Assembly (NCBI RefSeq): GCF_010119205.1
Contig: NZ_WRXM01000001.1
Coordinates: 1,364,001-1,428,000 of the forward strand
Length of the DNA stretch: 64,000 bases
Reading direction: 5' to 3'
Source: Haloarcula limicola
GTDB lineage: Archaea > Halobacteriota > Halobacteria > Halobacteriales > Haloarculaceae
Position numbers and translations under genes: made by a program. Positions 1 through 64,000 of this stretch are shown here, piece by piece (position 1 is the first letter of the stretch; the number at the start of each line of letters is the position of its first letter). Under the pieces are notes generated by a model that was not told the origin of the DNA, searched no databases, and saw only the letters and a list, made by a program, of their open reading frames with translations.

Positions 1-875
1 AGACGCCACACGACGTGGTGCAGACCTGTGGGTTCTACCTCGACGGCTACGCCGCCCTCGAATACTGCCGACGCCACGATATCCCGCTGGTCGCCCTCTC
101 GCACGCCGGCGACCTGAAGAACTTCGACCGGTTCAACGACGAGGTGCAGGCCCGCATCCGCGAGACGATCGACTACTGTTCGGCCGTGCTGACGGTCAGC
201 GACGAACTCGCCGCCGTCGCCCGGCAGTTCGCCCCCGCCGGGAAGGTCCGCACGCTCCCCATCGGCGAGGACCCCGAGGACTACCCGACCGAGCGCCGGG
301 CGGCCATCCGCCGGGAACTGGGCATCGCTCCGGAGACGAAGCTTCTGCTGTACGTCGGCCGCTTCGAGAAGGAGAAGGGCATCCGCGAACTCGTCGCCGC
401 CCTCGACTCGCTCTCCCGCGAGGACGTGGCCGTCGCCGCCGTCGGTCACGGCGGGGCCCTCCGGTGGTGGTTCCTCGACAGCCTGGGCGAGCTTCACCAC
501 CCCGCACACGCCTACTGGCAGCTCGACCCCATCGCGGTCCGTCGCCTCCACGTCGCCGCGGACCTGCTGGTCCACCCGAGTTGGATAGAGGCGCGTCCGA
601 CGGTCCTCTACGAGGCGATGGCCGCCGAGACGCCCGTGTTGGCCTCGAACGTCGGCGGCATCCCCGAGATGGTCGTCGACGGCGAGACCGGCGTCCTCGT
701 CCCGCCCCACGACCCCGAGACGCTCTCGCGGACGCTCGATTCGCTGCTCGACGACCCCGAGCGCCTGCGCGAGATGGGACGAGCGGGCCGAGCGCGGCTC
801 GTCGACCAGCGCTGGACGTGGACCGACCACGCGCAGCGACTGCGCGAGGTCCACCGGGAGGTCGCGCGTGACTGA
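1..875 (+). CDS. Glycosyltransferase family 4 (GT-B), 5' end outside window
   Basis: Retaining GT-B glycosyltransferase expected to move a sugar from a nucleotide-sugar donor onto a lipid-linked or surface glycan at the cytoplasmic face. The frame is open from the first bases (...TPHDVV then QTCGFYLDGY), aligning with the middle of the full-length paralogue at 1797-3056, so about 130 N-terminal residues are missing and the GTG at 15 is not the true start. The C-terminal half keeps the GT4 donor-site signature E-x7-E (EARPTVLYE) followed by the GGIPEMV loop. It overlaps the next GT2 gene by 8 bases. A tract of about 175 bases near 611-788 is almost identical to the paralogue. Donor and acceptor cannot be told from sequence. 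Confidence 0.9.
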   Translation, partial: TPHDVVQTCGFYLDGYAALEYCRRHDIPLVALSHAGDLKNFDRFNDEVQARIRETIDYCSAVLTVSDELAAVARQFAPAGKVRTLPIGEDPEDYPTERRAAIRRELGIAPETKLLLYVGRFEKEKGIRELVAALDSLSREDVAVAAVGHGGALRWWFLDSLGELHHPAHAYWQLDPIAVRRLHVAADLLVHPSWIEARPTVLYEAMAAETPVLASNVGGIPEMVVDGETGVLVPPHDPETLSRTLDSLLDDPERLREMGRAGRARLVDQRWTWTDHAQRLREVHREVARD

Positions 876-1800
876 CCGGCCCCGCGTGAGCGTCGTGATT
901 CCGGCATACGATCGAGCGGACGTGGTCAGCCGAGCTGTCGACAGCGCGCTCGCCCAGACGGTCGACGCCGTCGAAGTCCTCGTCGTCGACGACGGCAGCA
1001 CCGACGAGACGGCGGCCGTCGTGAGGCGGTTCGAACGCGAGGACGACCGGGTCCGCTATCTCGCTCACGAGACGAACCGGGGCGTCAGCGCCGCCCGCAA
1101 CACCGGCGTCGAGGCGGCGACCGGCGAGTACGTCGCCTTCCTCGACTCCGACGACGAGTGGCTCCCGCGGAAGCTCGACCGGCAACTGGCGCTGCTCGAC
1201 TCGCGCGGCGAGGGGTGGGTCGGCGCCTACTGCGACGTGGTGACGGCGTCCCGCCCGACGGTCGGGCGGATCGCCGCCGCCGTCTCCGATAAGGTATTTC
1301 GTTCGAGGGCACCGAGAGAGGGCGGCCGGGAGCTGGCCGAGTCGCTGCTGTCGATGCAGGTGTTCATGGGGCCCGGGTCGACGCTGCTGGCCGAGCGCGA
1401 CGCCCTGCGAGCGACGGGCGGATTCGACGAGGGGCTGTCTATCTACGAGGACTGGGACCTCGTCCTCCGGTTGCTCGCCGCCGGGAAGGTGGCCTACGTT
1501 GACGAACCGCTCGCGGTGACTCACTTCACCGGTGACGCGCCCGCCGAGGCGTACGTCGAGAACGACGAGCGCTACCTCGACCGCAACGCCGACCTCGTCG
1601 CCGAGGTAGAGCGCCGGGGCGTCGCCGTCCGGCGCGCTCACCGCATGGGGCTCGTCGGCCACTTCCTCGCCGAGGGGCGGTTCCGTGAGGCGAGCGCGTA
1701 TCTGGATCGCCGGGCGTTCACGCGGCCGAAGGATCTCGCTCGACTGGGTTTCTGGTCGCTGCTCGGTCTCCGAGCGCTGGCAGCTGGGAGGACGGCGTGA
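868..1800 (+). CDS. Glycosyltransferase family 2
   Basis: Inverting GT-A glycosyltransferase of 310 residues. It opens with the GT2 strand RVSVVIPAYDRADVV, followed by VVDDGSTDET (nucleotide binding) and the metal-binding LDSDDEW near residue 92. An ED-type acceptor motif appears in SIYEDWDLVLRLL near residue 193. There is no signal peptide or clear membrane helix, so it is probably cytosolic or peripheral. It overlaps the GT4 gene upstream and ends in a GTGA overlap with the GT4 gene downstream, so the block is one transcript. It is the GT2 member of the first of two GT4-GT2 pairs. The sugar is unknown. Confidence 0.9.
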   Translation: MTDRPRVSVVIPAYDRADVVSRAVDSALAQTVDAVEVLVVDDGSTDETAAVVRRFEREDDRVRYLAHETNRGVSAARNTGVEAATGEYVAFLDSDDEWLPRKLDRQLALLDSRGEGWVGAYCDVVTASRPTVGRIAAAVSDKVFRSRAPREGGRELAESLLSMQVFMGPGSTLLAERDALRATGGFDEGLSIYEDWDLVLRLLAAGKVAYVDEPLAVTHFTGDAPAEAYVENDERYLDRNADLVAEVERRGVAVRRAHRMGLVGHFLAEGRFREASAYLDRRAFTRPKDLARLGFWSLLGLRALAAGRTA

Positions 1801-3056
1801 CCGCGACCCGCGGCGACGGGGCGGTCCCACGAATCGGCGAAACGGCCGACGCCGCCGCCGACGGCGACCCCTACCGCGTGCTGGCCTGCTGTATCCACCA
1901 CCAGAGCCACCCGCTGCAGGTCCGCTCGCCGTTCAACCACCGGTCGTTCGACGCGCTGAACCGCACCGCCGCCGACCTGGACGTGGTCGTCCCGACGCCG
2001 TTCGCTCCCCCGATCGGCCCCCACTCGGAGTACTCGCGGGTGCCGAAGACGGAGCGCTGGGGGACCTACGTGGCTCACTACCCGCGCTTCCTGTACGCGA
2101 TTCCGAAACGGCGCTTCTACCACGTCTCCGGTGACTCGATACAGAAGCGCGTCACGCCCTACGTCGAGCGGACCTTCGAGACGCCTCACGACGTGGTCCA
2201 CACCTCCGATATCTACCTCGACGGCTACGGGATGCTGAAGTACTGTCGGCGGCACGACCGGCCGCTGGTGGTCAACAGCCACGCCGTCGACCTCCACAAC
2301 TATGACTCGTTCAACGCGAAGGCCCGGGCCCGCATCCGCGAGACCATCGACTACGCCTCGCGCATCCTCGTCGTCAGCGACGAACTCGCCGCCTGCGCCC
2401 GGCGGTTCGCCCCCGACGAGAAGGTGACGACGGTCCCGATCGGCGAGGACCCCGAGAAGTTCCCGACCGACCGCCGGGCGCGGATACGCGAGGAGCTGGG
2501 CATCGACCCCGACACGAAGGTGTTGCTGTCGGTCGGCGCGTACACCGAACAGAAGGGACTGAAGGAACTCGTCAGCGCGGTGGACGCGCTTTCCCGCGAG
2601 GACGTGATGCTCGTCACGGTCGGTCACGAGGGGGACCTCCGGTGGTGGCTCTTGGACCGACTGGGCGAACTCTCCCATCCGGCGCGGTCGTTCTGGCGGC
2701 TCGACCCGGTGGCGCTCCGGCGCTGGCAGGTCGCCGCCGATCTGCTCGTCCACCCGAGTTGGACGGAGGGGCGGCCGACCGTCGTCTACGAGGCGATGGC
2801 GGCCGAGACGCCCGTGTTGGCCTCGAACGTCGGCGGCATCCCCGAGATGGTCGTCGACGGCGAGACCGGCGTCCTCGTCCCGCCGAAGGACCCCGAGACG
2901 CTCTCGCGGACGCTCGATTCGCTGCTCGACGACCCCGAGCGCCTGCGCGAGATGGGACGAGCGGGTCTCGACCGACTGCTCGGCCAGCGCTGGACGTGGA
3001 CGGCCCACGCCGAGCGGGTGACCGAGATCCACCGGGAGGTGCTGGCCAGATGGTGA
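1797..3056 (+). CDS. Glycosyltransferase family 4 (GT-B)
   Basis: Complete 419-residue GT4 enzyme and paralogue of the truncated gene at the window start. The N-terminal acceptor domain contains the HHQSHPLQVRSP stretch. The C-terminal donor domain has LLSVGAYTEQKGL and the E-x7-E signature EGRPTVVYE followed by GGIPEMV. The GTG start overlaps the preceding stop (GTGA). The first about 40 residues are acidic and variable, so a later start is possible. The gene lies between two GT2 genes, which suggests stepwise assembly of one glycan before the flippase downstream. The donor is not predictable. Confidence 0.9.
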   Translation: MTATRGDGAVPRIGETADAAADGDPYRVLACCIHHQSHPLQVRSPFNHRSFDALNRTAADLDVVVPTPFAPPIGPHSEYSRVPKTERWGTYVAHYPRFLYAIPKRRFYHVSGDSIQKRVTPYVERTFETPHDVVHTSDIYLDGYGMLKYCRRHDRPLVVNSHAVDLHNYDSFNAKARARIRETIDYASRILVVSDELAACARRFAPDEKVTTVPIGEDPEKFPTDRRARIREELGIDPDTKVLLSVGAYTEQKGLKELVSAVDALSREDVMLVTVGHEGDLRWWLLDRLGELSHPARSFWRLDPVALRRWQVAADLLVHPSWTEGRPTVVYEAMAAETPVLASNVGGIPEMVVDGETGVLVPPKDPETLSRTLDSLLDDPERLREMGRAGLDRLLGQRWTWTAHAERVTEIHREVLARW

Positions 3057-3844
3057 GCGGAGGAACGACGGCCGACGGAGCGGTCGACCCCGTCACCGTC
3101 GTGGTCCCGTACAGCGCCGAGTACACGCCCGCGTCGATGCTCGAAGAGGCGAAGGCGACCGTCGCCGCACAGACCGTGCCGACCGAACTCCTCGTCGTCG
3201 ACGACGTCGACACCGGCCCGGCGGACGCCCGGAACGCGGGACTGGACCGCGCGGCGACGCGCCACGTCGCCTTCCTCGACGCCGACGACCTCTGGGAACC
3301 CGACAAGCTCGCTCGCCAGCTCGACCGGATGGCCGAGACGGGGGCCGGCCTCTGTCTGGAAGGCGGGCCGATGTCGCTCGACGACTTCGTCTACGAGGCG
3401 TTCGTCGGCGAGTTAGACGAGGTCACGTCGGCCGTCCTCGTCGACACCGACCGCGTCGACGCCCGCTTCGAGTCGTCGCTGCGCCGCGGCGAGGACATCC
3501 TGTACGTCCTCGAAGCGGCCACGGAGGCGGGCGTCTGTTGCTGCCCGGACCTGTTCACCCGCCGGAAACACGAGCAGAGCATGATGGCCACCGGGATGGC
3601 CGTCGACGAGTATCTGACGCAGGCCAAGCGCTTCGGCCACCTCGTCGACCGACGGGTACCCGCGGCCCATCCCTACGTCGACATCTACTACGTCCAGTTG
3701 TTCACCACCGTCGGAGAGGCCTGCCGCCGCGAGGGCGAGTACGACCGGGCTATCACCTACTTCGGGCGGGCGCTTCGCATCGCACCGCACCCGACGACGC
3801 TCGCACACCTCCTGCGGACGCTCGTCGCACGGGTGGTTGGCTGA
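3050..3844 (+). CDS. Glycosyltransferase family 2, short form
   Basis: GT-A transferase of 264 residues. The ATG at 3050 overlaps the previous stop by 7 bases; longer readings of this frame run back through the GT4 gene and are not credible. It begins DPVTVVVPYSAEYTP, then LLVVDDVDTGPADARNAG and the metal site FLDADDLWEPDKL. The usual spacing between the VVDD strand and the AR.N.G helix is contracted, so part of the nucleotide-binding loop is shortened. The C-terminus (EYDRAITYFGRALRIAP) looks like one TPR-type helical hairpin. It forms the second GT4-GT2 pair. Donor unknown. Confidence 0.85.
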   Translation: MVSGGTTADGAVDPVTVVVPYSAEYTPASMLEEAKATVAAQTVPTELLVVDDVDTGPADARNAGLDRAATRHVAFLDADDLWEPDKLARQLDRMAETGAGLCLEGGPMSLDDFVYEAFVGELDEVTSAVLVDTDRVDARFESSLRRGEDILYVLEAATEAGVCCCPDLFTRRKHEQSMMATGMAVDEYLTQAKRFGHLVDRRVPAAHPYVDIYYVQLFTTVGEACRREGEYDRAITYFGRALRIAPHPTTLAHLLRTLVARVVG

Positions 3845-3851
3845 ACCGACC

Positions 3852-5324
3852 ATGACGGGGGACGGCGACCACGACGCGGAGATCGTCGGGCGGCCGACGA
3901 TGCCCCGGAAGCTCAACTTCGCCAGAGCGGGCGGGCTCCTGCTGGCGCTGGAAGTCGTCGGCGTCGTCGTCGGGTTCGGCTCAACGGTGTACTTCGCGGG
4001 GGCGCTCGGCGCGACGGCGCTCGGCGTGTTCTTCCTGTTCGAGGCCGTCCTGAGCACGCTCGGGACGTTCGCTGACTTCGGCATCAACGGGGCCGTCGAG
4101 AAGCGCATCAGCGAGGGAGAAGACCCCGACGCCGTCCTCGGGGCCGCGCTCCTATTGAAGGGGACGTTGGTGCTCGGACTGACCGCCCTCGTCGTCCCGT
4201 TTCGGGGGGCGGTCAACGCCTACGTCGGCGCGAACGTCGTCGTCCCGCTCCTGCTGGCGATGGTGCTGTACCAGTTGTCGATGCTCACCCTGCACGTCCT
4301 CAGAGCCGAGATGCGCGCCGACGAGACGGCCGCCCTCCAGTTCCTGCGACTCGCCACGTACGTCGTCGTCGCCGTCGCCCTCGTCCAGTTCGAGTTCGGG
4401 GCGATGGCGCTCGTCTACGGCCTGCTCGCGGGGTACGTCGCGCTGGTGGTGGCCGGCCTCGCCCGGATGAGCACCCGCGTCGCCCGCCCGTCGGTCGGGC
4501 ACGTCGAGACGCTCGTCGACTACGCGAAGTTCAACGGGATCTGGGGGCTCGGCGGCCACGTCTACAACACGATGGACCTCCTCGTCGTCGGCTTCTTCCT
4601 CTCGGGGGCGCACGTCGCCGGGTACGAACTCGCCTGGCGGGTGACGGTCATGACCGGCGTCGTCGGCGGCGTCGTCGCCAACACCGTCTTCGCCCAGATG
4701 AGCGCGTGGGACGCCGCCGGCCAGCGCGACCGGATCGCGCCGACGGTGCGGGACGGCTTGCTCGCCTCGCTCGTCCTCGTGATTCCGGCGTTCGTCGGCG
4801 TGGCGCTGCTCTCCGAGGAGATACTCGGCCTCGTCTTCGGCCCGGAGTTCCTGCTGGCGACCGGCGCGTTCGTCGTGTTGATGGGCGAGAAGCTGGTCGC
4901 GGCGGTCAACAACGTCTTCGACGCGACGGTGCGGGCCGTCGACCGGCCCGATATCGGCGCGTACGCGACCGTCGCGTCGCTCTCGCTGAACGTGGTCCTG
5001 AACGTCCTGCTGGTGCCCCGGTACGGCCTCGTCGGGGCCGCCGCCGCGACGGGCACCGCGATGGCGGTCAACACGCTCGTCCTCGGTGGGTTCCTCCGGC
5101 GCATCATCCCCCTGTCGTTTCCGACGGGCGCGGTGGCGTGGTGCGGGGGAGCGGCCGCGGTGATGGGCGGCGCGCTGGTCGTCGCCGGAACGGTCGCTCC
5201 CGCGACGCTGCCGGGCCTCGTCGCGCAGATACTCGTCGGCGGCGCGGTCTACGTCGCCGTCGTCCTCGCGTCGCCGTCGCTCCGGGGGAAACTGCGCTCG
5301 ACCGTCCGCCGGTTCGGGGAGTGA
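3852..5324 (+). CDS. Polysaccharide flippase, Wzx/MATE-like (MOP superfamily)
   Basis: Predicted integral membrane protein of 490 residues with about 12-14 hydrophobic segments spread over its length, as in Wzx/RfbX-type exporters that flip lipid-linked glycans across the membrane. The ATG at 3852 is preferred over the in-frame TTG at 3837, which lies inside the upstream gene. The first segment (ARAGGLLLALEVVGVVVGFG) follows a short charged N-terminus, and ADFGINGAVEKRISEGE is typical of the first cytoplasmic loop of these proteins. It directly follows four glycosyltransferase genes on the same strand, which supports export of their product. S-layer N-glycan or exopolysaccharide are both possible. 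Confidence 0.85.
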   Translation: MTGDGDHDAEIVGRPTMPRKLNFARAGGLLLALEVVGVVVGFGSTVYFAGALGATALGVFFLFEAVLSTLGTFADFGINGAVEKRISEGEDPDAVLGAALLLKGTLVLGLTALVVPFRGAVNAYVGANVVVPLLLAMVLYQLSMLTLHVLRAEMRADETAALQFLRLATYVVVAVALVQFEFGAMALVYGLLAGYVALVVAGLARMSTRVARPSVGHVETLVDYAKFNGIWGLGGHVYNTMDLLVVGFFLSGAHVAGYELAWRVTVMTGVVGGVVANTVFAQMSAWDAAGQRDRIAPTVRDGLLASLVLVIPAFVGVALLSEEILGLVFGPEFLLATGAFVVLMGEKLVAAVNNVFDATVRAVDRPDIGAYATVASLSLNVVLNVLLVPRYGLVGAAAATGTAMAVNTLVLGGFLRRIIPLSFPTGAVAWCGGAAAVMGGALVVAGTVAPATLPGLVAQILVGGAVYVAVVLASPSLRGKLRSTVRRFGE

Positions 5325-5342
5325 ACGCCACGCGCGGAGAGG

Positions 5343-7313
5343 TTACGAGCCGGTCGTCGAGTTCGCCGTCCCGTTCTCGCCGTAGAGCCCGCGGTAGCCG
5401 TCGTCGCTGTGATAGATTCGAACGCGACCGGTCGTGTACACTTTATCGGCCCGCGCGTCCGCGGCGTCGAAGCGCGCCTCGGAGACGGTGAAGACGTTCT
5501 GCTCGCTGCTCGTGAGTCCCCGCCCCAGCGCGACGAGGTGGTGGGTCCAGCGGTCGCGGACGACGAGGAACGTCCCGCTGGTTCGCAGGCCGGACTCCCG
5601 AGCCCTGAGCATCCGCGTGGCGTTGTACCCCGTCGTCTCGAAGGCCCGGTTCGTCACGCGGTCCGTGGCCGCGCTGTCGTTCGCGTACCGCTGGAGGAAC
5701 GCCGAACTCGCCCGCACCGACTGATACTCGGCGTCGCTCATCGACACCTGTTCGCGCCGTTCGTCGGTGTAGACGCCGTCCATGTCGTCGGCGCTCAGTA
5801 CGGTGAACGCCGTCGCACCGCCCATCGACGCCACCAGCACGAGCGCCACCGCGGCGTAGCGGCGGTCGACGGCGAGCGCCCGCCGGAGACCGATGGCGAG
5901 CGGGAACAGCGCGACGATGGTCACGACGAACCGCAGCCGCTCGACCTGCGGGATCGGCACGGGAAGCGGGAGGAGTAGCGCCGACAGACCGAGCCCGGTC
6001 ACCGCGAGCGTGAAGCCGCGGCGGTACTCGCGGGCGTGGTCGAGCAGCTCGTAGCCGGCCAGCAGGAGCAGTGACCCCAGTCCGGCGGCGTAGACGCCGG
6101 TCGGCGTCAGCAGCCACTCGACCGCGCGGGCGACGCTGTCGTCAGGGATCGTGAGGCCGTAGACGTACAGTTGCGAGGCGGGGATGGTCGCCACGTCGAA
6201 CAGCACGCCCGCGGTCAACTGGACGATGCCGACGGCGACGACGCTCGGCGAGTACGACCAGTACGTCAACAGGAGCGCCGCCCCCGCGAGGCCGGGAAAC
6301 AGCCAGCGGTATCGGAGCCCTCGCCAGCGGTCGGTCGTCTCGCCGAGGAGCGTCGGGCGGGCGAGCGCCACCGGGAGCGCCGCGGCGACGACGCCGGCGA
6401 AGAGGACGTACGTCAGGTGGTGCGTGACGACCATCGTCGCCACCAGCGCGAGGACGAACACCGAGAGGCGTCGGTAGGCTCGCTCGTCGTCGGCCGATAG
6501 CAGGCAGCTGTTGAGGTAGATGGCGACGAGCAACAGCGCGACGGCGAGCGCCTGCGGGTAGAAGTACAGCGCGTGATAGGCCGCGAACTCCGAGAGCGTG
6601 AGCGCCAGCGCGGTCAGCAGGCCGAGTCGCGTCGATCCGAAGACGGAGGCTCCGACCAGATACGCGATCGGGACGACGAGCGTGAACAGCGCCGCCCCCG
6701 TGAGGACGAGCGCGTCGTACGCCGGCAGCCCCGTCGCGTACGTGACCGCGCCCACGAGGAAGTGAAACACCGGGTAGAGGTCGTAGCCGTGCGGGATGGC
6801 CGTCGTGTATCCGACCTCGGTGAGCGCGTTCACCGCGGCGACGTGAGCGAAGGTGTCGGTGCCGCCGAAGTAGAAGCCGGTCGTGACGTACTTCCCGAGC
6901 CGCGGCGCGAGAAACAGCGCACAGAGCTGTGTCAAGACGGATGGCACCGGCGGCTCGCCGCGGAGCTGTAACGCGACCAGCAGGAATCCGAGCGGGAGGA
7001 CGACGGCGAACGGCAGCAGGCGCGACCCCGTCTCGGCGGCGGCGACGACGGCCCCGGCCGACAGCGCGACGACGATCTTCGTCGCCACGCCAGACGAAAG
7101 TCGGCGGGAGTCGGCCGGGACGGCGATATCGCCCCGAGAGGCGTAAAAGAGGACGAGTGCGACGACGGCCCCGACGAGAGTGAACGCGGCTCGGAGGAGC
7201 GTCGGCCGCTCCAATACTGCGAGCGCGTCGAGGGCGAAGAGACCGGCAGCCGCGAGGAGACAGACCGCCAGCGGGACGTACTCGGCTCGGCGGAGAGTTG
7301 AGAGAGATGTCAT
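5343..7313 (-). CDS. Large multispanning membrane protein, possible GT-C glycosyltransferase
   Basis: A 656-residue protein with about 13-14 hydrophobic segments through residue 510, followed by a hydrophilic domain of about 150 residues ending near ENGTANSTTGS. The first large loop contains GGTDTFAHVAAVNAL and HGYDLYPVFHF, an arrangement that recalls lipid-phosphate-sugar GT-C enzymes, where acidic residues in the first external loop are catalytic. This resemblance is weak. It is convergent with the flippase gene (19 bases apart), so it may be separately transcribed, yet its place between the transferases and the epimerase supports a glycan role. Transport or polymerase functions remain possible. 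Confidence 0.75.
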   Translation of the reverse strand: MTSLSTLRRAEYVPLAVCLLAAAGLFALDALAVLERPTLLRAAFTLVGAVVALVLFYASRGDIAVPADSRRLSSGVATKIVVALSAGAVVAAAETGSRLLPFAVVLPLGFLLVALQLRGEPPVPSVLTQLCALFLAPRLGKYVTTGFYFGGTDTFAHVAAVNALTEVGYTTAIPHGYDLYPVFHFLVGAVTYATGLPAYDALVLTGAALFTLVVPIAYLVGASVFGSTRLGLLTALALTLSEFAAYHALYFYPQALAVALLLVAIYLNSCLLSADDERAYRRLSVFVLALVATMVVTHHLTYVLFAGVVAAALPVALARPTLLGETTDRWRGLRYRWLFPGLAGAALLLTYWSYSPSVVAVGIVQLTAGVLFDVATIPASQLYVYGLTIPDDSVARAVEWLLTPTGVYAAGLGSLLLLAGYELLDHAREYRRGFTLAVTGLGLSALLLPLPVPIPQVERLRFVVTIVALFPLAIGLRRALAVDRRYAAVALVLVASMGGATAFTVLSADDMDGVYTDERREQVSMSDAEYQSVRASSAFLQRYANDSAATDRVTNRAFETTGYNATRMLRARESGLRTSGTFLVVRDRWTHHLVALGRGLTSSEQNVFTVSEARFDAADARADKVYTTGRVRIYHSDDGYRGLYGENGTANSTTGS

Positions 7314-7376
7314 CGAAGCGCTCTGCGTTGGCTATCTTTCAGGGTCGGATAGCAAAAGCGTTGCAGTCGGTAGCTA

Positions 7377-7384
7377 CACTTAAC
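7377..7384 (+). promoter_or_regulatory. TATA box of halocyanin gene
   Basis: CACTTAAC lies 24-31 bases before the ATG at 7408 in a locally A/T-rich stretch, so the transcript would begin almost at the start codon (leaderless). Inferred from spacing only. Confidence 0.5.
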
Positions 7385-7407
7385 AAACTGGCAATGCTCC
7401 CCCCAAT

Positions 7408-7845
7408 ATGAACCGACGGACGATGTTGCGGTCGGCGGGCGTCGGGGTCGTCGGCCTCCTGGCCGGCTGCTCCGGCGACGGCGGAGACGGAAGCGGCGGC
7501 GAGACGGGTAGCGACGGCTGGGCGGGCGGGACCAACGTCGCGATGACCGATAGCCTCAAGTTCGAACCGGAGACGCTCACCGTGAACGTCGGCGACACCG
7601 TCACGTGGAAGACGGTCGACTCGGTCGCCCACAGCGTCACCGCCTACGAGGAGAAACTGCCCGACGGCGCGGCCTACTTCGCCTCCGGGGAGTTCGATAG
7701 CGAGTCCGCGGCCCGGCAGTCCTATCCCGATGGTAGCGTCGGCGCGGACGAGACGTACAGCCACACCTTCGAGACCGCGGGCGAGTTCCCGTACTTCTGT
7801 ATCCCTCACGAATCGGGGATGCGCGGCACCATCGTCGTGGAGTGA
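7408..7845 (+). CDS. Halocyanin-type blue copper protein (Tat lipoprotein)
   Basis: Membrane-anchored type 1 copper electron carrier of 145 residues, facing outside. The N-terminus has a twin-arginine pattern (NRRTMLRSAG) and lipobox LLAGC with Cys21 as lipid anchor, followed by a Gly/Ser/Asp-rich linker. The cupredoxin domain starts near residue 44. The four copper ligands are visible: His75 (SVAHSV), Cys131, His134 and Met138 (YFCIPHESGM). Halocyanins pass electrons between respiratory complexes. It has its own TATA box and no co-oriented operon partner, so its redox partner is unknown. Confidence 0.95.
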   Translation: MNRRTMLRSAGVGVVGLLAGCSGDGGDGSGGETGSDGWAGGTNVAMTDSLKFEPETLTVNVGDTVTWKTVDSVAHSVTAYEEKLPDGAAYFASGEFDSESAARQSYPDGSVGADETYSHTFETAGEFPYFCIPHESGMRGTIVVE

Positions 7846-7888
7846 GGACCGACGCCGGACAGCGGGATACCCGTCGCTCCGGCCGGAC

Positions 7889-8803
7889 TCAGCCGAGATA
7901 CGCCGCGAGACCGTCTTCGAGCGCCACCGACGGTTCGTATCCCAGTCGCGTCCGGGCCTTCCCGATGGCGGCGACGCTGTCCTGGATGTCGCCCGCTCGC
8001 GGCTCGGCGCGCGTGATATCGGCGTCCGGTGCGACGCGGTCGCGGACGACGGTCGCCAGTTCGCTGATCGTCGTCCCGCGGCCCGTGCCGACGTTGAACG
8101 CCTCGCCCGTGGCGTCGGTGGTCGCCGCCCGCAGGTTCGCCTGCACCACGTCGGCGACGTTGACGAAGTCGCGGGTCTGCTCGCCCGTCCCGTGGACGGT
8201 CAGCGGCCCGCCGGTGCGGGCCTGTTCGGCGAAGGCGGTGATGACGCCCGCGTAGTCCCCGCCGGACTGACGCGGCCCGTAGACGTTGAAGTACCGCAAC
8301 GCGACCGTCGGCAGGTCGTAGAGGTCGGCGTAGAGGCGGCAGTAGTGATCGGCCGAGAGCTTTTCGAGGCCGTAGGGCGACTCGGGGGTTTTCCGCGCCG
8401 TCTCGGCGACCGGGAGCGTCTCGGGCGCGCCGTAGATGGCGGCGCTGGAGGCGAAGACGACGCGGGCGTCCCGCCGTCTGGCTTCTTCGAGGAGGGCGAG
8501 CGTCGCGTCCACGTTGACCGCGTGGCTCGTCGCCGGGTCCTCGACTGACTGGGCCACGCTGACGATCGCCGCCTCGTGGAAGACGAGGTCGACGCCGTCC
8601 ATGGCCCGGGAGAGCGTCGCTTCCTCGCGCACGTCGCCCTCGATGACCGTCGCCTCGTCGGGGCAGTGTTCTCTGTTGCCCCCGGCGAAGCTATCGAGGA
8701 TACGAACGTCGTTGTCCGGGACCAGCGCGTCCGCGATGTGGCTCCCGATGAACCCCGCCCCGCCCGTCACCAGCACCGTCCGGTCTGTGACCGTCGCAGT
8801 CAT
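7889..8803 (-). CDS. NAD-dependent sugar-nucleotide epimerase/dehydratase (extended SDR)
   Basis: Extended SDR of 304 residues that epimerises or dehydrates a UDP- or dTDP-sugar, supplying donors to the glycosyltransferases nearby. The Rossmann motif is GGAGFIGSH near residue 11, FHEAAIVSV follows, and the catalytic YGLEK (Y-x3-K) is near residue 145, with FASSAAIYG providing the Ser region. FNVYGPRQ is the usual substrate-loop motif of UDP-glucose 4-epimerase-like enzymes. The ATG at 8803 is preferred over the GTG two codons upstream. Exact substrate is open; UDP-glucose 4-epimerase is the nearest known type. Confidence 0.9.
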   Translation of the reverse strand: MTATVTDRTVLVTGGAGFIGSHIADALVPDNDVRILDSFAGGNREHCPDEATVIEGDVREEATLSRAMDGVDLVFHEAAIVSVAQSVEDPATSHAVNVDATLALLEEARRRDARVVFASSAAIYGAPETLPVAETARKTPESPYGLEKLSADHYCRLYADLYDLPTVALRYFNVYGPRQSGGDYAGVITAFAEQARTGGPLTVHGTGEQTRDFVNVADVVQANLRAATTDATGEAFNVGTGRGTTISELATVVRDRVAPDADITRAEPRAGDIQDSVAAIGKARTRLGYEPSVALEDGLAAYLG

Positions 8804-8858
8804 GGCCACCCCTGCGCGAGCGGCGGCTAAATAGCCGCTGGTGCGACGAGAGAGCGAC

Positions 8859-9377
8859 TCACTCCGGTAGCCAGGGAGCGCGCAGGAAGTGGACGAGAAA
8901 GCCCGAGCCGACGACGGCGGCGACCGCCACCCCGAGCAAGAGGGGCGTCGTCACCTCGATCGCGCCGAGGAACTCGCCGAACCGGACGCCGTCGTCGTAG
9001 GGGTACGCCGGGAGGAACGGGTAGAGGAGGAAGGTGAGGTCCTCCGTGCGCCAGTAGAGGAGTTCGACGTACGTGTCGCCGAGCAAGTGGCTGGCGTAGC
9101 CGAGCGCGAACGCCGCGCCGACCTCCGGATGCGACCGACGCCACGCGACCGCGAGGACGAGGGCCGAGAGCGGGACGGCGACCACGAGCGAGTGAGCGAG
9201 CGACCGCCCGGAGGGGAGGACGGAGAGCCACCACGCGAGCGGTTTGTCGACGAGGTCCGGGAGTTGCGTCCCGACCACGACGGCGATCAGTTCCGCCCGC
9301 GAGACGCGCCGGGAGAGGGAGACGGCGAGGACGAGGAGGAGGACGTAACCGAAGGCGGCGTGGGTCCACGGGAACAT
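8859..9377 (-). CDS. Membrane-bound metal-dependent hydrolase-like protein (YdjM/DUF457 type)
   Basis: Small integral membrane protein of 172 residues starting FPWTHAAFGYVL. Conserved polar spots are the His in WTHAAFGY, QLPDLVDKPL and ASHLLGDTYVELL; these match the pattern of the YdjM/DUF457 family, whose metal-dependent hydrolase role is mainly inferred. About five hydrophobic helices are visible. The ATG at 9377 is the first sensible start; the frame upstream is an open shadow without hydrophobic pattern. It is the last gene of a minus-strand stretch with the epimerase, 55 bases apart. Confidence 0.8.
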   Translation of the reverse strand: MFPWTHAAFGYVLLLVLAVSLSRRVSRAELIAVVVGTQLPDLVDKPLAWWLSVLPSGRSLAHSLVVAVPLSALVLAVAWRRSHPEVGAAFALGYASHLLGDTYVELLYWRTEDLTFLLYPFLPAYPYDDGVRFGEFLGAIEVTTPLLLGVAVAAVVGSGFLVHFLRAPWLPE

Positions 9378-9480
9378 CGCTATCGAACGGATGCGACGGA
9401 ATACCTTCAATCTGCGGTAGCGCGGATTCACCGGCCCGAACCCCACGTGATTATGCGCTCGCCCGCCGTACCGACGGTCG

Positions 9481-9753
9481 ATGACGACACCGCGCCAGCG
9501 TCGCTTTCTATATGCCCACGTCGGCTGGACGCTGCTCGGTATCGCGCTGCTCTCGACCGTCGGGGCGTTGACGCTCGAATACGTCTTCGTCTGCTCGTTC
9601 GTCGGCCTCGTGCTCCTGACCGCGCTGACCGGCCCGGCCCACGCGACGCCGCGCTGGCGCACGCGACTCCGCTGGCCGCTCGTGGTCGGTGCAGTCGTCT
9701 TCGCCGCGCTGGTCGCGCTGCGCACGCTGGAGAAGTTCGTCGCGTCGCTGTGA
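9481..9753 (+). CDS. Small two-helix membrane protein, unknown function
   Basis: Ninety residues: basic N-terminus (TTPRQRRF), two hydrophobic helices about residues 13-48, a short basic loop (RWRTRLRW) and a third hydrophobic stretch about residues 67-80. I do not recognise the family. Divergent from the YdjM-like gene. The positive-inside pattern is consistent with a real membrane protein. Confidence 0.6.
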   Translation: MTTPRQRRFLYAHVGWTLLGIALLSTVGALTLEYVFVCSFVGLVLLTALTGPAHATPRWRTRLRWPLVVGAVVFAALVALRTLEKFVASL

Positions 9754-9787
9754 GCGGGCGCAGGAGTCGATCTTCGGGAACCCTCCG

Positions 9788-10441
9788 TCACTCGAAGCGG
9801 CAGGTGAGGATCAACTGCTCGCCCTCGGCGACCGGCTCGACTCGAACCGGCCCCCCGACGACGCGAACGAGACCGACTCCCAGCACGGAGGCGACGGGGT
9901 GGTCGAACAGTTCGTCCGTACCGACGCGGCTGTCGGTGACGGTCACTTCGACGCCGCCCTCGACCGGCACCGCGCTGGCGCGGCCCGCGAGTTCGAGGTC
10001 GTTGACGAGCGCGTCGACGAGCACCGGCAGCCGCTCCTCGACCGTCGCGTCGGGAGCGTCGTCGACGGTCGCAAGCAGGCGCTCGCCGACCGGGTCGAGT
10101 CGGCGCTCGGAGCCGTCGACGGCGAGCGCCACTGACCCGTCTTCGGGAACGTAACGAGACGAACCGCCGCCCGTGAGACGGCGGGCGTTGCGGGCCATCG
10201 TCGCGTGGACGTCCGTCGTCACCGCGGCGGGCAGCGTCACCGTCCGCGTGACGACCCGGAGCAGGAACGCGGCGAACAGGGCGGTGCCGCCCCACGCGAA
10301 CAGGAGCGTCTCGAAGTCGGGGACGGCGACGCCGCCCGCGAGGAGGAGGACGCCGAGGACGGCGAACAGCGATGCCGGGTCGCGCTCGCCGAAGCGGTCG
10401 CGGAGGCGGCCGCCGGCCGCGACGTGCGCGGAGTTATCCAC
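9788..10441 (-). CDS. Membrane-anchored protein of unknown function
   Basis: A 217-residue protein with a hydrophilic N-terminus, two membrane helices about residues 24-65, and a soluble C-terminal domain of about 145 residues. The C-terminal segment SVLGVGLVRVVGG followed by a beta-rich end loosely recalls the G2 box of GHKL (histidine kinase ATPase) domains, but the N box is not seen, so this is only a hint of a degenerate fold. It lies 78 bases downstream of the GT2 gene at 10520 on the same strand and may be co-transcribed. Confidence 0.65.
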   Translation of the reverse strand: MDNSAHVAAGGRLRDRFGERDPASLFAVLGVLLLAGGVAVPDFETLLFAWGGTALFAAFLLRVVTRTVTLPAAVTTDVHATMARNARRLTGGGSSRYVPEDGSVALAVDGSERRLDPVGERLLATVDDAPDATVEERLPVLVDALVNDLELAGRASAVPVEGGVEVTVTDSRVGTDELFDHPVASVLGVGLVRVVGGPVRVEPVAEGEQLILTCRFE

Positions 10442-10519
10442 CGGCGTTCACCACCGGTCGGTCGAACTGAGTTCCCATCGTATCGGCGACCAGTCTCGCC
10501 GAGCGCTTAGCTGTTCCCG

Positions 10520-12322
10520 TCATCGCTCTAATCGCCTGAGCGAGGGGTGGCCGTTGAGGACGTGCATCATCAGCGCCGTGATACAGAGTAGGAGGCCCCC
10601 GATGCCGAACAGGACGGCAGTGCCGAGCTGGATGGGGTACAGCGTTCCCGTCTCGACGAACTGCGCGACCAGCAAGAGCGTGACGCTCACGCCCAGTAGC
10701 GTGGTGATAGCGCCCGGAACGCCCACGATGAGCAGCGGGCGGCCGTACTCGACGGTCCACATGATGTTGCGGACCAGATCGAGGCCGTGCGAGAGCGACC
10801 CCTGCGTGCTGGAGTTCTCCACGTCGTAGGAGATGGTCGTCCCCACCTCGGCGACGCTCAGGCGGTTTCGGTGAGCGTGATAGAGGATGTCCGTGCTCGC
10901 ACCCATGTTGTCGCCGATGGTCGGGTCCGCCGCGAGCGACCGGACGGCGCGTCTGCTGTAGGCCCGGTAGCCGCTTTGCGTGTCTCGAACCCACCCGCTC
11001 GGTCGAAGGTTGCCGAGACTGACGTTGGTGAGGTTGTTGATGAGCGCCAGTCCGAGCGAGCGGACGAGCGGAATCTGCGTGTGGGACTCGCCGACGTAGC
11101 GGCTGCCGATGACCACGTCGGCGTCGTCGCGGGTCTGGGTCTCGACGAGGAGCGGAATGTCCGCCGGGTCGTGTTGGCCGTCGGCGTCGATGACGACGAG
11201 GTGGGCCGCGTCGCGCGCGGCGGCCTCCCGAAACGCCGTCTTGAGCGCCCCGCCGTAGCCACGGTTGCGGTCGTGGACGACGACGGTCGCACCGGCCTCG
11301 CGGGCGCGGGTGCCCGTCTCGTCCCGGCTGCCGTCGTCGATGACGACCACTTCGTCGGCGAAGGCGTCGGCCCGCTCGACCACGTCGCCGATGCTCCCGG
11401 CGGCGTTGTACGCCGGAATCGCCACCACGACCGCGGGGCCGTCGTCCGTCTCGCGCCACTGTTCGGGGATGGCGATGACGTCGTAGTCGGCCCGTTCGAA
11501 CGCCAGCGCTGTCCGGTCGTAGTCGATGCGCGGACAGTCCCGCGTCTGGAGGACGATCCCCGGTAGCCCGCGCTCTCTGGCGTGTTGAGACAGCAGCCGG
11601 TGGAGCTCCGACTGCGAGGCCCGCTGCCGGGGTGGCGAGAGGACGATCGCGCCGAGGTCCGCCAGCGTGTCGAGTGACTCCGCGTCGGCGTCGAGACCCG
11701 CGTACGTCGCTATCACCGTGTGCCCGCGCCGACCCGCTCGCAGGGCGGTGCGGTAGGCGGCGTCCTCGTTCGCCGCCGTGAGGACGACGCCGACGGCGGC
11801 GTCCGCCATCGCGCTCTCGTCGGCCGGCGATTCGGCGTCGGGAAGGGCGATCAGCGGCAGGTCCTCGTCGGTGACGCCCGGGACGACCGACGGGGCGACG
11901 TCGAGCGTCGCCGCACCGTCGGCTCCGACCCATTCGGCAGCCGTCTCGGTGAGTAGCTGCGCGTCATCGGTGACCGGAACGACCCGCTCGACGGAGGGAA
12001 TCGGTAGATCCGTCTCGGGCGCTCCGCGAACGAGATAGCCGAGCGCGACGCGCTCGCCCGGTCGCGTCACCTGCTCGACGACGAGCGACCCGTCGCTGTA
12101 AGCGGTCGGGCCGCCCGTCGTCGGTCCATCCCCGGCGAGCGACGCGAGCGCGTGCGTCTCCGGAACCGACTCGATGAGCGACACCATCACGGGTTCGTCG
12201 GCCGTGGAGTGCATCGAGAGTGTCACGAGACGCGTGTCGGCGTCGACGCTCTCGACGGACTTCGTCACCGAGACGCCCGCTTCCCGTATTGCTTTCGCTG
12301 AGTTCCCGTCCCTTGTTTCCAC
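10520..12322 (-). CDS. Dolichol-phosphate sugar synthase-like GT2 with extra N-terminal domain
   Basis: A 600-residue protein. Residues about 1-290 form an acidic beta-rich domain starting VSVTKSVESVDADTR that I know only as a haloarchaeal conserved region. Residues about 298-520 are a GT2 domain of the dolichol-phosphate-mannose-synthase type: AIPAYNAAGSIGDVV, VVIDDGSRDET, RNRGYGGALKTAF, VIDADGQHDP, and QSGYRAYSRRA. Two membrane helices close the protein. Family members charge a polyprenyl-phosphate with a sugar for N-glycosylation or wall polymers. The start is a GTG because no ATG precedes the conserved region. Co-oriented with the DUF1616 gene. The partner sugar is unknown. Confidence 0.85.
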   Translation of the reverse strand: METRDGNSAKAIREAGVSVTKSVESVDADTRLVTLSMHSTADEPVMVSLIESVPETHALASLAGDGPTTGGPTAYSDGSLVVEQVTRPGERVALGYLVRGAPETDLPIPSVERVVPVTDDAQLLTETAAEWVGADGAATLDVAPSVVPGVTDEDLPLIALPDAESPADESAMADAAVGVVLTAANEDAAYRTALRAGRRGHTVIATYAGLDADAESLDTLADLGAIVLSPPRQRASQSELHRLLSQHARERGLPGIVLQTRDCPRIDYDRTALAFERADYDVIAIPEQWRETDDGPAVVVAIPAYNAAGSIGDVVERADAFADEVVVIDDGSRDETGTRAREAGATVVVHDRNRGYGGALKTAFREAAARDAAHLVVIDADGQHDPADIPLLVETQTRDDADVVIGSRYVGESHTQIPLVRSLGLALINNLTNVSLGNLRPSGWVRDTQSGYRAYSRRAVRSLAADPTIGDNMGASTDILYHAHRNRLSVAEVGTTISYDVENSSTQGSLSHGLDLVRNIMWTVEYGRPLLIVGVPGAITTLLGVSVTLLLVAQFVETGTLYPIQLGTAVLFGIGGLLLCITALMMHVLNGHPSLRRLER

Positions 12323-12439
12323 TGAGTTCCCCTTCCCCGGATATCCGATATGTCCGTCAGTTGTGACCGATGACCGGACAGTTTACGTACCACTCGTACG
12401 CGGAACGCTGTCATATAGGTATCGGCATCGAACGCGCAC

Positions 12440-13381
12440 TCACGCCGCCGTGACCGTCGTCCAGACGTGGACCTGTCTGACCGGCGATCGATCGTCCGTT
12501 CGGTACAGGCGATATGTCAGTCGGAGGCGTTCACCGGTCATCGACGGTCGAATCACGTGTCGATCGACGACCGACCCGCCGGCCTCGACCCGCACCGGAA
12601 ACCGGACGAGTTCTCGCGACCGCCGGACGCGGACCGAGTCGCCGTCGACGCTGACCCGTTCGAGGCTGCCGACGACCCTCCCCTCGAACGACTCCGGTCC
12701 GCGGACGTCGACGCCGATGCCGACCGTCGCCGGTTCGCCGGCGGTCAGCCGTTTCGGTTGGCTATCAGCCCGCAGGTCACCCGCGGCGTTCTCGCCGAGG
12801 ACGTAGAACGCCGTCACGTTCGACGACGGCGTCGAGTCCCGTGCGACGACGCCGACCGCGCCCGCCGCGGCGACCACCACGAGGACACTCAGCGCGATGC
12901 CGACGACTCCCCCGCCGGTAACAGCGTCTCTCGTCCGGGACCGAATCGTCGAGAAGCGGAGGCTGACGCGGGCGTCGGCCGGCGTTCGCCGACGGCGGTA
13001 GAACGCGAAGGCCGTCGCCGCGAGCGTCACCAAACTCAGTCCGGAGAGGACGGCGGTCCGCCGGAACCCCCAGACGGTGAAATCGAGGACGACGCCGACG
13101 ACGGCGATCGCGACGACGCTCCCGCCGACGCTCAGGCCGAGCCGGGCGAGCCACGAGGTCTCGGAAAACGACGACGGGGCCGCCTCGCCCGCGCGGGGAA
13201 AGACCGCCGAGACGAGGGCGTAGCCGGGAACGAGGAGGACGAAGGGGAGACCGACCAGGATAGCCGCGGGCCGCCACTCGCCCAGCGGCGTGAACGCGAC
13301 GGCGGCCGCGAGACCGACGCTCAGGACAACCCCCCACAGATCGGCCGCGCCGCCGTCACTTCTCGGCCCCGGACCAGTCAT
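12440..13381 (-). CDS. DUF1616 membrane protein
   Basis: A 313-residue membrane protein. Two helix pairs (about residues 12-55 and 80-125) frame the DUF1616 core with PFVLLVPGYALVSAVFPR. A fifth helix about residue 165 precedes an external beta-rich domain of about 130 residues ending TYRLYRTDDRSP. Archaeal DUF1616 proteins recur beside glycosylation and cell-surface genes, as here next to the GT2 gene, but their biochemical role is not known. The ATG at 13381 lies downstream of a short A/T-rich stretch and is the only good start. Confidence 0.85.
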   Translation of the reverse strand: MTGPGPRSDGGAADLWGVVLSVGLAAAVAFTPLGEWRPAAILVGLPFVLLVPGYALVSAVFPRAGEAAPSSFSETSWLARLGLSVGGSVVAIAVVGVVLDFTVWGFRRTAVLSGLSLVTLAATAFAFYRRRRTPADARVSLRFSTIRSRTRDAVTGGGVVGIALSVLVVVAAAGAVGVVARDSTPSSNVTAFYVLGENAAGDLRADSQPKRLTAGEPATVGIGVDVRGPESFEGRVVGSLERVSVDGDSVRVRRSRELVRFPVRVEAGGSVVDRHVIRPSMTGERLRLTYRLYRTDDRSPVRQVHVWTTVTAA

Positions 13382-13445
13382 ACCGACCTATCCGCGTCAC
13401 CCGACAAAAAGGGCGCGGAGTGGGAGAGACGCGTTCGCCGTCGGT

Positions 13446-14453
13446 TCAGGCGCTCGCGCCCGGCCCGGACGGCGCGTTCGTCTCGACGGCGTCGCCGCCG
13501 GTGGACGCTTCGAGCAGCTCCCGGTAGCGGTCGCGGATGGTGACCGTGCTCACGTCGGTGGCCTCGCTGACCGTCTCCTGGGTGAGTTCCTCGTCGACGA
13601 GCAGGCCGGCGGCGTAGATGGCGGCCGCGGCCAGGCCGACGGGGCTCTTCCCGCTGTGGACGTTCTCGTCCTTGCCCGTCTCGATGAGGTCGCGGGCCTG
13701 CATCGCCAGTTCGTCGCTGGCGTCGACCTTCGAGGCGAACTTGGTGAGGTAGTTCGCGGGGTCGGGCGGGCCGATTTCGAGAGCGAGTTCGCGGTTGATG
13801 TAGCGGTAGGCGCGGGTGAACTCCTGTTCGTCGACGCGGCTGACGACCACCATGTCGTCGATGGTCTGGGGGAGGTTCGTCTGCCGGATGGCCGCGTACA
13901 ACGACGCCGTGGCGATGCCCTCGATGGAGCGACCCGGCAGCAGGCCCTCGTCCAAGGCGCGGCGGTAGACGACGCCGGCCGTCTCGCGGGCGCTCTCGGG
14001 GACGCCGAGCGCGCTCCCCATGCGGTCGATCTCGCCCAGCGCCTGCTTGAGGTTGCGCTCGCTGTGGTCGCGGGTGCGGAAGCGCTCGTTCCAGGTGCGA
14101 AGGCGCTGCATCTTCTCGCGCTGGCGCGACGAGAGGGAGTTGCCGTTGGCGTCCTTGTTCTGCCAGCCGATGTTGGTCGAGAGCCCCTCGTCGTGCATCA
14201 GCTTCGTCGTCGGCGCGCCGACGCGGGACTTCTGGTCGCGCTCCGCGGAGTCGAACGCGCGCCACTCCGGCCCGTGGTCGATGGCGTCCTCGTCGACGAC
14301 CAGCCCACAGTCGGCACACACCGTCTCGCCGCGTGTGCCGTCCTGCGTGAGGTTGCCGCCGCAGTCCGGGCAGGCGTGCTCGCCGCGCTCCGTCTCCTCC
14401 TCCTGGACGGTGCTGTCGCGTTCGTCGGCGTCGTAGGTGGTGAGTGTGGTCAT
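13446..14453 (-). CDS. tfb: Transcription initiation factor IIB (TFB)
   Basis: Archaeal TFB of 335 residues that bridges TBP-bound promoter DNA and RNA polymerase. The N-terminal zinc ribbon uses Cys28/Cys31 (CPDCG) and Cys46/Cys49 (CADCG). The B-reader region follows (HGPEWRAFDSAERDQKSR). Two cyclin repeats occupy about residues 130-225 and 230-320. The start ATG at 14453 is preferred to the upstream GTG because the acidic N-terminus MTTLTTYDADER is normal for halophilic TFBs. Haloarchaea carry several tfb genes with different target sets. The palindrome at 14530-14545 upstream is shared with the adjacent HTH_10 regulator promoter, suggesting specific control. Confidence 0.97.
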   Translation of the reverse strand: MTTLTTYDADERDSTVQEEETERGEHACPDCGGNLTQDGTRGETVCADCGLVVDEDAIDHGPEWRAFDSAERDQKSRVGAPTTKLMHDEGLSTNIGWQNKDANGNSLSSRQREKMQRLRTWNERFRTRDHSERNLKQALGEIDRMGSALGVPESARETAGVVYRRALDEGLLPGRSIEGIATASLYAAIRQTNLPQTIDDMVVVSRVDEQEFTRAYRYINRELALEIGPPDPANYLTKFASKVDASDELAMQARDLIETGKDENVHSGKSPVGLAAAAIYAAGLLVDEELTQETVSEATDVSTVTIRDRYRELLEASTGGDAVETNAPSGPGASA

Positions 14454-14529
14454 GGTAAGGGAGGCGAGCGATGAGACCACCGCTCGCGTAGGTACTCTAA
14501 TGGAAGGGTCCTACCCGTATCAGGTCTAG

Positions 14530-14545
14530 TTCGGCATGTGCCAAA
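14530..14545. promoter_or_regulatory. Palindromic operator candidate upstream of tfb
   Basis: TTCGGCATGTGCCAAA, an imperfect palindrome 77-92 bases before the tfb start. It matches the palindrome at 15392-15407 (TTCGGCGTGTGCCGAA) in 14 of 16 positions. The two copies flank the HTH_10 regulator gene. Binding by that regulator is inferred. Confidence 0.5.
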
Positions 14546-14561
14546 GAAGTATGTCAGGCCC

Positions 14562-15347
14562 TCACACGCGGGAACGGCTGACGCGAAGCCGGGAGCCTTC
14601 GGCCACCGACTCGTCGGCCTCGACAGGACCCATCGACCGGGTGACGAACGAGCGGACGATCCACGCCTCGGCGCGCTGCAGGCGGTACTGCAGGGTCGAG
14701 CGCGAGACGTCCAGCGTCTCGGCGAGGTCCGAGAGGGACGTGTCCCGCGGGGTGCGGTAGTAGCCGTGTTCGACGGCCGCCTCGACGGCGGCTTGCTGCT
14801 CCGGGGGGAGCTCCGCGAGCGTCACCGCCTCGTCGGTCCAGTAGGAGGGGTCACCGAGCTGCCGGAACTCGACGGTGAGCCCGGGCCGGAGTTCGGCCTC
14901 GAGCGCCCCGAAGAGGTCGTCGACGCCCTCGTCGTCACAGAGCAGCAGCCGCCACTCGCAGCGACTGCCCCGCCGCTCCGTCTCGACGAGGACGCCCTGA
15001 CCGACGTGTTCGATGGCGAGTCGGGGGATGGAGTGGCAGTCGCCGGCCTCCGACCGATAGCTGTAGACGGTGCGACTGCCCGCTTCTTCGGCGATGACCT
15101 CGTAGTGCCACTCGGTGTCGCAGTCGCGCGTCCCGATGCACTCCGTGCACTGGACCGGCCCGTCGAAGACGTCGTCTAAGCGTTCGAGGGCCTCCTCGGT
15201 GCCCGCGATGCGTTCGAGCCGCCACATCCCGTTGCTGGTGACGTTGCAGGCGATGGTCCGGGAGTGCGTCGCCGGGTTGTCGATGAACACGTCCATCAGC
15301 GGGTCCAGCCCCCGCTCGTAGTCGATGGTGAAGATGAACTCTCGCAT
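14562..15347 (-). CDS. HTH_10 (Bat/DmsR-type) transcription regulator
   Basis: A 261-residue regulator. The C-terminal HTH_10 domain (about residues 200-250) reads LPPEQQAAVEAAVEHGYY then LSDLAETLDVSRSTLQYRLQ. The N-terminal domain begins REFIFTIDYERG and carries a cysteine cluster near residue 80 (CTECIGTRDC) plus C-x3-C-type residues later, which could bind a metal or sense redox state. The ATG at 15347 follows a strong TATA box and gives a leaderless transcript; the frame upstream is not needed. The palindrome TTCGGCGTGTGCCGAA lies upstream of its TATA box, with a near copy between this gene and tfb. Ligand and target genes unknown. Confidence 0.88.
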   Translation of the reverse strand: MREFIFTIDYERGLDPLMDVFIDNPATHSRTIACNVTSNGMWRLERIAGTEEALERLDDVFDGPVQCTECIGTRDCDTEWHYEVIAEEAGSRTVYSYRSEAGDCHSIPRLAIEHVGQGVLVETERRGSRCEWRLLLCDDEGVDDLFGALEAELRPGLTVEFRQLGDPSYWTDEAVTLAELPPEQQAAVEAAVEHGYYRTPRDTSLSDLAETLDVSRSTLQYRLQRAEAWIVRSFVTRSMGPVEADESVAEGSRLRVSRSRV

Positions 15348-15368
15348 TGCCCGTTCGTAGCCCGTCGA

Positions 15369-15407
15369 AGCATATATATCCACCCAAAATTTTCGGCGTG
15401 TGCCGAA
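15369..15407. promoter_or_regulatory. Promoter and perfect palindrome between HTH_10 regulator and 15444 gene
   Basis: Minus-strand TATA element (CATATATATCC, about 15370-15380) sits about 22-33 bases before the regulator start at 15347. Just upstream of it is a perfect 16-base palindrome, TTCGGC-GTGT-GCCGAA, at 15392-15407. The position, directly upstream of the TATA/BRE, fits an activator site or an autoregulatory operator, and it could also serve the plus-strand gene at 15444. Confidence 0.6.
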
Positions 15408-15443
15408 CGAGTGGCCTTGGTCGCGGACCGCCTGTCTCGGTGT

Positions 15444-15812
15444 ATGTCGTGCTCACTGTCGAACTCGCCCGAGCGAGAGCCGTCCGAGGCTGGGGCCCCG
15501 AGCGGGCGACGTCCTTCCCAGAACTGGCGACCGACCGTCGTCCACGGGGCGCTCCTCTGGGCACTCTTGCTCGCGGTGGGGACACCCGTCCCGACCGGCC
15601 ACCCGCTCTCGCTCGGCGTCTCTCTCGTCACCGTGTTCGCCGCGCCGATCCTGCCCGTCGCGCTGTTCTTCGATTACCGCCAGGCCAGACGAGTCGGGAC
15701 CTGCGACCCCGGTCTCGTTGCATACTTCCACAATCTCGCGTGGGACGTGCGGACGCTGCTCACCCGCGGCGACCCCCTAGGGAGCGCGCGCCGGCAGTTC
15801 GATACGTGCTGA
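15444..15812 (+). CDS. Small membrane protein, unknown function
   Basis: A 122-residue protein: a polar N-terminus with Cys3, two hydrophobic helices about residues 30-75 (HGALLWALLLAVGTPVPTG and VTVFAAPILPVALFFDY), and a cytoplasmic tail FHNLAWDVRTLLTRGDP. I do not recognise a named family. The ATG at 15444 is the first start after the divergent promoter region. Its last 36 bases overlap the 3' end of the convergent lipoprotein gene. Confidence 0.6.
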   Translation: MSCSLSNSPEREPSEAGAPSGRRPSQNWRPTVVHGALLWALLLAVGTPVPTGHPLSLGVSLVTVFAAPILPVALFFDYRQARRVGTCDPGLVAYFHNLAWDVRTLLTRGDPLGSARRQFDTC

Positions 15813-16625
15813 ATCCCGCTCTGACTGCCGGGAGCGAGCCGCGTCCAGCCACTCGGGGTCGTCGACGGTCGTCGCGCCGACGCCGGTCAGCGCGTAGTGC
15901 CACTTCGCGGAGACCGGCTCGCCGTCGTCAGTCTCGCCGGTGAGCGTCCACTGGGTCTTGCGCGCCAGCCCGTCCCCGTCGACGAGGACGACGACAGTGA
16001 AGTCGGTCACCGTGACGTTCTCGTCGCTGCCGAACGCGCTCGCGCCGTACTGTCGCCACAAGTGCGGATCGGTGTACTCGTAGCGGTCGACGGTGACACC
16101 GTCGAACGTCTCCTGCCCGACGAACTCCGCGTCCTCGACCGACTCGTAGCCGAAGGAGCCGCGGGCCAGCGCCGACTCGAACGTGTCGTCGGCCCCGTCG
16201 ACTACCTGATAGAACTCCTCCTCGCCGTCGCCGTAGCGCGTGTAGGTCGTCCCGTCGGCGTAGAACGTCTCGAAGTCCATCCGGGAGTCGGGACCGACCG
16301 TGCTGAGCCGCTCCACCGAGCGGTTCTTCTCGAGGTCCACGAGGTACGTGCTGGTGACCGCGGACTCGGTCCCGTCGCTTTCGGTCACGGCGAAGGACCA
16401 CTCGGCGGTGAAACTCCCCGCATCGGCGAGGAGCCGTTCGGACTCGGTCACGTCGAGCCCGCTTTCGGCGGCCGAGCCGTCGCCCGCGCCGTCGCTCGCG
16501 CCGTCGTCGCTCGCCGACCCGTCGGCGTCCGTCGCGCCGCCCTCGGAGACGGGATCGCCGCCGGTACAGCCGGCCAGCAGCACCATCACTCCCACGAACA
16601 GCGTCGCCAATCGAACGTGATTCAT
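15777..16625 (-). CDS. Haloarchaeal lipoprotein, outer-surface
   Basis: A 282-residue secreted lipoprotein. The signal peptide ends in VLLAGC near residue 20, followed by an Asp/Gly/Ser/Ala-rich linker of about 45 residues. The rest is beta-rich with repeated patterns (SFTAEWSFAVTESDG, TYLVDLEKNRSVERLS, TYTRYGDGEEEFYQ), typical of haloarchaeal lipoproteins that may share the LolA/LppX-like half-barrel fold. The function is unknown. ATG at 16625 is chosen over the GTG one codon upstream. The 3' end overlaps the convergent gene by 36 bases. Confidence 0.8.
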   Translation of the reverse strand: MNHVRLATLFVGVMVLLAGCTGGDPVSEGGATDADGSASDDGASDGAGDGSAAESGLDVTESERLLADAGSFTAEWSFAVTESDGTESAVTSTYLVDLEKNRSVERLSTVGPDSRMDFETFYADGTTYTRYGDGEEEFYQVVDGADDTFESALARGSFGYESVEDAEFVGQETFDGVTVDRYEYTDPHLWRQYGASAFGSDENVTVTDFTVVVLVDGDGLARKTQWTLTGETDDGEPVSAKWHYALTGVGATTVDDPEWLDAARSRQSERDSARIELPARAP

Positions 16626-16833
16626 CACCGTCTAGAGAGGGCGGTAGAGGGCATAAGCTAGTACGATTGATACGATCCGGTCACCGAGTGGCTATCGAGA
16701 GAGCACCGCTTACAGCCACCCGGTATCGGAGGGTCGCCCGCATTTTAACAGCCCGCGGGATTCCCGGCCGACGGGAAGCGTGGCACGTGCAGGCTGAACG
16801 GCCAGGGGGACGCGTTCCGAACACACGGTTACG

Positions 16834-17073
16834 ATGGCAACACTATCCGACGACGACGAGGGCAAAGACGTCGTCACGGCCGGCGGCGAGAAGATCGGCA
16901 TCGTCAAAGAGGTCGACCGCGGGACGGCCTACGTCGACCCCAACGCCGGACTGACCGACGAGCTGAAGTCGGTGCTCGGCTGGGGAGACCGCGACGAGGA
17001 CACGTATCCCATCAAGGCCGACGCGGTGGCCGAGACGACCGACGACGAGCTGCATCTCGACCGCGGCCGGTAG
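16834..17073 (+). CDS. Small acidic PRC-barrel-like protein
   Basis: Seventy-nine residues, strongly acidic. GKDVVTAGGEKIGIVKEVDRGTAYVDP has the strand pattern of a PRC-barrel domain, which in haloarchaea often stands alone as a small cytosolic protein of unclear role (RNA- or ribosome-linked in RimM, photosynthetic in other lineages). The remainder (LKSVLGWGDRDEDTYPI) is also typical of these small proteins. Start and size look sound; function is not known. Confidence 0.75.
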   Translation: MATLSDDDEGKDVVTAGGEKIGIVKEVDRGTAYVDPNAGLTDELKSVLGWGDRDEDTYPIKADAVAETTDDELHLDRGR

Positions 17074-17167
17074 CCGCGTCGTTTCCTCTTTCCCCGCGAC
17101 CTCGTGCGTTCGCGAACCCTGCACCTGCCGGGAAGAGGCTTATTCGGCGGAGCCGCCATGTACGAAT

Positions 17168-17671
17168 ATGGAAAACGAGATCGACGTCTCCGGGACGAAC
17201 GCGGACGACGGGACCGGCGAGACGAACAGCGAGGAGGCGGCGGGGCAAGAGATCCCCGTCGAGACGGAAGCAGACAGCGAGGACGCATCGGGAGACGTGA
17301 CCGTCGAGACCGACGGAAACGGGCAGGCGACGGCCCGCGAGGAGGCCGCCCTCCAGCGGGTCGAGTCGGTGAGTAACCTGCTCGACGACGCGATCCCGGT
17401 GCCGGGGACCGACTTCCGTATCGGGCTCGACCCGATCCTCAGCGTCGTCCCGGTCGCCGGTGACATCATCGCGGGGGCCTTCTCGCTGTATCCCATCGTG
17501 GAGGCAGTCCGCCTCGACGTTCCGCGGAACACGCTGGCGAAGATGCTCCTCCTGGTCGCCGTCGACATCGCGGGCGGTTCGGTCCCCGTCCTGGGGACGG
17601 TGTTCGACGCCTTCTGGAAGGCCAACGAGTGGAACCACGGGATACTCGAAGACCACGTTCACCAGAGCTAA
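17168..17671 (+). CDS. DUF4112 membrane protein
   Basis: A 167-residue protein. Residues 1-60 are an acidic, disordered leader. The DUF4112 core follows: LLDDAIPVPGTDFRIGLDPI, LSVVPVAGDIIAGAFSLYPI and VDIAGGSVPVLGTVFDAFWK, giving two or three amphipathic or membrane helices. DUF4112 proteins are widespread in bacteria and haloarchaea and have no assigned role. It is a stand-alone gene; the A/T-rich region after it probably includes its terminator. Confidence 0.85.
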   Translation: MENEIDVSGTNADDGTGETNSEEAAGQEIPVETEADSEDASGDVTVETDGNGQATAREEAALQRVESVSNLLDDAIPVPGTDFRIGLDPILSVVPVAGDIIAGAFSLYPIVEAVRLDVPRNTLAKMLLLVAVDIAGGSVPVLGTVFDAFWKANEWNHGILEDHVHQS

Positions 17672-18017
17672 GGGGCCCCGTCCGCCGTCGCAGTCTCGTT
17701 TTCGAGCCCGTCGACGATAGCGAACGGCCGCCTCTCGCGGCACCGGTCTCGCGTTCGACGAGCCGACGGTGAGCGGTCGTCGAGTGGCGGGTATCCAGCG
17801 ACTTGCGAGCCGCGTCTTCGGCATGTTTATCGTTATCCGGGCGCGCAATTACGCAAATTGAATGTCTCTATCGGCATTTTTCGGTTATAAGTCCCAATAT
17901 AGAGTCGATTTCGTATATTTCACCGCATAATCTCCAGTCCTGAGACTTTTTAACTCGCATTCGAAACAATACGTGCCGCTCACCGATACTTCGAGCCGCA
18001 TCGTCGCCGCGTCCGTC
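17672..18017. other. Intergenic region between convergent genes
   Basis: 346 bases without a convincing gene. The first half is GC-rich and featureless. The second half (about 17820-17975) is much richer in A/T. It contains a short inverted repeat CAATT-ACGCA-AATTG (17846-17860) and T-runs at about 17875-17880 and 17946-17950 that could terminate the upstream DUF4112 transcript. A 22-codon ATG frame near 17862 is not supported by anything else. Confidence 0.6.
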
Positions 18018-19049
18018 TCACGAGTCGAGCGTGATCATCCCCTTGATCGCCGTCGGTTCCATCGCCCGCTGGAACGCCGCCTCGACGTCGTCGAGCGGGG
18101 ACTCGAAGTCGACGATGCCCTCGACGTCCACGGCGTCGTCGGCGAGGAGGTCGACGGCCGCGTCGTAGGTGTTCTTGTAGCGAAAGGAGCCGTGGACGTC
18201 GATCTCGTTGTCGATGACCTCCAGCACGTCGAACGGGACGGTGGCCTCGTCGGCCAGTCCGACGAGGACGACGGTGCCGCCGCGGCGGACGGCGTCCACC
18301 GTCGACTGGATGGACGGGTCGGCACCGGACGCCTCGACAACGACGTCCGCGCCGATCCCGCCGGTGTACTCGTCGATCGCGGTCTCGAGGTCCGTTTCGG
18401 TCACATCGACGGTCAAGTCGGCCCCGCGCTCGGCGGCGAAGTCGAGTTTCTCCCCGACGACGTCCGAGACGACGATATCGGTCGCACCCGCGGCGCGGGC
18501 GGCCTCCATCGCCAGCAGGCCGATGGGGCCGGCCCCGGTGACGAGGACGGTGTCGCCGGTCCCGACGTTCCCCCGACGACACGCGTGGATACCGACCGAG
18601 AGGGGTTCACAGAGCGCCCCCTCGACGGTGGAGACGCTCTCGGGCAGTTCGTAGGCGAAGTCGGCAGGCCAGGCGACGTACTCCGCGAACGCGCCGTCGT
18701 GGGGCGGCGTCGCCATGAACCGCACGTCTTCACAGAGGTGGTAGTCGCCGCGCTTGCAGTGGGCGCAGCGACGGCAGGGGACGCCGGGCTCCAGCGCGAC
18801 GCGGTCGCCGGGTTCGAGCCCGGTGACGTTCTCACCGGCCTCGACGACTTCGCCCGCGCTCTCGTGGCCGAGGACGAGCGGGTAGTCGACGACGTAGTCG
18901 CCGATACGGCCGTGTTCGTAGTAGTGGATGTCCGAGCCACAGATGCCCACGTCCCGGATGGCGACGAGGACGTCGTCGGGGCCGGGCGACGGTCGCGGGC
19001 GCTCTTCCAGTTCGAAGTGAGTGGGTTCGGCCAGTACTGCGGTGCGCAT
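18018..19049 (-). CDS. Zinc-dependent polyol/sorbitol dehydrogenase-like enzyme (MDR)
   Basis: Medium-chain zinc dehydrogenase of 343 residues, NAD(P)-linked, probably oxidising a polyol or sugar. Catalytic zinc ligands: Cys in GICGSDIHYYEHGRIGDY (GICGSD-H) and His-Glu in LGHESAGEV. The structural zinc site is CRRCAHCKRGDYHLC. The Rossmann motif is GAGPIGLL. GICGSDIHYY and FRYKNTY are characteristic of the sorbitol/xylitol dehydrogenase branch. ATG at 19049 is used. It lies 52 bases downstream of the sugar-acid dehydratase gene, same strand, so the two are likely co-transcribed. The substrate is not known. Confidence 0.9.
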   Translation of the reverse strand: MRTAVLAEPTHFELEERPRPSPGPDDVLVAIRDVGICGSDIHYYEHGRIGDYVVDYPLVLGHESAGEVVEAGENVTGLEPGDRVALEPGVPCRRCAHCKRGDYHLCEDVRFMATPPHDGAFAEYVAWPADFAYELPESVSTVEGALCEPLSVGIHACRRGNVGTGDTVLVTGAGPIGLLAMEAARAAGATDIVVSDVVGEKLDFAAERGADLTVDVTETDLETAIDEYTGGIGADVVVEASGADPSIQSTVDAVRRGGTVVLVGLADEATVPFDVLEVIDNEIDVHGSFRYKNTYDAAVDLLADDAVDVEGIVDFESPLDDVEAAFQRAMEPTAIKGMITLDS

Positions 19050-19101
19050 ACGTACTCTCTTCTCGTGAGACCACAAAAAATGCGGGGCTGAGGCCGGCGA
19101 G

Positions 19102-20253
19102 TCACCACTCGGCGATGCTGCCGTCCTCGTGGTGCCAGACCGGGTTGTTCCAGTTGACCTGCGTCTGGGCCTGCTTGCGGAGCGACTCCTCGTCGATCTC
19201 GATGCCCAGTCCCGGGCCGGTCGGCCGATCGACGTAGCCGTCGTCGAAGCCGAACACCGCGGGGTCGTCGAGCAGCGCCAGTCGCTGGCTGGACTCGGGG
19301 TCGTGGAGTTCGAGGTCCTGTTCCTGGACGAGGGCGTTCTGCGAGCAGAAACAGACCTGCAGACTGGCGGCGAAGGCGACGGGGCCCAGCGGGCAGTGGG
19401 GGACGACCGACACGTCGAAGGCCTCGGCCATCGAGACGATGCGGCGCATCTCGCTGATGCCGCCGACGTGCGTGACGTCCGGTTGGATGATGGAGACGGC
19501 GTCCTCGACCAGCAGTCGCTTGAAGTCGTACCGGGAGTAGTGGCGCTCGCCCGTCGAGATGGGGATGGTGGTGCGGGTAGCGATGCTCTCGAACCCGTCG
19601 CCGTGTTCCGGCGAGAGCGGCTGGTCGACGAACATCAGGTTGTAGGGTTCGAGCCGCCTGACGAGCTCGGGGGCCATCGGCTTCGAGACGCGGCCGTGGA
19701 AGTCGATGCCGAGGAACGCGTCGCGGCCGATGGCGTCCCGGAGCGCGCCGATCCGGTCGACCGCGCGGTCGACGGCCATCGGCGTCTCCAGCGGGCGGAA
19801 CTCCTGGGGATAGTTGAGCTTGAACGCGCGGTAGCCCCTCTCGCGGTCCCGCTTCGCGGATTTAGCTACGTCGCCGGGGTCGTCGCCGCCGACCCACTGA
19901 TAGACCATCATTCGGTCGCGGACGTGTCCGCCCAGGAGGTCGTGGACCGGCGCGCCGTAGTGCCGGCCCTTGATGTCCCACAGCGCGTGGTCGATGCCGG
20001 CGAGCGCGCTCATCAGTATCGGCCCGCCGCGGAAGTACCCCGACTGGTAGAGCTTCCGCCAGTGGTACTCCGTCCGGAGCGGGTCCATACCCAAGAGATA
20101 GCCCTCGACGAGTTCGGTGACGGCCGCCCGAACCGTCTCCAGTCGCCCCTGCACGATGGGCTCCCCCCAGCCCACGACGCCCTCGTCGGTCTCCAACTTC
20201 AGTAGCAACCACCGGGGCGGCACGGCGAACAGTTCGTAGTCGGTGATTTGCAT
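19102..20253 (-). CDS. Sugar-acid dehydratase, enolase superfamily (galactonate dehydratase-like)
   Basis: A 383-residue enolase-superfamily enzyme that closely follows bacterial D-galactonate dehydratase (DgoD) along its full length: ETDEGVVGWGEP, RGGPILMSALAGIDHALWDI, GIDFHGRVSKPMA, PHCPLGPVAFAA, and WHHEDGSIAEW. Such enzymes turn an aldonate into a 2-keto-3-deoxy acid. Metal ligand Asp in GIDFHG and Glu in STGERHYS are present, but the middle ligand normally in FIEEP reads FVDQP, a Glu-to-Asp change. Haloarchaea also use this family for gluconate, xylonate and rhamnonate, so the substrate is open. Operon partner: the zinc dehydrogenase downstream. Confidence 0.9.
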   Translation of the reverse strand: MQITDYELFAVPPRWLLLKLETDEGVVGWGEPIVQGRLETVRAAVTELVEGYLLGMDPLRTEYHWRKLYQSGYFRGGPILMSALAGIDHALWDIKGRHYGAPVHDLLGGHVRDRMMVYQWVGGDDPGDVAKSAKRDRERGYRAFKLNYPQEFRPLETPMAVDRAVDRIGALRDAIGRDAFLGIDFHGRVSKPMAPELVRRLEPYNLMFVDQPLSPEHGDGFESIATRTTIPISTGERHYSRYDFKRLLVEDAVSIIQPDVTHVGGISEMRRIVSMAEAFDVSVVPHCPLGPVAFAASLQVCFCSQNALVQEQDLELHDPESSQRLALLDDPAVFGFDDGYVDRPTGPGLGIEIDEESLRKQAQTQVNWNNPVWHHEDGSIAEW

Positions 20254-20335
20254 GCGTAGGTCATCGACGAGCGACCACTTGAAACGACAGGCTCGAAACG
20301 GGCCGAGTCGTCGGGGCGAACGCGTCGAATAGACC

Positions 20336-20345
20336 TAGTTTTATG
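20336..20345 (+). promoter_or_regulatory. TATA box of SDR gene at 20376
   Basis: TAGTTTTATG, 31-40 bases before the ATG at 20376, in an A/T-rich interval between divergent genes. Transcription would start within about 10 bases of the ATG. Confidence 0.5.
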
Positions 20346-20375
20346 CCGGTGGAAACCGCTCGTTTACTCGTCCAC

Positions 20376-21149
20376 ATGAGCGCACTCGAACGCTTCTCCC
20401 TCGACGGAGAGACGGCTATCGTCACCGGGGCCGCGCAGGGTCTCGGCAAGGAGATGGCGGACGCCCTCGCGGAGATGGGGGCCGACGTCGCCATCGCGGA
20501 CGTGAACTTAGAGAAGGCCGAACGAACCGCGTCCGAGCTCGACGGCGAGACCGAGGTCATCGCCGTCGAAGTCGACGTGACCGACGAATCGTCGGTCGAA
20601 TCGATGGTCGAGGACGTGACCGACCGCCTCGGCCCCATCGACGTGCTGGTCAACAACGCGGGCATCGTCGAGAACTCGCCGGTCGAAGAGACGCCGATCG
20701 AATCCTGGCGGCGCGTCGTCGCGGTCAACTTAGACGGCGTCTTCCTCTGTGCGAAACACGTCGGCCGGCAGATGCTCGAACGCGGCGAGGGCCGCATCGT
20801 CAACATCTCCTCGATGTCGGGCTTCGACGTCAACGTCCCCCAGAAGCAGGCCAGCTACAACACGACGAAGGCGGGCGTCAGGATGCTGACCCAGTCGCTG
20901 GCTGTCGAGTGGGGCGACCGCGGCGTCCGGGTCAACGCCATCGCGCCGGGATACATGCGCACCGATCTCGTCGACGAGGTGCTCGCGGAGAACCCCGACA
21001 TGGAGGAGACGTGGCTCGAAAACACGCCGCTCGGCCGCCTCGGCCAGCCGGAGGAACTGCGCGATCTGGTCGTCTATCTCGCGTCGGACGCCTCCGCGTA
21101 CATGACCGGAACGACGGTCAACATCGACGGCGGTTACACGGCGCGGTAG
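20376..21149 (+). CDS. SDR-family sugar/polyol dehydrogenase
   Basis: Classical short-chain dehydrogenase of 257 residues. Cofactor motif TGAAQGLG near residue 17, NNAG near 94, catalytic Ser in NISSMSG and YNTTK (Y-x3-K) near residue 160; IDGGYTAR ends the protein. The dinucleotide-binding region IADVN favours NAD(H) because an acidic residue follows the second strand. Relatives include gluconate 5-dehydrogenase, sorbose reductase and 2-keto-3-deoxy-rhamnonate dehydrogenase. The ATG at 20376 follows a TATA box; an upstream GTG-type start lies before the expected transcription start. It is divergent from the dehydratase gene and convergent with the kinase. Confidence 0.9.
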   Translation: MSALERFSLDGETAIVTGAAQGLGKEMADALAEMGADVAIADVNLEKAERTASELDGETEVIAVEVDVTDESSVESMVEDVTDRLGPIDVLVNNAGIVENSPVEETPIESWRRVVAVNLDGVFLCAKHVGRQMLERGEGRIVNISSMSGFDVNVPQKQASYNTTKAGVRMLTQSLAVEWGDRGVRVNAIAPGYMRTDLVDEVLAENPDMEETWLENTPLGRLGQPEELRDLVVYLASDASAYMTGTTVNIDGGYTAR

Positions 21150-21161
21150 AGGAGCAGAACG

Positions 21162-21168
21162 CGTTTTT
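21162..21168 (+). terminator. T-tract terminator after SDR gene
   Basis: A run of five T residues (21164-21168) 15 bases after the SDR stop, in the 25-base gap before the convergent kinase stop. Archaeal termination commonly needs only such an oligo-T tract. Confidence 0.4.
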
Positions 21169-21174
21169 CAGTCG

Positions 21175-22632
21175 TCAGTCGGTCGGCAACGCCGCGACTC
21201 GTTCTTTCGTCTCCGCCCAGTCCTCGCCCGTCGGTTCGTAGGTCGCCGTCTCGAACGACGATTCGACGAGCCGGCGGCCGGTCGCCACGTCCGGGAGCGT
21301 CCCGGCCGCGACGGCCTGCGTCAGGACGTTGCCGACGGCGGTCGCCTCGACCGGGCCGGCCGTCACCGGGCGATCGGTGGCGTCGGCGAGCAACTGACAG
21401 AACAGGTCGTTCCTGACGCCGCCGCCGCCGAGGTTGATGCGCTCGGGCGGGTCCTCGACGACGGCCGCGATCTCGTCGAAGGCCAGCGCCGTCTTCGCCA
21501 CCAGGCTGTCGAGGAGACAGCGGACGATGCCGCCGCGCCCCTCGGGAATCGGCTGGTCGGTCCGGCGGCAGTACGCGCGGATCTGGTCGGGCATCGGGTC
21601 GTCGATGCTGAACGACTCGGCGTCGGGGTCGACGAGCGCCGTCCGCGCCGGCGCGTCGCGAGCGGCCGCGAGCAGGTCGTCGTAGTCGACCGACTCGTCC
21701 GCCTCGCGCCACGCGTCGCGGCACGCTTCGAGGATGAAGAAGCCGTCCACGTTCTTCAGGAGGCGGACGGTGCCGTCCGCGCCCAGTTCGTTCGAGACGC
21801 CGCGCTCGAAGGCGGCATCGGTCCGAACCGGCTCCTCGCGCTCGACGCCGAGGATGAACCACGACCCCGTGTTCAGGAACGCGGAGCCGTCAGAGAGGGG
21901 CAGCCCCGCGACGGCCGACGCCGTGTCGTGGCTCGCCGGCGTGACGAGTTCGGGCGTCGAGGGGAGGTCAGCCGCCACCTCGTCGGTGACGGGACCGAGC
22001 CGCTGTCCGGGTTCGGCGAGCGTCGGCAGCGGGCCGGTCGGTAGCGACAGGTCGTCGAGCAGGTCGGTCGCCCACGCGCGCCGCGCGGGGTCGACCATCT
22101 GCGCGGTCGAGGCGACGGTCACCTCGCCGGCCTCCTCGCCCCCCAACAGCGTCGAGAGCAGTTGGGGCATCATCAGCAGGCGGTCGGCCCGGTCGAGTAG
22201 CTCCGGTTCGCGCTGGGCAATCGTGTAGAGCTGCCAGAGCGTGTTCGGCGTGTTCCAGTTCGTGATGCCCGTCTCCTCGAAGAGCCGCCGCTTGGAAACG
22301 GCTTCGAACAGTTCCTCGCGGGCGGCCGTCGACTCGGGGTCCCGATAGGAGGTCGGGTCCCGGAGCACCTCGCCGTCGGCGAGGAGGCCGAAGTCGAGGC
22401 CCCACGTGTCGACGCCGACGGTCTCGAACGCGCCGCCCGCTTCGGCCGCCGCTTCGAGGCCCTCGACCATCCGCTCGCGGAGCGCCGAGAGGTCCCACGC
22501 GTAGCGGCCGTCCGTCTCGACCGGCCCGTTCTCGAACCGGTCGACTTCGGTCACGTCGAACGTCTCGGACGTCACTTCCCCGAGGTAGACGGTTCCGCCG
22601 CTCGCGCCGACGTCGATGGCGACGTGTTTCAT
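21175..22632 (-). CDS. rhaB: Rhamnulokinase-type carbohydrate kinase (FGGY)
   Basis: FGGY kinase of 485 residues that would phosphorylate a ketose at C1. It follows bacterial RhaB through its length: AIDVGASGGTVYLGEV at the N-terminus, VGVDTWGLDFGLL, SYRDPES, TPASHDTASAV, GSWFILG, and the C-terminal LGGGGVRNDLFCQLLAD then AGPVEATAVGN. The genuine substrate may be L-rhamnulose, L-fuculose or another ketose. It lies 18 bases downstream of the class II aldolase and is the last gene of the importer operon. No rhamnose or fucose isomerase gene lies within this window. Confidence 0.88.
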   Translation of the reverse strand: MKHVAIDVGASGGTVYLGEVTSETFDVTEVDRFENGPVETDGRYAWDLSALRERMVEGLEAAAEAGGAFETVGVDTWGLDFGLLADGEVLRDPTSYRDPESTAAREELFEAVSKRRLFEETGITNWNTPNTLWQLYTIAQREPELLDRADRLLMMPQLLSTLLGGEEAGEVTVASTAQMVDPARRAWATDLLDDLSLPTGPLPTLAEPGQRLGPVTDEVAADLPSTPELVTPASHDTASAVAGLPLSDGSAFLNTGSWFILGVEREEPVRTDAAFERGVSNELGADGTVRLLKNVDGFFILEACRDAWREADESVDYDDLLAAARDAPARTALVDPDAESFSIDDPMPDQIRAYCRRTDQPIPEGRGGIVRCLLDSLVAKTALAFDEIAAVVEDPPERINLGGGGVRNDLFCQLLADATDRPVTAGPVEATAVGNVLTQAVAAGTLPDVATGRRLVESSFETATYEPTGEDWAETKERVAALPTD

Positions 22633-22650
22633 GCGTGAGTCAGCCCCCTC

Positions 22651-23304
22651 TCACTGCCCGTAGGCGTCGAGCTTGTCGCTCAGGCGGTCGATCTCGTCGT
22701 CCGGGAGGATCTCGGGGTCGCCGATGGCCTTCGCCTGGTGGTGGATGCGCGCGCAGTACTCGACCATCAGGGCGACGGTGTAGGCGTCAGAAAGCGACTC
22801 GTCGGCGGTCAGGACGCCGTGGTTGCGAAGCAGCGTCGCGTTGAACTCCTCGCCAAGCGACTCGACGGCCGCCTCGCCGAGTTCGGCCGTCGCGTGGGTC
22901 CGGTACTCGGCGACCGGTACCTCGGTTCCCGTAAAGGAGATGAGGTAGTGCGAGGCCGGGATCGGCTCGCCGAGCGAGGCGAACGTGGTCGCGTAGGGCG
23001 AGTGCGTGTGGACGACGCCGCCCACGTCGGGGCGGGACTCGTAGACGGCCAGGTGCATCGGCAGTTCCGTCGAGGGCTCGACCTCGCCCTCGACGACCGT
23101 GCCGTCGGTCTTCACGACCGGCACGTCCGCCGGCGTCACGTCGTCGTAGGGGACGCCCGAGGGGCTGATGGCGACGAGGTCGTCGTCGAGGCGGGCGCTC
23201 AGGTTGCCGCCGGTCCCGGTCGTCAGGTCGTCTTCGAGCAGGCTGCGGCCGTATTCACAGATGGCGTTTCTCGTCTCGTAGTGTGCTAGGTCTCGTGAGG
23301 TCAT
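22651..23304 (-). CDS. Class II aldolase (fuculose/rhamnulose-1-phosphate type)
   Basis: Zinc-dependent aldolase of 217 residues expected to split a ketose-1-phosphate into dihydroxyacetone phosphate and an aldehyde. Motifs: GTGGNLSARLDD (substrate phosphate region), SPSGVPYDDV, STELPMHLAVY with the catalytic Glu, VVHTHSPYAT with two zinc His, and LLRNHGVLT with the third. These match L-fuculose-1-phosphate aldolase and related enzymes. ATG at 23304. It sits between the importer ATPase and the kinase, so import, phosphorylation and cleavage form one operon. Ribulose- or xylulose-1-phosphate are other possible substrates. Confidence 0.88.
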   Translation of the reverse strand: MTSRDLAHYETRNAICEYGRSLLEDDLTTGTGGNLSARLDDDLVAISPSGVPYDDVTPADVPVVKTDGTVVEGEVEPSTELPMHLAVYESRPDVGGVVHTHSPYATTFASLGEPIPASHYLISFTGTEVPVAEYRTHATAELGEAAVESLGEEFNATLLRNHGVLTADESLSDAYTVALMVEYCARIHHQAKAIGDPEILPDDEIDRLSDKLDAYGQ

Positions 23305-23382
23305 AGGTGGTGTCTGAATCGGTCTCGAACCGCGTAGTCGAACGTCGGTGGGGGTCACCGGAAAGAGTACCGATTTCCCGGC

Positions 23383-24555
23383 TCAGTCCGAGGAGCTGCT
23401 GACGGTCTGCATTCCGTCTTCGAGGGCGAGTTCCGCCTCGGCGTCCAGTTTTCGCTGGTGGACGGTCTCGCCGGTCTTGGCGTCGAAGAGGTGGACGTCG
23501 GTGTCCGGGATCTCGACGTAGACTTCCGACCCCTCGCTGATCGGCCGCTGGCCGTCAGTCTCCGCGATGAACGTGTCCTCGTGGTCCTGCTGTCTCGGTT
23601 GCAGGTAGACGTAGGAGATGCTGCCCATCGGTTCGACCACGTCGACGACCGCCTCGAACTCGTGGCCCCCCGTCGGTTCGTCGTGGAGCGTGAGGTCCTC
23701 CGGGCGGACGCCCAGGACGAGGTCGTTCCGGTCCCCGACCGAAGACTGCATGCGCTCGGTCAGGTCGTAGTCGAAGCCGTCCGCCCGCAGCGTCCCGCCG
23801 TCGAGGCTCCCCTCGAAGAAGTTCATCGAGGGCGAGCCGAGGAAGCCGGCGACGAACTGGTTTTCCGGCCGGTAGAAACACTCCAGGGGCGTGCCGACCT
23901 GCTGGAGCTCGCCGTAGTTGAGCACGACCAGCCGGTCGCCCATCGTCATCGCCTCGGTCTGGTCGTGGGTGACGTACAGCGTCGTGACTCCGAGGTCGTT
24001 CTGGAGCCGGTTGATCTCCGTGCGCATCTCCGCGCGCAGTTTCGCGTCCAGGTTCGATAGCGGCTCGTCCATGAGGAAGACGTTCGGGTCTCGGACGATG
24101 GCCCGGCCCAGCGCGACGCGTTGCTGCTGGCCGCCGGAGAGTTCCCCGGGTTTGTTGTCCAGCAGCGCCCCGATGTCCATCATCTCGGCGGTGGACGTGA
24201 CGCTCTCCTCGATGGCGTCATCGGACATGTCCGTGGACATCTTGAGTCCGAACGACATGTTCTCCTCGACGGTCATGTTGGGGTACAGCGCGTAGTTCTG
24301 GAACACCATCGCGATGTCTCGCGCACGCGGCCCGAGTTGGTTGACGATCGCATCGCCGATCTCGACGTCGCCCTCGGTCTGTGTCTCCAACCCGGCGACG
24401 ATCCGCATCAGCGTCGACTTTCCACTACCTGACGGACCGACGAAGACGACGAACTCGCCGTCCGCGATGTCCAGCGAGACGTCGTCGACCGCGACGACCG
24501 ACTCGGCTCCCTCTCCGAACTCCTTCGTTACGTCGTCTATCGTGATACTGGCCAT
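23383..24555 (-). CDS. Sugar ABC transporter ATP-binding protein (MalK/UgpC type)
   Basis: CUT1-family ATPase of 390 residues at the cytoplasmic face of the importer. Walker A GPSGSGKSTLMR, Q-loop VFQNYALYPNMTVEEN, signature LSGGQQQRVALGRAI, Walker B VFLMDEPLSNLDAKLR, and the H-loop TLYVTHDQTEAMTMGD. The C-terminal regulatory OB/TOBE domain (about residues 240-390) includes VLGVRPEDLTLHD. It follows the two permease genes after a 91-base gap and precedes the aldolase, so it is the energy unit of this operon. It might also serve other CUT1 importers. Confidence 0.95.
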   Translation of the reverse strand: MASITIDDVTKEFGEGAESVVAVDDVSLDIADGEFVVFVGPSGSGKSTLMRIVAGLETQTEGDVEIGDAIVNQLGPRARDIAMVFQNYALYPNMTVEENMSFGLKMSTDMSDDAIEESVTSTAEMMDIGALLDNKPGELSGGQQQRVALGRAIVRDPNVFLMDEPLSNLDAKLRAEMRTEINRLQNDLGVTTLYVTHDQTEAMTMGDRLVVLNYGELQQVGTPLECFYRPENQFVAGFLGSPSMNFFEGSLDGGTLRADGFDYDLTERMQSSVGDRNDLVLGVRPEDLTLHDEPTGGHEFEAVVDVVEPMGSISYVYLQPRQQDHEDTFIAETDGQRPISEGSEVYVEIPDTDVHLFDAKTGETVHQRKLDAEAELALEDGMQTVSSSSD

Positions 24556-24646
24556 TAGCAGTCCTCCGTAGTGCGGCTGTTCGCCCCTGCCGCGCGGGTG
24601 TGCTGTGCGAGCGATGCGTCGCGTCGGTGCGTCGTCGTGTTCGTTC

Positions 24647-25525
24647 TCATTCTTTGATCACCACGCCGAAGCTGAGACCGGCAGCGAGGTACTTGTTGAC
24701 CGCGATCAGGAAGACCACGATGGGGACGATCATCGCCGTCGAGGCCGCCGCGAGCATCGACCACTCGATGGAGCGCGAGCCGATGAACGAGTAGACGAAC
24801 AGCGTCACCGGCACGGCCTTGAAGCTCGTCAGCACTAATCCGAACAGCAACTCGATCCACGCGAAGATGAAGCTGATGATGGCCACCGAGAAGATGCCGG
24901 GCTTGGCCGCTGGCAGGACGACTTTCCGGAAGCCCTGGAACTGGGTCGCACCGTCGACGCGGGCGGCCTCCTCTAAGGTCTCGGGGATGCCGTCGAAGAA
25001 CGCCTTCATCACCCAGACGACCAGCGAGAGGTTGATACTGACGTACATCAGGATCATCCCGATTCGCGTGTCGAAGAGATTGAGCGACTGGAAGATCACG
25101 AAGAACGGGATGACCACCGCGATGGGCGGGAGCATCCGCGAGGAAAGGATCCAGACGAGGACGTCCCGCTCCATCGGAATATCGTACCGCGAGAGGACGT
25201 ACGCCGCGGGCACGCCGATGAGCAAGACGAGTATCACCGACGCGCTCACCATGAAGAGGCTGTTAGCGAACGCTGCGAGGAAATCGCCCTGCTGGACGAG
25301 CTGGATGTAGTTGTAGACGGTCGGCAGGAAGATCCAGTCCGGCGGCAGCGAGTTGGCCTGCCCCGGCGGCTTCAGCGACATCGAGACCAGCCAGTACAGC
25401 GGGAACAACACCACGAACGACCACGTCAGGAGGATAGTGTGGCGGACCGCCGTGACGAGTTTCTCCCGCGTGTCCTTATCGAGTCGCTGCGAGGAGTCGA
25501 CGGGACTGCTGTCTTGGGTCGCCAT
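24647..25525 (-). CDS. Sugar ABC transporter permease (MalG-like)
   Basis: Second permease of the importer, 292 residues, about six membrane helices. The EAA loop that docks the ATPase is seen in TLEEAARVDGATQFQGFRKV about residue 190. N-terminus is polar (TQDSSPVDSSQRLDKDTREK) before the first helix, with SLKPPGQANSLPPDWIF in the first external loop, typical of MalG-like proteins. ATG at 25525 shares one base with the upstream permease stop, so the two are translationally coupled. Confidence 0.93.
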   Translation of the reverse strand: MATQDSSPVDSSQRLDKDTREKLVTAVRHTILLTWSFVVLFPLYWLVSMSLKPPGQANSLPPDWIFLPTVYNYIQLVQQGDFLAAFANSLFMVSASVILVLLIGVPAAYVLSRYDIPMERDVLVWILSSRMLPPIAVVIPFFVIFQSLNLFDTRIGMILMYVSINLSLVVWVMKAFFDGIPETLEEAARVDGATQFQGFRKVVLPAAKPGIFSVAIISFIFAWIELLFGLVLTSFKAVPVTLFVYSFIGSRSIEWSMLAAASTAMIVPIVVFLIAVNKYLAAGLSFGVVIKE

Positions 25526-26457
25526 CAGTCCCACACCCCCTCGAAGCCGACCTTCGCGATGATTATGTTACACAGTGCGACGACGACCACGAGGTAGACG
25601 ATGGCGATGGCGGCGGCCACCGTGATCTGATTGTTGATGAACATCTGTTCGTAGATGTTGATGCTGACGAGTTGGGTCGCCGTCCCCGGGCCGCCCTGGG
25701 TCAGGCCGTAGACGACGCCGAAGGTGCGAAACAGGTCGATGAGCCGGATGAGGGTGGCGACGAACACCACGGGCTTCATGTAGGGGATGATGACGTGGAC
25801 GTAGCGCCGCCACAGCGGCGCGCCGTCGACCCGCGACGCTTCGACCAGCGTATCGGGCACCGACGAGAGGCCGGCGTAGAAGATGATGAACATGAACGGC
25901 GTCCAGTTCCACGTGTCCAGCAGGATCACCGTCAACAGCGGGATGTCCGAGAGGAAGTTCGGAGCCGCGAAGGGAGTCATCGTGTTGATCACGAACGGGA
26001 TGACACCGATCTCGCTGTTGAGCATGATGCGGCCGATGGTCGCCATGGAGACGGGCGCGACCGCCATCGGAACGATGAACAGCACGCGGTAGAACGACTT
26101 CGTTCGCTCGGATTCGACGCCGGCGACGAGCGCGGCTAACACGAACCCGAGCAGCGTCTCTAAGAACAGCGCGCTGACGACGACCGTGATGGTGACGACG
26201 AACGAGTGGAACGCGCCGCCGCGGGTAAAGGCCGTCCGGAAGTTGGCCAGCCCGGCGAAGTCGGCCTGGAAGACGTTCAGCGTGGCTTCCTCGATGAGCG
26301 CGAGATAGAGGTCGTAGGCACCGGGGAAGAAGGTGATCATCACCATCACCAGCACCATCGGCGCCATGAACCAGTACGGGAGGTAGTCGTTCCAGACGTC
26401 CCGGAGGCTCCCGAGGGCCGTGTCGTTCGTCGTTTCCGTTTTCGTTGGTGTACTCAT
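25525..26457 (-). CDS. Sugar ABC transporter permease (MalF-like)
   Basis: First permease, 310 residues, about six helices, with an N-terminal cytoplasmic segment before YWFMAPMVLVMVMITFFPG. The EAA motif is in LVEASRVDGAPLWRRYVHV about residue 210. VYGLTQGGPGTATQ is a conserved CUT1 permease stretch near the C-terminus. It begins 33 bases downstream of the binding-protein gene and overlaps the second permease at its stop. Substrate specificity lies with the binding protein. Confidence 0.93.
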   Translation of the reverse strand: MSTPTKTETTNDTALGSLRDVWNDYLPYWFMAPMVLVMVMITFFPGAYDLYLALIEEATLNVFQADFAGLANFRTAFTRGGAFHSFVVTITVVVSALFLETLLGFVLAALVAGVESERTKSFYRVLFIVPMAVAPVSMATIGRIMLNSEIGVIPFVINTMTPFAAPNFLSDIPLLTVILLDTWNWTPFMFIIFYAGLSSVPDTLVEASRVDGAPLWRRYVHVIIPYMKPVVFVATLIRLIDLFRTFGVVYGLTQGGPGTATQLVSINIYEQMFINNQITVAAAIAIVYLVVVVALCNIIIAKVGFEGVWD

Positions 26458-26490
26458 TGTGGTAGTGTGGCTCGGATTGACTCGGACGGG

Positions 26491-27948
26491 TTACCCGCTG
26501 TAGATGTCTTCGGCGATCTCCGCCGCCCGGGTCATCGCTTCCTCGGGGGCCTTCTGCCCGGCGATGGCTCGCTGCAGTTCCTCGGAGTAGCGCTGGCCCC
26601 ACTGGGGGTACTTCGGGTCGAAGGGGTCTGGCTGGGCTTCCTTCAGCGAGTCGAGCGAGACCTGCGCGAAGTTCTCGCCGACGCGCGAGCGGAACTCCTC
26701 GTTCTCCCAGACGGACTGGCGCACCGAGTACGCCGCGCTCTGCTCTAAGTGCATGTAGTTGTTCGTCGGTTGCGAGGAGGCCCAGATCATGAACAGGAAG
26801 CCCTGTTCGGAGTTCTTGGCGTTCTTCGAGGTGGAGATCTGCCAGTTGAACGCGTTCGGGCCGAACTCGCCGTCGGCCGGCCGCGGCGCCTTTGCGATCC
26901 CGATGGAGTCGCCGACCGACGAGTCGGAGCCGGTCAGGCCGGGCCAGAATAGGTTGGCGTCGGCGACGATGTGGCCGGCGCTGCCCTCCTGCATCGTCGA
27001 GAGCACGTCGGACCAGGTCATCGTAGAGATGCCCTCTGGCCCGTAGTCCCGCAGTACGTTGGTGTACCACTTCGCCGCGTTGATGACGGCGTCCGTATCG
27101 AGCCCGGAGTCCTCCGGGAACGAGGTCCAGAGTTCGCCGCCGTACTCGCGGATGAACGTGTTCAGGATGTAGATGTTCATCCCGTAGCCCTTCTGTCCGC
27201 GGCCGACAGTGCCGACGATATCGGACTCGTTCTCGTGGATGGTCTTCGCGTTCTGGCGGAACTGTTCGAGCGTCTCGGCGACTTCGAGGCCGTGCTTCTC
27301 GTAGAGGTCCTTCCGGTAGAACTGGGTCTGGACTTCGGTGGTGATCGGGATGCCGGTCCACCGGTCGCTGTAGCCGCCGCCGTGGGCCTGCCACCGGGAA
27401 GACTCGAAGAGGTCGTCGGGCTTCCACCAATCCTCGTCGTAGAGGCTGCTGTCGTTGAAGTACTGGTCCAGCGTCTGCAGCCACCCCTCTTCGCGGAACT
27501 GGTTGACGACCTGGTCCATGAAGAAGACGTCGAACTGCCCGGCCCCGGTGCTCACGTCGGTCTGTCGCTTGGTCCGGAACTGCTGTTCGGGCAGGACGTT
27601 CCAGACGACGTCGATGCCGGTCAGTTCCTCGAAGACGGGAACCGCGGGCTTGATGTTGTCGACCCAGGCGTGACTGACGGCACCGACGTTTATCTTCGAG
27701 CCCTCGAACTGCTTCCAGTCGATGTCGGCCCCGGTGTACTTATCGAGCGAGATCGGTAAGTCGCCCGAAGAACCATCGCTGCCGGTGCCGCTCGATCCGT
27801 TCCCGGTCGAGCCGCCACCCCCGCCGTCGCCGCCGTCGCCGCCGTCGCCGCCCCGCGTGCACCCCGCGAGGCCGCCGAGGAGGCCGACGCTGGCCGCTTT
27901 GATGAAGCTACGCCGCTTGTGCTGACGCCGATTGCGCTCACTTGTCAT
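26491..27948 (-). CDS. Sugar ABC transporter solute-binding lipoprotein
   Basis: Extracellular binding protein, 485 residues, CUT1 family. A twin-arginine signal (KRRSFIKAASVG) with lipobox GLAGC is followed by a Gly/Asp/Ser linker of about 35 residues. The folded domain carries typical cluster 1 features (VFEELTGIDVVWNVLPEQQF, TGIPITTEVQTQFYRKDLYE). As first gene of the operon it sets specificity for the sugar or polyol that the kinase and aldolase use. ATG at 27948 is preceded by a strong Shine-Dalgarno match (GGAGGTG), so this start is favoured over the upstream in-frame codon. Confidence 0.93.
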   Translation of the reverse strand: MTSERNRRQHKRRSFIKAASVGLLGGLAGCTRGGDGGDGGDGGGGGSTGNGSSGTGSDGSSGDLPISLDKYTGADIDWKQFEGSKINVGAVSHAWVDNIKPAVPVFEELTGIDVVWNVLPEQQFRTKRQTDVSTGAGQFDVFFMDQVVNQFREEGWLQTLDQYFNDSSLYDEDWWKPDDLFESSRWQAHGGGYSDRWTGIPITTEVQTQFYRKDLYEKHGLEVAETLEQFRQNAKTIHENESDIVGTVGRGQKGYGMNIYILNTFIREYGGELWTSFPEDSGLDTDAVINAAKWYTNVLRDYGPEGISTMTWSDVLSTMQEGSAGHIVADANLFWPGLTGSDSSVGDSIGIAKAPRPADGEFGPNAFNWQISTSKNAKNSEQGFLFMIWASSQPTNNYMHLEQSAAYSVRQSVWENEEFRSRVGENFAQVSLDSLKEAQPDPFDPKYPQWGQRYSEELQRAIAGQKAPEEAMTRAAEIAEDIYSG

Positions 27949-27960
27949 TGGTCTCCGTCT

Positions 27961-28000
27961 CACCTCCCAACGAATTCCTCATGGGCAATAAAGTTAATCA
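27961..28000 (-). promoter_or_regulatory. RBS and promoter of the sugar importer operon
   Basis: On the minus strand GGAGGTG (27961-27967) lies 12 bases before the ATG at 27948, complementary to the 16S 3' end. Upstream an A/T-rich stretch includes CTTTATTG (about 27986-27994) as a TATA candidate. This indicates a leadered mRNA, unlike the leaderless genes nearby. Confidence 0.5.
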
Positions 28001-28069
28001 TTTGTAGAGCACGATACACGTTACCTCACCCCCAATCGCTATGTATGAGCGGTGAAAACCGGTTGTCGT

Positions 28070-28846
28070 ATGGAGTACGACTTCACAGACCGAACTGTTC
28101 TCGTCACCGGGAGCGGTAGAGGTATGGGCAAAGCGGCGGCGGAGAAGTTCGCAGAGAACGGCGCGAGCGTCGTCGTCAACGACCTCGACGCCGAGGTTGC
28201 GGAATCGACCGCCGCGGAGATCCGGGCGACCGGGGCCGACGCCATCGGCGTCGGCGCGGACGTGAGCGACGAGGCCGAGGTCGCCGCGATGGTCGAGACG
28301 GCGGCGGACGAATTCGGGACCGTCGACGTACTGCTGAACAATGCAGGCGTCGGCGACGCCGGTCCGTTCCTCGACGAGCAGTACGACGACACCTTCCAGC
28401 TGAACCTCGACGTCCACCTCCACGGGTCGCTGAACTGCATCCGCGAGGTCGTCGACGGGATGGTCGAGCAGGGGTACGGGAAGATCGTCAACACCACCTC
28501 GATCCACACCAAGAACGCCGTCGGGATGTCGCCGGCCTACGACGTGGGCAAGTTCAGCCTGCTCGGCCTGACCAAGAGCCTCGCGCTGGAACTCGGCCGA
28601 GAGGGAATCCGAGTCAACGCCGTCGCGCCGGGTTGGGCGGACACGCGGATGACGGACGAGTTCAGCGACGCCGTCACCGAACAGATCCTGGACAACAACC
28701 CGCTCGGGCGGTTCGCCGACCCGGAGGACGTGGCCAACGCGATGGTGTTCCTCGCGTCGCCGGCCGGCGACTACATCAACGGCCACGAGCTCCGCGTCGA
28801 CGGCGGGCAGGTCCCCATCGATAGCTGGCGACTGGATAACCGATAA
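28070..28846 (+). CDS. SDR-family dehydrogenase
   Basis: Short-chain dehydrogenase, 258 residues. Cofactor motif TGSGRGMG, NNAGVGDAG, catalytic NTTSIHT and YDVGK (Y-x3-K), with VDGGQVPIDSW at the end. VVNDLDAEVA after the second strand suggests NAD(H). It could oxidise a sugar, polyol or 2-keto-3-deoxy acid. The ATG at 28070 fits SDR family length; a GTG 18 bases earlier adds residues without a motif. It diverges from the importer operon and precedes a zinc dehydrogenase by 207 bases, so it belongs to the same catabolic set. Confidence 0.9.
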   Translation: MEYDFTDRTVLVTGSGRGMGKAAAEKFAENGASVVVNDLDAEVAESTAAEIRATGADAIGVGADVSDEAEVAAMVETAADEFGTVDVLLNNAGVGDAGPFLDEQYDDTFQLNLDVHLHGSLNCIREVVDGMVEQGYGKIVNTTSIHTKNAVGMSPAYDVGKFSLLGLTKSLALELGREGIRVNAVAPGWADTRMTDEFSDAVTEQILDNNPLGRFADPEDVANAMVFLASPAGDYINGHELRVDGGQVPIDSWRLDNR

Positions 28847-28982
28847 CCCCGCGACGCACTCAGCAACAAGCTATTTATCTCGTGACCGGGATAGTTCTCC
28901 CCGTCGGACCGGGGCGTCGACCGCCGTCACCGACCGGTCACGTCACCGGAGAGACGGAGCGACCGAACCCGAGAGCGCACCT

Positions 28983-29054
28983 ATGAGACCAGACAGACAC
29001 ACTCAGAAACGCACCGAGCGACCGACCACCGAAGACACCGACGGAGGCAGTTGA
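28983..29054 (+). CDS. Possible 23-residue leader ORF before the zinc dehydrogenase
   Basis: ATG at 28983 opens a 23-codon frame (RPDRHTQKRTERPTTEDTDG core) whose TGA shares its A with the ATG of the dehydrogenase (TGATG). This start/stop arrangement is typical of translational coupling. The peptide is polar and basic without recognisable features. A TATA-like CTATTTATC about 28870-28880 would give a leader of about 75 bases before it. It could be chance; no comparative evidence is available. Confidence 0.25.
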   Translation: MRPDRHTQKRTERPTTEDTDGGS

Positions 29055-30085
29055 TGCGCGCCTCCACACTCACCGACGTGGGCGAGATCACGGTAGAGGA
29101 ACGCGAACGACCGGAGCCGGCGGCCGACGAGGTCCTCGTCGAGGTCGGTGCCTGCAGCGTCTGCATGACCGACTACCACATGTATCACGGCACCTTCCCC
29201 ATCGAGACGCCGCTGGTGCCGGGCCACGAGGCGGCGGGCACCGTCGCCGACGTCGGGAGCGACGTCACCGGCTTCGAAGCGGGCGACCGCGTCGCGGTCA
29301 ACCCGACGGTCCCCTGTAACGCCTGTTCGTACTGCAAGCGCGGGGAGACCCACCTCTGTGAGAACAACACCAGCATCGGTGGCGCGGGCGACACCATCCT
29401 CGACGGCGCGTTCGCCGAGTACGTCCGCGTCCCGGCGATCAACGTCGAGGACATCGGCGACATGTCCTTCGAACGGGCCGCGCTGGCCGAGCCGCTGGCG
29501 TGCTGCGTCCACGGCGTCGAACAGGTCGACCTCACGCCGAGCGACAGCGTCGCCATCATCGGTGCCGGCCCCATCGGGCTCCTGCTATTGCAGGCGTTCC
29601 GCAACGCCGGTGCCGCCCCCATCGTCGTCTCCGAACTCGACCCCGAGCGGCGCGAACTCGCGGCCGAACTCGGCGCGGACGCCGTTATCGACCCCGACGA
29701 GGTCGACCCGGAGGAGGCCATCCCCGAGGCCGCGGGCGGCCCGGTGGACGTCGGCGTCGAGGCCATCGGCCTCGTTCCGACCATCGAACAAGCCAACGCG
29801 GTGACCACCAAGGGCGGGTCGACGCTCATCTTCGGCGTCCCCGAACAGGACGCCACGCTGGAGGTCAGCCCGTTCGACGTGTTCTTCGACGAAGTGGGCT
29901 ATCGGGGGTCGTACTCCCTGACCACCGAGGACTTCGAGCGAGCGATCACGATGCTCCGGTACGGCCGCGTCGACGCCGACTCGCTCATCACGGAGCGAAT
30001 CGGGCTCGACGAGTTGCCGACGGCGTTCGAGCGGATGGGCGACGCCGAGGGCCTGAAGAAAGTCGTCGTCCCCGATCGCGACTGA
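29054..30085 (+). CDS. Zinc-dependent alcohol/polyol dehydrogenase (MDR)
   Basis: Medium-chain dehydrogenase of 343 residues and a second paralogue of the type at 18018. Zinc site: ACSVCMTDYHMYHGTFPIE (Cys with Asp) and GHEAAGTV (His-Glu). Structural zinc: CNACSYCKRGETHLC. Rossmann motif IIGAGPIGLLLL. SYSLTTEDFERAI lies in the C-terminal catalytic domain. Probably NAD(P)-dependent oxidation of a polyol or threonine-like substrate. ATG at 29054 overlaps the small leader frame. It is followed by the IclR regulator gene in the same orientation, 244 bases on. Confidence 0.9.
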   Translation: MRASTLTDVGEITVEERERPEPAADEVLVEVGACSVCMTDYHMYHGTFPIETPLVPGHEAAGTVADVGSDVTGFEAGDRVAVNPTVPCNACSYCKRGETHLCENNTSIGGAGDTILDGAFAEYVRVPAINVEDIGDMSFERAALAEPLACCVHGVEQVDLTPSDSVAIIGAGPIGLLLLQAFRNAGAAPIVVSELDPERRELAAELGADAVIDPDEVDPEEAIPEAAGGPVDVGVEAIGLVPTIEQANAVTTKGGSTLIFGVPEQDATLEVSPFDVFFDEVGYRGSYSLTTEDFERAITMLRYGRVDADSLITERIGLDELPTAFERMGDAEGLKKVVVPDRD

Positions 30086-30169
30086 CCGCCCCGTAGCGAC
30101 GTGTTCACTTCCTTCTCTGTAACCGCACCACGCACCCGAACCGCGATTTCCACGTCGCGGCAGCGATGT

Positions 30170-30186
30170 GTTCTTCTCTGCAGAAC
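30170..30186. promoter_or_regulatory. IclR operator candidate, site 1 (upstream of promoter)
   Basis: GTTCT-TCTCTGC-AGAAC, a palindrome with 5-base arms and a 7-base spacer, 53 bases upstream of a TATA box. The flanks extend its identity with the inverted copy inside the regulator gene (30902-30918) to 19 bases. Confidence 0.55.
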
Positions 30187-30220
30187 GAATAGATTTCCGC
30201 TGCTACACGCGCAAACGAAC

Positions 30221-30230
30221 CGTATATATC
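30221..30230 (+). promoter_or_regulatory. TATA box of IclR regulator gene
   Basis: CGTATATATC, with TATATAT at 30223-30229. Transcription is expected near 30250, giving an 80-base leader that contains the second GTTCT-N7-AGAAC site. Confidence 0.5.
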
Positions 30231-30280
30231 CGAAAAACCATGATAGATTTGGCGTGCGAACTGTTGACAAAGGCAGAAGC

Positions 30281-30297
30281 GTTCTGCTCTAAAGAAC
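30281..30297. promoter_or_regulatory. IclR operator candidate, site 2 (in leader)
   Basis: GTTCT-GCTCTAA-AGAAC, 33-49 bases before the regulator start and downstream of the predicted transcription start. It shares 14 of 17 bases with site 1. Its place suits a repressor roadblock. Confidence 0.55.
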
Positions 30298-30329
30298 AAG
30301 CTTTTGACCCTCCCGTTCGTAGCGTCCGT

Positions 30330-31097
30330 ATGGACGACACACCGGAGTACGCCGTCGAAGCGACCGGAACCTCGCTGTCGGTCCTCGAAGCGCTCGTCGC
30401 CCACGAGGGACCGCTAGGCGTCACGGCTCTGGCCGACCGCGTCGACGTCTCGAAGAGCGTGGTCCACAATCACCTCTCGACACTTCGCGCACACGGCTAC
30501 GTCGTCAAGCGGGTCGACGGCTACGAACCGTCGCTGCGGACGCTGAATCTGGGCAACCGGACGCGGGAGAAACTGCCGGTCTACCGGGACGCAAAGCAGG
30601 CTCTCGACAACCTCGCGGCCGCCAGCGGCGAGACCACCACGCTGTTCGTCCTCGAAGCGAACGCGGCCGTCCCGGCGTACATCTCGCAGCCGTCGAACGG
30701 GTGGGACCCCGAGTTTCGGGAGGGCGAGCGGCTCCCGATTCACGTCAACGCGCCCGGGAAATCGATACTGGCGTCGCTGCCCGACGACCGCGTCGAGGAG
30801 ATATTAAACGGCACTCAACTCCGCGCACAGACCGAAGCGACCATCACCGACGCCGACGCGCTCGAAGACCAGATCAGCCGCGTCCGAGACGACGGCATCG
30901 CGTTCTGCAGAGAAGAACATTACGAGGGGATCGTCGGCGTCGCCGCGCCGCTCCAGACGGGCGAGGAAGATTACGTCGCCGCACTCGGCGTCTGTGGCCC
31001 CGTAGACCGACTGAGCGGCCGATACCTCGAAGAGGACATCACCGGCCAAGTGCTCAGCACTGCGAAGTCGGTGCAGGTCACGCTCACGAGCAACTGA
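30330..31097 (+). CDS. IclR-family transcription regulator
   Basis: IclR-type regulator of 255 residues. The N-terminal winged helix (about 1-75) has LSVLEALVAHEGPLGVTALADRV (split here as family signature) with recognition helix SKSVVHNHLSTLR. The C-terminal effector domain (about 80-250) includes LPIHVNAPGKSILASLP and GIAFCREEHYEGIVGVAAPL, the usual small-molecule-binding region of the family. The ATG at 30330 gives standard IclR length; the frame upstream is the promoter. It lies at the end of the sugar island, so it probably controls it. Three palindromes (30170, 30281, 30902) suggest autoregulation. Effector unknown. Confidence 0.9.
   Translation: MDDTPEYAVEATGTSLSVLEALVAHEGPLGVTALADRVDVSKSVVHNHLSTLRAHGYVVKRVDGYEPSLRTLNLGNRTREKLPVYRDAKQALDNLAAASGETTTLFVLEANAAVPAYISQPSNGWDPEFREGERLPIHVNAPGKSILASLPDDRVEEILNGTQLRAQTEATITDADALEDQISRVRDDGIAFCREEHYEGIVGVAAPLQTGEEDYVAALGVCGPVDRLSGRYLEEDITGQVLSTAKSVQVTLTSN
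30902..30918. promoter_or_regulatory. IclR operator candidate, site 3 (inside regulator gene)
   Basis: GTTCT-GCAGAGA-AGAAC within codons for AFCREEH. It is the exact reverse complement of site 1. A downstream operator could permit looping, or the match could be by chance. Confidence 0.4.
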
Positions 31098-31538
31098 CAG
31101 CCGACCTACCGGTCTCCATAACACTGGTACGTTCGTTATCTCCCACTCTGTTCTGATATCCGTCCGATGTCGATATTCGGCTCGGTATAGGTATCTATCT
31201 CATCGATATCTCCCTACTCGCCATATCTATCGATATGATTCTCGCTAATCCGGGCTAGTTTCTCTAATTTTGGTATTATAGTTCTCTTTTTAGAATATCT
31301 ATCTGTGAAAATGCGCTAAGTCTCTCGATATAGTCCAGGATATGCGTACCTAGGGAGAAAGCGTCGGATACCACACCTCCGGAAGCGGCGCGTTCGCTCG
31401 CACAGCCCTCGTATCCGTGGCTGTGCGAGGAAAGTATCGGGTACGACCCTGACGGTTCACCACCACTCGGTCATCGCAGCCCGGTCCGCACGTCCTTCGC
31501 GACCGTCGCCCACTGCCAGGCCGCCACACGCTCGACCG
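31098..31538. other. Non-coding region upstream of L15e
   Basis: No convincing gene. Positions 31130-31345 are A/T-rich and contain three TATCTATC copies (31192, 31224, 31296), one inside a palindrome ATATC-TATC-GATAT (31223-31236). From 31350 the DNA becomes GC-rich and carries an 11-base perfect hairpin (31397-31429). Open frames on both strands here lack start context and domain patterns. Confidence 0.6.
31397..31429 (+). ncRNA. Strong hairpin, candidate small RNA
   Basis: CTCGCACAGCC pairs with GGCTGTGCGAG around an 11-base loop. A TATA-like GATATAG (about 31326-31333) lies 65 bases before it, so a small RNA could start near 31355. Compared with RNase P and SRP RNA, the required conserved boxes are not present. 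Assignment as RNA is inference only. Confidence 0.25.
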
Positions 31539-31556
31539 CAGTTCGAACTGTTTAAG
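31539..31556 (+). promoter_or_regulatory. L15e promoter with 12-base palindrome
   Basis: TATA element TGTTTAAG (31549-31556) abuts a perfect palindrome CAGTTCGAACTG (31539-31550) that would overlap the BRE. Transcription should start near 31578, giving a leader of about 118 bases. Confidence 0.5.
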
Positions 31557-31608
31557 GGCGCGAATACGGAACAGTCGATAACTCGCTGGACGACGGGCGC
31601 CAGCGGGC

Positions 31609-31687
31609 ACCTGCGTGTGCAGGTCGGGATGTGAGCCGCCGACGCGACGTCTGTCGCGGGCGACTTGAACCACGCAACGCCCGTGGT
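31609..31687 (+). promoter_or_regulatory. Three-hairpin 5' leader of L15e
   Basis: Three perfect 6-base-pair hairpins stand in series before the ATG at 31696: ACCTGC/GCAGGT with loop GTGT (31609-31624), CGCGAC/GTCGCG with loop GTCT (31643-31658), and ACCACG/CGTGGT with a 7-base loop (31669-31687). The last ends 8 bases before the start codon. This may be a control leader for the r-protein. Confidence 0.4.
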
Positions 31688-31695
31688 GAAACACA

Positions 31696-32286
31696 ATGGC
31701 ACGAAGTGCATACTCGTACATCCGAGACGCGTGGCAGAGCCCCAAGGAAGGCAAACTCGCCGAGCTGCAGTGGCAGCGACAGCAGGAGTGGCGCGAACAG
31801 GGCGCGGTCGAGCGCATCGAGCGCCCGACCCGCCTCGATAAGGCCCGCTCGCAGGGTTACAAGGCCAAGCAGGGCGTCGTCGTCGCTCGCGTCTCCGTCC
31901 GCAAGGGGAGCGCGCGCAAGCAGCGTCACAAAGCCGGACGCCGGACGAAGCGTCAGGGCGTCACGCGCATCACCCGCCGGAAGGACATCCAGCGCGTCGC
32001 CGAGGAACGCGCCGCCCGCGTCTACCCGAACCTGCGCGTGCTCAACAGCTACTCCGTGGGGCAGGACGGCAGCCAGAAGTGGCACGAAATCATCCTCGTC
32101 GACCCCGAGCACCCGGCCATCCAGAACGACGACGACCTCTCGTGGATCTGTGAAGACCACCAGGCCGACCGCGTCTTCCGCGGGCTGACCGGTGCCGGCC
32201 GTCGCAACCGCGGTCTCGACACGAAGGGCAAGGGCGCGGAGAAGACCCGACCGTCCATCCGCTCGAACCGCGGCAAGGGCAAGTAA
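31696..32286 (+). CDS. rpl15e: Ribosomal protein L15e
   Basis: Large-subunit protein L15e (archaeal/eukaryotic type, no bacterial counterpart), 196 residues, very basic. ARSAYSYIRDAWQSPKEGKL at the N-terminus, followed by RPTRLDKARSQGYKAKQGVV, and GRRNRGLDTKGKGAEKTRPS at the C-terminus are family hallmarks. It binds 23S rRNA in the ribosome interior. It stands alone with its own promoter and a leader of about 118 bases that can form three hairpins, unusual for haloarchaeal genes, which tend to be leaderless. Confidence 0.98.
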   Translation: MARSAYSYIRDAWQSPKEGKLAELQWQRQQEWREQGAVERIERPTRLDKARSQGYKAKQGVVVARVSVRKGSARKQRHKAGRRTKRQGVTRITRRKDIQRVAEERAARVYPNLRVLNSYSVGQDGSQKWHEIILVDPEHPAIQNDDDLSWICEDHQADRVFRGLTGAGRRNRGLDTKGKGAEKTRPSIRSNRGKGK

Positions 32287-32299
32287 GCGACCGTTCGCT

Positions 32300-32343
32300 G
32301 CGGTTTTCGGTTTCTCCGCTTTCTCCCGGTTTTCCGTTTCCTA
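32300..32343 (+). terminator. T-rich terminator after L15e
   Basis: Pyrimidine-rich stretch with several TTTT and TTT runs immediately after the L15e stop, well suited to archaeal oligo-T termination. It lies between convergent L15e and crtB. Confidence 0.5.
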
Positions 32344-32401
32344 CGTCGCTCTCGCTATCGGCAGTTCCGCGTGTCTTCGGCGTCGGAAAGACCGGCGACC
32401 G

Positions 32402-33373
32402 CTACCCGCGCCACGTCGGCTGGCCGTGGCTGGCGATCTCCGGCTGCATCGCCCCCGAGCCGCGTTCGGAGACGGCGCTGACGGCGTAGAACGTCGCCTC
32501 GGGGTCGCCGTTGCGCCGCCAGTGCCACCAAGTCCGCGCTAAGAGCCAGAGGCGACGGCGGCGGGTCAGGTCAGGCGTCGCCGTGAGCACGTCGTACTCC
32601 CGTTCCCGGATGAGCCGGTGGTGTTCCGCGTACAGCACCGCCGCCAGTAGGACGCCGAACTGGCAGTCCTCGGGCAGGTAGCGGATGCCCGTGACGCCCT
32701 CGCGGTACAGCTCTTCCGTGCGAGTCAGCTCCTCTTCCATCACCGCGCGGAACGCGTCGTCGACCTCGGCGTCCGCGAGTTGCGCCTCGGTGACGCCGTG
32801 ACGGGAGAGCGTCTCCTGGGGGAGGTACACCCGGCCGTAGTCGTGGATGTCCTCGCGCACGTCACGGAGGAAGTTCGAGAGCTGAAACGCCTCCGCCAGC
32901 GCCGCGGCGTGAGGCAGCGCCTCCTCCTTGCCGGGCGGATCCATCACCATCGTCATCATGTTGCCGACGGCGACGGCCGACCCGCGCATGTACCCCCGGA
33001 GGTCCTCGAACGTCTCGTAGCGGGCCCGGTCGATGTCCATCTCCATCGCGTCGACGAAGACGTTCACCTCCTCGTCGGGGATGTCGTGTTCGGCGCGGAG
33101 GTCCTGAAACGCCGAGAGGACGACGCCGTCGTCGGTGTCGTCCGGTTCGCGGTTCCCGAGCGCTGTCTCCCGAATCGCTTCGAGTCGCTCGTGCTGGACG
33201 GCGGGAGGCGGGCCGTCCGGTTGGTCGACCACCTCGTCCGCGATACGGAAGAAGGCGTACATCACGTAGGTCGGATGGCGGATGCGCTCCGGGAGCAGGC
33301 GGGTAGCGAGATGGAACGTGCGACCGGTCTGCTGTTGGATCGATTTGCTGGTACGGATATTGTCAGATGACAT
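32402..33373 (-). CDS. crtB: Phytoene synthase
   Basis: Joins two geranylgeranyl diphosphates into phytoene, the first committed carotenoid step (bacterioruberin, and retinal if a bacteriorhodopsin system exists). 323 residues. Two Asp-rich motifs bind substrate Mg: DEVVD at 46-50 and DVRED at 171-175. Other squalene/phytoene synthase features are TYVMYAFFRIADEVVD and NFLRDVREDIHDYGRVYLP. Membrane-associated enzyme. It is convergent with L15e. A Bat-like regulator gene lies upstream on the same strand, 242 bases away, which suits carotenoid control. Confidence 0.95.
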   Translation of the reverse strand: MSSDNIRTSKSIQQQTGRTFHLATRLLPERIRHPTYVMYAFFRIADEVVDQPDGPPPAVQHERLEAIRETALGNREPDDTDDGVVLSAFQDLRAEHDIPDEEVNVFVDAMEMDIDRARYETFEDLRGYMRGSAVAVGNMMTMVMDPPGKEEALPHAAALAEAFQLSNFLRDVREDIHDYGRVYLPQETLSRHGVTEAQLADAEVDDAFRAVMEEELTRTEELYREGVTGIRYLPEDCQFGVLLAAVLYAEHHRLIREREYDVLTATPDLTRRRRLWLLARTWWHWRRNGDPEATFYAVSAVSERGSGAMQPEIASHGQPTWRG

Positions 33374-33615
33374 TGAGTTCTGGCGACGGGGTGGTGGGTG
33401 AGTGGTGTTCGGATCGCGACGGTCGCGGCAGGGGGCGGAGTCGGTTTTCGTCCGCCGTCAGTAGTTCGGACCGCGGTTCATGTCACGGGTACGACATCAT
33501 AGACCCGAGTGACACTTCGTCTACATACACGTACGGAGAGTACGGCTTTAAACTGTGTGCCCAACTGCTTTGGACGAATCGCGGCGTCCGCCGGGTCGTC
33601 GACGACGAGGGCACC

Positions 33616-35208
33616 TCACCAGGTCTCGAAGACCGCTTCGAGCAGCTTCCGCTCGCCGGCCCGGAGGTGCTGATGGAACGTCGAGGGGCAGATGTCCATC
33701 GATTCGGCCAGTTCCTCGCCAGAGACGTCGCGGGGCCACTCGAAGAAGCCGCCGAGATACCCCTTGCGAAGCGCCGTCAGCTGACGGTTGGTCAAGTCGT
33801 CTTCGAGCGTGGCGAGGAACGCCTGCCGCGACATCGGCGGTTCGTCGCGGTCGCGGACCGACAGCAGGTCCGTCCCGGGGTGGGCGTCCCGGACGTGTTC
33901 GACGACGGCGCGGGTCTCGGTGGCGGCCGGAAGCACCGCGGTGACGACGGCGTGGTCGGGCGTGACGACGATATCCCGGGTCTCCGCCCCTCGGTCGGCC
34001 AGTAGCGAGACGACGGGCGGGTCCGCGACGGTGAACTCGAACAGCGACGTCGACTCCGTCGTCGAGACGTGCGTGACGGCGCTGACCTGCGGGTGGTCGG
34101 CGGCCGTCGCACACACCGCCGAGGGGTCGTCGGTCTCGACGAGGAAGAACATCGCCGACTCCTCCTCGCCCGCGACGCTGCCGCCGTACTCCATCCGACA
34201 ACCCAGTTCGCGCGCCAGCGAGAGGAAGAAGACGTCGTCGTCGCGTATCTGGAGTTCCAGTTCGGTGAAGTTGTCCGCCGTGAGCAGGCGACTGGTCTCC
34301 GTCGCGTCGATCGCCGTCGAGACCGCCTGCCCGACGGCACCGAGGACCGCGCGCTCGCGCGGGTCGAACACGTCGTCTCTGTCGGCGTACACCGTGAGTA
34401 CGCCGTACAGGGATTCACCCGCGACGAGCGGGACGGCCGCCAGCGACGCGACGTCCTCGCCCGCGAGTTCGCGGTGGACGGCGCGTATCTCGCCGGTCTC
34501 GACCTGAATCGTTTCGGTTCGGGCGGCGACCGCGACGGGGTCGTCGTCGGTCACCGGGATGCCCACGTCCGTCCCGTCGCCGTCGGGTCCGGCAGCCGAC
34601 ACCGCCGCCGGACGGAGGGTCTCGTCGCGGACGTCGAACTCGGCGATCCACGCGAAGCGGTACGAATCCACGGACGCCAGCCGGTCGACGACCGTCTGTT
34701 GGATCTCCGAGCGCGACCCCGCGGTCATCACGTCGCCGACGACCGCCGTGACGAGTCCGTCGAGTCGGTCGAGGAGGTGTTCGAGTTTCGAGCGCTCCGC
34801 TCGCAGCTGCTCGCTGCGGCGCTCGGCGTCCAGTTCGGCGAGTTTCCGCTGTGTGATGTCGACGTGCGCGACGACGACGCTGCCCGCTTCCTCGGGCGGC
34901 AACGGCGCGACGCGCATCAGAAACCACTGTTTCTCTTCGGGAGTGTGACACGGGTACTCCAAGGTGAAGAGGTCCTGGTCGCCGTCCATGACCGCCTTCA
35001 GCCCCGCGACGGCCTCGGCGGCGTACTCGTCGGCTTCGACGTCCGTCGTCTCGAAGTAGTTCACGCCCTGCATGTCGCCGTCGTCCACGCCGGCGAACTC
35101 CCGCCAGGCGCGGTTCGTCACGAGGATCGTGCCGTCGTCGTCGAGGACGGCGACGTTGATGGGCAGCGTATCGAGCGTCGCACGCGCGAGTGTCTCTGGT
35201 GGCTTCAT
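33616..35208 (-). CDS. Bat-like PAS-GAF-HTH_10 regulator
   Basis: Regulator of 530 residues. A PAS domain (about residues 8-120, NVAVLDDDGTILVTNRAW) is followed by a coiled linker (RKLAELDAERRSEQLRAERS), a GAF domain (about 150-300, AVPLVAGESLYGVLTVYADR), a Bat-associated domain and a C-terminal HTH_10 (LTNRQLTALRKGYLGGFF, then ELAESMDICPSTFHQHL). The PAS domain lacks the NCRFLQ cysteine motif of LOV domains, so blue-light flavin adduct formation is unlikely. Bat in Halobacterium activates bop, brp and crtB1; here the gene sits upstream of crtB. ATG at 35208; earlier in-frame starts fall in sequence without domain pattern. Confidence 0.85.
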   Translation of the reverse strand: MKPPETLARATLDTLPINVAVLDDDGTILVTNRAWREFAGVDDGDMQGVNYFETTDVEADEYAAEAVAGLKAVMDGDQDLFTLEYPCHTPEEKQWFLMRVAPLPPEEAGSVVVAHVDITQRKLAELDAERRSEQLRAERSKLEHLLDRLDGLVTAVVGDVMTAGSRSEIQQTVVDRLASVDSYRFAWIAEFDVRDETLRPAAVSAAGPDGDGTDVGIPVTDDDPVAVAARTETIQVETGEIRAVHRELAGEDVASLAAVPLVAGESLYGVLTVYADRDDVFDPRERAVLGAVGQAVSTAIDATETSRLLTADNFTELELQIRDDDVFFLSLARELGCRMEYGGSVAGEEESAMFFLVETDDPSAVCATAADHPQVSAVTHVSTTESTSLFEFTVADPPVVSLLADRGAETRDIVVTPDHAVVTAVLPAATETRAVVEHVRDAHPGTDLLSVRDRDEPPMSRQAFLATLEDDLTNRQLTALRKGYLGGFFEWPRDVSGEELAESMDICPSTFHQHLRAGERKLLEAVFETW

Positions 35209-35363
35209 CGCGGTAGATCCGGCACGGTGGGCCGATAGCAGGTGTAATGGCGGCATCCGAATAAACGTGTGGACGGGCGACCCCATCAGATGGGTATCGG
35301 GAACGTCCCCCGAGTGGCCGCCCGGCGAAAACATCTATATCGTGGGGGTCGCTATCTCGGTGT

Positions 35364-35639
35364 ATGTTCGGCTCCCGGACGGACCGGGAGATGGTGACCT
35401 GCATCGCCTGCGGGGAACGCCTCTCGCGGTCGGACGCCCGCGAATACGACAAGCACGGCGACCGGTGGGACCGCCGGGACAAGACCTTCGAGTACGTCTG
35501 TAAGGCCTGTTTCGGCGAGATGTCACGTCACCCGAGAGGCGACCTCGAAGCGACGCTCGACGCCGCCGGCGCGGGCGAGACCGACCGCGAGACGTTTCTG
35601 GAGCAGTTCCGAGAGCTGTCTCGGAGCGAGTCGGAGTGA
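35364..35639 (+). CDS. Small zinc-binding protein
   Basis: Ninety-one residues. Two CxxC pairs (CIACGERLSRSD near residue 13, and CKACFGEM near 46) form one zinc ribbon, with a charged C-terminal helix (RETFLEQFRELSRSESE). Conserved small haloarchaeal zinc proteins of this kind are common and uncharacterised. The ATG is the first one after an A/T-rich stretch (CATCTATATCG) which may hold the promoter. Confidence 0.75.
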   Translation: MFGSRTDREMVTCIACGERLSRSDAREYDKHGDRWDRRDKTFEYVCKACFGEMSRHPRGDLEATLDAAGAGETDRETFLEQFRELSRSESE

Positions 35640-35706
35640 GAGTCGCGAGCAGTCGAGATATCCCCACCCCGACAGTCCTAACTACACCCTGGGCGTAGCC
35701 GGGGAC

Positions 35707-37041
35707 ATGACCACCGAAGACGCCCAGTCGGCCGCAGGGACGCCGGAGGGGCAGGGCCCCGTCGAGATCGACGAAGAGGTCGCCCGCCACATGGAGAACA
35801 AGCGCGAGGAACTGTTCGAGAAGTTCGGCATCCGCGACGAGTTCCCGCCCGAGGTCCTCGAAGAGGCCGAGGAGCGCACCCAGGACGTGCAGGCCGAGAT
35901 TCAGGACGAGGGCGAGGAGCGCCGGGACCTCCGGGACCTGACGACGTGGACGACCGACCCGATCGACGCCCAGGACTTCGACGACGCCATCTCCGTCGAG
36001 GAGCGCGACGACGAGTACGTCCTCTGGGTCCACATCGCCGACGTGACCCACTACGTCAACCCCGATACGGCGATGTGGGACGAGGCCGTCGAGCGCGGGA
36101 ACACCGTCTATCTGCCGGGGTACACCATCCACATGCTCCCGCCGGTGCTCGCAGAGACCGTCTGCTCGCTGGTCCCCAACGAGGACCGACTGGCCCACAC
36201 CGTCGAGATGCACCTCGACAAGGACGACCTGGGCTACGACGAGATCGAGATCTACAAGTCCGTCATCGAGAGCGACGCCCGCCTGACCTACACCGAGGCC
36301 GAGAACTTACTCGACGACCCCGACAGCGCCGGCGACCACTTAGAAGACGATAGCGTCGACCTCGCCGAGAAGACCCGCGAGGTCTGGGAACTGGCCGACC
36401 GGATGCACGAGCAGCGAAAGGAGGAGGGGTCGCTCGTCCTCAACCCCGCGCGGGACCGCGCCCACACCATCATCGAGGAGTGCATGCTGAAGGCCAACAA
36501 GGCCGTCACGCACGAACTCATGTGGGGCCGCGGCGTCGAGGCGATGTACCGCGTCCACCCCCAGCCCAGCCCCGACGAGTGGGACGAGGCGCTGGTCGAG
36601 ATCCAGGAACTCGACGGCGTCTCCATCCCCGGCTCGGCGTGGGACGACCCGCGCAAGGCCGTCAACGCGACGCTCGAAGACGCCCCCCAGCGCCAACTCG
36701 ATAAGATCCAGTGGGCCGTGATGAAGGTGATGCCCCGTGCGAAGTACATGAACGACCCCTTCGGCGGCCACCACGCGCTGAACTTCGAGATCTACGGCCA
36801 CTTCACCTCGCCCATCCGTCGGCTCTCGGACCTCATCAACCACTGGATCGTCTACACCAACGACGTGCCCGAGGACCTCGTGGCGCTCTGTGACCGAGCC
36901 AGCGACCGCCAGAAGGACGCAGAACAGTGCGAACGCGAGTACAAGCAGTTCTTAGAGGAGATCGGGCTCGACCCGTCGGCAGTGAACAACCGCGGCATCG
37001 AGATCGTCGACGAGGACGAGGAAGAAGCAGCGGAGGAGTAG
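35707..37041 (+). CDS. rnr: Ribonuclease R-type exoribonuclease (RNB domain)
   Basis: A 444-residue RNB-family nuclease, a 3' to 5' RNase. The catalytic Asp cluster reads DPIDAQDFDDAIS near residue 84. WVHIADVTHYV, YLPGYTIHMLPPVL, and HFTSPIRRLSDLINHW complete the RNB core. Unlike bacterial RNase R/II (about 640-810 residues) it has only a short acidic helical N-terminus and no visible cold-shock or S1 domain. The acidic tail ends EDEEEAAEE. It is known that haloarchaea lack an exosome and use such an RNase. The ATG follows a clear gap. Confidence 0.9.
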   Translation: MTTEDAQSAAGTPEGQGPVEIDEEVARHMENKREELFEKFGIRDEFPPEVLEEAEERTQDVQAEIQDEGEERRDLRDLTTWTTDPIDAQDFDDAISVEERDDEYVLWVHIADVTHYVNPDTAMWDEAVERGNTVYLPGYTIHMLPPVLAETVCSLVPNEDRLAHTVEMHLDKDDLGYDEIEIYKSVIESDARLTYTEAENLLDDPDSAGDHLEDDSVDLAEKTREVWELADRMHEQRKEEGSLVLNPARDRAHTIIEECMLKANKAVTHELMWGRGVEAMYRVHPQPSPDEWDEALVEIQELDGVSIPGSAWDDPRKAVNATLEDAPQRQLDKIQWAVMKVMPRAKYMNDPFGGHHALNFEIYGHFTSPIRRLSDLINHWIVYTNDVPEDLVALCDRASDRQKDAEQCEREYKQFLEEIGLDPSAVNNRGIEIVDEDEEEAAEE

Positions 37042-37045
37042 CGAA

Positions 37046-37402
37046 TCAGGACGGGGCCTCGCCCTCGGGGAGGTACTGCTGACTCCACTGCCACAGTTCC
37101 TCGATGAGCGGCCCGAGGTCGGTTCCGGCGTCGGTCAGCGCGTACTCGACGCGGACGGGTTTCGCGTCGATGACGTCGCGGCTGACCACGCCGGCGGCCT
37201 CCAGGTCGTCGAGCGACTCCGAGAGCACCTTATCAGAGATGCCCTCGACGGACGCTTTGAGGTCGTTGAAGCCGATGGGACCCTCTCGCTGGAGGGTGTG
37301 GATCAGGATCGGGTGCCACTTCTTGCCCAAGATGGCGGTCGCCCGGCGGAGTTGCTGGCGCTCGCCGGCGCGTCTTCCCACCCCCTCCCCATCGGAGTCC
37401 AT
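37046..37402 (-). CDS. HxlR-family transcription regulator
   Basis: A 118-residue winged-helix regulator. AILGKKWHPILIHTLQREGP, GFNDLKASVEGISDKVLSESL and AGVVSRDVIDAKPVRVEYALT match HxlR proteins, which act as dimers on nearby promoters and often sense redox, electrophile or metabolite signals. The start ATG at 37402 gives the usual family length. Divergent from the ABC exporter at 37495, so it may control it. Its 3' end is four bases from the RNase gene. Confidence 0.85.
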   Translation of the reverse strand: MDSDGEGVGRRAGERQQLRRATAILGKKWHPILIHTLQREGPIGFNDLKASVEGISDKVLSESLDDLEAAGVVSRDVIDAKPVRVEYALTDAGTDLGPLIEELWQWSQQYLPEGEAPS

Positions 37403-37494
37403 GCTTTCGCGTTCAGGTGGGCCGAACATATAGGTACTGGCGGCGAGCGAGCGAGTGGACAAGAGCTATTGCGCCGTCGGTCGGCATCGGGCGT

Positions 37495-38238
37495 ATGTGC
37501 CCTCCACCAGCGATCGCCATCGAGAACTTGACCAAGCGCTATGGCGACGCCGTCGCCGTTACGGACCTCGACCTCACCGTCGACTCGGGCGAGGTGTTCG
37601 GCTTCCTCGGTCCGAACGGGGCCGGGAAGACCTCGACCATCCGCATCCTGACGACGCTGACCGAACCCACCTCGGGTTCCGCCCGCGTCGCCGGCCACTC
37701 GGTGACCGACCGCGCGAGCGTCGTCGAACACATCGGCGTCCTGCCCGAGGAGCCGCCGCTGTACGAGGAGCTCACGGGCCGCGAGCAACTGGAGTACATC
37801 GCCGGGCTACGCGGCTACGAGGACTGGGACCGCGTCGAATCCCTCCTCGAACGGTTCGACCTCGCCGACGACGCCGACCGCCGCGTCGGGACGTACTCGA
37901 AGGGGATGAAGCAGAAGGTCGGGCTCGTCCAGGCGCTGTTGCACGAACCCGAGGTGCTCTTCCTGGACGAACCCACCAGCGGTCTCGACCCGCGGGCGGC
38001 CCGAACGGTGCGTGACACCATCAGCGAGGTCGCCGCGGCCGACACCACCGTCTTCCTCTCGACGCACATCCTCCCGGTCGTCGAGGAACTGGCCGACACC
38101 GTCGGGGTGCTCTACGACGGCGACCTCGTGGCCGAAGGGACACCGGCCGACCTGACCGCCGACGTCGAGGCCGGGAGCACGCTCGAAGACGTGTTCCTCG
38201 ACGTGACGAGCGAACGCGGGCAGCCGGCGGAGCGATGA
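37495..38238 (+). CDS. ABC transporter ATP-binding protein (exporter type)
   Basis: A 247-residue ATPase. Walker A GPNGAGKTSTI, Q-loop region HIGVLPEEPPLYEELT, signature TYSKGMKQKVGLVQ, Walker B EVLFLDEPTSGLDP, H-loop FLSTHILPVVEELAD. Belongs to the CcmA/DrrA type that pairs with ABC-2 permeases for export. Cys residues CPPP at the N-terminus are of no known meaning. Overlaps the permease start by 4 bases. Substrate unknown. Confidence 0.93.
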   Translation: MCPPPAIAIENLTKRYGDAVAVTDLDLTVDSGEVFGFLGPNGAGKTSTIRILTTLTEPTSGSARVAGHSVTDRASVVEHIGVLPEEPPLYEELTGREQLEYIAGLRGYEDWDRVESLLERFDLADDADRRVGTYSKGMKQKVGLVQALLHEPEVLFLDEPTSGLDPRAARTVRDTISEVAAADTTVFLSTHILPVVEELADTVGVLYDGDLVAEGTPADLTADVEAGSTLEDVFLDVTSERGQPAER

Positions 38239-39854
38239 TGCGGCCGAGCGCCCGCCGCGTCCGCCTCGTCGCCCGGACCGAACTGCGAAGGACGTGGCGC
38301 AACCTCCGCGACAGCACCCGCGGCGTCGTCATGTTGCTCGGTGGCGGACTCATGATTCCGCTGTACAGCCTGGGGATGGGCGCGCTCGCGTACTTCGGCG
38401 GGAGCGCGCTCGCGGAGACCGATATCCGACAACTACGCTCGGCCGCGCTGAGCGTGCTGGCGATGCTGCTGGCGCTCGTCGTCTTCGTGGAACTCCAGCG
38501 CTCGGCGAAGCAGGTCGGCGAGCCCGACGGGCTCGACGGCCTACTGACCACGATTCCCTACGTCGACGTGCTCGCCGGTGTCCTCACCGCCGAGTTCGTC
38601 CGGATACTGGGCGCGCTCGGGCTGCCGCTGCTCGCGTTCGCCGTCGGGCTGACGGTCGGGGCCGGCCACCCGCTCGTCTTCCCGGCGGTCCTGCTGACGA
38701 CGTTGCTCGTCACCGCGCTGGGCGCGCTCCTCGGTTACGCCGGCGGGCTGACGGTGAAACTCGCCGCCGCTCGCTCGGCGTTCGTCGCCCGGCACCGCGC
38801 CAGCGTCGGCTCTCTCGCGTCGATGGGTCTCGTCGTCGGCTGGATCGGTCTCTCGACGGTGTCGTCAGTCCAGCGGTCGGTGCTCCGCGCGGTCACTCGC
38901 TCGCCGCTCGCCTGGCTCGGCGACATCGTCCTCGTCGCGTTGCCGGACGTCCCGGCCTCCCCGCTCGCGGCGGCCGGCGGTTGGGCGCTCCTCCTCGGTA
39001 GCGTCGTCGCCGCCGCCGTCGGAACCCGGTGGCTCGCCCGAGCGGTGTGGTACGTCGACCCCGTCCAACCCGACCACGAGTTCGACGCGGACGAGCGGAC
39101 GCTCTCGGATCGGCTCCTCACCGGCCGCGTCTCGACGGCGACCCGCGTGGTCGCCCAGAAGTCCTGGCTCCGGGCGAAGCGCTCGCCCTTCACCGTCCAG
39201 TTCGCCGTCGCGCCGCTCTTCCTGCTCGTCTATCAGGGCCAGTTCCTGCTGACCGGCGGCCCGGTCCCGGCGACGCTCCCGCTGACGGCGGGTCTGGCCA
39301 GCGCATCGGCGTTCGGCGCGGCGTTCACGCTCAACCCGCTCGGCGGCGAGGAACGCGTCCTCCCGCTGACGCTGACCGCGAACGTCTCCGGCCGGGAGTT
39401 CCTCGCGGGGCTCGTCATCGCGGGCGTCCTCCCCGGTCTCCCCGTGACAATGACGCTCGTCGGCGGCCTCGGCGTCGTCGCCGGGCTCGGCCCGGCCGCG
39501 CTCGGGACCGCTCTCGCGACGGCGTTCGTCGCGACGCTCGCCGCCCCGGCAGTCGCCGCCGGGACCGGCGTCGTCTTCCCGAAGTTCGAGACCTCGTCGG
39601 TTCACGGCCGCGAGGTGACCGTCCCCAGCAGTTGGGCGTTCCTGTCGTACTTCGCCCTCCTCGCCGTCGCCGTCCTCCCGGCGAGCGCGGCGTTCCTGTT
39701 CGCCGTCGATCCGCCGTTCTCGGTCCCCTTCCCCGTCGGAACGCCGGTCTCGCTCGGCATTGGTCTTGGCGTCACCGTCGTCCTCTTAGGTGCCATCGGC
39801 GGCCTCGGCTACCGCTACGCCGCGAACCGCGTCGCCACCTACCGGCTTCCCTGA
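38235..39854 (+). CDS. ABC-2-type permease
   Basis: Integral membrane partner of the upstream ATPase, 539 residues, with about 12 hydrophobic segments. N-terminal basic segment (RRVRLVARTELRRTWRNLRD) precedes the first helix. Large size for an ABC-2 permease and its internal symmetry (helices about 35-240 and 310-530) suggest two fused halves. A start at 38238 is equally possible. Substrate unknown. The operon is divergent from the HxlR gene. Confidence 0.85.
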   Translation: MMRPSARRVRLVARTELRRTWRNLRDSTRGVVMLLGGGLMIPLYSLGMGALAYFGGSALAETDIRQLRSAALSVLAMLLALVVFVELQRSAKQVGEPDGLDGLLTTIPYVDVLAGVLTAEFVRILGALGLPLLAFAVGLTVGAGHPLVFPAVLLTTLLVTALGALLGYAGGLTVKLAAARSAFVARHRASVGSLASMGLVVGWIGLSTVSSVQRSVLRAVTRSPLAWLGDIVLVALPDVPASPLAAAGGWALLLGSVVAAAVGTRWLARAVWYVDPVQPDHEFDADERTLSDRLLTGRVSTATRVVAQKSWLRAKRSPFTVQFAVAPLFLLVYQGQFLLTGGPVPATLPLTAGLASASAFGAAFTLNPLGGEERVLPLTLTANVSGREFLAGLVIAGVLPGLPVTMTLVGGLGVVAGLGPAALGTALATAFVATLAAPAVAAGTGVVFPKFETSSVHGREVTVPSSWAFLSYFALLAVAVLPASAAFLFAVDPPFSVPFPVGTPVSLGIGLGVTVVLLGAIGGLGYRYAANRVATYRLP

Positions 39855-39860
39855 CCCGAT

Positions 39861-40478
39861 TCAACAGATCGGCCTCGGATCCAGCCCCATCCCGTTCAGC
39901 GTCTCGGCGTACTCCTCGTACGCGACGCCGATAGCCTCGATAGCCGCGTCACGGGCCGTCTCGCGGCCCTCGTCGTCGAGTTCCGCGAGCGCGTCTCGCG
40001 CCGCGCCGAGGTCGCCCGCGGCGGCCCGGATCTCCCGGAAGGTGTCGGCGCTTTCCTCGTCGGCCTCGTTGACGAAGAAGCTCACCACCTGCAGGTAGAA
40101 CCGATCGGCGACCAGCGGGACCGCCACGAGCCCCGCGCCGACTCGCTCGGCCGTCCCGTCGACGGTTTCGAGGTGTCCCGAGAGCGCGTCCGTCTCCGCG
40201 TCGGCTGCCGTCGCGTCGTCCCCCGCGATACGGTCGACCCGCTCGGTCGCCGCCGACGCCGCGTCGGCGAAGCGGTTCGCAGTCGCGCCCCCGCTCTCGT
40301 CGGCCCACGCGGCCAGCGCGCTCGCTCGCCCGCGTTCGCGCGTGATCGCCGCTTCGCGGACCGCATCGCTCGTCAGGTCCGCGCCCGTCACCGCGACGAG
40401 CAGTTTGTCCGACCCCAGCCGCTCCAGTTCGCTCGCGCTCGCCTCGCGCACCGCATCGAGTGTATCGGCCGCGTCCAT
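39861..40478 (-). CDS. Conserved acidic helical protein, unknown function
   Basis: A 205-residue, almost all-helical soluble protein. Pattern DAADTLDAVREASASELERLG at the start, VPLVADRFYLQVVSFFVNEADEES in the centre, and LNGMGLDPRPIC at the end suggest a four-helix bundle, possibly ferritin-like or rubrerythrin-like, yet no ExxH metal motif is evident. It converges with the permease gene (6 bases apart) and diverges from the rhodanese-MBL gene. I do not recognise the family. Confidence 0.65.
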   Translation of the reverse strand: MDAADTLDAVREASASELERLGSDKLLVAVTGADLTSDAVREAAITRERGRASALAAWADESGGATANRFADAASAATERVDRIAGDDATAADAETDALSGHLETVDGTAERVGAGLVAVPLVADRFYLQVVSFFVNEADEESADTFREIRAAAGDLGAARDALAELDDEGRETARDAAIEAIGVAYEEYAETLNGMGLDPRPIC

Positions 40479-40548
40479 GCCGACGGGAGGGGCGCTCGAT
40501 TCATAGAACCCCCGCCCGATTTATCGCCCGGCGACTCTTAGTTCGCGC

Positions 40549-41724
40549 ATGGCCGAGGAGTATCCCGACCCGCCGGCCGACCACCCGTCGCTGTCGGCGG
40601 CTGACCTGAAACGCCGCCTCGACGCCGGCGACCCCGTCCGCCTGCTGGATGTCCGCGACCGCGACGAGTTCGAGCAGTGGCGCGTCGACGGCCCGTCGGT
40701 GACCGCGACGCAACTGCCGTTCGCCAAGTTCTTGCAGGCGAAGGTGACCGACGGCGTGGCCGACCTCGCCGACGATATCGCCGGCGACGGCCCCATCACG
40801 GTCGTCTGTGCCCGCGGCGAGTCGAGCGCGTTCGTCGCCGGACTGCTGACCGACTACGGCTTCGACGCCCACAACCTCGCCGACGGAATGGAGGGCTGGG
40901 CGCGCCTCTACGAGAGTCACGAGATTCCCTGCGACGACGCCACCGTCTTCCAGTACCAGCGCCCCTCGTCGGGCTGTCTGTCGTATCTGGTAGTCAGCGA
41001 CGGCGACGCCGCCGTCGTCGATCCGCTCCGGACCTTCGCCGACCGCTACGTCACCGACGCCGCCGACCGCGACGCCGCGCTCCGCTACGCCGTCGACACG
41101 CACGTCCACGCCGACCACGTCAGCGGCCTCCGCGAACTCGCCACGGATCACGATGTCGAACCGATGTTGCCGGCCCGTGCAGCCGACCGCGGCGTCGCCT
41201 TCGCTGTGACCGAGCTCAACGACGACGCCGAGATCGCCGTCGGGTCGGCGGCGCTCGCCGCGGTCCCGCTGCCGGGCCACACGACCGGCATGACCGGGTT
41301 CGCCGTCGGCGACGTCCTCCTCACCGGCGACAGCGTCTTCGTCGAGAGCGTCGCCCGCCCCGACCTGGAGTCCGACGCCGACGGCACCCGCGACCTCGCG
41401 CGCTCGCTGTACGAGACGCTGACCCGGCGACTCGCCGACTTCCACGACGATACAGTCGTCGCACCCGGACACTACTCCGAGAGCGCCGAGCGAGCCGGCG
41501 ACGGGACCTACACCGCCCGCTTGGGCGATATCCGCGAGCGTCTCCCCGCCTTCGAGATGGACCGCGAGACGTTCGTCGAGCGCGTCTGCGCCGACATTCC
41601 GCCGCGACCGGCCAACTTCGAACGTATCGTCGCCGTCAACCTCGGGACCGACACCGCCGACGCGGAGGCCGCCTTCGAACTCGAGCTCGGCCCGAACAAC
41701 TGCGCGGCCGCGCCGATGGACTAA
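40549..41724 (+). CDS. Rhodanese-metallo-beta-lactamase fusion
   Basis: A 391-residue fusion. Residues about 15-120 are a rhodanese domain with catalytic Cys87 in VVCARGESSA. Residues about 135-370 are an MBL-fold domain with THVHADHVSG (His185, His187, Asp189, His190), PLPGHTTGMTG and LTGDSVFV. This looks like a persulfide dioxygenase/sulfurtransferase, which would oxidise or relay sulfane sulfur in the cytosol. In bacterial enzymes the order is often MBL first; here rhodanese is first. It overlaps the convergent HTH gene by 4 bases. Confidence 0.88.
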   Translation: MAEEYPDPPADHPSLSAADLKRRLDAGDPVRLLDVRDRDEFEQWRVDGPSVTATQLPFAKFLQAKVTDGVADLADDIAGDGPITVVCARGESSAFVAGLLTDYGFDAHNLADGMEGWARLYESHEIPCDDATVFQYQRPSSGCLSYLVVSDGDAAVVDPLRTFADRYVTDAADRDAALRYAVDTHVHADHVSGLRELATDHDVEPMLPARAADRGVAFAVTELNDDAEIAVGSAALAAVPLPGHTTGMTGFAVGDVLLTGDSVFVESVARPDLESDADGTRDLARSLYETLTRRLADFHDDTVVAPGHYSESAERAGDGTYTARLGDIRERLPAFEMDRETFVERVCADIPPRPANFERIVAVNLGTDTADAEAAFELELGPNNCAAAPMD

Positions 41725-42014
41725 AACGGGAGTCGCCGGCGGAGCCGTTCGTACAGCGACGTCTCCTCGTCGGTCTCGGCCGGCCCGACGACGTCCTCGT
41801 CGGGCAGGATGACCGTCCGCTCGCCATTGTCCTCGACCTCGATGAGACCGTCCTCTTTGAGCGCCGGGAGCGCTCCCTCGATCTGGTCGATGGTCACCTC
41901 CGCCCGCGACCGGATCTCGAACACCGTCATCCCCTCCTCGTGGCGGTCCGCGAGCGCGTCGAGGACCGCGACCTCCGTCTCGTCCCGGTCGCGGTACTCC
42001 GGCTTCGCTCTCAT
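41721..42014 (-). CDS. Small winged-helix protein
   Basis: A 97-residue protein with a winged helix: ETEVAVLDALADRHEEGMTVFEIRSRAEV (helix-turn-helix with recognition EVTIDQIEGALPALKEDGL) and wing IEVEDNGERTVILPDE. A C-terminal Arg-rich end (LYERLRRRLPF) follows an acidic segment. Similar small haloarchaeal regulators are common; target unknown. ATG at 42014 starts at the domain. Upstream in-frame codons are not supported. Confidence 0.75.
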   Translation of the reverse strand: MRAKPEYRDRDETEVAVLDALADRHEEGMTVFEIRSRAEVTIDQIEGALPALKEDGLIEVEDNGERTVILPDEDVVGPAETDEETSLYERLRRRLPF

Positions 42015-42129
42015 ATCCCCCTCTATACCCGGATGGCTCTTGTCTCTGTCCCTCAATCCGCTCCAACGAGGGCACGATCCCAAGACCGAACGAGCGCATC
42101 GCCAGTCGAAGCGAGGCGCATCCGGTGAG

Positions 42130-42846
42130 CTACGATGACTCCGCTTCCGTTGCAGTAGGAGTGTAGTGTGGCGATCCCGGTCCGTACTCCAGCGTCTGGA
42201 TGAACTCCGCCCAGTAACGAATATCGTTCCACTCATCGCTGAGGTACTTGTTTGCCATCGACTCGTTGACATACGTCGTCCGATACAGTTCGCCGTCGCG
42301 TTCGAGGACGGCACGGTGGTTCACCCGCTCGGGGACGTAGCTCTCGTCGACGGATTCGAACGTATCTGTTCGGTAATTTTCAGCGAGGAACGCATAGATC
42401 CGTATCAGCGAGAAGTCTTGCGTTTCTAGGTTCTCCAAGTCAAGAAGATACGTTATCGTGATACTCTCGTTCGACGGATTGACGGAACTGTCGATAACAG
42501 AGACATTTCGGTCTCCCAGAGCACCACTATAGCTCCAAATGAACGCTTCGTACTTTTGATACTGAATCGGTTTCTCCGTCGATAGATTGATAGACGAACT
42601 GGGAGTTGCGGTGACGGTCGGCTTTTCTTCAGGAGTCTCAGTAGGTGTCTGTGTCGAGTCCGATTCGACTGACGCCGTCGCTACTGGTTTCTCGCTTTTC
42701 TCAGGAATCGGTTGAACTGCGGTTTGGTCCGTAGGGGTGTCTGGGTCCGAACCGATATCGACGCCGCTGCAGCCGGCGATCACCAAAAGAAGAGCTATGA
42801 GGGCTAGCGTCCAGACACTCCGGATTGTGTTCTTAGAGCTACTCAT
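42130..42846 (-). CDS. Lipoprotein of low GC, unknown function
   Basis: Secreted lipoprotein, 238 residues. Signal: basic start (SSSKNTIRSVWTL), hydrophobic core, lipobox VIAGC near residue 26, then a Thr/Pro/Glu-rich linker (PTETPEEKPTVTATPSSS). The folded region includes SINLSTEKPIQYQKYEAFIW and ITYLLDLENLETQDF, unknown fold. The base composition is visibly lower in GC than neighbours, suggesting transfer or a genomic island border. ATG at 42846 gives the natural signal peptide. Confidence 0.75.
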   Translation of the reverse strand: MSSSKNTIRSVWTLALIALLLVIAGCSGVDIGSDPDTPTDQTAVQPIPEKSEKPVATASVESDSTQTPTETPEEKPTVTATPSSSINLSTEKPIQYQKYEAFIWSYSGALGDRNVSVIDSSVNPSNESITITYLLDLENLETQDFSLIRIYAFLAENYRTDTFESVDESYVPERVNHRAVLERDGELYRTTYVNESMANKYLSDEWNDIRYWAEFIQTLEYGPGSPHYTPTATEAESS

Positions 42847-42906
42847 CACCGAAACCACTCTTGCACTATCCTTTCATTCATTTTTTGTCGTTATATTAAT
42901 ATTCTA

Positions 42907-44310
42907 CTAGAAAGTTATCCAATCCGATATCTCGTTTAACAGGCCCCCGTTAGATTCGTCTGGAGAATCACGCTTCCCGGTATGCAGTGAACTATCACTC
43001 TCTTCTTCCGCGTGGCAGGTATAGCACGCTCCTGCGCCGTTCAATGGGGGGGCGTACCCGCTACTCTTGTCAGTATCTGTCTCTACGATATTGTTACTGG
43101 GTGGCCCCTCCGCCGAGAGATAGTCGTCGTGACTTCCTGTCCCAGCAGAGGAAGCCCCGTCAGTCATGTCACTAACAGTCTCGCTTCGAGAATCGGTGGC
43201 GCTGTAATCGTGCTCTCCGGTTCTGTCGTAATTTGCTGGCTCAGAGTCGTGGTTTGTGTCCGTAGAGTCTACTGGAACATTGCTTGTCTGAGTACTTCCA
43301 GCGGAGGGAGGAACATACCCCGATTGGTTGTCAGTCGAAATAGCTTCAAGACCCCAACTGATGGTACTATTTTTATCTTTCTCCTTGATGTTCTCCTCCG
43401 CCGCCTCGAGCATTGCATCGACATTGTATCCCGTCTGCGGGCCATTGCGATAGTCCTCTATCGTCTCGTTTTCGAGGAAAGAACCGACATCAGTTAATTC
43501 GCCGCCGACGTACAGCTGGATCCCGTTGTCGGCGTTCGAGTCGAGTACGGTACGATTGCCGTCGAAACTGTAAATCATGTCTGAACCGTTCATACATCCC
43601 TGGAACTTTCCGTTAGCGTAGTACGGAGCGACGCCCTGCGCGCAGGGGTTATCGCCGCCACCTGCCCCCGGCGCTCTGACGAGTAGTGTCTGAGTGGCCG
43701 CACCGCTATATCCCAGTTCGTCGTAGACGACGGCGCGGACCGGGACCCGGCCGGCCGTCCCGAACGTGTTCGTGAGGGTACTCGTGGCGTTCTCGCCCGA
43801 GACCGACTCCTCTCGGAGAACGGTACCGTCGAGTAGCCACGCGAATCGGGTGACGTTCGTCTCCGTCGCGTTGGCGGTCGCCACGAGCGTCGTTTCGCTC
43901 CCGCGAGTCGTCGTCGCGGGACCAGAGAGTTCGACTGTCGGACCTCGTGCGGGCGTGACCGAGACGTACAGCGTATCCTCGCGGGCCGCGCCGTCGTCGT
44001 CGATGGCACGGACCGTGACGGCGTACCGGCCGGTCCCGTCGGGGCGAAACTCGGTCTGGCGGCAGGTCGGACACGCCGGCGCGGTGGTGTTGCCAGACGG
44101 CGTCTCGATCGTCCACTCGACGTGGGCGATCGCCCCGTCAGGGTCACGCGAGCCGTTCGCATTGAGGAAGACGGTCGTATTGGTAACGACCGTCTGGTCG
44201 AGACCGGCATCGGCCAGCGGCGGCCGATTCTCGGCAGCGACAGCCGTGCCGGTCGCAGTTGCGACTGCGAGCACCGCGAGCGCGGCGACGACCCCACTTG
44301 CCGAGCGCAT
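42907..44310 (-). CDS. Secreted PKD-domain protein with C-terminal CxxCH motif
   Basis: A 467-residue secreted protein. Signal peptide about residues 1-25 (VVAALAVLAVATATGTAVAA). Two PKD/Ig-like domains about residues 28-215 (ADAGLDQTV, GSRDPDGAIAHVEWTI, then VYDELGYSG). A Ser/Asp/Thr-rich C-terminal part lacks the PKD pattern. Near residue 430 is CYTCH (codons 43012-43026), a c-type heme attachment motif. The first half has normal haloarchaeal GC; the C-terminal 240 codons are lower in GC, so the gene seems mosaic. It is likely a surface protein; heme binding is not proven. Confidence 0.75.
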   Translation of the reverse strand: MRSASGVVAALAVLAVATATGTAVAAENRPPLADAGLDQTVVTNTTVFLNANGSRDPDGAIAHVEWTIETPSGNTTAPACPTCRQTEFRPDGTGRYAVTVRAIDDDGAAREDTLYVSVTPARGPTVELSGPATTTRGSETTLVATANATETNVTRFAWLLDGTVLREESVSGENATSTLTNTFGTAGRVPVRAVVYDELGYSGAATQTLLVRAPGAGGGDNPCAQGVAPYYANGKFQGCMNGSDMIYSFDGNRTVLDSNADNGIQLYVGGELTDVGSFLENETIEDYRNGPQTGYNVDAMLEAAEENIKEKDKNSTISWGLEAISTDNQSGYVPPSAGSTQTSNVPVDSTDTNHDSEPANYDRTGEHDYSATDSRSETVSDMTDGASSAGTGSHDDYLSAEGPPSNNIVETDTDKSSGYAPPLNGAGACYTCHAEEESDSSLHTGKRDSPDESNGGLLNEISDWITF

Positions 44311-44445
44311 CGGTTCACGCTGGGTCGCTTTCGCTTATAATATTTCGTTTTCCTCTTCCAAAAACCAATTCAGTCGGAAATATTTCCAACGGAGAACGTT
44401 CTCGTGAACACCAGCCGACGGCCGCTTCGCGCAACCGACAGACAG

Positions 44446-44455
44446 GGTTTAAGTA
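44446..44455 (+). promoter_or_regulatory. TATA box of 44479 gene
   Basis: GGTTTAAGTA, 24-33 bases before the ATG at 44479, predicting a leaderless transcript. Confidence 0.55.
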
Positions 44456-44478
44456 GGTCACGGCGGCAATCACTGACA

Positions 44479-45357
44479 ATGGGTCTCAAATGTTCCGTCC
44501 TCGGGCACACGTACGGTGAGACCACCGTCGAGCGCGAGCGCGAAGAGCAGGGTAGCGAAGTCGTCATCACCATCCAGGAACGGGAGACCTGCGAGCGGTG
44601 TGGAAAGACGCGGATCGTCTCGGAGAACAAGGAAGTGACCTCGATCGAGACGCCCGCTGACATCGCGGGCGATATGGTCGACGACGGAGACGAGAGCGAA
44701 CCGGCGGCCGACGAGGAATCGGTGGAATCGGTAGACGCTATCGACTCGTTCGCCGACAGCGAGCCGTTGGACGACCCGGAGACGGAGACCGAGGAAGCGG
44801 AGCGAGACGCCGACGAGGGATCGGCGTCCCGACCGGAGACAGCGGCGGGAACCGAAACCGAGGTCGAGGCCGAAGCGGAGGCGGTCGAACCCGACGTCGA
44901 CGACGCGGAGATCTTAGACGACAGCGACGACGGCGACCGACGGGGCGACAGCGAACTGGAGAACCCGACGACGGACGTATCGGTATCCGACGCCGAGACG
45001 GGGGAGTCGGTGACCGACGACGAGGCCGACCCGGAGACGGACGACGCCGTCATCATCGACGGCGACGAGGACGACGCGGCGGGGACGACCGACCGCGAAC
45101 CCGGGCAGTGGCCCGAGGAGCCGGGCGACGACAGCGAGGACGACGGGTGGCGGCCCGACACGGATCTGACCGCCGAGGAGTCCGTCGACGGGTCCGCCCC
45201 GGCCGAGTCCGCGGAAGGCGAGGCGGTCACCGTGCCGGCGGGGCAGTTCCGCTGTCCGGAGTGCGGGTTCACGACCGACGTCGAGGCGAGTTCGCTCAGG
45301 GCGGGCGACTTCTGCCCGGAGTGCCACAGAGGCACACTCGTCACCGGTAGCGAGTGA
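44479..45357 (+). CDS. Acidic protein with zinc ribbons at both ends
   Basis: A 292-residue cytosolic protein. N-terminal zinc site: GLKCSVLGHTYGE and CERCGKTR (Cys4 and Cys41/Cys44 region). C-terminal zinc ribbon: FRCPECGFTTDVEASSLRAG and FCPECHRGTL. Between them is a very acidic, disordered linker of about 180 residues rich in Asp, Glu and Thr. I recognise it as a conserved haloarchaeal protein without known function. ATG at 44479 suits the leaderless promoter. It precedes the DUF5611 gene by 38 bases and may share its transcript. Confidence 0.8.
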   Translation: MGLKCSVLGHTYGETTVEREREEQGSEVVITIQERETCERCGKTRIVSENKEVTSIETPADIAGDMVDDGDESEPAADEESVESVDAIDSFADSEPLDDPETETEEAERDADEGSASRPETAAGTETEVEAEAEAVEPDVDDAEILDDSDDGDRRGDSELENPTTDVSVSDAETGESVTDDEADPETDDAVIIDGDEDDAAGTTDREPGQWPEEPGDDSEDDGWRPDTDLTAEESVDGSAPAESAEGEAVTVPAGQFRCPECGFTTDVEASSLRAGDFCPECHRGTLVTGSE

Positions 45358-45395
45358 ACGCAAAGGGTAAGACGGGGCCTCGCAAAACGAAGTCC

Positions 45396-45788
45396 ATGCG
45401 CGAGTACAAGATGCGGCGGGGTGAACACCTCGAAGACCGCGTCCCGGACATGGAAGCGTTCGTCGAGGAGCACTTCGGCGAGGTCACCGACACAGAGGAA
45501 CACAACGGGAGCGACCTCCTCGTGGTAGACGAACCGGACAACCCCGTCTTCGACCGGGTCGTCGCCGGCACCGTCAGCTTCGGCAGCAAGAAAGACAAAC
45601 TGGCGCTCCACATCGACGAGAAGCCCGCGGAAGAGGTCATCGCGGAGGGGCACGTCGACGCCGCCGAAGACGCCGTCACCGTCAAGAACGACTTCTTGGA
45701 GGGCGCGACCGGCCGCGACGCGAAGGCGCGTCGGGACTCCCTCAAGCGGTCCGTCGAGGACGACGCCGACAAACCCGACAACGTCTGA
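45396..45788 (+). CDS. DUF5611 family protein
   Basis: A 130-residue cytosolic protein beginning REYKMRRGEHLEDRVPDME, a pattern typical for archaeal DUF5611 proteins. It has alternating strands and helices (VVAGTVSFGSKKDKLALHID) with a charged C-terminal tail (DSLKRSVEDDADKPDNV). No known function. ATG at 45396; the frame upstream overlaps the previous stop. Confidence 0.8.
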   Translation: MREYKMRRGEHLEDRVPDMEAFVEEHFGEVTDTEEHNGSDLLVVDEPDNPVFDRVVAGTVSFGSKKDKLALHIDEKPAEEVIAEGHVDAAEDAVTVKNDFLEGATGRDAKARRDSLKRSVEDDADKPDNV

Positions 45789-46006
45789 ACGCGACGCTAT
45801 TTTCCGGCAGGTGAGACCGCCCCAGCGGTATGCATAAATACGTACATGTCATATGTTCACACACGCCCTATCCGGAGGCGCACGAAATATCCGGGTCGTG
45901 GAGTCACCGAGCGGTGACTCGACGTGGCACCCTGTCATAGTTTGCCGCCCCGCCGGAGGCGGACCCAATCCGGCATTCGGGCACGTCCGCTTCGTGTTAC
46001 TCCGGC
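45789..46006 (+). other. Intergenic region with promoter and hairpin
   Basis: A TATA-like CATAAATACG (about 45832-45841) is followed by a perfect 8-base-pair hairpin, GAGTCACC-GAGC-GGTGACTC (45901-45920). A 60-codon frame from 45853 begins before the expected transcription start. A short non-coding RNA is possible. The region otherwise has two GGAGGCG-containing short repeats around 45880 and 45955. Confidence 0.35.
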
Positions 46007-46774
46007 TCAGTCGACCAGTCCGTAGCCGCGTTTGACCAGCAGGAAATCGACCAGGAGGACGGCCACGGCCGCGACCGAGAGGACGGCCAGCGACGTGTTC
46101 GGATCGATTTCAGTGACACCGATCATCCCGTAGCGGACGCCGTTGACCATGTAGACCATCGGATTCAGTAGGGACACTTGGCGCCACAGCGGCGGGAGCA
46201 CGTCGAGCGAGTAGAACACCGCCCCGAAGAACACCAGCGGGCGGAGGATGAACTGGTTCATCACCGTCAGATAGTCGAAGTCCGTGGCCCAGAGTCCGCC
46301 GATGACGCCCAGCCCGGCGAACAGGACGGTGATCACCAGCAGGAACGCGACCGTGTAGAGCGGGTTCGCCAGCGGGACCGAGGTGAACACGACCCCGACA
46401 CCGATGATGAGCAGCGACGTTATCACTCCCCGGAGAGCGCTCGCCGCGACGTAAGAGACGACCAGCTCGCCGTGGGACATGGGCGAGGTGATCACCTCGT
46501 GTATGTACTCGTTCCACCTCCCGTGGAAGATGGAGAACGAGGCGTTCTCGAACGAGTCCGAGATGGAGCCCAGTACGACCAGCCCCGGTAGCACGAACTG
46601 GATGTAGCTTACACCGGCGATCGCGCCGATCCGGTTTCCGAGGATCACCCCGAAGACAGCGAAGTACAGCGAGTTCGTCACGATCGGGGGCAGGAACGTG
46701 TTGTACGGTCGCCTGACGTACCTCAGCACCTCGCGCTGAATCAGCGTGCTGAGCTGCGTGTAGTTCGTACTCAT
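46007..46774 (-). CDS. ABC-2-type permease (drug/polysaccharide export type)
   Basis: A 255-residue permease with six hydrophobic segments, DrrB/NodJ type. VLGSISDSFENASFSIFHGRWNEYI contains the characteristic interhelical stretch of this family, and RPLVFFGAVFYSLDVLPP is the ABC-2 signature region. It follows its ATPase gene after 31 bases. Substrate unknown. The ATG at 46774 gives a cytoplasmic N-terminus (STNYTQLSTLIQREVLRYVR). Confidence 0.9.
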   Translation of the reverse strand: MSTNYTQLSTLIQREVLRYVRRPYNTFLPPIVTNSLYFAVFGVILGNRIGAIAGVSYIQFVLPGLVVLGSISDSFENASFSIFHGRWNEYIHEVITSPMSHGELVVSYVAASALRGVITSLLIIGVGVVFTSVPLANPLYTVAFLLVITVLFAGLGVIGGLWATDFDYLTVMNQFILRPLVFFGAVFYSLDVLPPLWRQVSLLNPMVYMVNGVRYGMIGVTEIDPNTSLAVLSVAAVAVLLVDFLLVKRGYGLVD

Positions 46775-46805
46775 GCCGTCACACCCTCGTCCGCGGCGTC
46801 TCGGC

Positions 46806-47750
46806 TCACGCCGACACCTCCGCGTAGTCGCGGTCGTCGCGGGTCAGGTCGACGAACACCTCTTCGAGCGACGCCCGGCGGATCTCCAGCGACGTGACGG
46901 TGTGGCCCCGCCGTTCGAGTTCCCGCACGAGCGCGGGGGCGGTCTGGCTCCCGCCGGCGGCGGTGACGCTGAGGCCGCCGTCGGTGACCGCCACCTCGCT
47001 GACGCCGTCGACGTCCAATCGCGGGGCGCGGTTCGGCGGGTCGGCGAGCCCGAGTTCGATGGTGTCGGTGCCGCGGGCCATCAAGTCGTCGGGAGCGGCG
47101 ACCTCGACCTTGCTCCCGCTGTCCATGATGGCGACGCGGTCGCAGAGCCGTTCGGCCTCCTCGATGTAGTGGGTCGTCAGCAGGATGGTCGTCCCGGCGT
47201 CGTTCATCCGGTTGATGATGTCCCAGAGGTCGTGGCGCAACTGCACGTCCACGCCGGCGGTCGGTTCGTCGAGGATCAGCAGATCGGGGTCCGAGACGAG
47301 CGCTCGCGCGAGGACGAACCGCCGTTTCATCCCGCCGGAGAGCCAGTCGAAACGGGTGTCTCGCTTCTCCCAGATGCCGACGGTCTTCAGGGCGTCTTCC
47401 GCCCGCTCTCGGGCGGTCTCCTTGTCGATGCCGTGGTATCCAGCCTTGTGCTCTAGGACTTCGATGATGGGGAAGAATCGGTCGACGTTGAACTCCTGCG
47501 GCGCGAGGCCGATGCGGTCGCGGGCCTCGCGGTAGTCGTCCTCGACGTCGAAGCCGAACACTTCGGCGGTGCCGCCGTCCTTGTGGACGAGGCCGACGAG
47601 CGTGTTGATGAACGTCGTCTTGCCCGCGCCGTTGGGACCGAGCAACCCGAAGAACTCGCCGCGTTCGACGGTCAGGTCCAGTCCGTCGAGCGCCTGCACG
47701 TCGCCGTAGTCTTTCCGCAGATCTCGCGCGCGAATCGCCGGAGCGGTCAT
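46806..47750 (-). CDS. ABC transporter ATPase (DrrA-like)
   Basis: A 314-residue ATPase. Walker A GPNGAGKTTFINTLVGL, Q-loop RIGLAPQEFNVDRFFPI, signature FDWLSGGMKRRFVLARAL, Walker B DLLILDEPTAGVDVQLR, H-loop TTILLTTHYIEEAERLCDRV. C-terminal about 80 residues form the accessory DrrA-type domain. Operon with the permease at 46007. Exports an unknown compound. Confidence 0.93.
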   Translation of the reverse strand: MTAPAIRARDLRKDYGDVQALDGLDLTVERGEFFGLLGPNGAGKTTFINTLVGLVHKDGGTAEVFGFDVEDDYREARDRIGLAPQEFNVDRFFPIIEVLEHKAGYHGIDKETARERAEDALKTVGIWEKRDTRFDWLSGGMKRRFVLARALVSDPDLLILDEPTAGVDVQLRHDLWDIINRMNDAGTTILLTTHYIEEAERLCDRVAIMDSGSKVEVAAPDDLMARGTDTIELGLADPPNRAPRLDVDGVSEVAVTDGGLSVTAAGGSQTAPALVRELERRGHTVTSLEIRRASLEEVFVDLTRDDRDYAEVSA

Positions 47751-47846
47751 TGTCTACGCAAACGCAGCGACACCGAAAAGCGCGTTGAACGCGGCGGAAC
47801 GGGCGGCCTATCCGCGTGAGAGAGTATCGAACGGGGGACGGACCGG

Positions 47847-48206
47847 CTACTGCCCGAGTCGCTCGCGCGAGATGACCACGTCGCTCGGCGTGATGATGAG
47901 CTGATCGTCGTCCTTCTGGACGATGTCGCCGCCGACCTCGTTGGCGACCTGCTTGAGCTCGTCGCTGATGTGTTCCATCGTGCGGTCCTGCGTGGAGTGG
48001 CGCGTGATGTCGGCGATGACGACGTCGCCGTCGTAGACGGCGTCCTTGATGTCGATGACGTCCTGCTTGTCGCTGATGCGGGCGATGCGGACCTGCCGTT
48101 CGGCCTCCGCGCTGGCGGTCTCGTACTCGTTGGCCTGCAGTTCGACGTAGTCCTCGGTGTTGCGGGACGAGCCCGTCTCGCCGAGAATCTTGCTCATCAG
48201 TCCCAT
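47847..48206 (-). CDS. sepF: SepF, cell-division anchor of FtsZ
   Basis: A 119-residue SepF homologue. In haloarchaea SepF tethers FtsZ1/2 to the membrane through an N-terminal amphipathic helix. Here the N-terminus GLMSKILGETGSSRN is the candidate membrane-targeting helix; the core (VRIARISDKQDVIDIKDAVY, VVIADITRHSTQDRTMEHI, GGDIVQKDDDQLIITPSDV) forms the SepF dimer fold. ATG at 48206 starts the targeting helix; upstream codons are not needed. It has its own transcript and lies away from ftsZ. Confidence 0.92.
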   Translation of the reverse strand: MGLMSKILGETGSSRNTEDYVELQANEYETASAEAERQVRIARISDKQDVIDIKDAVYDGDVVIADITRHSTQDRTMEHISDELKQVANEVGGDIVQKDDDQLIITPSDVVISRERLGQ

Positions 48207-48320
48207 GTCTCTCAGGGCGAGCGCGACCGGTTTCAAGGTTTCGTCAGACGGAGTTCCGTGCCAGACGACCGTCGCGGAGCGTTCTTCGGCGCGATTTCTC
48301 AGTCAGCGTCGGCGAGAGGA

Positions 48321-48353
48321 CTACACCGAGAACTCGAAGCGGTCGTCGCCAAC
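48321..48353 (-). repeat. Duplicated 3' end of the PUA gene
   Basis: 33 bases match the end of the PUA gene (48604-48636) at 31 positions. On the minus strand the segment reads VGDDRFEFSV-stop, against VGDDLFEFSV-stop in the gene. It has no start or upstream coding sequence, so it is a fragment. Confidence 0.75.
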
Positions 48354-48603
48354 CACCTTTTTTAGCCGCAGGTGCGCTCGCTTCGTCTCACGGCTGCGCC
48401 GTTCGACGTTCGAGGCCACTACGTGACCTCGCTTCGCTCGCGCACCCTTCGGCGAAAAACGTCCTCAGAAGTTGAAAACTTCTGACGGGCTGCGTTAGAG
48501 TCGTCCGAGAGAGCTTCGCTCTCTCGTGATCGCGAAAGAGCGCACGGCGCTCTTTCGGACGACTTCGCTCTAACGAACGTGGGCGAAAAAGACTCCAGGG
48601 GCC
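48354..48603. repeat. Hairpin-rich structured element
   Basis: Several perfect hairpins: CAGAAGTT-GAA-AACTTCTG (48466-48484), GAGAGAG-CTTCG-CTCTCTC (48507-48525) and CGAAAGAGCGC-ACG-GCGCTCTTTCG (48533-48557). The last two are enclosed by an outer stem in which 48493-48508 pairs with 48555-48575, interrupted by a CTTCG bulge. It lacks a transposase and a coding pattern. Together with the duplicated gene end it resembles a MITE- or REP-like remnant, but that is inference. Confidence 0.55.
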
Positions 48604-49083
48604 CTACACCGAGAACTCGAAGAGGTCGTCGCCGACGTGATGGATCGACTCGACGACCTTCCCGGAGTCGCCGACCATGTCGTCGCCGCCGGTCTTCGCC
48701 CGGCCGATGGCGAGAAACTTCCCGTGGGACTCCTCGTTGATGACGACGAGGTCGCCCGCCTCGATATCGGGGTCGGCCTCGGTGATGCCCGGCCGCATCA
48801 CGTCCGCGCCGTCGGAGACGAACGACACCGCGCCCGCGTCGACGGTGACGACGTGCTGCTGTGGCGGGTAGACGTTCGCGCCCTGGACCGTGAGGAAGGG
48901 GTCTTCGTCCACGTAGAGGACGTGCGGCTCGCCGTCGACGAGGACGACGTCCCAGTCGCTGTCCTCGAATTCGACCTTCTCGAAGCTATCGGCGTCCAGT
49001 TCGACGCCGAGTTCGTCGGAAAGCGCCGACTCGATGGCGTCGACCTCGTCCGAGCGGAGGTGATGCCGGGACTTGACGTTCAT
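48604..49083 (-). CDS. PUA-domain RNA-binding protein
   Basis: A 159-residue protein: N-terminal about 65 residues (NVKSRHHLRSDEVDAIESAL) and C-terminal PUA domain (about 80-155; VTVDAGAVSFVSDGADVMRPGI and DLVVINEESHGKFLAIGRAK). This architecture matches archaeal MCT-1-like/PUA proteins that bind tRNA or rRNA, with a role in translation suspected. ATG at 49083 gives normal family length. Its 3' end is duplicated 250 bases downstream. Confidence 0.88.
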   Translation of the reverse strand: MNVKSRHHLRSDEVDAIESALSDELGVELDADSFEKVEFEDSDWDVVLVDGEPHVLYVDEDPFLTVQGANVYPPQQHVVTVDAGAVSFVSDGADVMRPGITEADPDIEAGDLVVINEESHGKFLAIGRAKTGGDDMVGDSGKVVESIHHVGDDLFEFSV

Positions 49084-49222
49084 ACGAACCTCTGCGACGG
49101 GGCCGGGCGTAAGCGTAACGAACGACGAGCGGGCGACCGTCGGACCCGAGCGTCGATCGGCCGGTAGTTGACTGCACGCTCGGTGCGGGGAGGCTTTTGT
49201 CCCGGCGGTCCGTAGCCTCGCT

Positions 49223-50134
49223 ATGCGCGTCGTCACCCTGCTCCCCTCCGCGACGGAGATCGTCTACGCCCTCGGGGTCGAACCGGTCGGCGTCTCCCAC
49301 GAGTGCGACTATCCGCCGGCGGCCCGCGAGGTGCCGTCGGTCAACCGCTCGCGGGTCGACCCCGAGGCGTCCAGCGGCGAGATAAACGAACAGGTCGCCG
49401 AGGCCGAATCGGGCGACGGCGTCTACGCCATCGACCGCGAGGCGCTGGCGAGCGTCGACCCCGACGTGATCGTCACGCAGGGCGTCTGTGACGTCTGTGC
49501 GGTCGACCACGTCCAGGTCGAGGACGCCGTCGAGTCGCTGGGACTCGATAGCGAGGTGGTGACACTCGACGTCCACAGCCTCGCGGACCTGTTCGAGTCC
49601 GTGCGGCGCGTCGGCGCGGCCGTCGACCGCGAGGCGGCGGCGACCGACCTCGTGGCCGACCTCCGCGAGCGCGTCGCCGCCGTCGAATCGACCGTCGAGC
49701 GGGCCGGCGACACGCCGAGCGTGGCCGTCCTCGACTGGCTCGACCCGGTGATGGTTGCCGGTCACTGGGTCCCGGAAATGGTCGAGAAAGCCGGCGGCAC
49801 CTACGGGATGGAGGAGGCGGGCGCGCACTCCCGACCCCGCGAGTGGGAGGAAGTTCGAGGGTACGACCCCGACGTGCTCGTGGCCGCGCCCTGCGGCTTC
49901 GATATCGAGCAGACCCGCGAGAACCTCGCCGACGTGACCGGGCGGCCGGGCTTCGACGACCTGACCGCGGTGCGCGAGGGCCGGGTCTACGTGATGGACG
50001 GTCACCACTACGTCAACCGCTCGGGGCCGCGGCTCGTGGACACGCTGGAGTATCTCGCGGCCGTGATGCACCCGGACCTGTTCGAAAAACCGCCGCGGGA
50101 CGCCGTGCGGGAACTGCCGGCGCTCAGGGCGTAA
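49223..50134 (+). CDS. BtuF/FecB-like substrate-binding protein without signal
   Basis: A 303-residue cobalamin/siderophore-type binding-protein fold: RVVTLLPSATEIVYALGVEP, VGVSHECDYPP, DPDVIVTQGVCDVCAVD, VAVLDWLDPVMVAGHWVPEM and YVMDGHHYVNRSGPRLVDTL. These match the BtuF class III cluster. There is no signal peptide or lipobox, so it may act in the cytoplasm or as an enzyme-like orphan; the true start could be different but no ATG upstream gives a signal. No permease or ATPase next to it. Confidence 0.82.
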   Translation: MRVVTLLPSATEIVYALGVEPVGVSHECDYPPAAREVPSVNRSRVDPEASSGEINEQVAEAESGDGVYAIDREALASVDPDVIVTQGVCDVCAVDHVQVEDAVESLGLDSEVVTLDVHSLADLFESVRRVGAAVDREAAATDLVADLRERVAAVESTVERAGDTPSVAVLDWLDPVMVAGHWVPEMVEKAGGTYGMEEAGAHSRPREWEEVRGYDPDVLVAAPCGFDIEQTRENLADVTGRPGFDDLTAVREGRVYVMDGHHYVNRSGPRLVDTLEYLAAVMHPDLFEKPPRDAVRELPALRA

Positions 50135-50140
50135 AGCGGC

Positions 50141-50956
50141 TCACCCCTCAGTCAGCGCACAGCGACCCTCGTAGCTGGCGTCGGCGACGCTCTCGATCGC
50201 CGGCTCCGAACCGCAGACCGGACACTCGGGATTCGGCGCGACGGGGACCTCGTCGACGCTCATCTCGGCGGCGTCGTAGGCCAGCAGACGGCCGTCCAGC
50301 GACTCGCCGTAGCCGAGCGCGAGTTTGACGACCTCCGTCGCCTGCAGACAGCCGATAGTGCCGGGGAGGACGCCCAGCACGCCCGCCGTCGAGCAGTCGG
50401 GGACGGTGCCCGCCGGCGGCGCTTTCGGGAACAGACAGCGGTAGCACGGCCCCCCGCCCGTGAAGGTCGTCACCTGTCCCTCGAAGCGGAACACCGCGCC
50501 GTGGGAGAAAGGGACGCCGGCGAGGGTGCAGGCGTCGTTGACGAGGAAGCGCGTGGCGAAGTTGTCGGAGGCGTCGACCACGATGTCGTACTCGGCCACG
50601 AGGTCGGCGGCGTTCTCCGCCGCGAGGCGCAGTTCGTGCGCCTCGACGGTCACGTCGGGGTTCAGCCCCGAGATAAATTCCCGCGCGCTCTCGACTTTCG
50701 GCCGGCCCACGTCGTCGTCACCGTGGATGACCTGTCGCTGGAGGTTCGAGCGCTCGACCACGTCGTCGTCGACGATTCCGAGGGTCCCGATGCCCGCCGC
50801 CGCGAGGTACTGCAGGACCGGCGCGCCGAGGCCGCCCGCGCCGACCACGAGCACCGACGAATCGAGCAGCGCCGCCTGTCCCTCCGGTCCAACGTCGTCC
50901 ATGATGATGTGCCGGGAGTAGCGGTCGAGCTGCTCGGGGTCCAGGTCCGGTCGCAT
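50141..50956 (-). CDS. ubaA: E1-like SAMP-activating enzyme UbaA (MoeB/ThiF family)
   Basis: Activates ubiquitin-like SAMP proteins by adenylation for protein conjugation and for sulfur transfer to tRNA thiolation and molybdopterin. 271 residues. ATP-binding GAGGLGAP, acidic VDDDVVERSNLQRQ, and DASDNFATR. Zinc site CYRC (171-174) and CPVC (near residue 247). The catalytic Cys is at 188 (GTVPDCSTAGVLG), the same position as reported for the Haloferax volcanii enzyme. ATG at 50956. Convergent with the BtuF-like gene; upstream is a repeat-like spacer. Confidence 0.93.
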   Translation of the reverse strand: MRPDLDPEQLDRYSRHIIMDDVGPEGQAALLDSSVLVVGAGGLGAPVLQYLAAAGIGTLGIVDDDVVERSNLQRQVIHGDDDVGRPKVESAREFISGLNPDVTVEAHELRLAAENAADLVAEYDIVVDASDNFATRFLVNDACTLAGVPFSHGAVFRFEGQVTTFTGGGPCYRCLFPKAPPAGTVPDCSTAGVLGVLPGTIGCLQATEVVKLALGYGESLDGRLLAYDAAEMSVDEVPVAPNPECPVCGSEPAIESVADASYEGRCALTEG

Positions 50957-51074
50957 ACGCGAGTGTAAGTCCACGCTCGGGCATAAGGTGTCGGATGGTG
51001 CGCCGGAAGCGGCGGGTCGACGGCTATCGAATACGGCGTCGAGCGCGGTCGAAAGATCCAGCCGAGAGGCGGCT

Positions 51075-51205
51075 GGCCAGCCGGCCCGGGTGGGACTGAA
51101 AGGGGCGGCGCGCCACGCGAACCCCGGCGACGTAAGGACCACAGCGAACGCAGTGAGCGAGGACCGCAGCGAGCCGCGGGAGCGTAGCGCGCCCGGGCTT
51201 TCTGG
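51075..51205. repeat. Dispersed-repeat-like spacer
   Basis: Contains GTGGGACTGAAAGGGGC (51090-51106) followed by GC-rich units GCGAACGCAGTGAGCGAGGA and CCGCAGCGAGC. I have the impression of this motif from other haloarchaeal intergenic spacers, but that is recollection, not a search. The flanking DNA to 51254 contains no gene. Confidence 0.4.
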
Positions 51206-51254
51206 CTGTTTTGCGGTCCGTTACTCTCAGTTTCGAAATCAGCTGCTCCGATTC

Positions 51255-52754
51255 CTAGCAGTCGTAGAGGTCGCGGTACTTCTCGTCGGCGTAGTCGAGG
51301 AAGTAGTCGGCGGTGAACGACTCGCCGGTGGCCTCCTTCACGAGGTCGTCGGTCTCGTAGCGCGCGCCGTGTCGGTGGACGTTCTCGGTCAGCCAGTCGT
51401 GGATCGGGTCGAAGTCGCCCTCGCGGACGAGCGAGTCAACGTCGCCGACGTCCTCGCGGAGGTGGTGGTCGAGTTGGGCGGCCAACACCGAACCGAGCGA
51501 GTAGGTGGGGAAGTAACCGATCGCGCCGTTGGTCCAGTGGATGTCCTGCAGGCAGCCCTCGGCGTCGGTGTCGGGGCGCACGCCGAGGTACTCCTCCATC
51601 TTGTCGTTCCAGACCTGCGGGACCTCAGAGACCTCTAGGTCGCCCCGAATCAGGTCGCGCTCGATCTCGAAGCGCAGGACGATGTGCATGTGGTATGTCA
51701 ACTCATCCGCTTCGACTCGGATGAGGTTGTCCTCGTACACCTCGTTCGCGGCCTCGTAGAACTCGCGCGGCGAGGCATCCGTCCCCAAGTGCTCGTTGGC
51801 GGTGTCGGCAAAGAGGTCCCAGAAGGGCCGCGTGCGGCCGACGTGGTTCTCCCAGAAGCGGGACTGGGACTCGTGGACGGTCAGGTCGCGGTTGTCGCCC
51901 AGCGGCGTGCCGTAGTCCTCCCGCGGGAGGCCGAGCGTGTAGGTGGCGTGGCCGAACTCGTGGACGGTCGAGCCGACGGCGTCCATCGGGTCGTCGGGCT
52001 TGAACCGGGTGGTGACGCGGGCGTCGAACTGCGTCCCCGTCGAGAACGGGTGCGGGGCGGTGTCGAGGCGGCCGTGGTCCCAGTCGTAACCCAGCACGGA
52101 AAGCGCCTCCTCGACGAGATCGTGTTGCACGTCGTCGTCGTAGGTACCCGAGAAGGGGTCCGCGAGCGTCACGTCGCTGTCGTCGATGTCGTCGATGAGC
52201 GGCACGAGTTGGTCGCGCAACTGCGTCAGTACCTCCTCGGCGGTGTCGATGCCGAGGTAGGGCTCGTACTCCTCGAAGAGGACCTCGTAGGGGTCCCGAT
52301 CCGGGTCGATGGCCTCGGCGTACTCCCGGCGGAGCTGGACCATCTCTTCCAGGGTATCGGCGTAGTGGTCGAAGTCGTCCTCGGCTTTCGCCTCCTCCCA
52401 GACCGGGAGCGCGTTCGAGGAGGCTTCGGAGATGCGCTCGACGAGGTCCGAGGGAACCCGGACCGCTCGCTCGTGGTCGCGGCGGACCTCGCGGACGACG
52501 GCCTCCTGCTCGGCGTCTAACTCCGCGGCGTCGAGGTCGTCCAGCCACTCGCCCAGCCGGTCGTCGGTCAGCAGGTCGTGATGGAGCGTCGAGAGCGCGG
52601 AGGACTGCTTCGCGCGAGCGGGAGTCCCCCCCTCGGGCATCATCACCTGCTGGTCCCACTGGAGGACGCCGCCGGCGTCGCCGACGTAGTGGAGGCGCTT
52701 GACGTGATCGAGGAACTGTTCGTAGGTGGAATCTACCTCGTTAGTCGTTGCCAT
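51255..52754 (-). CDS. Metallocarboxypeptidase, M32 family
   Basis: A zinc carboxypeptidase of 499 residues, the typical size for M32 (thermostable carboxypeptidase 1). Active site HEFGHATY at about residue 265 with the downstream catalytic Glu region VHESQSRFWENHVGR. Also STGTQFDARVTTRFKPDD and YFPTYSLGSVLAAQL. The first about 45 residues (VDSTYEQFLDHVKRLHYVGD) form the M32 N-terminal helices. Cytosolic. ATG at 52754. It is alone between the repeat and a small membrane gene. Confidence 0.92.
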   Translation of the reverse strand: MATTNEVDSTYEQFLDHVKRLHYVGDAGGVLQWDQQVMMPEGGTPARAKQSSALSTLHHDLLTDDRLGEWLDDLDAAELDAEQEAVVREVRRDHERAVRVPSDLVERISEASSNALPVWEEAKAEDDFDHYADTLEEMVQLRREYAEAIDPDRDPYEVLFEEYEPYLGIDTAEEVLTQLRDQLVPLIDDIDDSDVTLADPFSGTYDDDVQHDLVEEALSVLGYDWDHGRLDTAPHPFSTGTQFDARVTTRFKPDDPMDAVGSTVHEFGHATYTLGLPREDYGTPLGDNRDLTVHESQSRFWENHVGRTRPFWDLFADTANEHLGTDASPREFYEAANEVYEDNLIRVEADELTYHMHIVLRFEIERDLIRGDLEVSEVPQVWNDKMEEYLGVRPDTDAEGCLQDIHWTNGAIGYFPTYSLGSVLAAQLDHHLREDVGDVDSLVREGDFDPIHDWLTENVHRHGARYETDDLVKEATGESFTADYFLDYADEKYRDLYDC

Positions 52755-52913
52755 AGCACGCCGTTGGGCTGGGTGTCCTAAATGCGCAATGTCGGCGGTA
52801 AGGCGTGCATGGCGACACCGCGACCTCTCGGACGAGGCGATAAATCCGTCGAGAGACACCTCCGAAGATGGCCCAAAAGACCGATACGGGGGGCTATCGA
52901 ACAGCGAGCTATC

Positions 52914-53219
52914 GTGACTCCGAACGTCACCGGCATCGGCCCGGTCGTGGTGTATCTCGCCATCCTCGGCTTCGTCGGTATCCAGTACCACCGCGGCAAG
53001 GTGACGACCCGCCGGCTGCCGCTGCTCGTCGGAATGTCGCTCATCTGGCTCGCGTCCGGCCTGTTCCAACTCGCCACGAACGGGACGACGCTGGGCTACG
53101 CGTTCGACGGCCTCTCGGTCCTCGCGCTGGTCGGGGGGCTGTACGGCCTCTACTGGTGGTGGCGACACCGCGACGTCGAGACGCCCGGCCCGGACCGCGA
53201 CGAGCGACAGTCCCTCTGA
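52914..53219 (+). CDS. Small membrane protein, unknown function
   Basis: A 101-residue protein with three hydrophobic segments: TGIGPVVVYLAILGFVGIQY, PLLVGMSLIWLASGLFQLA and GLSVLALVGGLYGLYWWW, with a charged C-terminus. Start GTG at 52914; the frame upstream has no membrane pattern. Family not recognised. Confidence 0.6.
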   Translation: MTPNVTGIGPVVVYLAILGFVGIQYHRGKVTTRRLPLLVGMSLIWLASGLFQLATNGTTLGYAFDGLSVLALVGGLYGLYWWWRHRDVETPGPDRDERQSL

Positions 53220-53254
53220 GCGGACGGACTACGGCGGTCCCCGTCGCCACCGGC

Positions 53255-54355
53255 TCACTCGGGCCACGAGGCCGCGACGTTCTCGTAGATACCGCGGCAG
53301 CGTTCCAGTACCTCGATAGCGACGGTCTCCTCGGCGGTGTGAGCCTCGCCGGGTTCCGCCGCGCCGACGACGACGCAGTCGGTGCCCGCCGCCGCGAGCC
53401 AGCCCGCGTCCGTGGCGTGCGGTTTGACGACGTGTTCGGGGCGAGCGTCCTGTGCGGCGGCCGCCGCGTCGAGGACCGCGTCGGCGAAGCCGGCGTCGCC
53501 GCAGGCCATCGGCGGTAGGTCCTGATCGACGCGCCGGGAGACGCCGTCGATAGCTTCGACCCGTTCCAGCGGCGCGCGTTCGTCGGGGACCGTGCGCTCG
53601 TCGACGGTGACTTCGCACCGCTCGGGAATCACGTTCCACGCCGACCCGCCGTCGATCTCCGTGACGGCGACGCTCCCCGTAAGTTCGTGGCCGAGTACCT
53701 CGGTCGTCGGGAAGTCGAGGTCGCGGACGATATCGACGGCGTCCGTCGCGCGGTAGATGGCGTTCTCGCCGGCCTCGGGTTCGCTGGCGTGGGCGGCCGC
53801 GCCCTCGGCGACGACGGTCGACCCGCGCCGGCCCTTGTGTGCGACGGCCACGTCGGTCACCCCCGTCGCGGAATAGCCGGTCGAGCCCTCGCCGACGACG
53901 GCGTAATCCGGCGCGAACCCGTCGTCAACAGCGGCCCGACAGCCGACGCCGCCCCGCTCCTCGCCGGCGAAGGAGGCGAAGACGAGTTCACCGCTGTTCG
54001 GCTCGCTCGCGTCCCGGAAGGCCAGCATCGCCGCCGCGAGGCACCCCTTCATGTCGGCCGTGCCGCGGCCGTAGAGGCGTCCGTCTCGCTCGTCGAGGAC
54101 GTAGTTACCGTCGGCGTCGATCTGCGAGTCGTCCGGCGGGACGACATCGTGGTGCCCGACCAGCGCGAGCGACTCGCCGCCGTCGCCGCCGCCCTTCCGG
54201 GCGATGACGTTGCCGTGGTCGTCGAACTCGACGGCCGCGTCGGTGTGCTCGCGGAGCCACGCCGCGACGAACTCGCCGGCGGCGGACTCGTCAGAGTCGG
54301 GCCCCGCGTGGCTCGGAATCGAGACCAACTCACGGGTGAGGGAAGCGACGTCCAT
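53255..54355 (-). CDS. M20-family metallopeptidase (ArgE/DapE/CPG2-like)
   Basis: A 366-residue zinc hydrolase removing an acyl or succinyl group or a peptide bond. Metal-binding motifs: LVGHHDVVPPDD, GRGTADMKG and FASFAGEERGG, plus HATDAGW near the C-terminus. The dimerisation domain lies about residues 170-285 (HKGRRGSTVVAEGAAAHASEPEAG). The exact substrate (acetylornithine, succinyldiaminopimelate or a dipeptide) is uncertain, and no arginine or lysine biosynthesis gene is next to it. Confidence 0.88.
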   Translation of the reverse strand: MDVASLTRELVSIPSHAGPDSDESAAGEFVAAWLREHTDAAVEFDDHGNVIARKGGGDGGESLALVGHHDVVPPDDSQIDADGNYVLDERDGRLYGRGTADMKGCLAAAMLAFRDASEPNSGELVFASFAGEERGGVGCRAAVDDGFAPDYAVVGEGSTGYSATGVTDVAVAHKGRRGSTVVAEGAAAHASEPEAGENAIYRATDAVDIVRDLDFPTTEVLGHELTGSVAVTEIDGGSAWNVIPERCEVTVDERTVPDERAPLERVEAIDGVSRRVDQDLPPMACGDAGFADAVLDAAAAAQDARPEHVVKPHATDAGWLAAAGTDCVVVGAAEPGEAHTAEETVAIEVLERCRGIYENVAASWPE

Positions 54356-54395
54356 ACCTCGACGGTGTGGCCCGAGCGGTTTGATTCTTGCCGGA

Positions 54396-54857
54396 TCAGC
54401 GGAGCGCCGCGTACGTGATGCCCAGCACGCCCCCGTAGACGACGTGCCAGAGCAGGCTCGGGACCGCGAAGTTCGGGAACGGCGGGGCCTGCGGGAAGCC
54501 GACCGCGCCGAGCCACAGGGGCATCACGAGCGCTGCCAGCACCAGCCACGTCACGACGCCCCAGACGACGCCGAGACCGAGCGTCGTCCCGATAGAGCGG
54601 TCGGCGGGCAGACCTCGCTCGGCGACGGCCGCGAAGGCGACGCCGAGGACCGCCCCGTGCGAGAGGTGGACGACCCACCCCGCGACGCCGCCGGAGAGCC
54701 CGTAGAGGCCGGGGATAGCCCCCTGTAGCACGGGCGGACTCATCACCGAGATGAGGACCGCCATCACGGTTGCACCGAGGACCCCGCCGAGTACGCCGGC
54801 TTGCCAGTCGGCGAGCGTTACGTCCGTCTCTGCCGCAGTCGTGGATTCGGTCGCCAT
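54396..54857 (-). CDS. Small membrane protein, unknown function
   Basis: A 153-residue integral membrane protein with four hydrophobic segments after a polar N-terminus (TESTTAAETDVTLADWQAG). Segments include VLGGVLGATVMAVLISVMSP and LGVVWGVVTWLVLAALVMPL. A helix pair GGVAGWVVHLSHGAVLGVAF suggests Gly-rich packing. It sits between the peptidase and ureF on the same strand; 106 bases separate it from ureF, so a role in urease or nickel uptake is only a guess. Confidence 0.6.
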   Translation of the reverse strand: MATESTTAAETDVTLADWQAGVLGGVLGATVMAVLISVMSPPVLQGAIPGLYGLSGGVAGWVVHLSHGAVLGVAFAAVAERGLPADRSIGTTLGLGVVWGVVTWLVLAALVMPLWLGAVGFPQAPPFPNFAVPSLLWHVVYGGVLGITYAALR

Positions 54858-54963
54858 TGCGTCCGTGGATGGCGCAGGTAATATCAAATATCCAACTTGT
54901 TCGGGCGGCGGACGCGCACGACCGCGGTAGCTTGATGTGATAGCACCTAGCAATCGAGGCGGT

Positions 54964-55653
54964 TCAGCTCACGAACAGGCGACGCTGCGCCCGTTCGTGG
55001 TCGGCCGCGAGCACGTCGACCAGCGGCGCGAACGGCGTCATGTCGGAAAGCGTCCGGTCGGCGCTGTCCTCGACGGCGTCGGTCATCACCGGCCGCAGGT
55101 CGTCGAGAATCCGCTGGGCGTCGGTGTGGCCCAGCGAGAGGAGGCGCTGGGCCGCGCCGAGCAGCCCGGTCACGAACCCGTGACAACACAGCAGACACGC
55201 CGCTCGCGCGTCGATCCCGGCCAGCCCGGTCGCCGCGCCGAGGACGACGGCGTAGTTGCCCGGCGCGTCCCCGGTATCAGCGGCGTCCGCGTACCGCTCG
55301 AAGATGTCGGAGTCGCGCAGGTCGCGCTGGAGCGAGAGCAGTCGAGCGCCGGAGTTCTGCGCGCTCTCGCGGAACTCCGCGGCCAGCGTCACCGCCGCGA
55401 GTCGGCGATCGGCGGCACAGATGGCGTCTACGTCGCCCTCGCGCGCGGCGGCGTGCGCGGCCCGCAGCGCCACCAGTTCGGCCGGTCCGACCTGCCGTCT
55501 GAGATACGTCGCCAAGAGCACGCGGAGGTCCTCGGCGTCGGTCACCCGGTCGTCGGCGACGAACTGTTCGAGGCCGTAGGAGACGGTGTAGGTTCCCACC
55601 GGGAGGAAGGAGTCGGCCAGACGGAACGCTTCGAGGGTCGCCGCGTCGCTCAT
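54964..55653 (-). CDS. ureF: Urease accessory protein UreF
   Basis: A 229-residue all-helical accessory protein in the UreD-UreF-UreG maturation complex. Characteristic beginning ATLEAFRLADSFLPVGTYTVSYGLEQF and the helical region LLCCHGFVTGLLGAAQRLLS. It regulates GTP hydrolysis by UreG and binds UreD. It is the last gene of the operon, overlapping ureE by 4 bases. A run CLLCCHG with two adjacent cysteines is an unremarkable variant. Confidence 0.92.
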   Translation of the reverse strand: MSDAATLEAFRLADSFLPVGTYTVSYGLEQFVADDRVTDAEDLRVLLATYLRRQVGPAELVALRAAHAAAREGDVDAICAADRRLAAVTLAAEFRESAQNSGARLLSLQRDLRDSDIFERYADAADTGDAPGNYAVVLGAATGLAGIDARAACLLCCHGFVTGLLGAAQRLLSLGHTDAQRILDDLRPVMTDAVEDSADRTLSDMTPFAPLVDVLAADHERAQRRLFVS

Positions 55654-56255
55654 TCGCCGTCTCCGTCGATGGTACGCACGCCGTGCGCGTGGCCGTGCTC
55701 GTGGTCAGCGCTGTCGTGAGAGCCGTGTGGGTGCGAGTGCGTGTGGTCGCCGTGGCCATGTGCGTGTCCGTCGCCGTGCCGGCGGTCGCCCCCGTCGTCG
55801 AACGTCGTCGGGGGTGCCCGCTCGTAACGGGTCGTGACCCCCTCGGGGAGCAGGTCCGCGACGGCGGCGTCCATCCGTTCGCGGGTGTCGGGCACCGGAA
55901 ACAGCGCCTCCTCGCCGCGGACGGCGAGGTCCCAGTGACGGTTGCCGAGCGCGTGGCCCAACTCCAGCGCGGTGGTCGCAGACACGTCGGCGTCGGCGAA
56001 GTCGAGGACCAGCGCGTCGATCGCGGCGAGTTCGACTTCGACGAGCGCCCCGTCGTCGGTTTCGAGCACGTCGCCGTCGGCGAGGTCGCGGGCGACGACG
56101 ATGCCGATGTCCTCGCCGTCGGTCGTCTCGGTGCGCAGGCGCGAGCGCCGCCGGTCGGTGTCCGAGAGGACGACTCGAAGCGGGTCGGCGTCGGCCAGTC
56201 GGTCGGTGACGGCGCTGTCCTCGCGGTGGCCGAGGTAGCTGTCGGCGACGCGCAT
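55650..56255 (-). CDS. ureE: Urease accessory nickel chaperone UreE
   Basis: Nickel metallochaperone, 201 residues. RVADSYLGHREDSAVTDRLA starts the domain; GHALGNRHWDLAV holds the conserved nickel-binding His and the following Asn/Arg. The C-terminal tail after about residue 150 is extremely His-rich (HGDGHAHGHGDHTHSHPHG and HEHGHAHG), a nickel store. Start ATG at 56255 shares one base with the ureD stop. Nickel is delivered to UreG/UreD. Confidence 0.95.
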   Translation of the reverse strand: MRVADSYLGHREDSAVTDRLADADPLRVVLSDTDRRRSRLRTETTDGEDIGIVVARDLADGDVLETDDGALVEVELAAIDALVLDFADADVSATTALELGHALGNRHWDLAVRGEEALFPVPDTRERMDAAVADLLPEGVTTRYERAPPTTFDDGGDRRHGDGHAHGHGDHTHSHPHGSHDSADHEHGHAHGVRTIDGDGE

Positions 56256-57181
56256 CAGAACTTCCTCCCGGAGGGTGCGGGCGAATCGATAAGGTCGCGG
56301 CGGGCGCGGTCCCACGCGGCGTGGAGCGTGCTCTGGACCGTCTCCGCGCGGTCGCCCAGTGCGCGGACGGCGACGCCCGCGCCGTTGGGGAGGGCCGTCG
56401 CGCCCGCTCGCGCCTCGCAGTCGGTGACTGCCTCGTGGAGGTCGTCGCTCGTTTCGGCCGCATCGCTCTCGGGCGCGACGACGAACAGCGACCCGTAGAC
56501 CGTGAACTCGCCGAGGACCCCCGGCGCGGTGGGGTCAGACTCACCGGGCGCGAGGTGGGTCGCGTCCTCGAACAGCAAGCCGTTCGGTCCCTGGGCGCGG
56601 ACCCGAGAGAGATACCGCTCGAACTCGAAGCGCTCGCCGCGCGCGAGCCGACCGGGGACGACGATATCGCCGAGAACCGCCGTCGCACCTGTCTCGAGCG
56701 AGAGCGTCAGATCCTGCGAGTAGCGGGCGTCGGCGTGGAGGATGGTCGGTTCCGGTACGTAGTCCAGATGGCCTCCCCGCCCGACGGAGAGGGACGCGTC
56801 GGCGGCGGCGTAGTTGTGCGTCATCGACTGCACCTTCGTCGAGCTCTGCGTCGAGACGTGCGCGGTCGCGTCTCCCTCGACGGAGATCGCGATGTCGTGG
56901 CGGTCGCCCTGCGCGACGCCGCCGGTCGGCGACTGGACGAACACCGTCGCCGCGTCGGGGTGGGGGTCGTGGGCGAGCGTCCCCGAAATGTGGAAGGGCA
57001 CCGTCGCGTAGTCCCGAACGAGCGTCGTCCCGTCGCTCGTCGGCGCGAACGTCAGTTCCAGTACGCCGTCCTTGCCCGGCGCGCCGACGGCGGCCTGCGG
57101 GGGGGATTCGGCCGCGTAGCCTTCGAAGGCAGGATGGGGAGCGTCTGTGTTCGCTTCCGGTTCGGAAACCTCCGTGGCCAT
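56255..57181 (-). CDS. ureD: Urease accessory protein UreD (UreH)
   Basis: A 308-residue scaffold protein that binds the urease apoenzyme. Recognised by HISGTLAHDPHPDAATVFVQ, GDRHDIAISVEGDATAHVST and QSSTKVQSM (the strand signature), then LHADARYSQDLTLSLETGAT. It is followed by ureE with a one-base overlap and preceded by ureG, whose stop shares the start codon base. It holds the carbamylated active site region open for nickel entry. Confidence 0.93.
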   Translation of the reverse strand: MATEVSEPEANTDAPHPAFEGYAAESPPQAAVGAPGKDGVLELTFAPTSDGTTLVRDYATVPFHISGTLAHDPHPDAATVFVQSPTGGVAQGDRHDIAISVEGDATAHVSTQSSTKVQSMTHNYAAADASLSVGRGGHLDYVPEPTILHADARYSQDLTLSLETGATAVLGDIVVPGRLARGERFEFERYLSRVRAQGPNGLLFEDATHLAPGESDPTAPGVLGEFTVYGSLFVVAPESDAAETSDDLHEAVTDCEARAGATALPNGAGVAVRALGDRAETVQSTLHAAWDRARRDLIDSPAPSGRKF

Positions 57182-57804
57182 CAGACGAACAACACTCCCT
57201 CGTGGAGATGTCGAAGCACGTCATCGATCCCCTCTTTCGCTTTGCAGTCGGTGAAGACGAACGGTCCGTCCCGGACCTCGCGGGCGTCGCGTTCCATCAG
57301 GTCGAGGTCCGCGCCGACGTGGGGTGCGAGGTCGGTCTTGTTCATCACCAGCAGGTCGCAGTCGACCACGCCGGGCCCGCGCTTTCGGGGGATGTCGTCG
57401 CCCTCCGCGACGCTGATGACGTACAGCGAGTAGTCGGCGAGTTCGGGGTTGAACGTCGCCGCGAGGTTGTCGCCGCCGCTCTCGATCAGCACGAGGTCCA
57501 GCTCCGGGTGCTCCGCGAGGAAAGCGTCTATCTGCTGGAGGTTCATCGACGGGTCCTCGCGGATGCCGGTGTGGGGACACGCCCCCGTCTCGACGCCCGC
57601 GACGAGGTCCTCGGGGACGACGCCGGCGAACCGCTCGCGCAGGCGCTCGGCGTCCTCCTGCGTGAGGATGTCGTTGGCGATGACGCCCACGTCGAGGCCG
57701 TCCTCGCGGAGTTGCGGGACGATCTCCGTCAGCAGCGAGGTCTTGCCCGACCCGACCGGGCCGCCGATCCCGACCGTCGCCACGTCGCGGTGAGTCAGGC
57801 TCAT
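57181..57804 (-). CDS. ureG: Urease accessory GTPase UreG
   Basis: A 207-residue GTPase that couples GTP hydrolysis to nickel insertion. P-loop [16 protein letters not shown], the [15 protein letters not shown] region with conserved Cys-Pro-His nickel motif, [16 protein letters not shown] and the base motif VMNKTDLAP. It overlaps ureA by four bases upstream and ends next to ureD. The ATG at 57804 matches the family length. Confidence 0.96.
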
Positions 57805-58193
57805 TCGGCGACCTCCTCGTTCTCTGTCTCCTCGTCCTCTGCCTCCTCGCTGCCGGTCTCTCCGTCCCCGTCCAGTCCGCCGACGCTGTCGGAGCGAATC
57901 GGGTCGTGAACGGTGACGAGCTTCGTCCCGTCGGGGAACACCGGTTCGACCTGAATCATGCCGATCATCTCGGGGACCCCCTCCATGACGTCCTCGCGAC
58001 CCAAGAGTTGGGACGCGCCAGCGCGGATCTCGGCGACCGACTCCCCGTCGCGGCCCCGTTCGATGCACCAGTCGCTGATGTAGGCGACGGCCTCGGGGTG
58101 GTTCAGCGGGACGCCGCGGTCCTTGCGGCGTCGCGCGACCTCTGCGGCGGTGAAGACCGTGAGTCGTTCCTGCTCTTTGGCTGTGAGTTTCAT
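57801..58193 (-). CDS. ureA: Urease gamma subunit UreA
   Basis: The gamma subunit, 130 residues, about 100 typical plus an extra acidic tail ([15 protein letters not shown]). [59 protein letters not shown] and [14 protein letters not shown] are diagnostic. Fits the alpha-beta-gamma trimer of urease with UreB and UreC. The ATG at 58193 overlaps the ureC stop. Confidence 0.96.
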
Positions 58194-59896
58194 AGCATGT
58201 ACCGCTGTGCGAGTGGCAGTTCCGAAGACGGTTCGCAAGTGACGTGTTCGCCGTCGACCCGGACTTCGAACGTCTCCGGGTCGACTTCGATATCGTCGGG
58301 GCAGTAGTCGTTGTAGACCATGTCGTCCTTGCCGGGCGTTCGCGTGCCCTCGACGGGGACGACCGGGGTGTCGAGGCCGTACTCCTCGCCGACGCCGCGT
58401 TCGGCGGCCGCAGGGGAGACGAACGACAGCGAGAGGGCGTGTTTGGCCTTGCCGACGGCTCCCGCGCGTTCGCGCTGGAGGATGGGTTCACAGGTCATCA
58501 GCGACCCGTTGGCCTCGCCCATCTCCGAGTGGACCGGGAAGCCGCCCTTGAACGTCATCGCGGGCTTGACGCCGAAGAAGGCGGGGTCCCACAGCACCAC
58601 GTCGGCGAGTTTGCCGGGTTCGAGCGTCCCGACGTACCTCTCGATGCCCGCCGAGATGGCGGGGTTGACGGTGTACTTCGAGACGTAGCGTTTGATACGG
58701 TGGTTGTCCGCGTCGGTGCCCTCGTCCTCGGGGAGGGGGCCGCGCTGGGACTTCATCTTCGAGGCCGTCTGGCAGGTGCGAGAGACGAGTTCGCCCATCC
58801 GGCCCATCGCCTGCGAGTCCGTCGTCATCATCGAGATGGCCCCCATGTCGTGGAGCACGTCCTCGGCGGCGATGGTCTCCGCGCGCACGCGCGACTCGGC
58901 GAAGGCCACGTCCTCGGGCACGTCGGGATTGAGGTGATGGCAGACCATCACCATGTCCAGGTGCTCGTCGAACGTGTTGTCGGTGTAGGGCATCGAGGGG
59001 TTCGTCGAGGAGGGGAGCATGTTCGGCTCGCCGACCATCTCCATGATGTCCGGCGCGTGGCCCCCACCCGCGCCCTCGATGTGGAAGAGGTGCATCGTCC
59101 GCCCGTCGACGGCGGCGAAGGTGTTCTCGACGAAGCCGGCCTCGTTGAGCGTGTCCGTGTGCATGCAGACCTGCACGTCCTCCTCCTCGGCCACGTCGAG
59201 GCAGGTGTCGATAGCGTCGGGCATCGACCCCCAGTCCTCGTGGAGTTTCAGCGTACACGCCCCCGCCTCGATCTGCTCGCGCAGCGGTTCGGGGTCCGAG
59301 GCGTTGCCCTTGCCGTAGAAGCCGACGTTGACCGGCCACGCCTCGGCGGCCTGCAGGAACCGTTTGACGTTCTCCGGTCCGGTCGTACACGTCGTCGCGC
59401 CGCCGCCGTAGCCGCCGCCGAGCATCGTCGTCACGCCCGAAGAGAGCGCGTGTTCGTGCAGTTGCGCCGAGTTCCAGTGGACGTGGATGTCCAGCGCCCC
59501 GGCGGTCGCAATTTTTCCCTCGCAGGGGTAGACGTCCGTCGACGGGCCGACGACCATGTCGACGCCGTCCATCGTGTCGGGGTTCCCCGCCTTCCCGATG
59601 CCCGCGATCTCGCCGTTCCGGATGCCGATGTCGGCCGCGACGATACCCACCACGGGATCGATTATCGTCGCGTTCGTCAGCACCCAGTCGAGCGCGCCCT
59701 CCGCCTGCGTGACGCCGGGGGCCATCCCGAGGCCGTCCCGAATCGTCTTCCCGCCGCCGAAGACCGCCTCGTCGCCGTGCGTCCGGAGGTCTCTCTCGAC
59801 TTTCGCGAACAGTTCCGTATCGCCGAGTCGGACTTTGTCCCCCTCGCTTGGCCCGTAGAGCTCGGCGTAGGCGTCGCGGTCGATGTCGCGGGTCAC
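58190..59896 (-). CDS. ureC: Urease alpha (catalytic) subunit UreC
   Basis: Nickel urease catalytic subunit, 568 residues, full length. Active site residues are all there: His138 and His140 (DIHVHWN), carbamylated Lys217 (TLKLHEDWG), His219, His246 (CMHTDTLNE), His272 ([11 protein letters not shown]), the flap Cys319-His320 (MVCHHL) and Asp360 (TTDSQAMGR). Start is GTG at 59896, overlapping the ureB stop (GTGA). It hydrolyses urea to ammonia and carbamate. Order of subunit genes (B, C, A) differs from the usual bacterial A-B-C. Confidence 0.98.
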
Positions 59897-60348
59897 TCCG
59901 CGTCCCCCTCGTCGTCCTGCTCGCGGGTCGTTCCTCCCCGCTCGCTGTCCCGAGGCCCGCTCTCCGAGCGCGCCTCGCTATCCCCGAAACCGGCGTCTCG
60001 CAGCCGCTCGATCGCCTCGCTCGGGTCGCCGTCCACACTTCCGTTGACCATCCCGTTCATCCCGTGAGCGACGCGCTTACCGCCGATGGCGACGAGGTCG
60101 ACCGTCTGCTCGTCGCCCGGTTCGAACCGGACGGCGGTGCCCGCGGGGATGTTCAGGCGCATCCCGAAAGCCGCCTCGCGGTCGAACGCGAGGGCGGCGT
60201 TGGCCTCGAAGAAGTGGAAGTGCGACCCGACCTGCACCGGCCGGTCGCCGGTGTTGCCGACGGTCACCGCGGCCGTCTCGCGTCCCTCGTTCAGCGTCAG
60301 CGTTCCCGCTTCGGGTATCACTTCGCCGGGAACGAGGTCTTCAGCCAT
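59893..60348 (-). CDS. ureB: Urease beta subunit UreB
   Basis: The beta subunit, 151 residues, first gene of the urease operon. Core region begins [20 protein letters not shown] and includes [20 protein letters not shown] and [20 protein letters not shown]. It is lengthened by about 45 acidic C-terminal residues ([17 protein letters not shown] region), a halophilic adaptation. ATG at 60348 begins the transcribed unit. Confidence 0.95.
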
Positions 60349-60362
60349 GTCGCACCTCTCCC

Positions 60363-60448
60363 GGCGCTATTTTCGACTGTTTGTCCAGCATATGGCTTTT
60401 GGTTTGGACAGCCGTGATAAGCAACTTCCTCTCGGCGCAAATAGCGCC
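60363..60448. promoter_or_regulatory. Urease operon promoter with long inverted repeat
   Basis: GGCGCTATTT (60363-60372) and AAATAGCGCC (60439-60448) form a perfect 10-base inverted repeat flanking 66 bases; the second arm is itself part of GGCGC-AAATA-GCGCC (60434-60448). Between them TGTCCA and TGGACA also pair. A TATA candidate on the minus strand is GCTTATC (about 60413-60419). Confidence 0.45.
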
Positions 60449-60513
60449 ACTCGGTGCGGTATTTTAGCCACTTCGTCACGGTGACGCTCGTTCGACTGGA
60501 CGAGCGTCCAACG

Positions 60514-61353
60514 TCACCCGTCGAGTCGGGCGCGCGCCTCGGCAACCGTCAAGGGCACGTCCTCTCGCCCCTCGAACAGGCGGACGACCTGCGGCGGGCG
60601 AAGGTCGCAGTCGGTCAACAGATCGACGTCGGTCAGTATCTCGCGGGTCGGGCCGCGGGCGGCCACCTCGCCGGCGGAATCGAGCAGAATCACGCGGTCG
60701 GCGACGTGCGGGACGAGTTCCGTCTCCGGCGTGGACGTGACCAGCGTGACGCCGTCGGAGCGGCGCTCCGACGATCCCCCACTCGCTTCGCTCGCGGGGC
60801 CGCCTTCGGCCGAGAGCTCGTCGAGCAGCGAGAGGATCTCGGCGCGGTTAGCGGCGTCGACGTTGCTCACCGGCTCGTCGAGCAAGAGCGCGTCCGGTTC
60901 GACGGTGAGCGCGCTCGCAAGCGCCGCGCGGCGCTGCTCGCCGCCGCTGAGTCGGAACGGCGGCTTCGAGAGCAGTCCGTCGAGGTCGAGTCGGTCAGCG
61001 AGTCTCGCGACGCGGCGCTCGACCTCGGCTCGCGGAAGGTCCTGCTGGGCCGGGCCGTATGCGAGATCCTCTCTGACGGTGGGGTTGAACAGGTACTCGG
61101 CGGGGTCCTGCGTGAGGACGCTCAGGCGCTCCCGGACCGAGTCGGCGTCGGTCGTCTCCCCGAAGTACCGGACCGTCCCGGCGTCCGGTTCGACGAGGCC
61201 GCCGAGCAACTGGAGGAGCGTGCTCTTGCCCGCGCCGTTCGGGCCGAGCAGCGCGACCCGCTCGCCCGCGTCGATCGTCACGTCGACGCCGTCGACGGCG
61301 AGCGTCCCGTCCGGATAGGCGTACCGCAGACCCGTCGCCTCGATAGCGGTCAC
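60514..61353 (-). CDS. cbiO: Nickel/cobalt ECF transporter ATPase
   Basis: A 279-residue ATPase of the energy-coupling-factor importer. Walker A LLGPNGAGKSTLL, Q-loop RLSVLTQDPAEYLFNPTVRED, signature PPFRLSGGEQRRAALAS, Walker B ALLLDEPVSNVD, and a Gly/Ser-rich insert (GGPASEASGGSSERR) before the H-loop-like LVTSTPETELVPH, in which the usual His is replaced by Thr/Pro. GTG start at 61353 with a 4-base overlap to cbiQ. The lacking H-loop His is notable. Confidence 0.9.
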   Translation of the reverse strand: MTAIEATGLRYAYPDGTLAVDGVDVTIDAGERVALLGPNGAGKSTLLQLLGGLVEPDAGTVRYFGETTDADSVRERLSVLTQDPAEYLFNPTVREDLAYGPAQQDLPRAEVERRVARLADRLDLDGLLSKPPFRLSGGEQRRAALASALTVEPDALLLDEPVSNVDAANRAEILSLLDELSAEGGPASEASGGSSERRSDGVTLVTSTPETELVPHVADRVILLDSAGEVAARGPTREILTDVDLLTDCDLRPPQVVRLFEGREDVPLTVAEARARLDG

Positions 61354-62144
61354 GCGAGGCTCACCCCGGCGACGGCGGCGAGGACGACCAGCGCGAATCC
61401 GGCGTCGGCCGCGCCGAGCGAACCGCGAGAGCGGGTCGGCGTCGCGCCCGTTCCGCCGCGGGCGCGGGCGGCCCGCTGGACCCCCTCGCCGCGTTCGAGG
61501 CTCCGCAGGAGAAACGTGCCGACGAAGTTCCCCGAGTCGCGCCACGTGCGGCGTAGATCCGGCTCCGCGAGCGTGCGGCCCCGCCGCGCGCGGACCATCC
61601 GTTCGAGTTCCGCGAAGAACAGCAGCAGATACCGGTAGGTGATCGCCAGCAGCGAGACGGCGATGGTCGGGGCGCGCAGGCGGCGGAGCGCGGCCAACAG
61701 GTCCGAAAAGCGCGTCGTCAGCAGGAGGACCGAGAGGAAGGCGACGCAGGCGGCCACGCGAACGGCGAAGACCGCGACGTACTCGACCCCGGGGGCCGAC
61801 AGCGGCGTCCCCGCGAACGTCGGACCGTCCATCAGGACAGCCTGCGGGGCGACGACGACCACCGCGAACGCGGCCGGCCCGGTCGCTCGCCCGAGAAACG
61901 TGCGCGCGGGGACCCGAGAGAGGAGCGCGAGCGCGGCGGCCACCCCCGCGAGGAGGGCGACGCTCTGCAGGTCGCGCCGGGTGACGGTGAACGCGACGAG
62001 GGCGACGACGCCGACCAACTTGACGCTCGGCGCGACGGCCTGCAGGAAGCCGGACCGTTCGGGCACGTCCTCGGCGAGCAAGAACCAGCGGGCCCGGGCC
62101 GCGATCGCCGCGACGGTGCGGTCCAGCAGGTCAGTGCGCGCCAT
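61350..62144 (-). CDS. cbiQ: Nickel/cobalt ECF transporter transmembrane T component
   Basis: A 264-residue EcfT-type membrane protein with about six helices. The conserved Ala-Arg-Gly coupling motifs appear as MVRARRGRTLAEPD near residue 180 and AARARGGTGATPT near 230. They dock with the CbiO ATPase. Overlaps CbiN by 14 bases upstream and CbiO downstream, so the four genes are one operon. Confidence 0.92.
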   Translation of the reverse strand: MARTDLLDRTVAAIAARARWFLLAEDVPERSGFLQAVAPSVKLVGVVALVAFTVTRRDLQSVALLAGVAAALALLSRVPARTFLGRATGPAAFAVVVVAPQAVLMDGPTFAGTPLSAPGVEYVAVFAVRVAACVAFLSVLLLTTRFSDLLAALRRLRAPTIAVSLLAITYRYLLLFFAELERMVRARRGRTLAEPDLRRTWRDSGNFVGTFLLRSLERGEGVQRAARARGGTGATPTRSRGSLGAADAGFALVVLAAVAGVSLA

Positions 62145-62436
62145 CGGAGTCGGTACCGAGCAGCCGACCGAGACCGGCCGCCGCGAGCAGCGTCAGCGCC
62201 GTCCCGACGATCGCCGAGACGAGGGTCCCGCTCGCGCCACCGAGGCCGGGGACGCCGTAGTCGGGGAGCGGTGCGACGCCGCTCGATTCGGCGTGGTCGG
62301 TCGCGCCGGTCGCTTCGGCGGCGTTCTCGAGCGGCTCGGCGTAGCCGACCGCGCCGGCCGCCCACCCGAACACCGGAGCCAGCAGCGTGAGGACGAGCAG
62401 CGCCGCGAGAGCACGCGGGAGCCAGTCGGGGGCCAT
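62131..62436 (-). CDS. cbiN: CbiN-like/PDGLE small membrane component
   Basis: A 101-residue protein with two membrane helices (about residues 8-30 and 75-95) and an external stretch of about 45 residues between, including VAPLPDYGVPGLGGASG, the PDGLE-type signature. CbiN/NikN-type proteins assist metal loading of CbiM. It overlaps CbiM by one base and CbiQ by 14. Confidence 0.85.
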   Translation of the reverse strand: MAPDWLPRALAALLVLTLLAPVFGWAAGAVGYAEPLENAAEATGATDHAESSGVAPLPDYGVPGLGGASGTLVSAIVGTALTLLAAAGLGRLLGTDSDGAH

Positions 62437-63074
62437 CAGACGCTCGCCTCCCCCGCGGCGGTCGGTCGGAGGTCCGGCCGAGCGTCGGCGAGATACCGAT
62501 AGACGGCGGCCGTGATCGCACCTTCGACGAGGCCGAGGACGAGGTGGCCGACGCCCATGATGGCCAGCGTGGTGAGCAACTGGTACTCGAACGCCGACGA
62601 GAGGCCGAGCTGGAGGCCGGCCGAGAGCGCGCCGGCGGTGATACCGAGCCAGCCGGCGGCGAAGGCCGCGCGGAATTCGCCGTAGGGCGCGACCGCGCGA
62701 TAGACGGCGTAGCCGACGTACACCTCGACGATGGCCATGTTGAAGACGTTCGCGCCGAGGACGACGAGGCCGCCGTCGCCGAAGACGAGGGCCTGGATCG
62801 TCACGACGGTGGCCACGCAGAGCGCGCCGAGATGTGGACCCAGCAGGATGGCGGCGAACGCGCCGCCGACGAAGTGAGCGCTCGTCCCGCCCGGGATGGG
62901 CCAGTTGAGCATCTGGGCAGCGAAGACGCCGGCGGCGACGACGCCGACGAGCGGCGCGCGGGCGTCGGAGATCTCCCCGTCTATCCGCTTGGCGGCGTAA
63001 CCGAGCACCGCGGCGGAGAGCGCGCCGAACAGCAGCGCGAGGGACAGGTCGACGTACCCGTCTGGAATGTGCAT
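62436..63074 (-). CDS. cbiM: Nickel/cobalt ECF substrate-binding protein CbiM
   Basis: The substrate-specific membrane component, 212 residues, about seven helices. It starts MHIPDGYVDLSLALL: the N-terminal Met-His pair coordinates the metal in family members, so the start codon is firm. WPIPGGTSAHFVGGAFAAIL contains the second conserved His, and VATVVTIQALVFGDGGLVVL the third conserved region. First gene of the importer operon; a palindrome over its promoter (63101-63126) is a NikR operator candidate. Nickel is inferred from neighbours; CbiM can also take cobalt. Confidence 0.94.
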   Translation of the reverse strand: MHIPDGYVDLSLALLFGALSAAVLGYAAKRIDGEISDARAPLVGVVAAGVFAAQMLNWPIPGGTSAHFVGGAFAAILLGPHLGALCVATVVTIQALVFGDGGLVVLGANVFNMAIVEVYVGYAVYRAVAPYGEFRAAFAAGWLGITAGALSAGLQLGLSSAFEYQLLTTLAIMGVGHLVLGLVEGAITAAVYRYLADARPDLRPTAAGEASV

Positions 63075-63100
63075 GTCACTGCGTCCCCGCCCGGCCGGGA

Positions 63101-63126
63101 TAATACTTTCTCATCGCGCAGTATTA
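63101..63126. promoter_or_regulatory. NikR operator candidate
   Basis: TAATACT-N12-AGTATTA, a perfect 7-base inverted repeat between cbiM and nikR. The left arm covers the minus-strand TATA element of cbiM (GTATTATC), 28 bases before the cbiM start. The nikR TATA (CATATTA, 63150-63156) is 24 bases away from the right arm. This could repress cbiM when nickel is plentiful. Confidence 0.6.
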
Positions 63127-63180
63127 CTGTCGGTCCGACGGTAGCCACGCATATTACCCCCACTCGCCTACGCCCGGGGT

Positions 63181-63591
63181 ATGAGCGACGACATCGACCG
63201 GATCAGCCTGACGCTGCCGTCGGCGATGGTCGAGCGGCTGGACGGGATCGTCGACGACTGGGAGTACGCCAGTCGCTCCGAGGCGATCAGGGATTCGCTG
63301 CGGGACTTTTTCGCCGACTACGAGTGGGAGACCGCCGGCGACGAACAGCACCACGGGACGATCGTCATCGTTCACGACCACCACGTCTCGGGCATCGCCG
63401 ACGACCTCCAGACCATCCAACACGAGATGGCCGACGCCATCACCTCCGTCCAGCACATCCACCTCTCGCACGACACCTGCATGGAGACGCTCGTCGTCGA
63501 GGGGGCGGCCGGCGACATCACCGAACTCGCCAACCGCCTCCGCGCGCTCGGCGGCGTCCAGCAGGTGAAAGTCGTCCTCGTCGGCCAGTAG
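63181..63591 (+). CDS. nikR: Nickel-responsive regulator NikR
   Basis: Ribbon-helix-helix DNA-binding repressor with a C-terminal ACT-type nickel domain, 136 residues. RISLTLPSAMVERLDGIV is the RHH strand and first helix. The high-affinity nickel ligands map onto E. coli NikR with a 5-residue shift: His81 (TIQHEMAD), His92 and His94 (VQHIHLSHD), and Cys100 (DTCMETL). It diverges from cbiM, with the operator candidate in between. Leaderless promoter expected. Confidence 0.95.
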   Translation: MSDDIDRISLTLPSAMVERLDGIVDDWEYASRSEAIRDSLRDFFADYEWETAGDEQHHGTIVIVHDHHVSGIADDLQTIQHEMADAITSVQHIHLSHDTCMETLVVEGAAGDITELANRLRALGGVQQVKVVLVGQ

Positions 63592-63820
63592 TCGGCCGCG
63601 CGACGCGAACGAACCGTCTACAGAAGTCTTTCAGCCGCGCCGACCCCTCTCGAAGTTGGATAGTTGATCTTCTCGTATTATCCACTATATTGGGACGAAT
63701 ATCTGGTAAAATCACCTTCTCCTTTCAGACCCTAATACACGTGGGTAGATGGTTGGACATCTATAAGATAGAATTGCAAACCCTTATTTACCATCTCGGA
63801 AATCGAAGGAACGTCAACAG

Positions 63821-63925
63821 ATGATGGACGAATACCCACATATCTCGCGTAGTTCGTACACGATAGCTGGATATCTCGCAGAATTTAGCTCTGATTGTAA
63901 ACTTAACTCGGGTGATTTCGCGTGA
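63821..63925 (+). CDS. Possible 34-residue leader ORF
   Basis: ATG at 63821 (or 63824) opens a 34-residue frame (DEYPHISRSSYTIAGYLAEF core) whose TGA overlaps the GTG of the next gene (GTGA). A TATA candidate CTTATTTA (63783-63790) sits about 31-38 bases before. It is polar and not a signal peptide. The overlap and promoter spacing support it as a small coupled gene, but no homolog is known to me. Confidence 0.4.
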   Translation: MMDEYPHISRSSYTIAGYLAEFSSDCKLNSGDFA

Positions 63926-64000
63926 GTCGGAAGGGCGTTAGTCGGCGGCGCTTCGTCACCGCTGGCGGTGCCGCACTCGTCGCGGGGCTCGCCGGCTGTT
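63922..64000 (+). CDS. Tat lipoprotein, 3' part outside window
   Basis: First 26 residues. GTG start, then SRKGVSRRRFVTAGGAALVA, a twin-arginine signal (SRRRFV), followed by the lipobox GLAGC at the window edge. Such a leader is typical of haloarchaeal solute-binding proteins, though other surface proteins use it too. Overlaps the small ORF by 4 bases. Function undetermined. Confidence 0.75.
   Translation, partial: MSRKGVSRRRFVTAGGAALVAGLAGC

Follow-up and report, generated by a model that had tools for sequence, protein, structure and literature searches.

Bat, the bacterioopsin activator and founding type of the HTH_10 regulators, is a haloarchaeal activator that acts upstream of the TATA region. 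In Halobacterium salinarum, RosR recognizes an imperfect palindrome of about 20 bp and directly controls both tfbB and its own gene (PMC4287449). RosR occupies 252 loci, and its effect on tfbB is repression; part of the response is carried by the TFB, and a TfbB-to-RosR feedback has been listed (PMC4287449). Archaeal activators bind upstream, and repressors downstream, of the pre-initiation complex (PMC4287449). GvpE, a dimeric haloarchaeal activator that interacts with TFB and TBP and activates its own operon, has an element of two 8-nt parts separated by four unimportant nucleotides, which adjoins the BRE and loses its function at a greater distance (PMC4390858).

Here we analysed a 64,000-nt stretch of the Haloarcula limicola genome (the window), in which a regulator gene and the TFB gene beside it, tfb, are each preceded by a palindrome. 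Like the RosR system, this locus combines a haloarchaeal regulator, a palindrome and control, predicted here, of a TFB gene and of the regulator itself; unlike RosR, the regulator is of the HVO_2928_N/HTH_10 type, has three detectable sites, usually lies near its TFB gene and has a site position that suggests activation. As in the GvpE element, two half-elements 4 nt apart adjoin the BRE, but GvpE is leucine-zipper-like and targets gas-vesicle genes, not a TFB gene. The C-terminal HTH_10 domain is shared with Bat, whereas the N-terminus is HVO_2928_N, and a Pfam search of the regulator found none of the PAS/GAF-type sensor domains that precede HTH_10 in Bat proper. RosR–tfbB is a precedent for control of a TFB by a regulator, and the idea as such is therefore not new. 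The novelty lies in the regulator family, the tight predicted three-gene regulon, the putative specificity residue and the pairing with a dedicated TFB in several families; a search of the literature outside subscription papers found no paper on the HVO_2928_N/HTH_10 family controlling a TFB.

The regulator–TFB locus and its palindromes

The features of the locus are as follows.

13446–14453, minus strand: tfb, an accessory TFB gene (335 aa, ATG at 14453)
14517–14522, minus strand: TGATAC, weakly TATA-like, 7 bp downstream of the operator before tfb
14530–14545: putative tfb-promoter operator, TTCGGCATGTGCCAAA, reading TTTGGCACATGCCGAA towards tfb
14562–15347, minus strand: HTH_10/HVO_2928_N regulator gene (261 aa, ATG at 15347)
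15372–15379, minus strand: regulator TATA box, ATATATAT
15392–15407: putative regulator-promoter operator, TTCGGCGTGTGCCGAA

The preliminary description had reported two 16-mers, at 14530–14545 and 15392–15407, with 14 of 16 positions identical, the second just upstream of the regulator's TATA box. Coordinates and identity are correct, and the proximal end of the second site is 12 bp from the TATA box. In this copy the 6-bp arms form a perfect inverted repeat, and the consensus of the sites is TTYGGC-N4-GCCRAA. The TATA box stands 24 bp from the ATG, and the regulator transcript is probably leaderless or nearly so. The other site, 77–92 bp upstream of the tfb ATG and between the regulator stop codon and tfb, is part of the tfb promoter, of which TGATAC is the probable core.

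A scan of the window allowing up to 3 mismatches found 6 strand-matches where shuffles predict 1.94, and none of 100 shuffles reached 6; four of the six are the two sites, each counted on both strands. Across the 3.9-Mb genome there are just three occurrences of the strict symmetric form TYGGCRYRYGCCRA, these two and one inside a coding sequence, and none of the reversed control pattern. Elsewhere in the genome, a perfect palindrome with a different spacer, TTCGGCAGCAGCCGAA, is found at G000:C1:54649–54664 (L001).

The regulator has an N-terminal HVO_2928_N domain (PF24281, E = 1.9e-67, 226.4 bits against a gathering cut-off of 27) and a C-terminal, sigma-region-4-like HTH_10 domain (PF04967, E = 5.7e-14, 52.1 bits against 23.1). 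Pfam gives no match to PadR, the winged-helix type of RosR. In the AlphaFold model (pLDDT 82) the predicted recognition helix spans residues 216–239 and starts at Arg216. The N-terminal domain is predicted to adopt a tandem ferredoxin-like fold, for which the sole structural match well above background is Ta1207 (5m86; Z 11.9; Foldseek, VIA-align); a literature search on that protein found no paper. Cys67, Cys76 and Cys104 of this domain are conserved in an alignment of 76 homologues.

The gene that follows on the same strand encodes a TFB (archaeal TFIIB) with a zinc ribbon (PF08271) and two stretches of TFIIB cyclin-like repeats (PF00382), one of 8 TFB-like genes in the source genome. In a tree, the regulator-linked TFBs, including this one, mostly cluster apart from most Haloarcula paralogues, with no single exclusive clade. 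Downstream of tfb, also on the minus strand, lie a gene for a DUF1616 membrane-type protein (12440–13381) and a long, glycosyltransferase-like open reading frame (10520–12322).

Conservation within Haloarcula

Our genus sample comprises 32 genomes, 28 of which have a regulator orthologue directly upstream of tfb. Conservation in relatives, which had been proposed as a check, is found for the palindromes of all 28 regulator genes and of 27 of the 28 tfb genes. The regulator-promoter site keeps a near-constant distance to the ATG and the TATA box in all 28 orthologues, and the tfb site lies about 84–94 bp before the tfb ATG in its 27, even though the intergenic region ranges from about 105 to 530 bp in size. 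Within genus alignments, the operator arms carry 1.64–1.87 bits, compared with 0.26–0.68 in the flank upstream of the site. The sole exception among the tfb sites is L014 (G006:C50, a partial MAG), in which an apparent deletion takes the end of the regulator gene together with the operator and joins the end of that gene with the leader of tfb; the deletion may be genuine or an artefact of assembly.

Of the 27 Haloarcula loci, about half conserve the TATA-like element near the tfb operator. The remaining loci have GTCATG or CTCATG there and TATAAT or TACAAT about 24 bp after the operator, which may be the element used in about half of Haloarcula tfb promoters. Another block, CCCCTAYAATTGGGTACG, is conserved 58 bp before tfb in one Haloarcula subgroup (L017–L030); it may be the real TATA box of tfb or act as an additional control site. 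GCGAG...CTCGC repeats hinted at a conserved RNA hairpin in the leader of tfb, but this was rejected when the consensus fold came out empty.

A third predicted target and a closed set of sites

Across the 32 genomes, the 16-bp form is nearly confined to the regulator and tfb promoters and one further recurrent place, with no control match throughout. This third site precedes a small DUF7127 gene (PF23444) outside the window.

G000:C2:321475–321702, minus strand: DUF7127 gene of the source genome, with site TTTGGCACATGCCAGC

Orthologues were identified in 26 genus genomes, each of which has the palindrome or a close variant, 54–57 bp before the ATG and 7–9 bp before a TATA-like element; the site is absent from DUF7127 paralogues outside the regulon. 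The product is predicted to share the alpha-crystallin fold of archaeal Hsp20s: the 6 PDB entries that match its model (pLDDT 80) at E ≤ 0.001 are without exception archaeal Hsp20s, the best being Sulfolobus Hsp20.1 (4rzk, E = 2e-4). It is shorter than these proteins (81 aa), with little sequence beyond the last strand, and has no Pfam Hsp20 match. A C-terminal extension with an IxI motif was sought and is absent, the source-species protein ending ...NGVLTVESAA, and we therefore call the product Hsp20-like rather than an Hsp20.

A loose genome scan with GGC-N4-GCC (about 290 strand-matches, no more than the control) was replaced by a profile of site plus TATA box, trained on tfb and DUF7127 promoters and run on 13 genus genomes, nine with the regulator and four without. 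The nine have their top matches, mostly at E < 0.005, in the regulator, tfb and DUF7127 promoters, and the next-best matches elsewhere reach E = 0.04 or worse; matches to the training sites arise by construction, and the informative results are the recovery of the regulator promoter, which was left out of training, the absence of other strong matches and the empty genomes. The latter, G012, G013, G017 and G020, yield nothing below E = 0.2. They also have neither a DUF7127 orthologue nor a TFB of the linked type, their best TFB reaching 68% identity compared with 75–98% among linked orthologues. Their completeness is 90% for G012 and 99–100% for the other three. In this genus, the regulator, the linked TFB, the Hsp20-like gene and the sites are present or absent together.

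Persistence of the pair in other families

In other families of the order, 22 regulator homologues lie near a tfb, mostly in divergent orientation. When a site is any sequence in the upstream 250 bp that differs from TTYGGYNNNNRCCRAA at one position at most, the palindrome accompanies 19 of these 22, compared with 0.08 expected, and 14 of 77 unlinked homologues, compared with 0.5 expected. It stays with the regulator–tfb pair in divergent, tandem and convergent orders: in tandem loci L164 and L173 and convergent loci L163 and L175, it lies upstream of tfb, in the convergent pair at two mismatches. L164 and L173, from two genomes of another family, unite the three parts in one cluster, with a DUF7127 gene divergent to the regulator, operators between them and tfb next; their DUF7127 gene is most similar to the regulon member of the source species. 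Divergent tfb loci of other families have TATA-like elements similar to those of Haloarcula.

The operator follows the regulator phylogeny in our tree. A single origin of the tfb linkage was considered and rejected, since the regulator tree requires 7 changes of the linkage label. Three close relatives with no tfb nearby (L178, L179 and L189; regulator start at 2001) have two GGT-type operators, one about 215–230 bp upstream and the other at −24. Divergent to the regulator is a gene for a universal stress protein (Usp) in L189 and an apparently related gene in L178 and L179.

Residue 216 and predicted operator specificity

In an alignment of 76 regulators, Arg at residue 216 goes with GGC...GCC arms, and Gln, Leu or His with GGT...ACC arms. 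Counting operators with at most one mismatch and leaving Haloarcula orthologues aside, we find 18 Arg/GGC, 0 Arg/GGT, 1 non-Arg/GGC and 14 non-Arg/GGT cases, plus three hybrid operators (L150, L153 and L160); a Fisher test on these counts ignores relatedness, and some distant one-mismatch sites may be chance. The tree requires 5 operator switches, at least 4 of them forced by well-supported branches, and residue 216 changes alongside. Outside the discovery set, L323 (Leu/GGT) and L326 (Arg/GGC) fit the rule. Exceptions to the rule are L330 (Thr with GGC) and L130 (Val with GGC, at two mismatches). This covariation ties the palindrome to the HVO_2928_N/HTH_10 regulator, and the joint change of residue and base is strong indirect evidence that the regulator reads it.

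In two Haloarcula genomes the Arg/GGC regulator is accompanied by a paralogue of Gln type whose operator is GGT (L126 in G009, L127 in G007). In G009, L010 (Arg, GGC) and L126 (Gln, GGT) occur together, and such paralogues suggest insulated parallel circuits in one cell.

Proposed mechanism

In the reading we favour, with a probability of roughly 0.75, the protein is a dedicated regulator of its own, the tfb and the DUF7127 promoters, forming a stress-type switch that raises a TFB and a chaperone-like protein. It would bind TTYGGC-N4-GCCRAA, probably as a dimer, with Arg216 at the start of the recognition helix reading the inner G–C pair of each arm. Its Haloarcula targets would be its own promoter, the neighbouring accessory TFB and the distant DUF7127 Hsp20-like gene. 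That one regulator acts on both palindromes of the window, as the preliminary description proposed, is made probable by their conservation, joint absence, persistence through rearrangement and covariation with residue 216.

The palindrome ends about 6–9 bp before a weak TATA box at DUF7127, at about half of Haloarcula tfb promoters and, in other families, at most of the divergent tfb promoters. The layout is that of a GvpE-type element at DUF7127 and at many tfb promoters, where the arms, 4 nt apart, end about 7–9 bp before the TATA box. At tfb and DUF7127, the dimer would thus sit just upstream of the BRE and TATA box and recruit or stabilize TBP and TFB at weak TATA boxes, most likely resulting in activation. 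Activation of both genes is favoured because the site position matches the GvpE element and because archaeal activators bind upstream of the pre-initiation complex, although a BRE-adjacent site could also block TFB and so repress.

At its own promoter, the regulator would be autoregulatory. The self-site is upstream of the TATA box in Haloarcula, whereas in most other lineages it lies directly downstream of a TTTA-like element, about −24 from the ATG. Since it falls between TATA box and start outside Haloarcula, self-regulation is probably repression in most other lineages; in Haloarcula the sign is uncertain, and self-control may have changed sign with the position of the site. The feed-forward arrangement proposed earlier is partly supported: it was incomplete, missing the third conserved and predicted target, DUF7127, and its self-regulatory arm may be negative in most lineages. 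The TFB may, as was also proposed, go on to switch a large set of promoters. A stress signal is plausible given the three conserved cysteines, the Hsp20-like partner and the Usp gene divergent to the regulator in L189, and the outcome would be a joint rise of the alternative TFB and the small chaperone-like protein.

A more ambitious reading, which we offer as tentative and rather doubtful, makes the regulator, TFB and Hsp20-like protein a self-contained switch that has stayed intact despite rearrangement of its genes. Its logic would resemble that of an alternative sigma factor with an activator of its own: the regulator would raise a dedicated TFB, which would redirect polymerase to its own promoter class, and residue 216 would insulate paralogous circuits.

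Alternative explanations

The same regulon could be run by a repressor at all three promoters, keeping TFB off the BRE until its cysteine-containing N-terminal domain senses a signal and releases the DNA. The abutment of site and BRE fits this idea, as does the self-site outside Haloarcula, which occupies a typical repressor position between TATA box and ATG. We nevertheless consider it unlikely, because the regular operator–TATA distance and the weak TATA boxes of DUF7127 and many tfb promoters fit an activator better and the GvpE precedent points the same way (PMC4390858).

A different DNA-binding protein might instead recognize the palindrome, the regulator gene being merely one of its targets, since sequence data show linkage and not binding. 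Archaeal regulators often control unlinked regulator genes. Such a protein would, however, have to account for at least 4 switches in which residue 216 covaries with the operator base, for an operator that stays with the regulator clade even in loci with no tfb nearby and for the joint absence of regulator and sites, which makes this explanation improbable. Chance or repeat-derived likeness without function has in its favour that high G+C gives many imperfect GGC-N4-GCC repeats, as the loose scan found. It is already contradicted, to the point of being negligible, by a strict form that is essentially limited to these promoters, with no control occurrence, and by conservation of the sites across 28 species and several families. 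A dedicated regulator of the three promoters remains the reading we prefer.

Significance

What turns on each of the many TFBs of haloarchaea is still largely to be worked out. The locus provides a concrete, conserved regulator–TFB pair for which three predicted target sites can be defined in each genome, and the predicted co-regulation of an Hsp20-like protein hints at the signal. It also yields a specificity prediction at the level of a single residue, namely that R216Q would shift the preference of the regulator from GGC to GGT.
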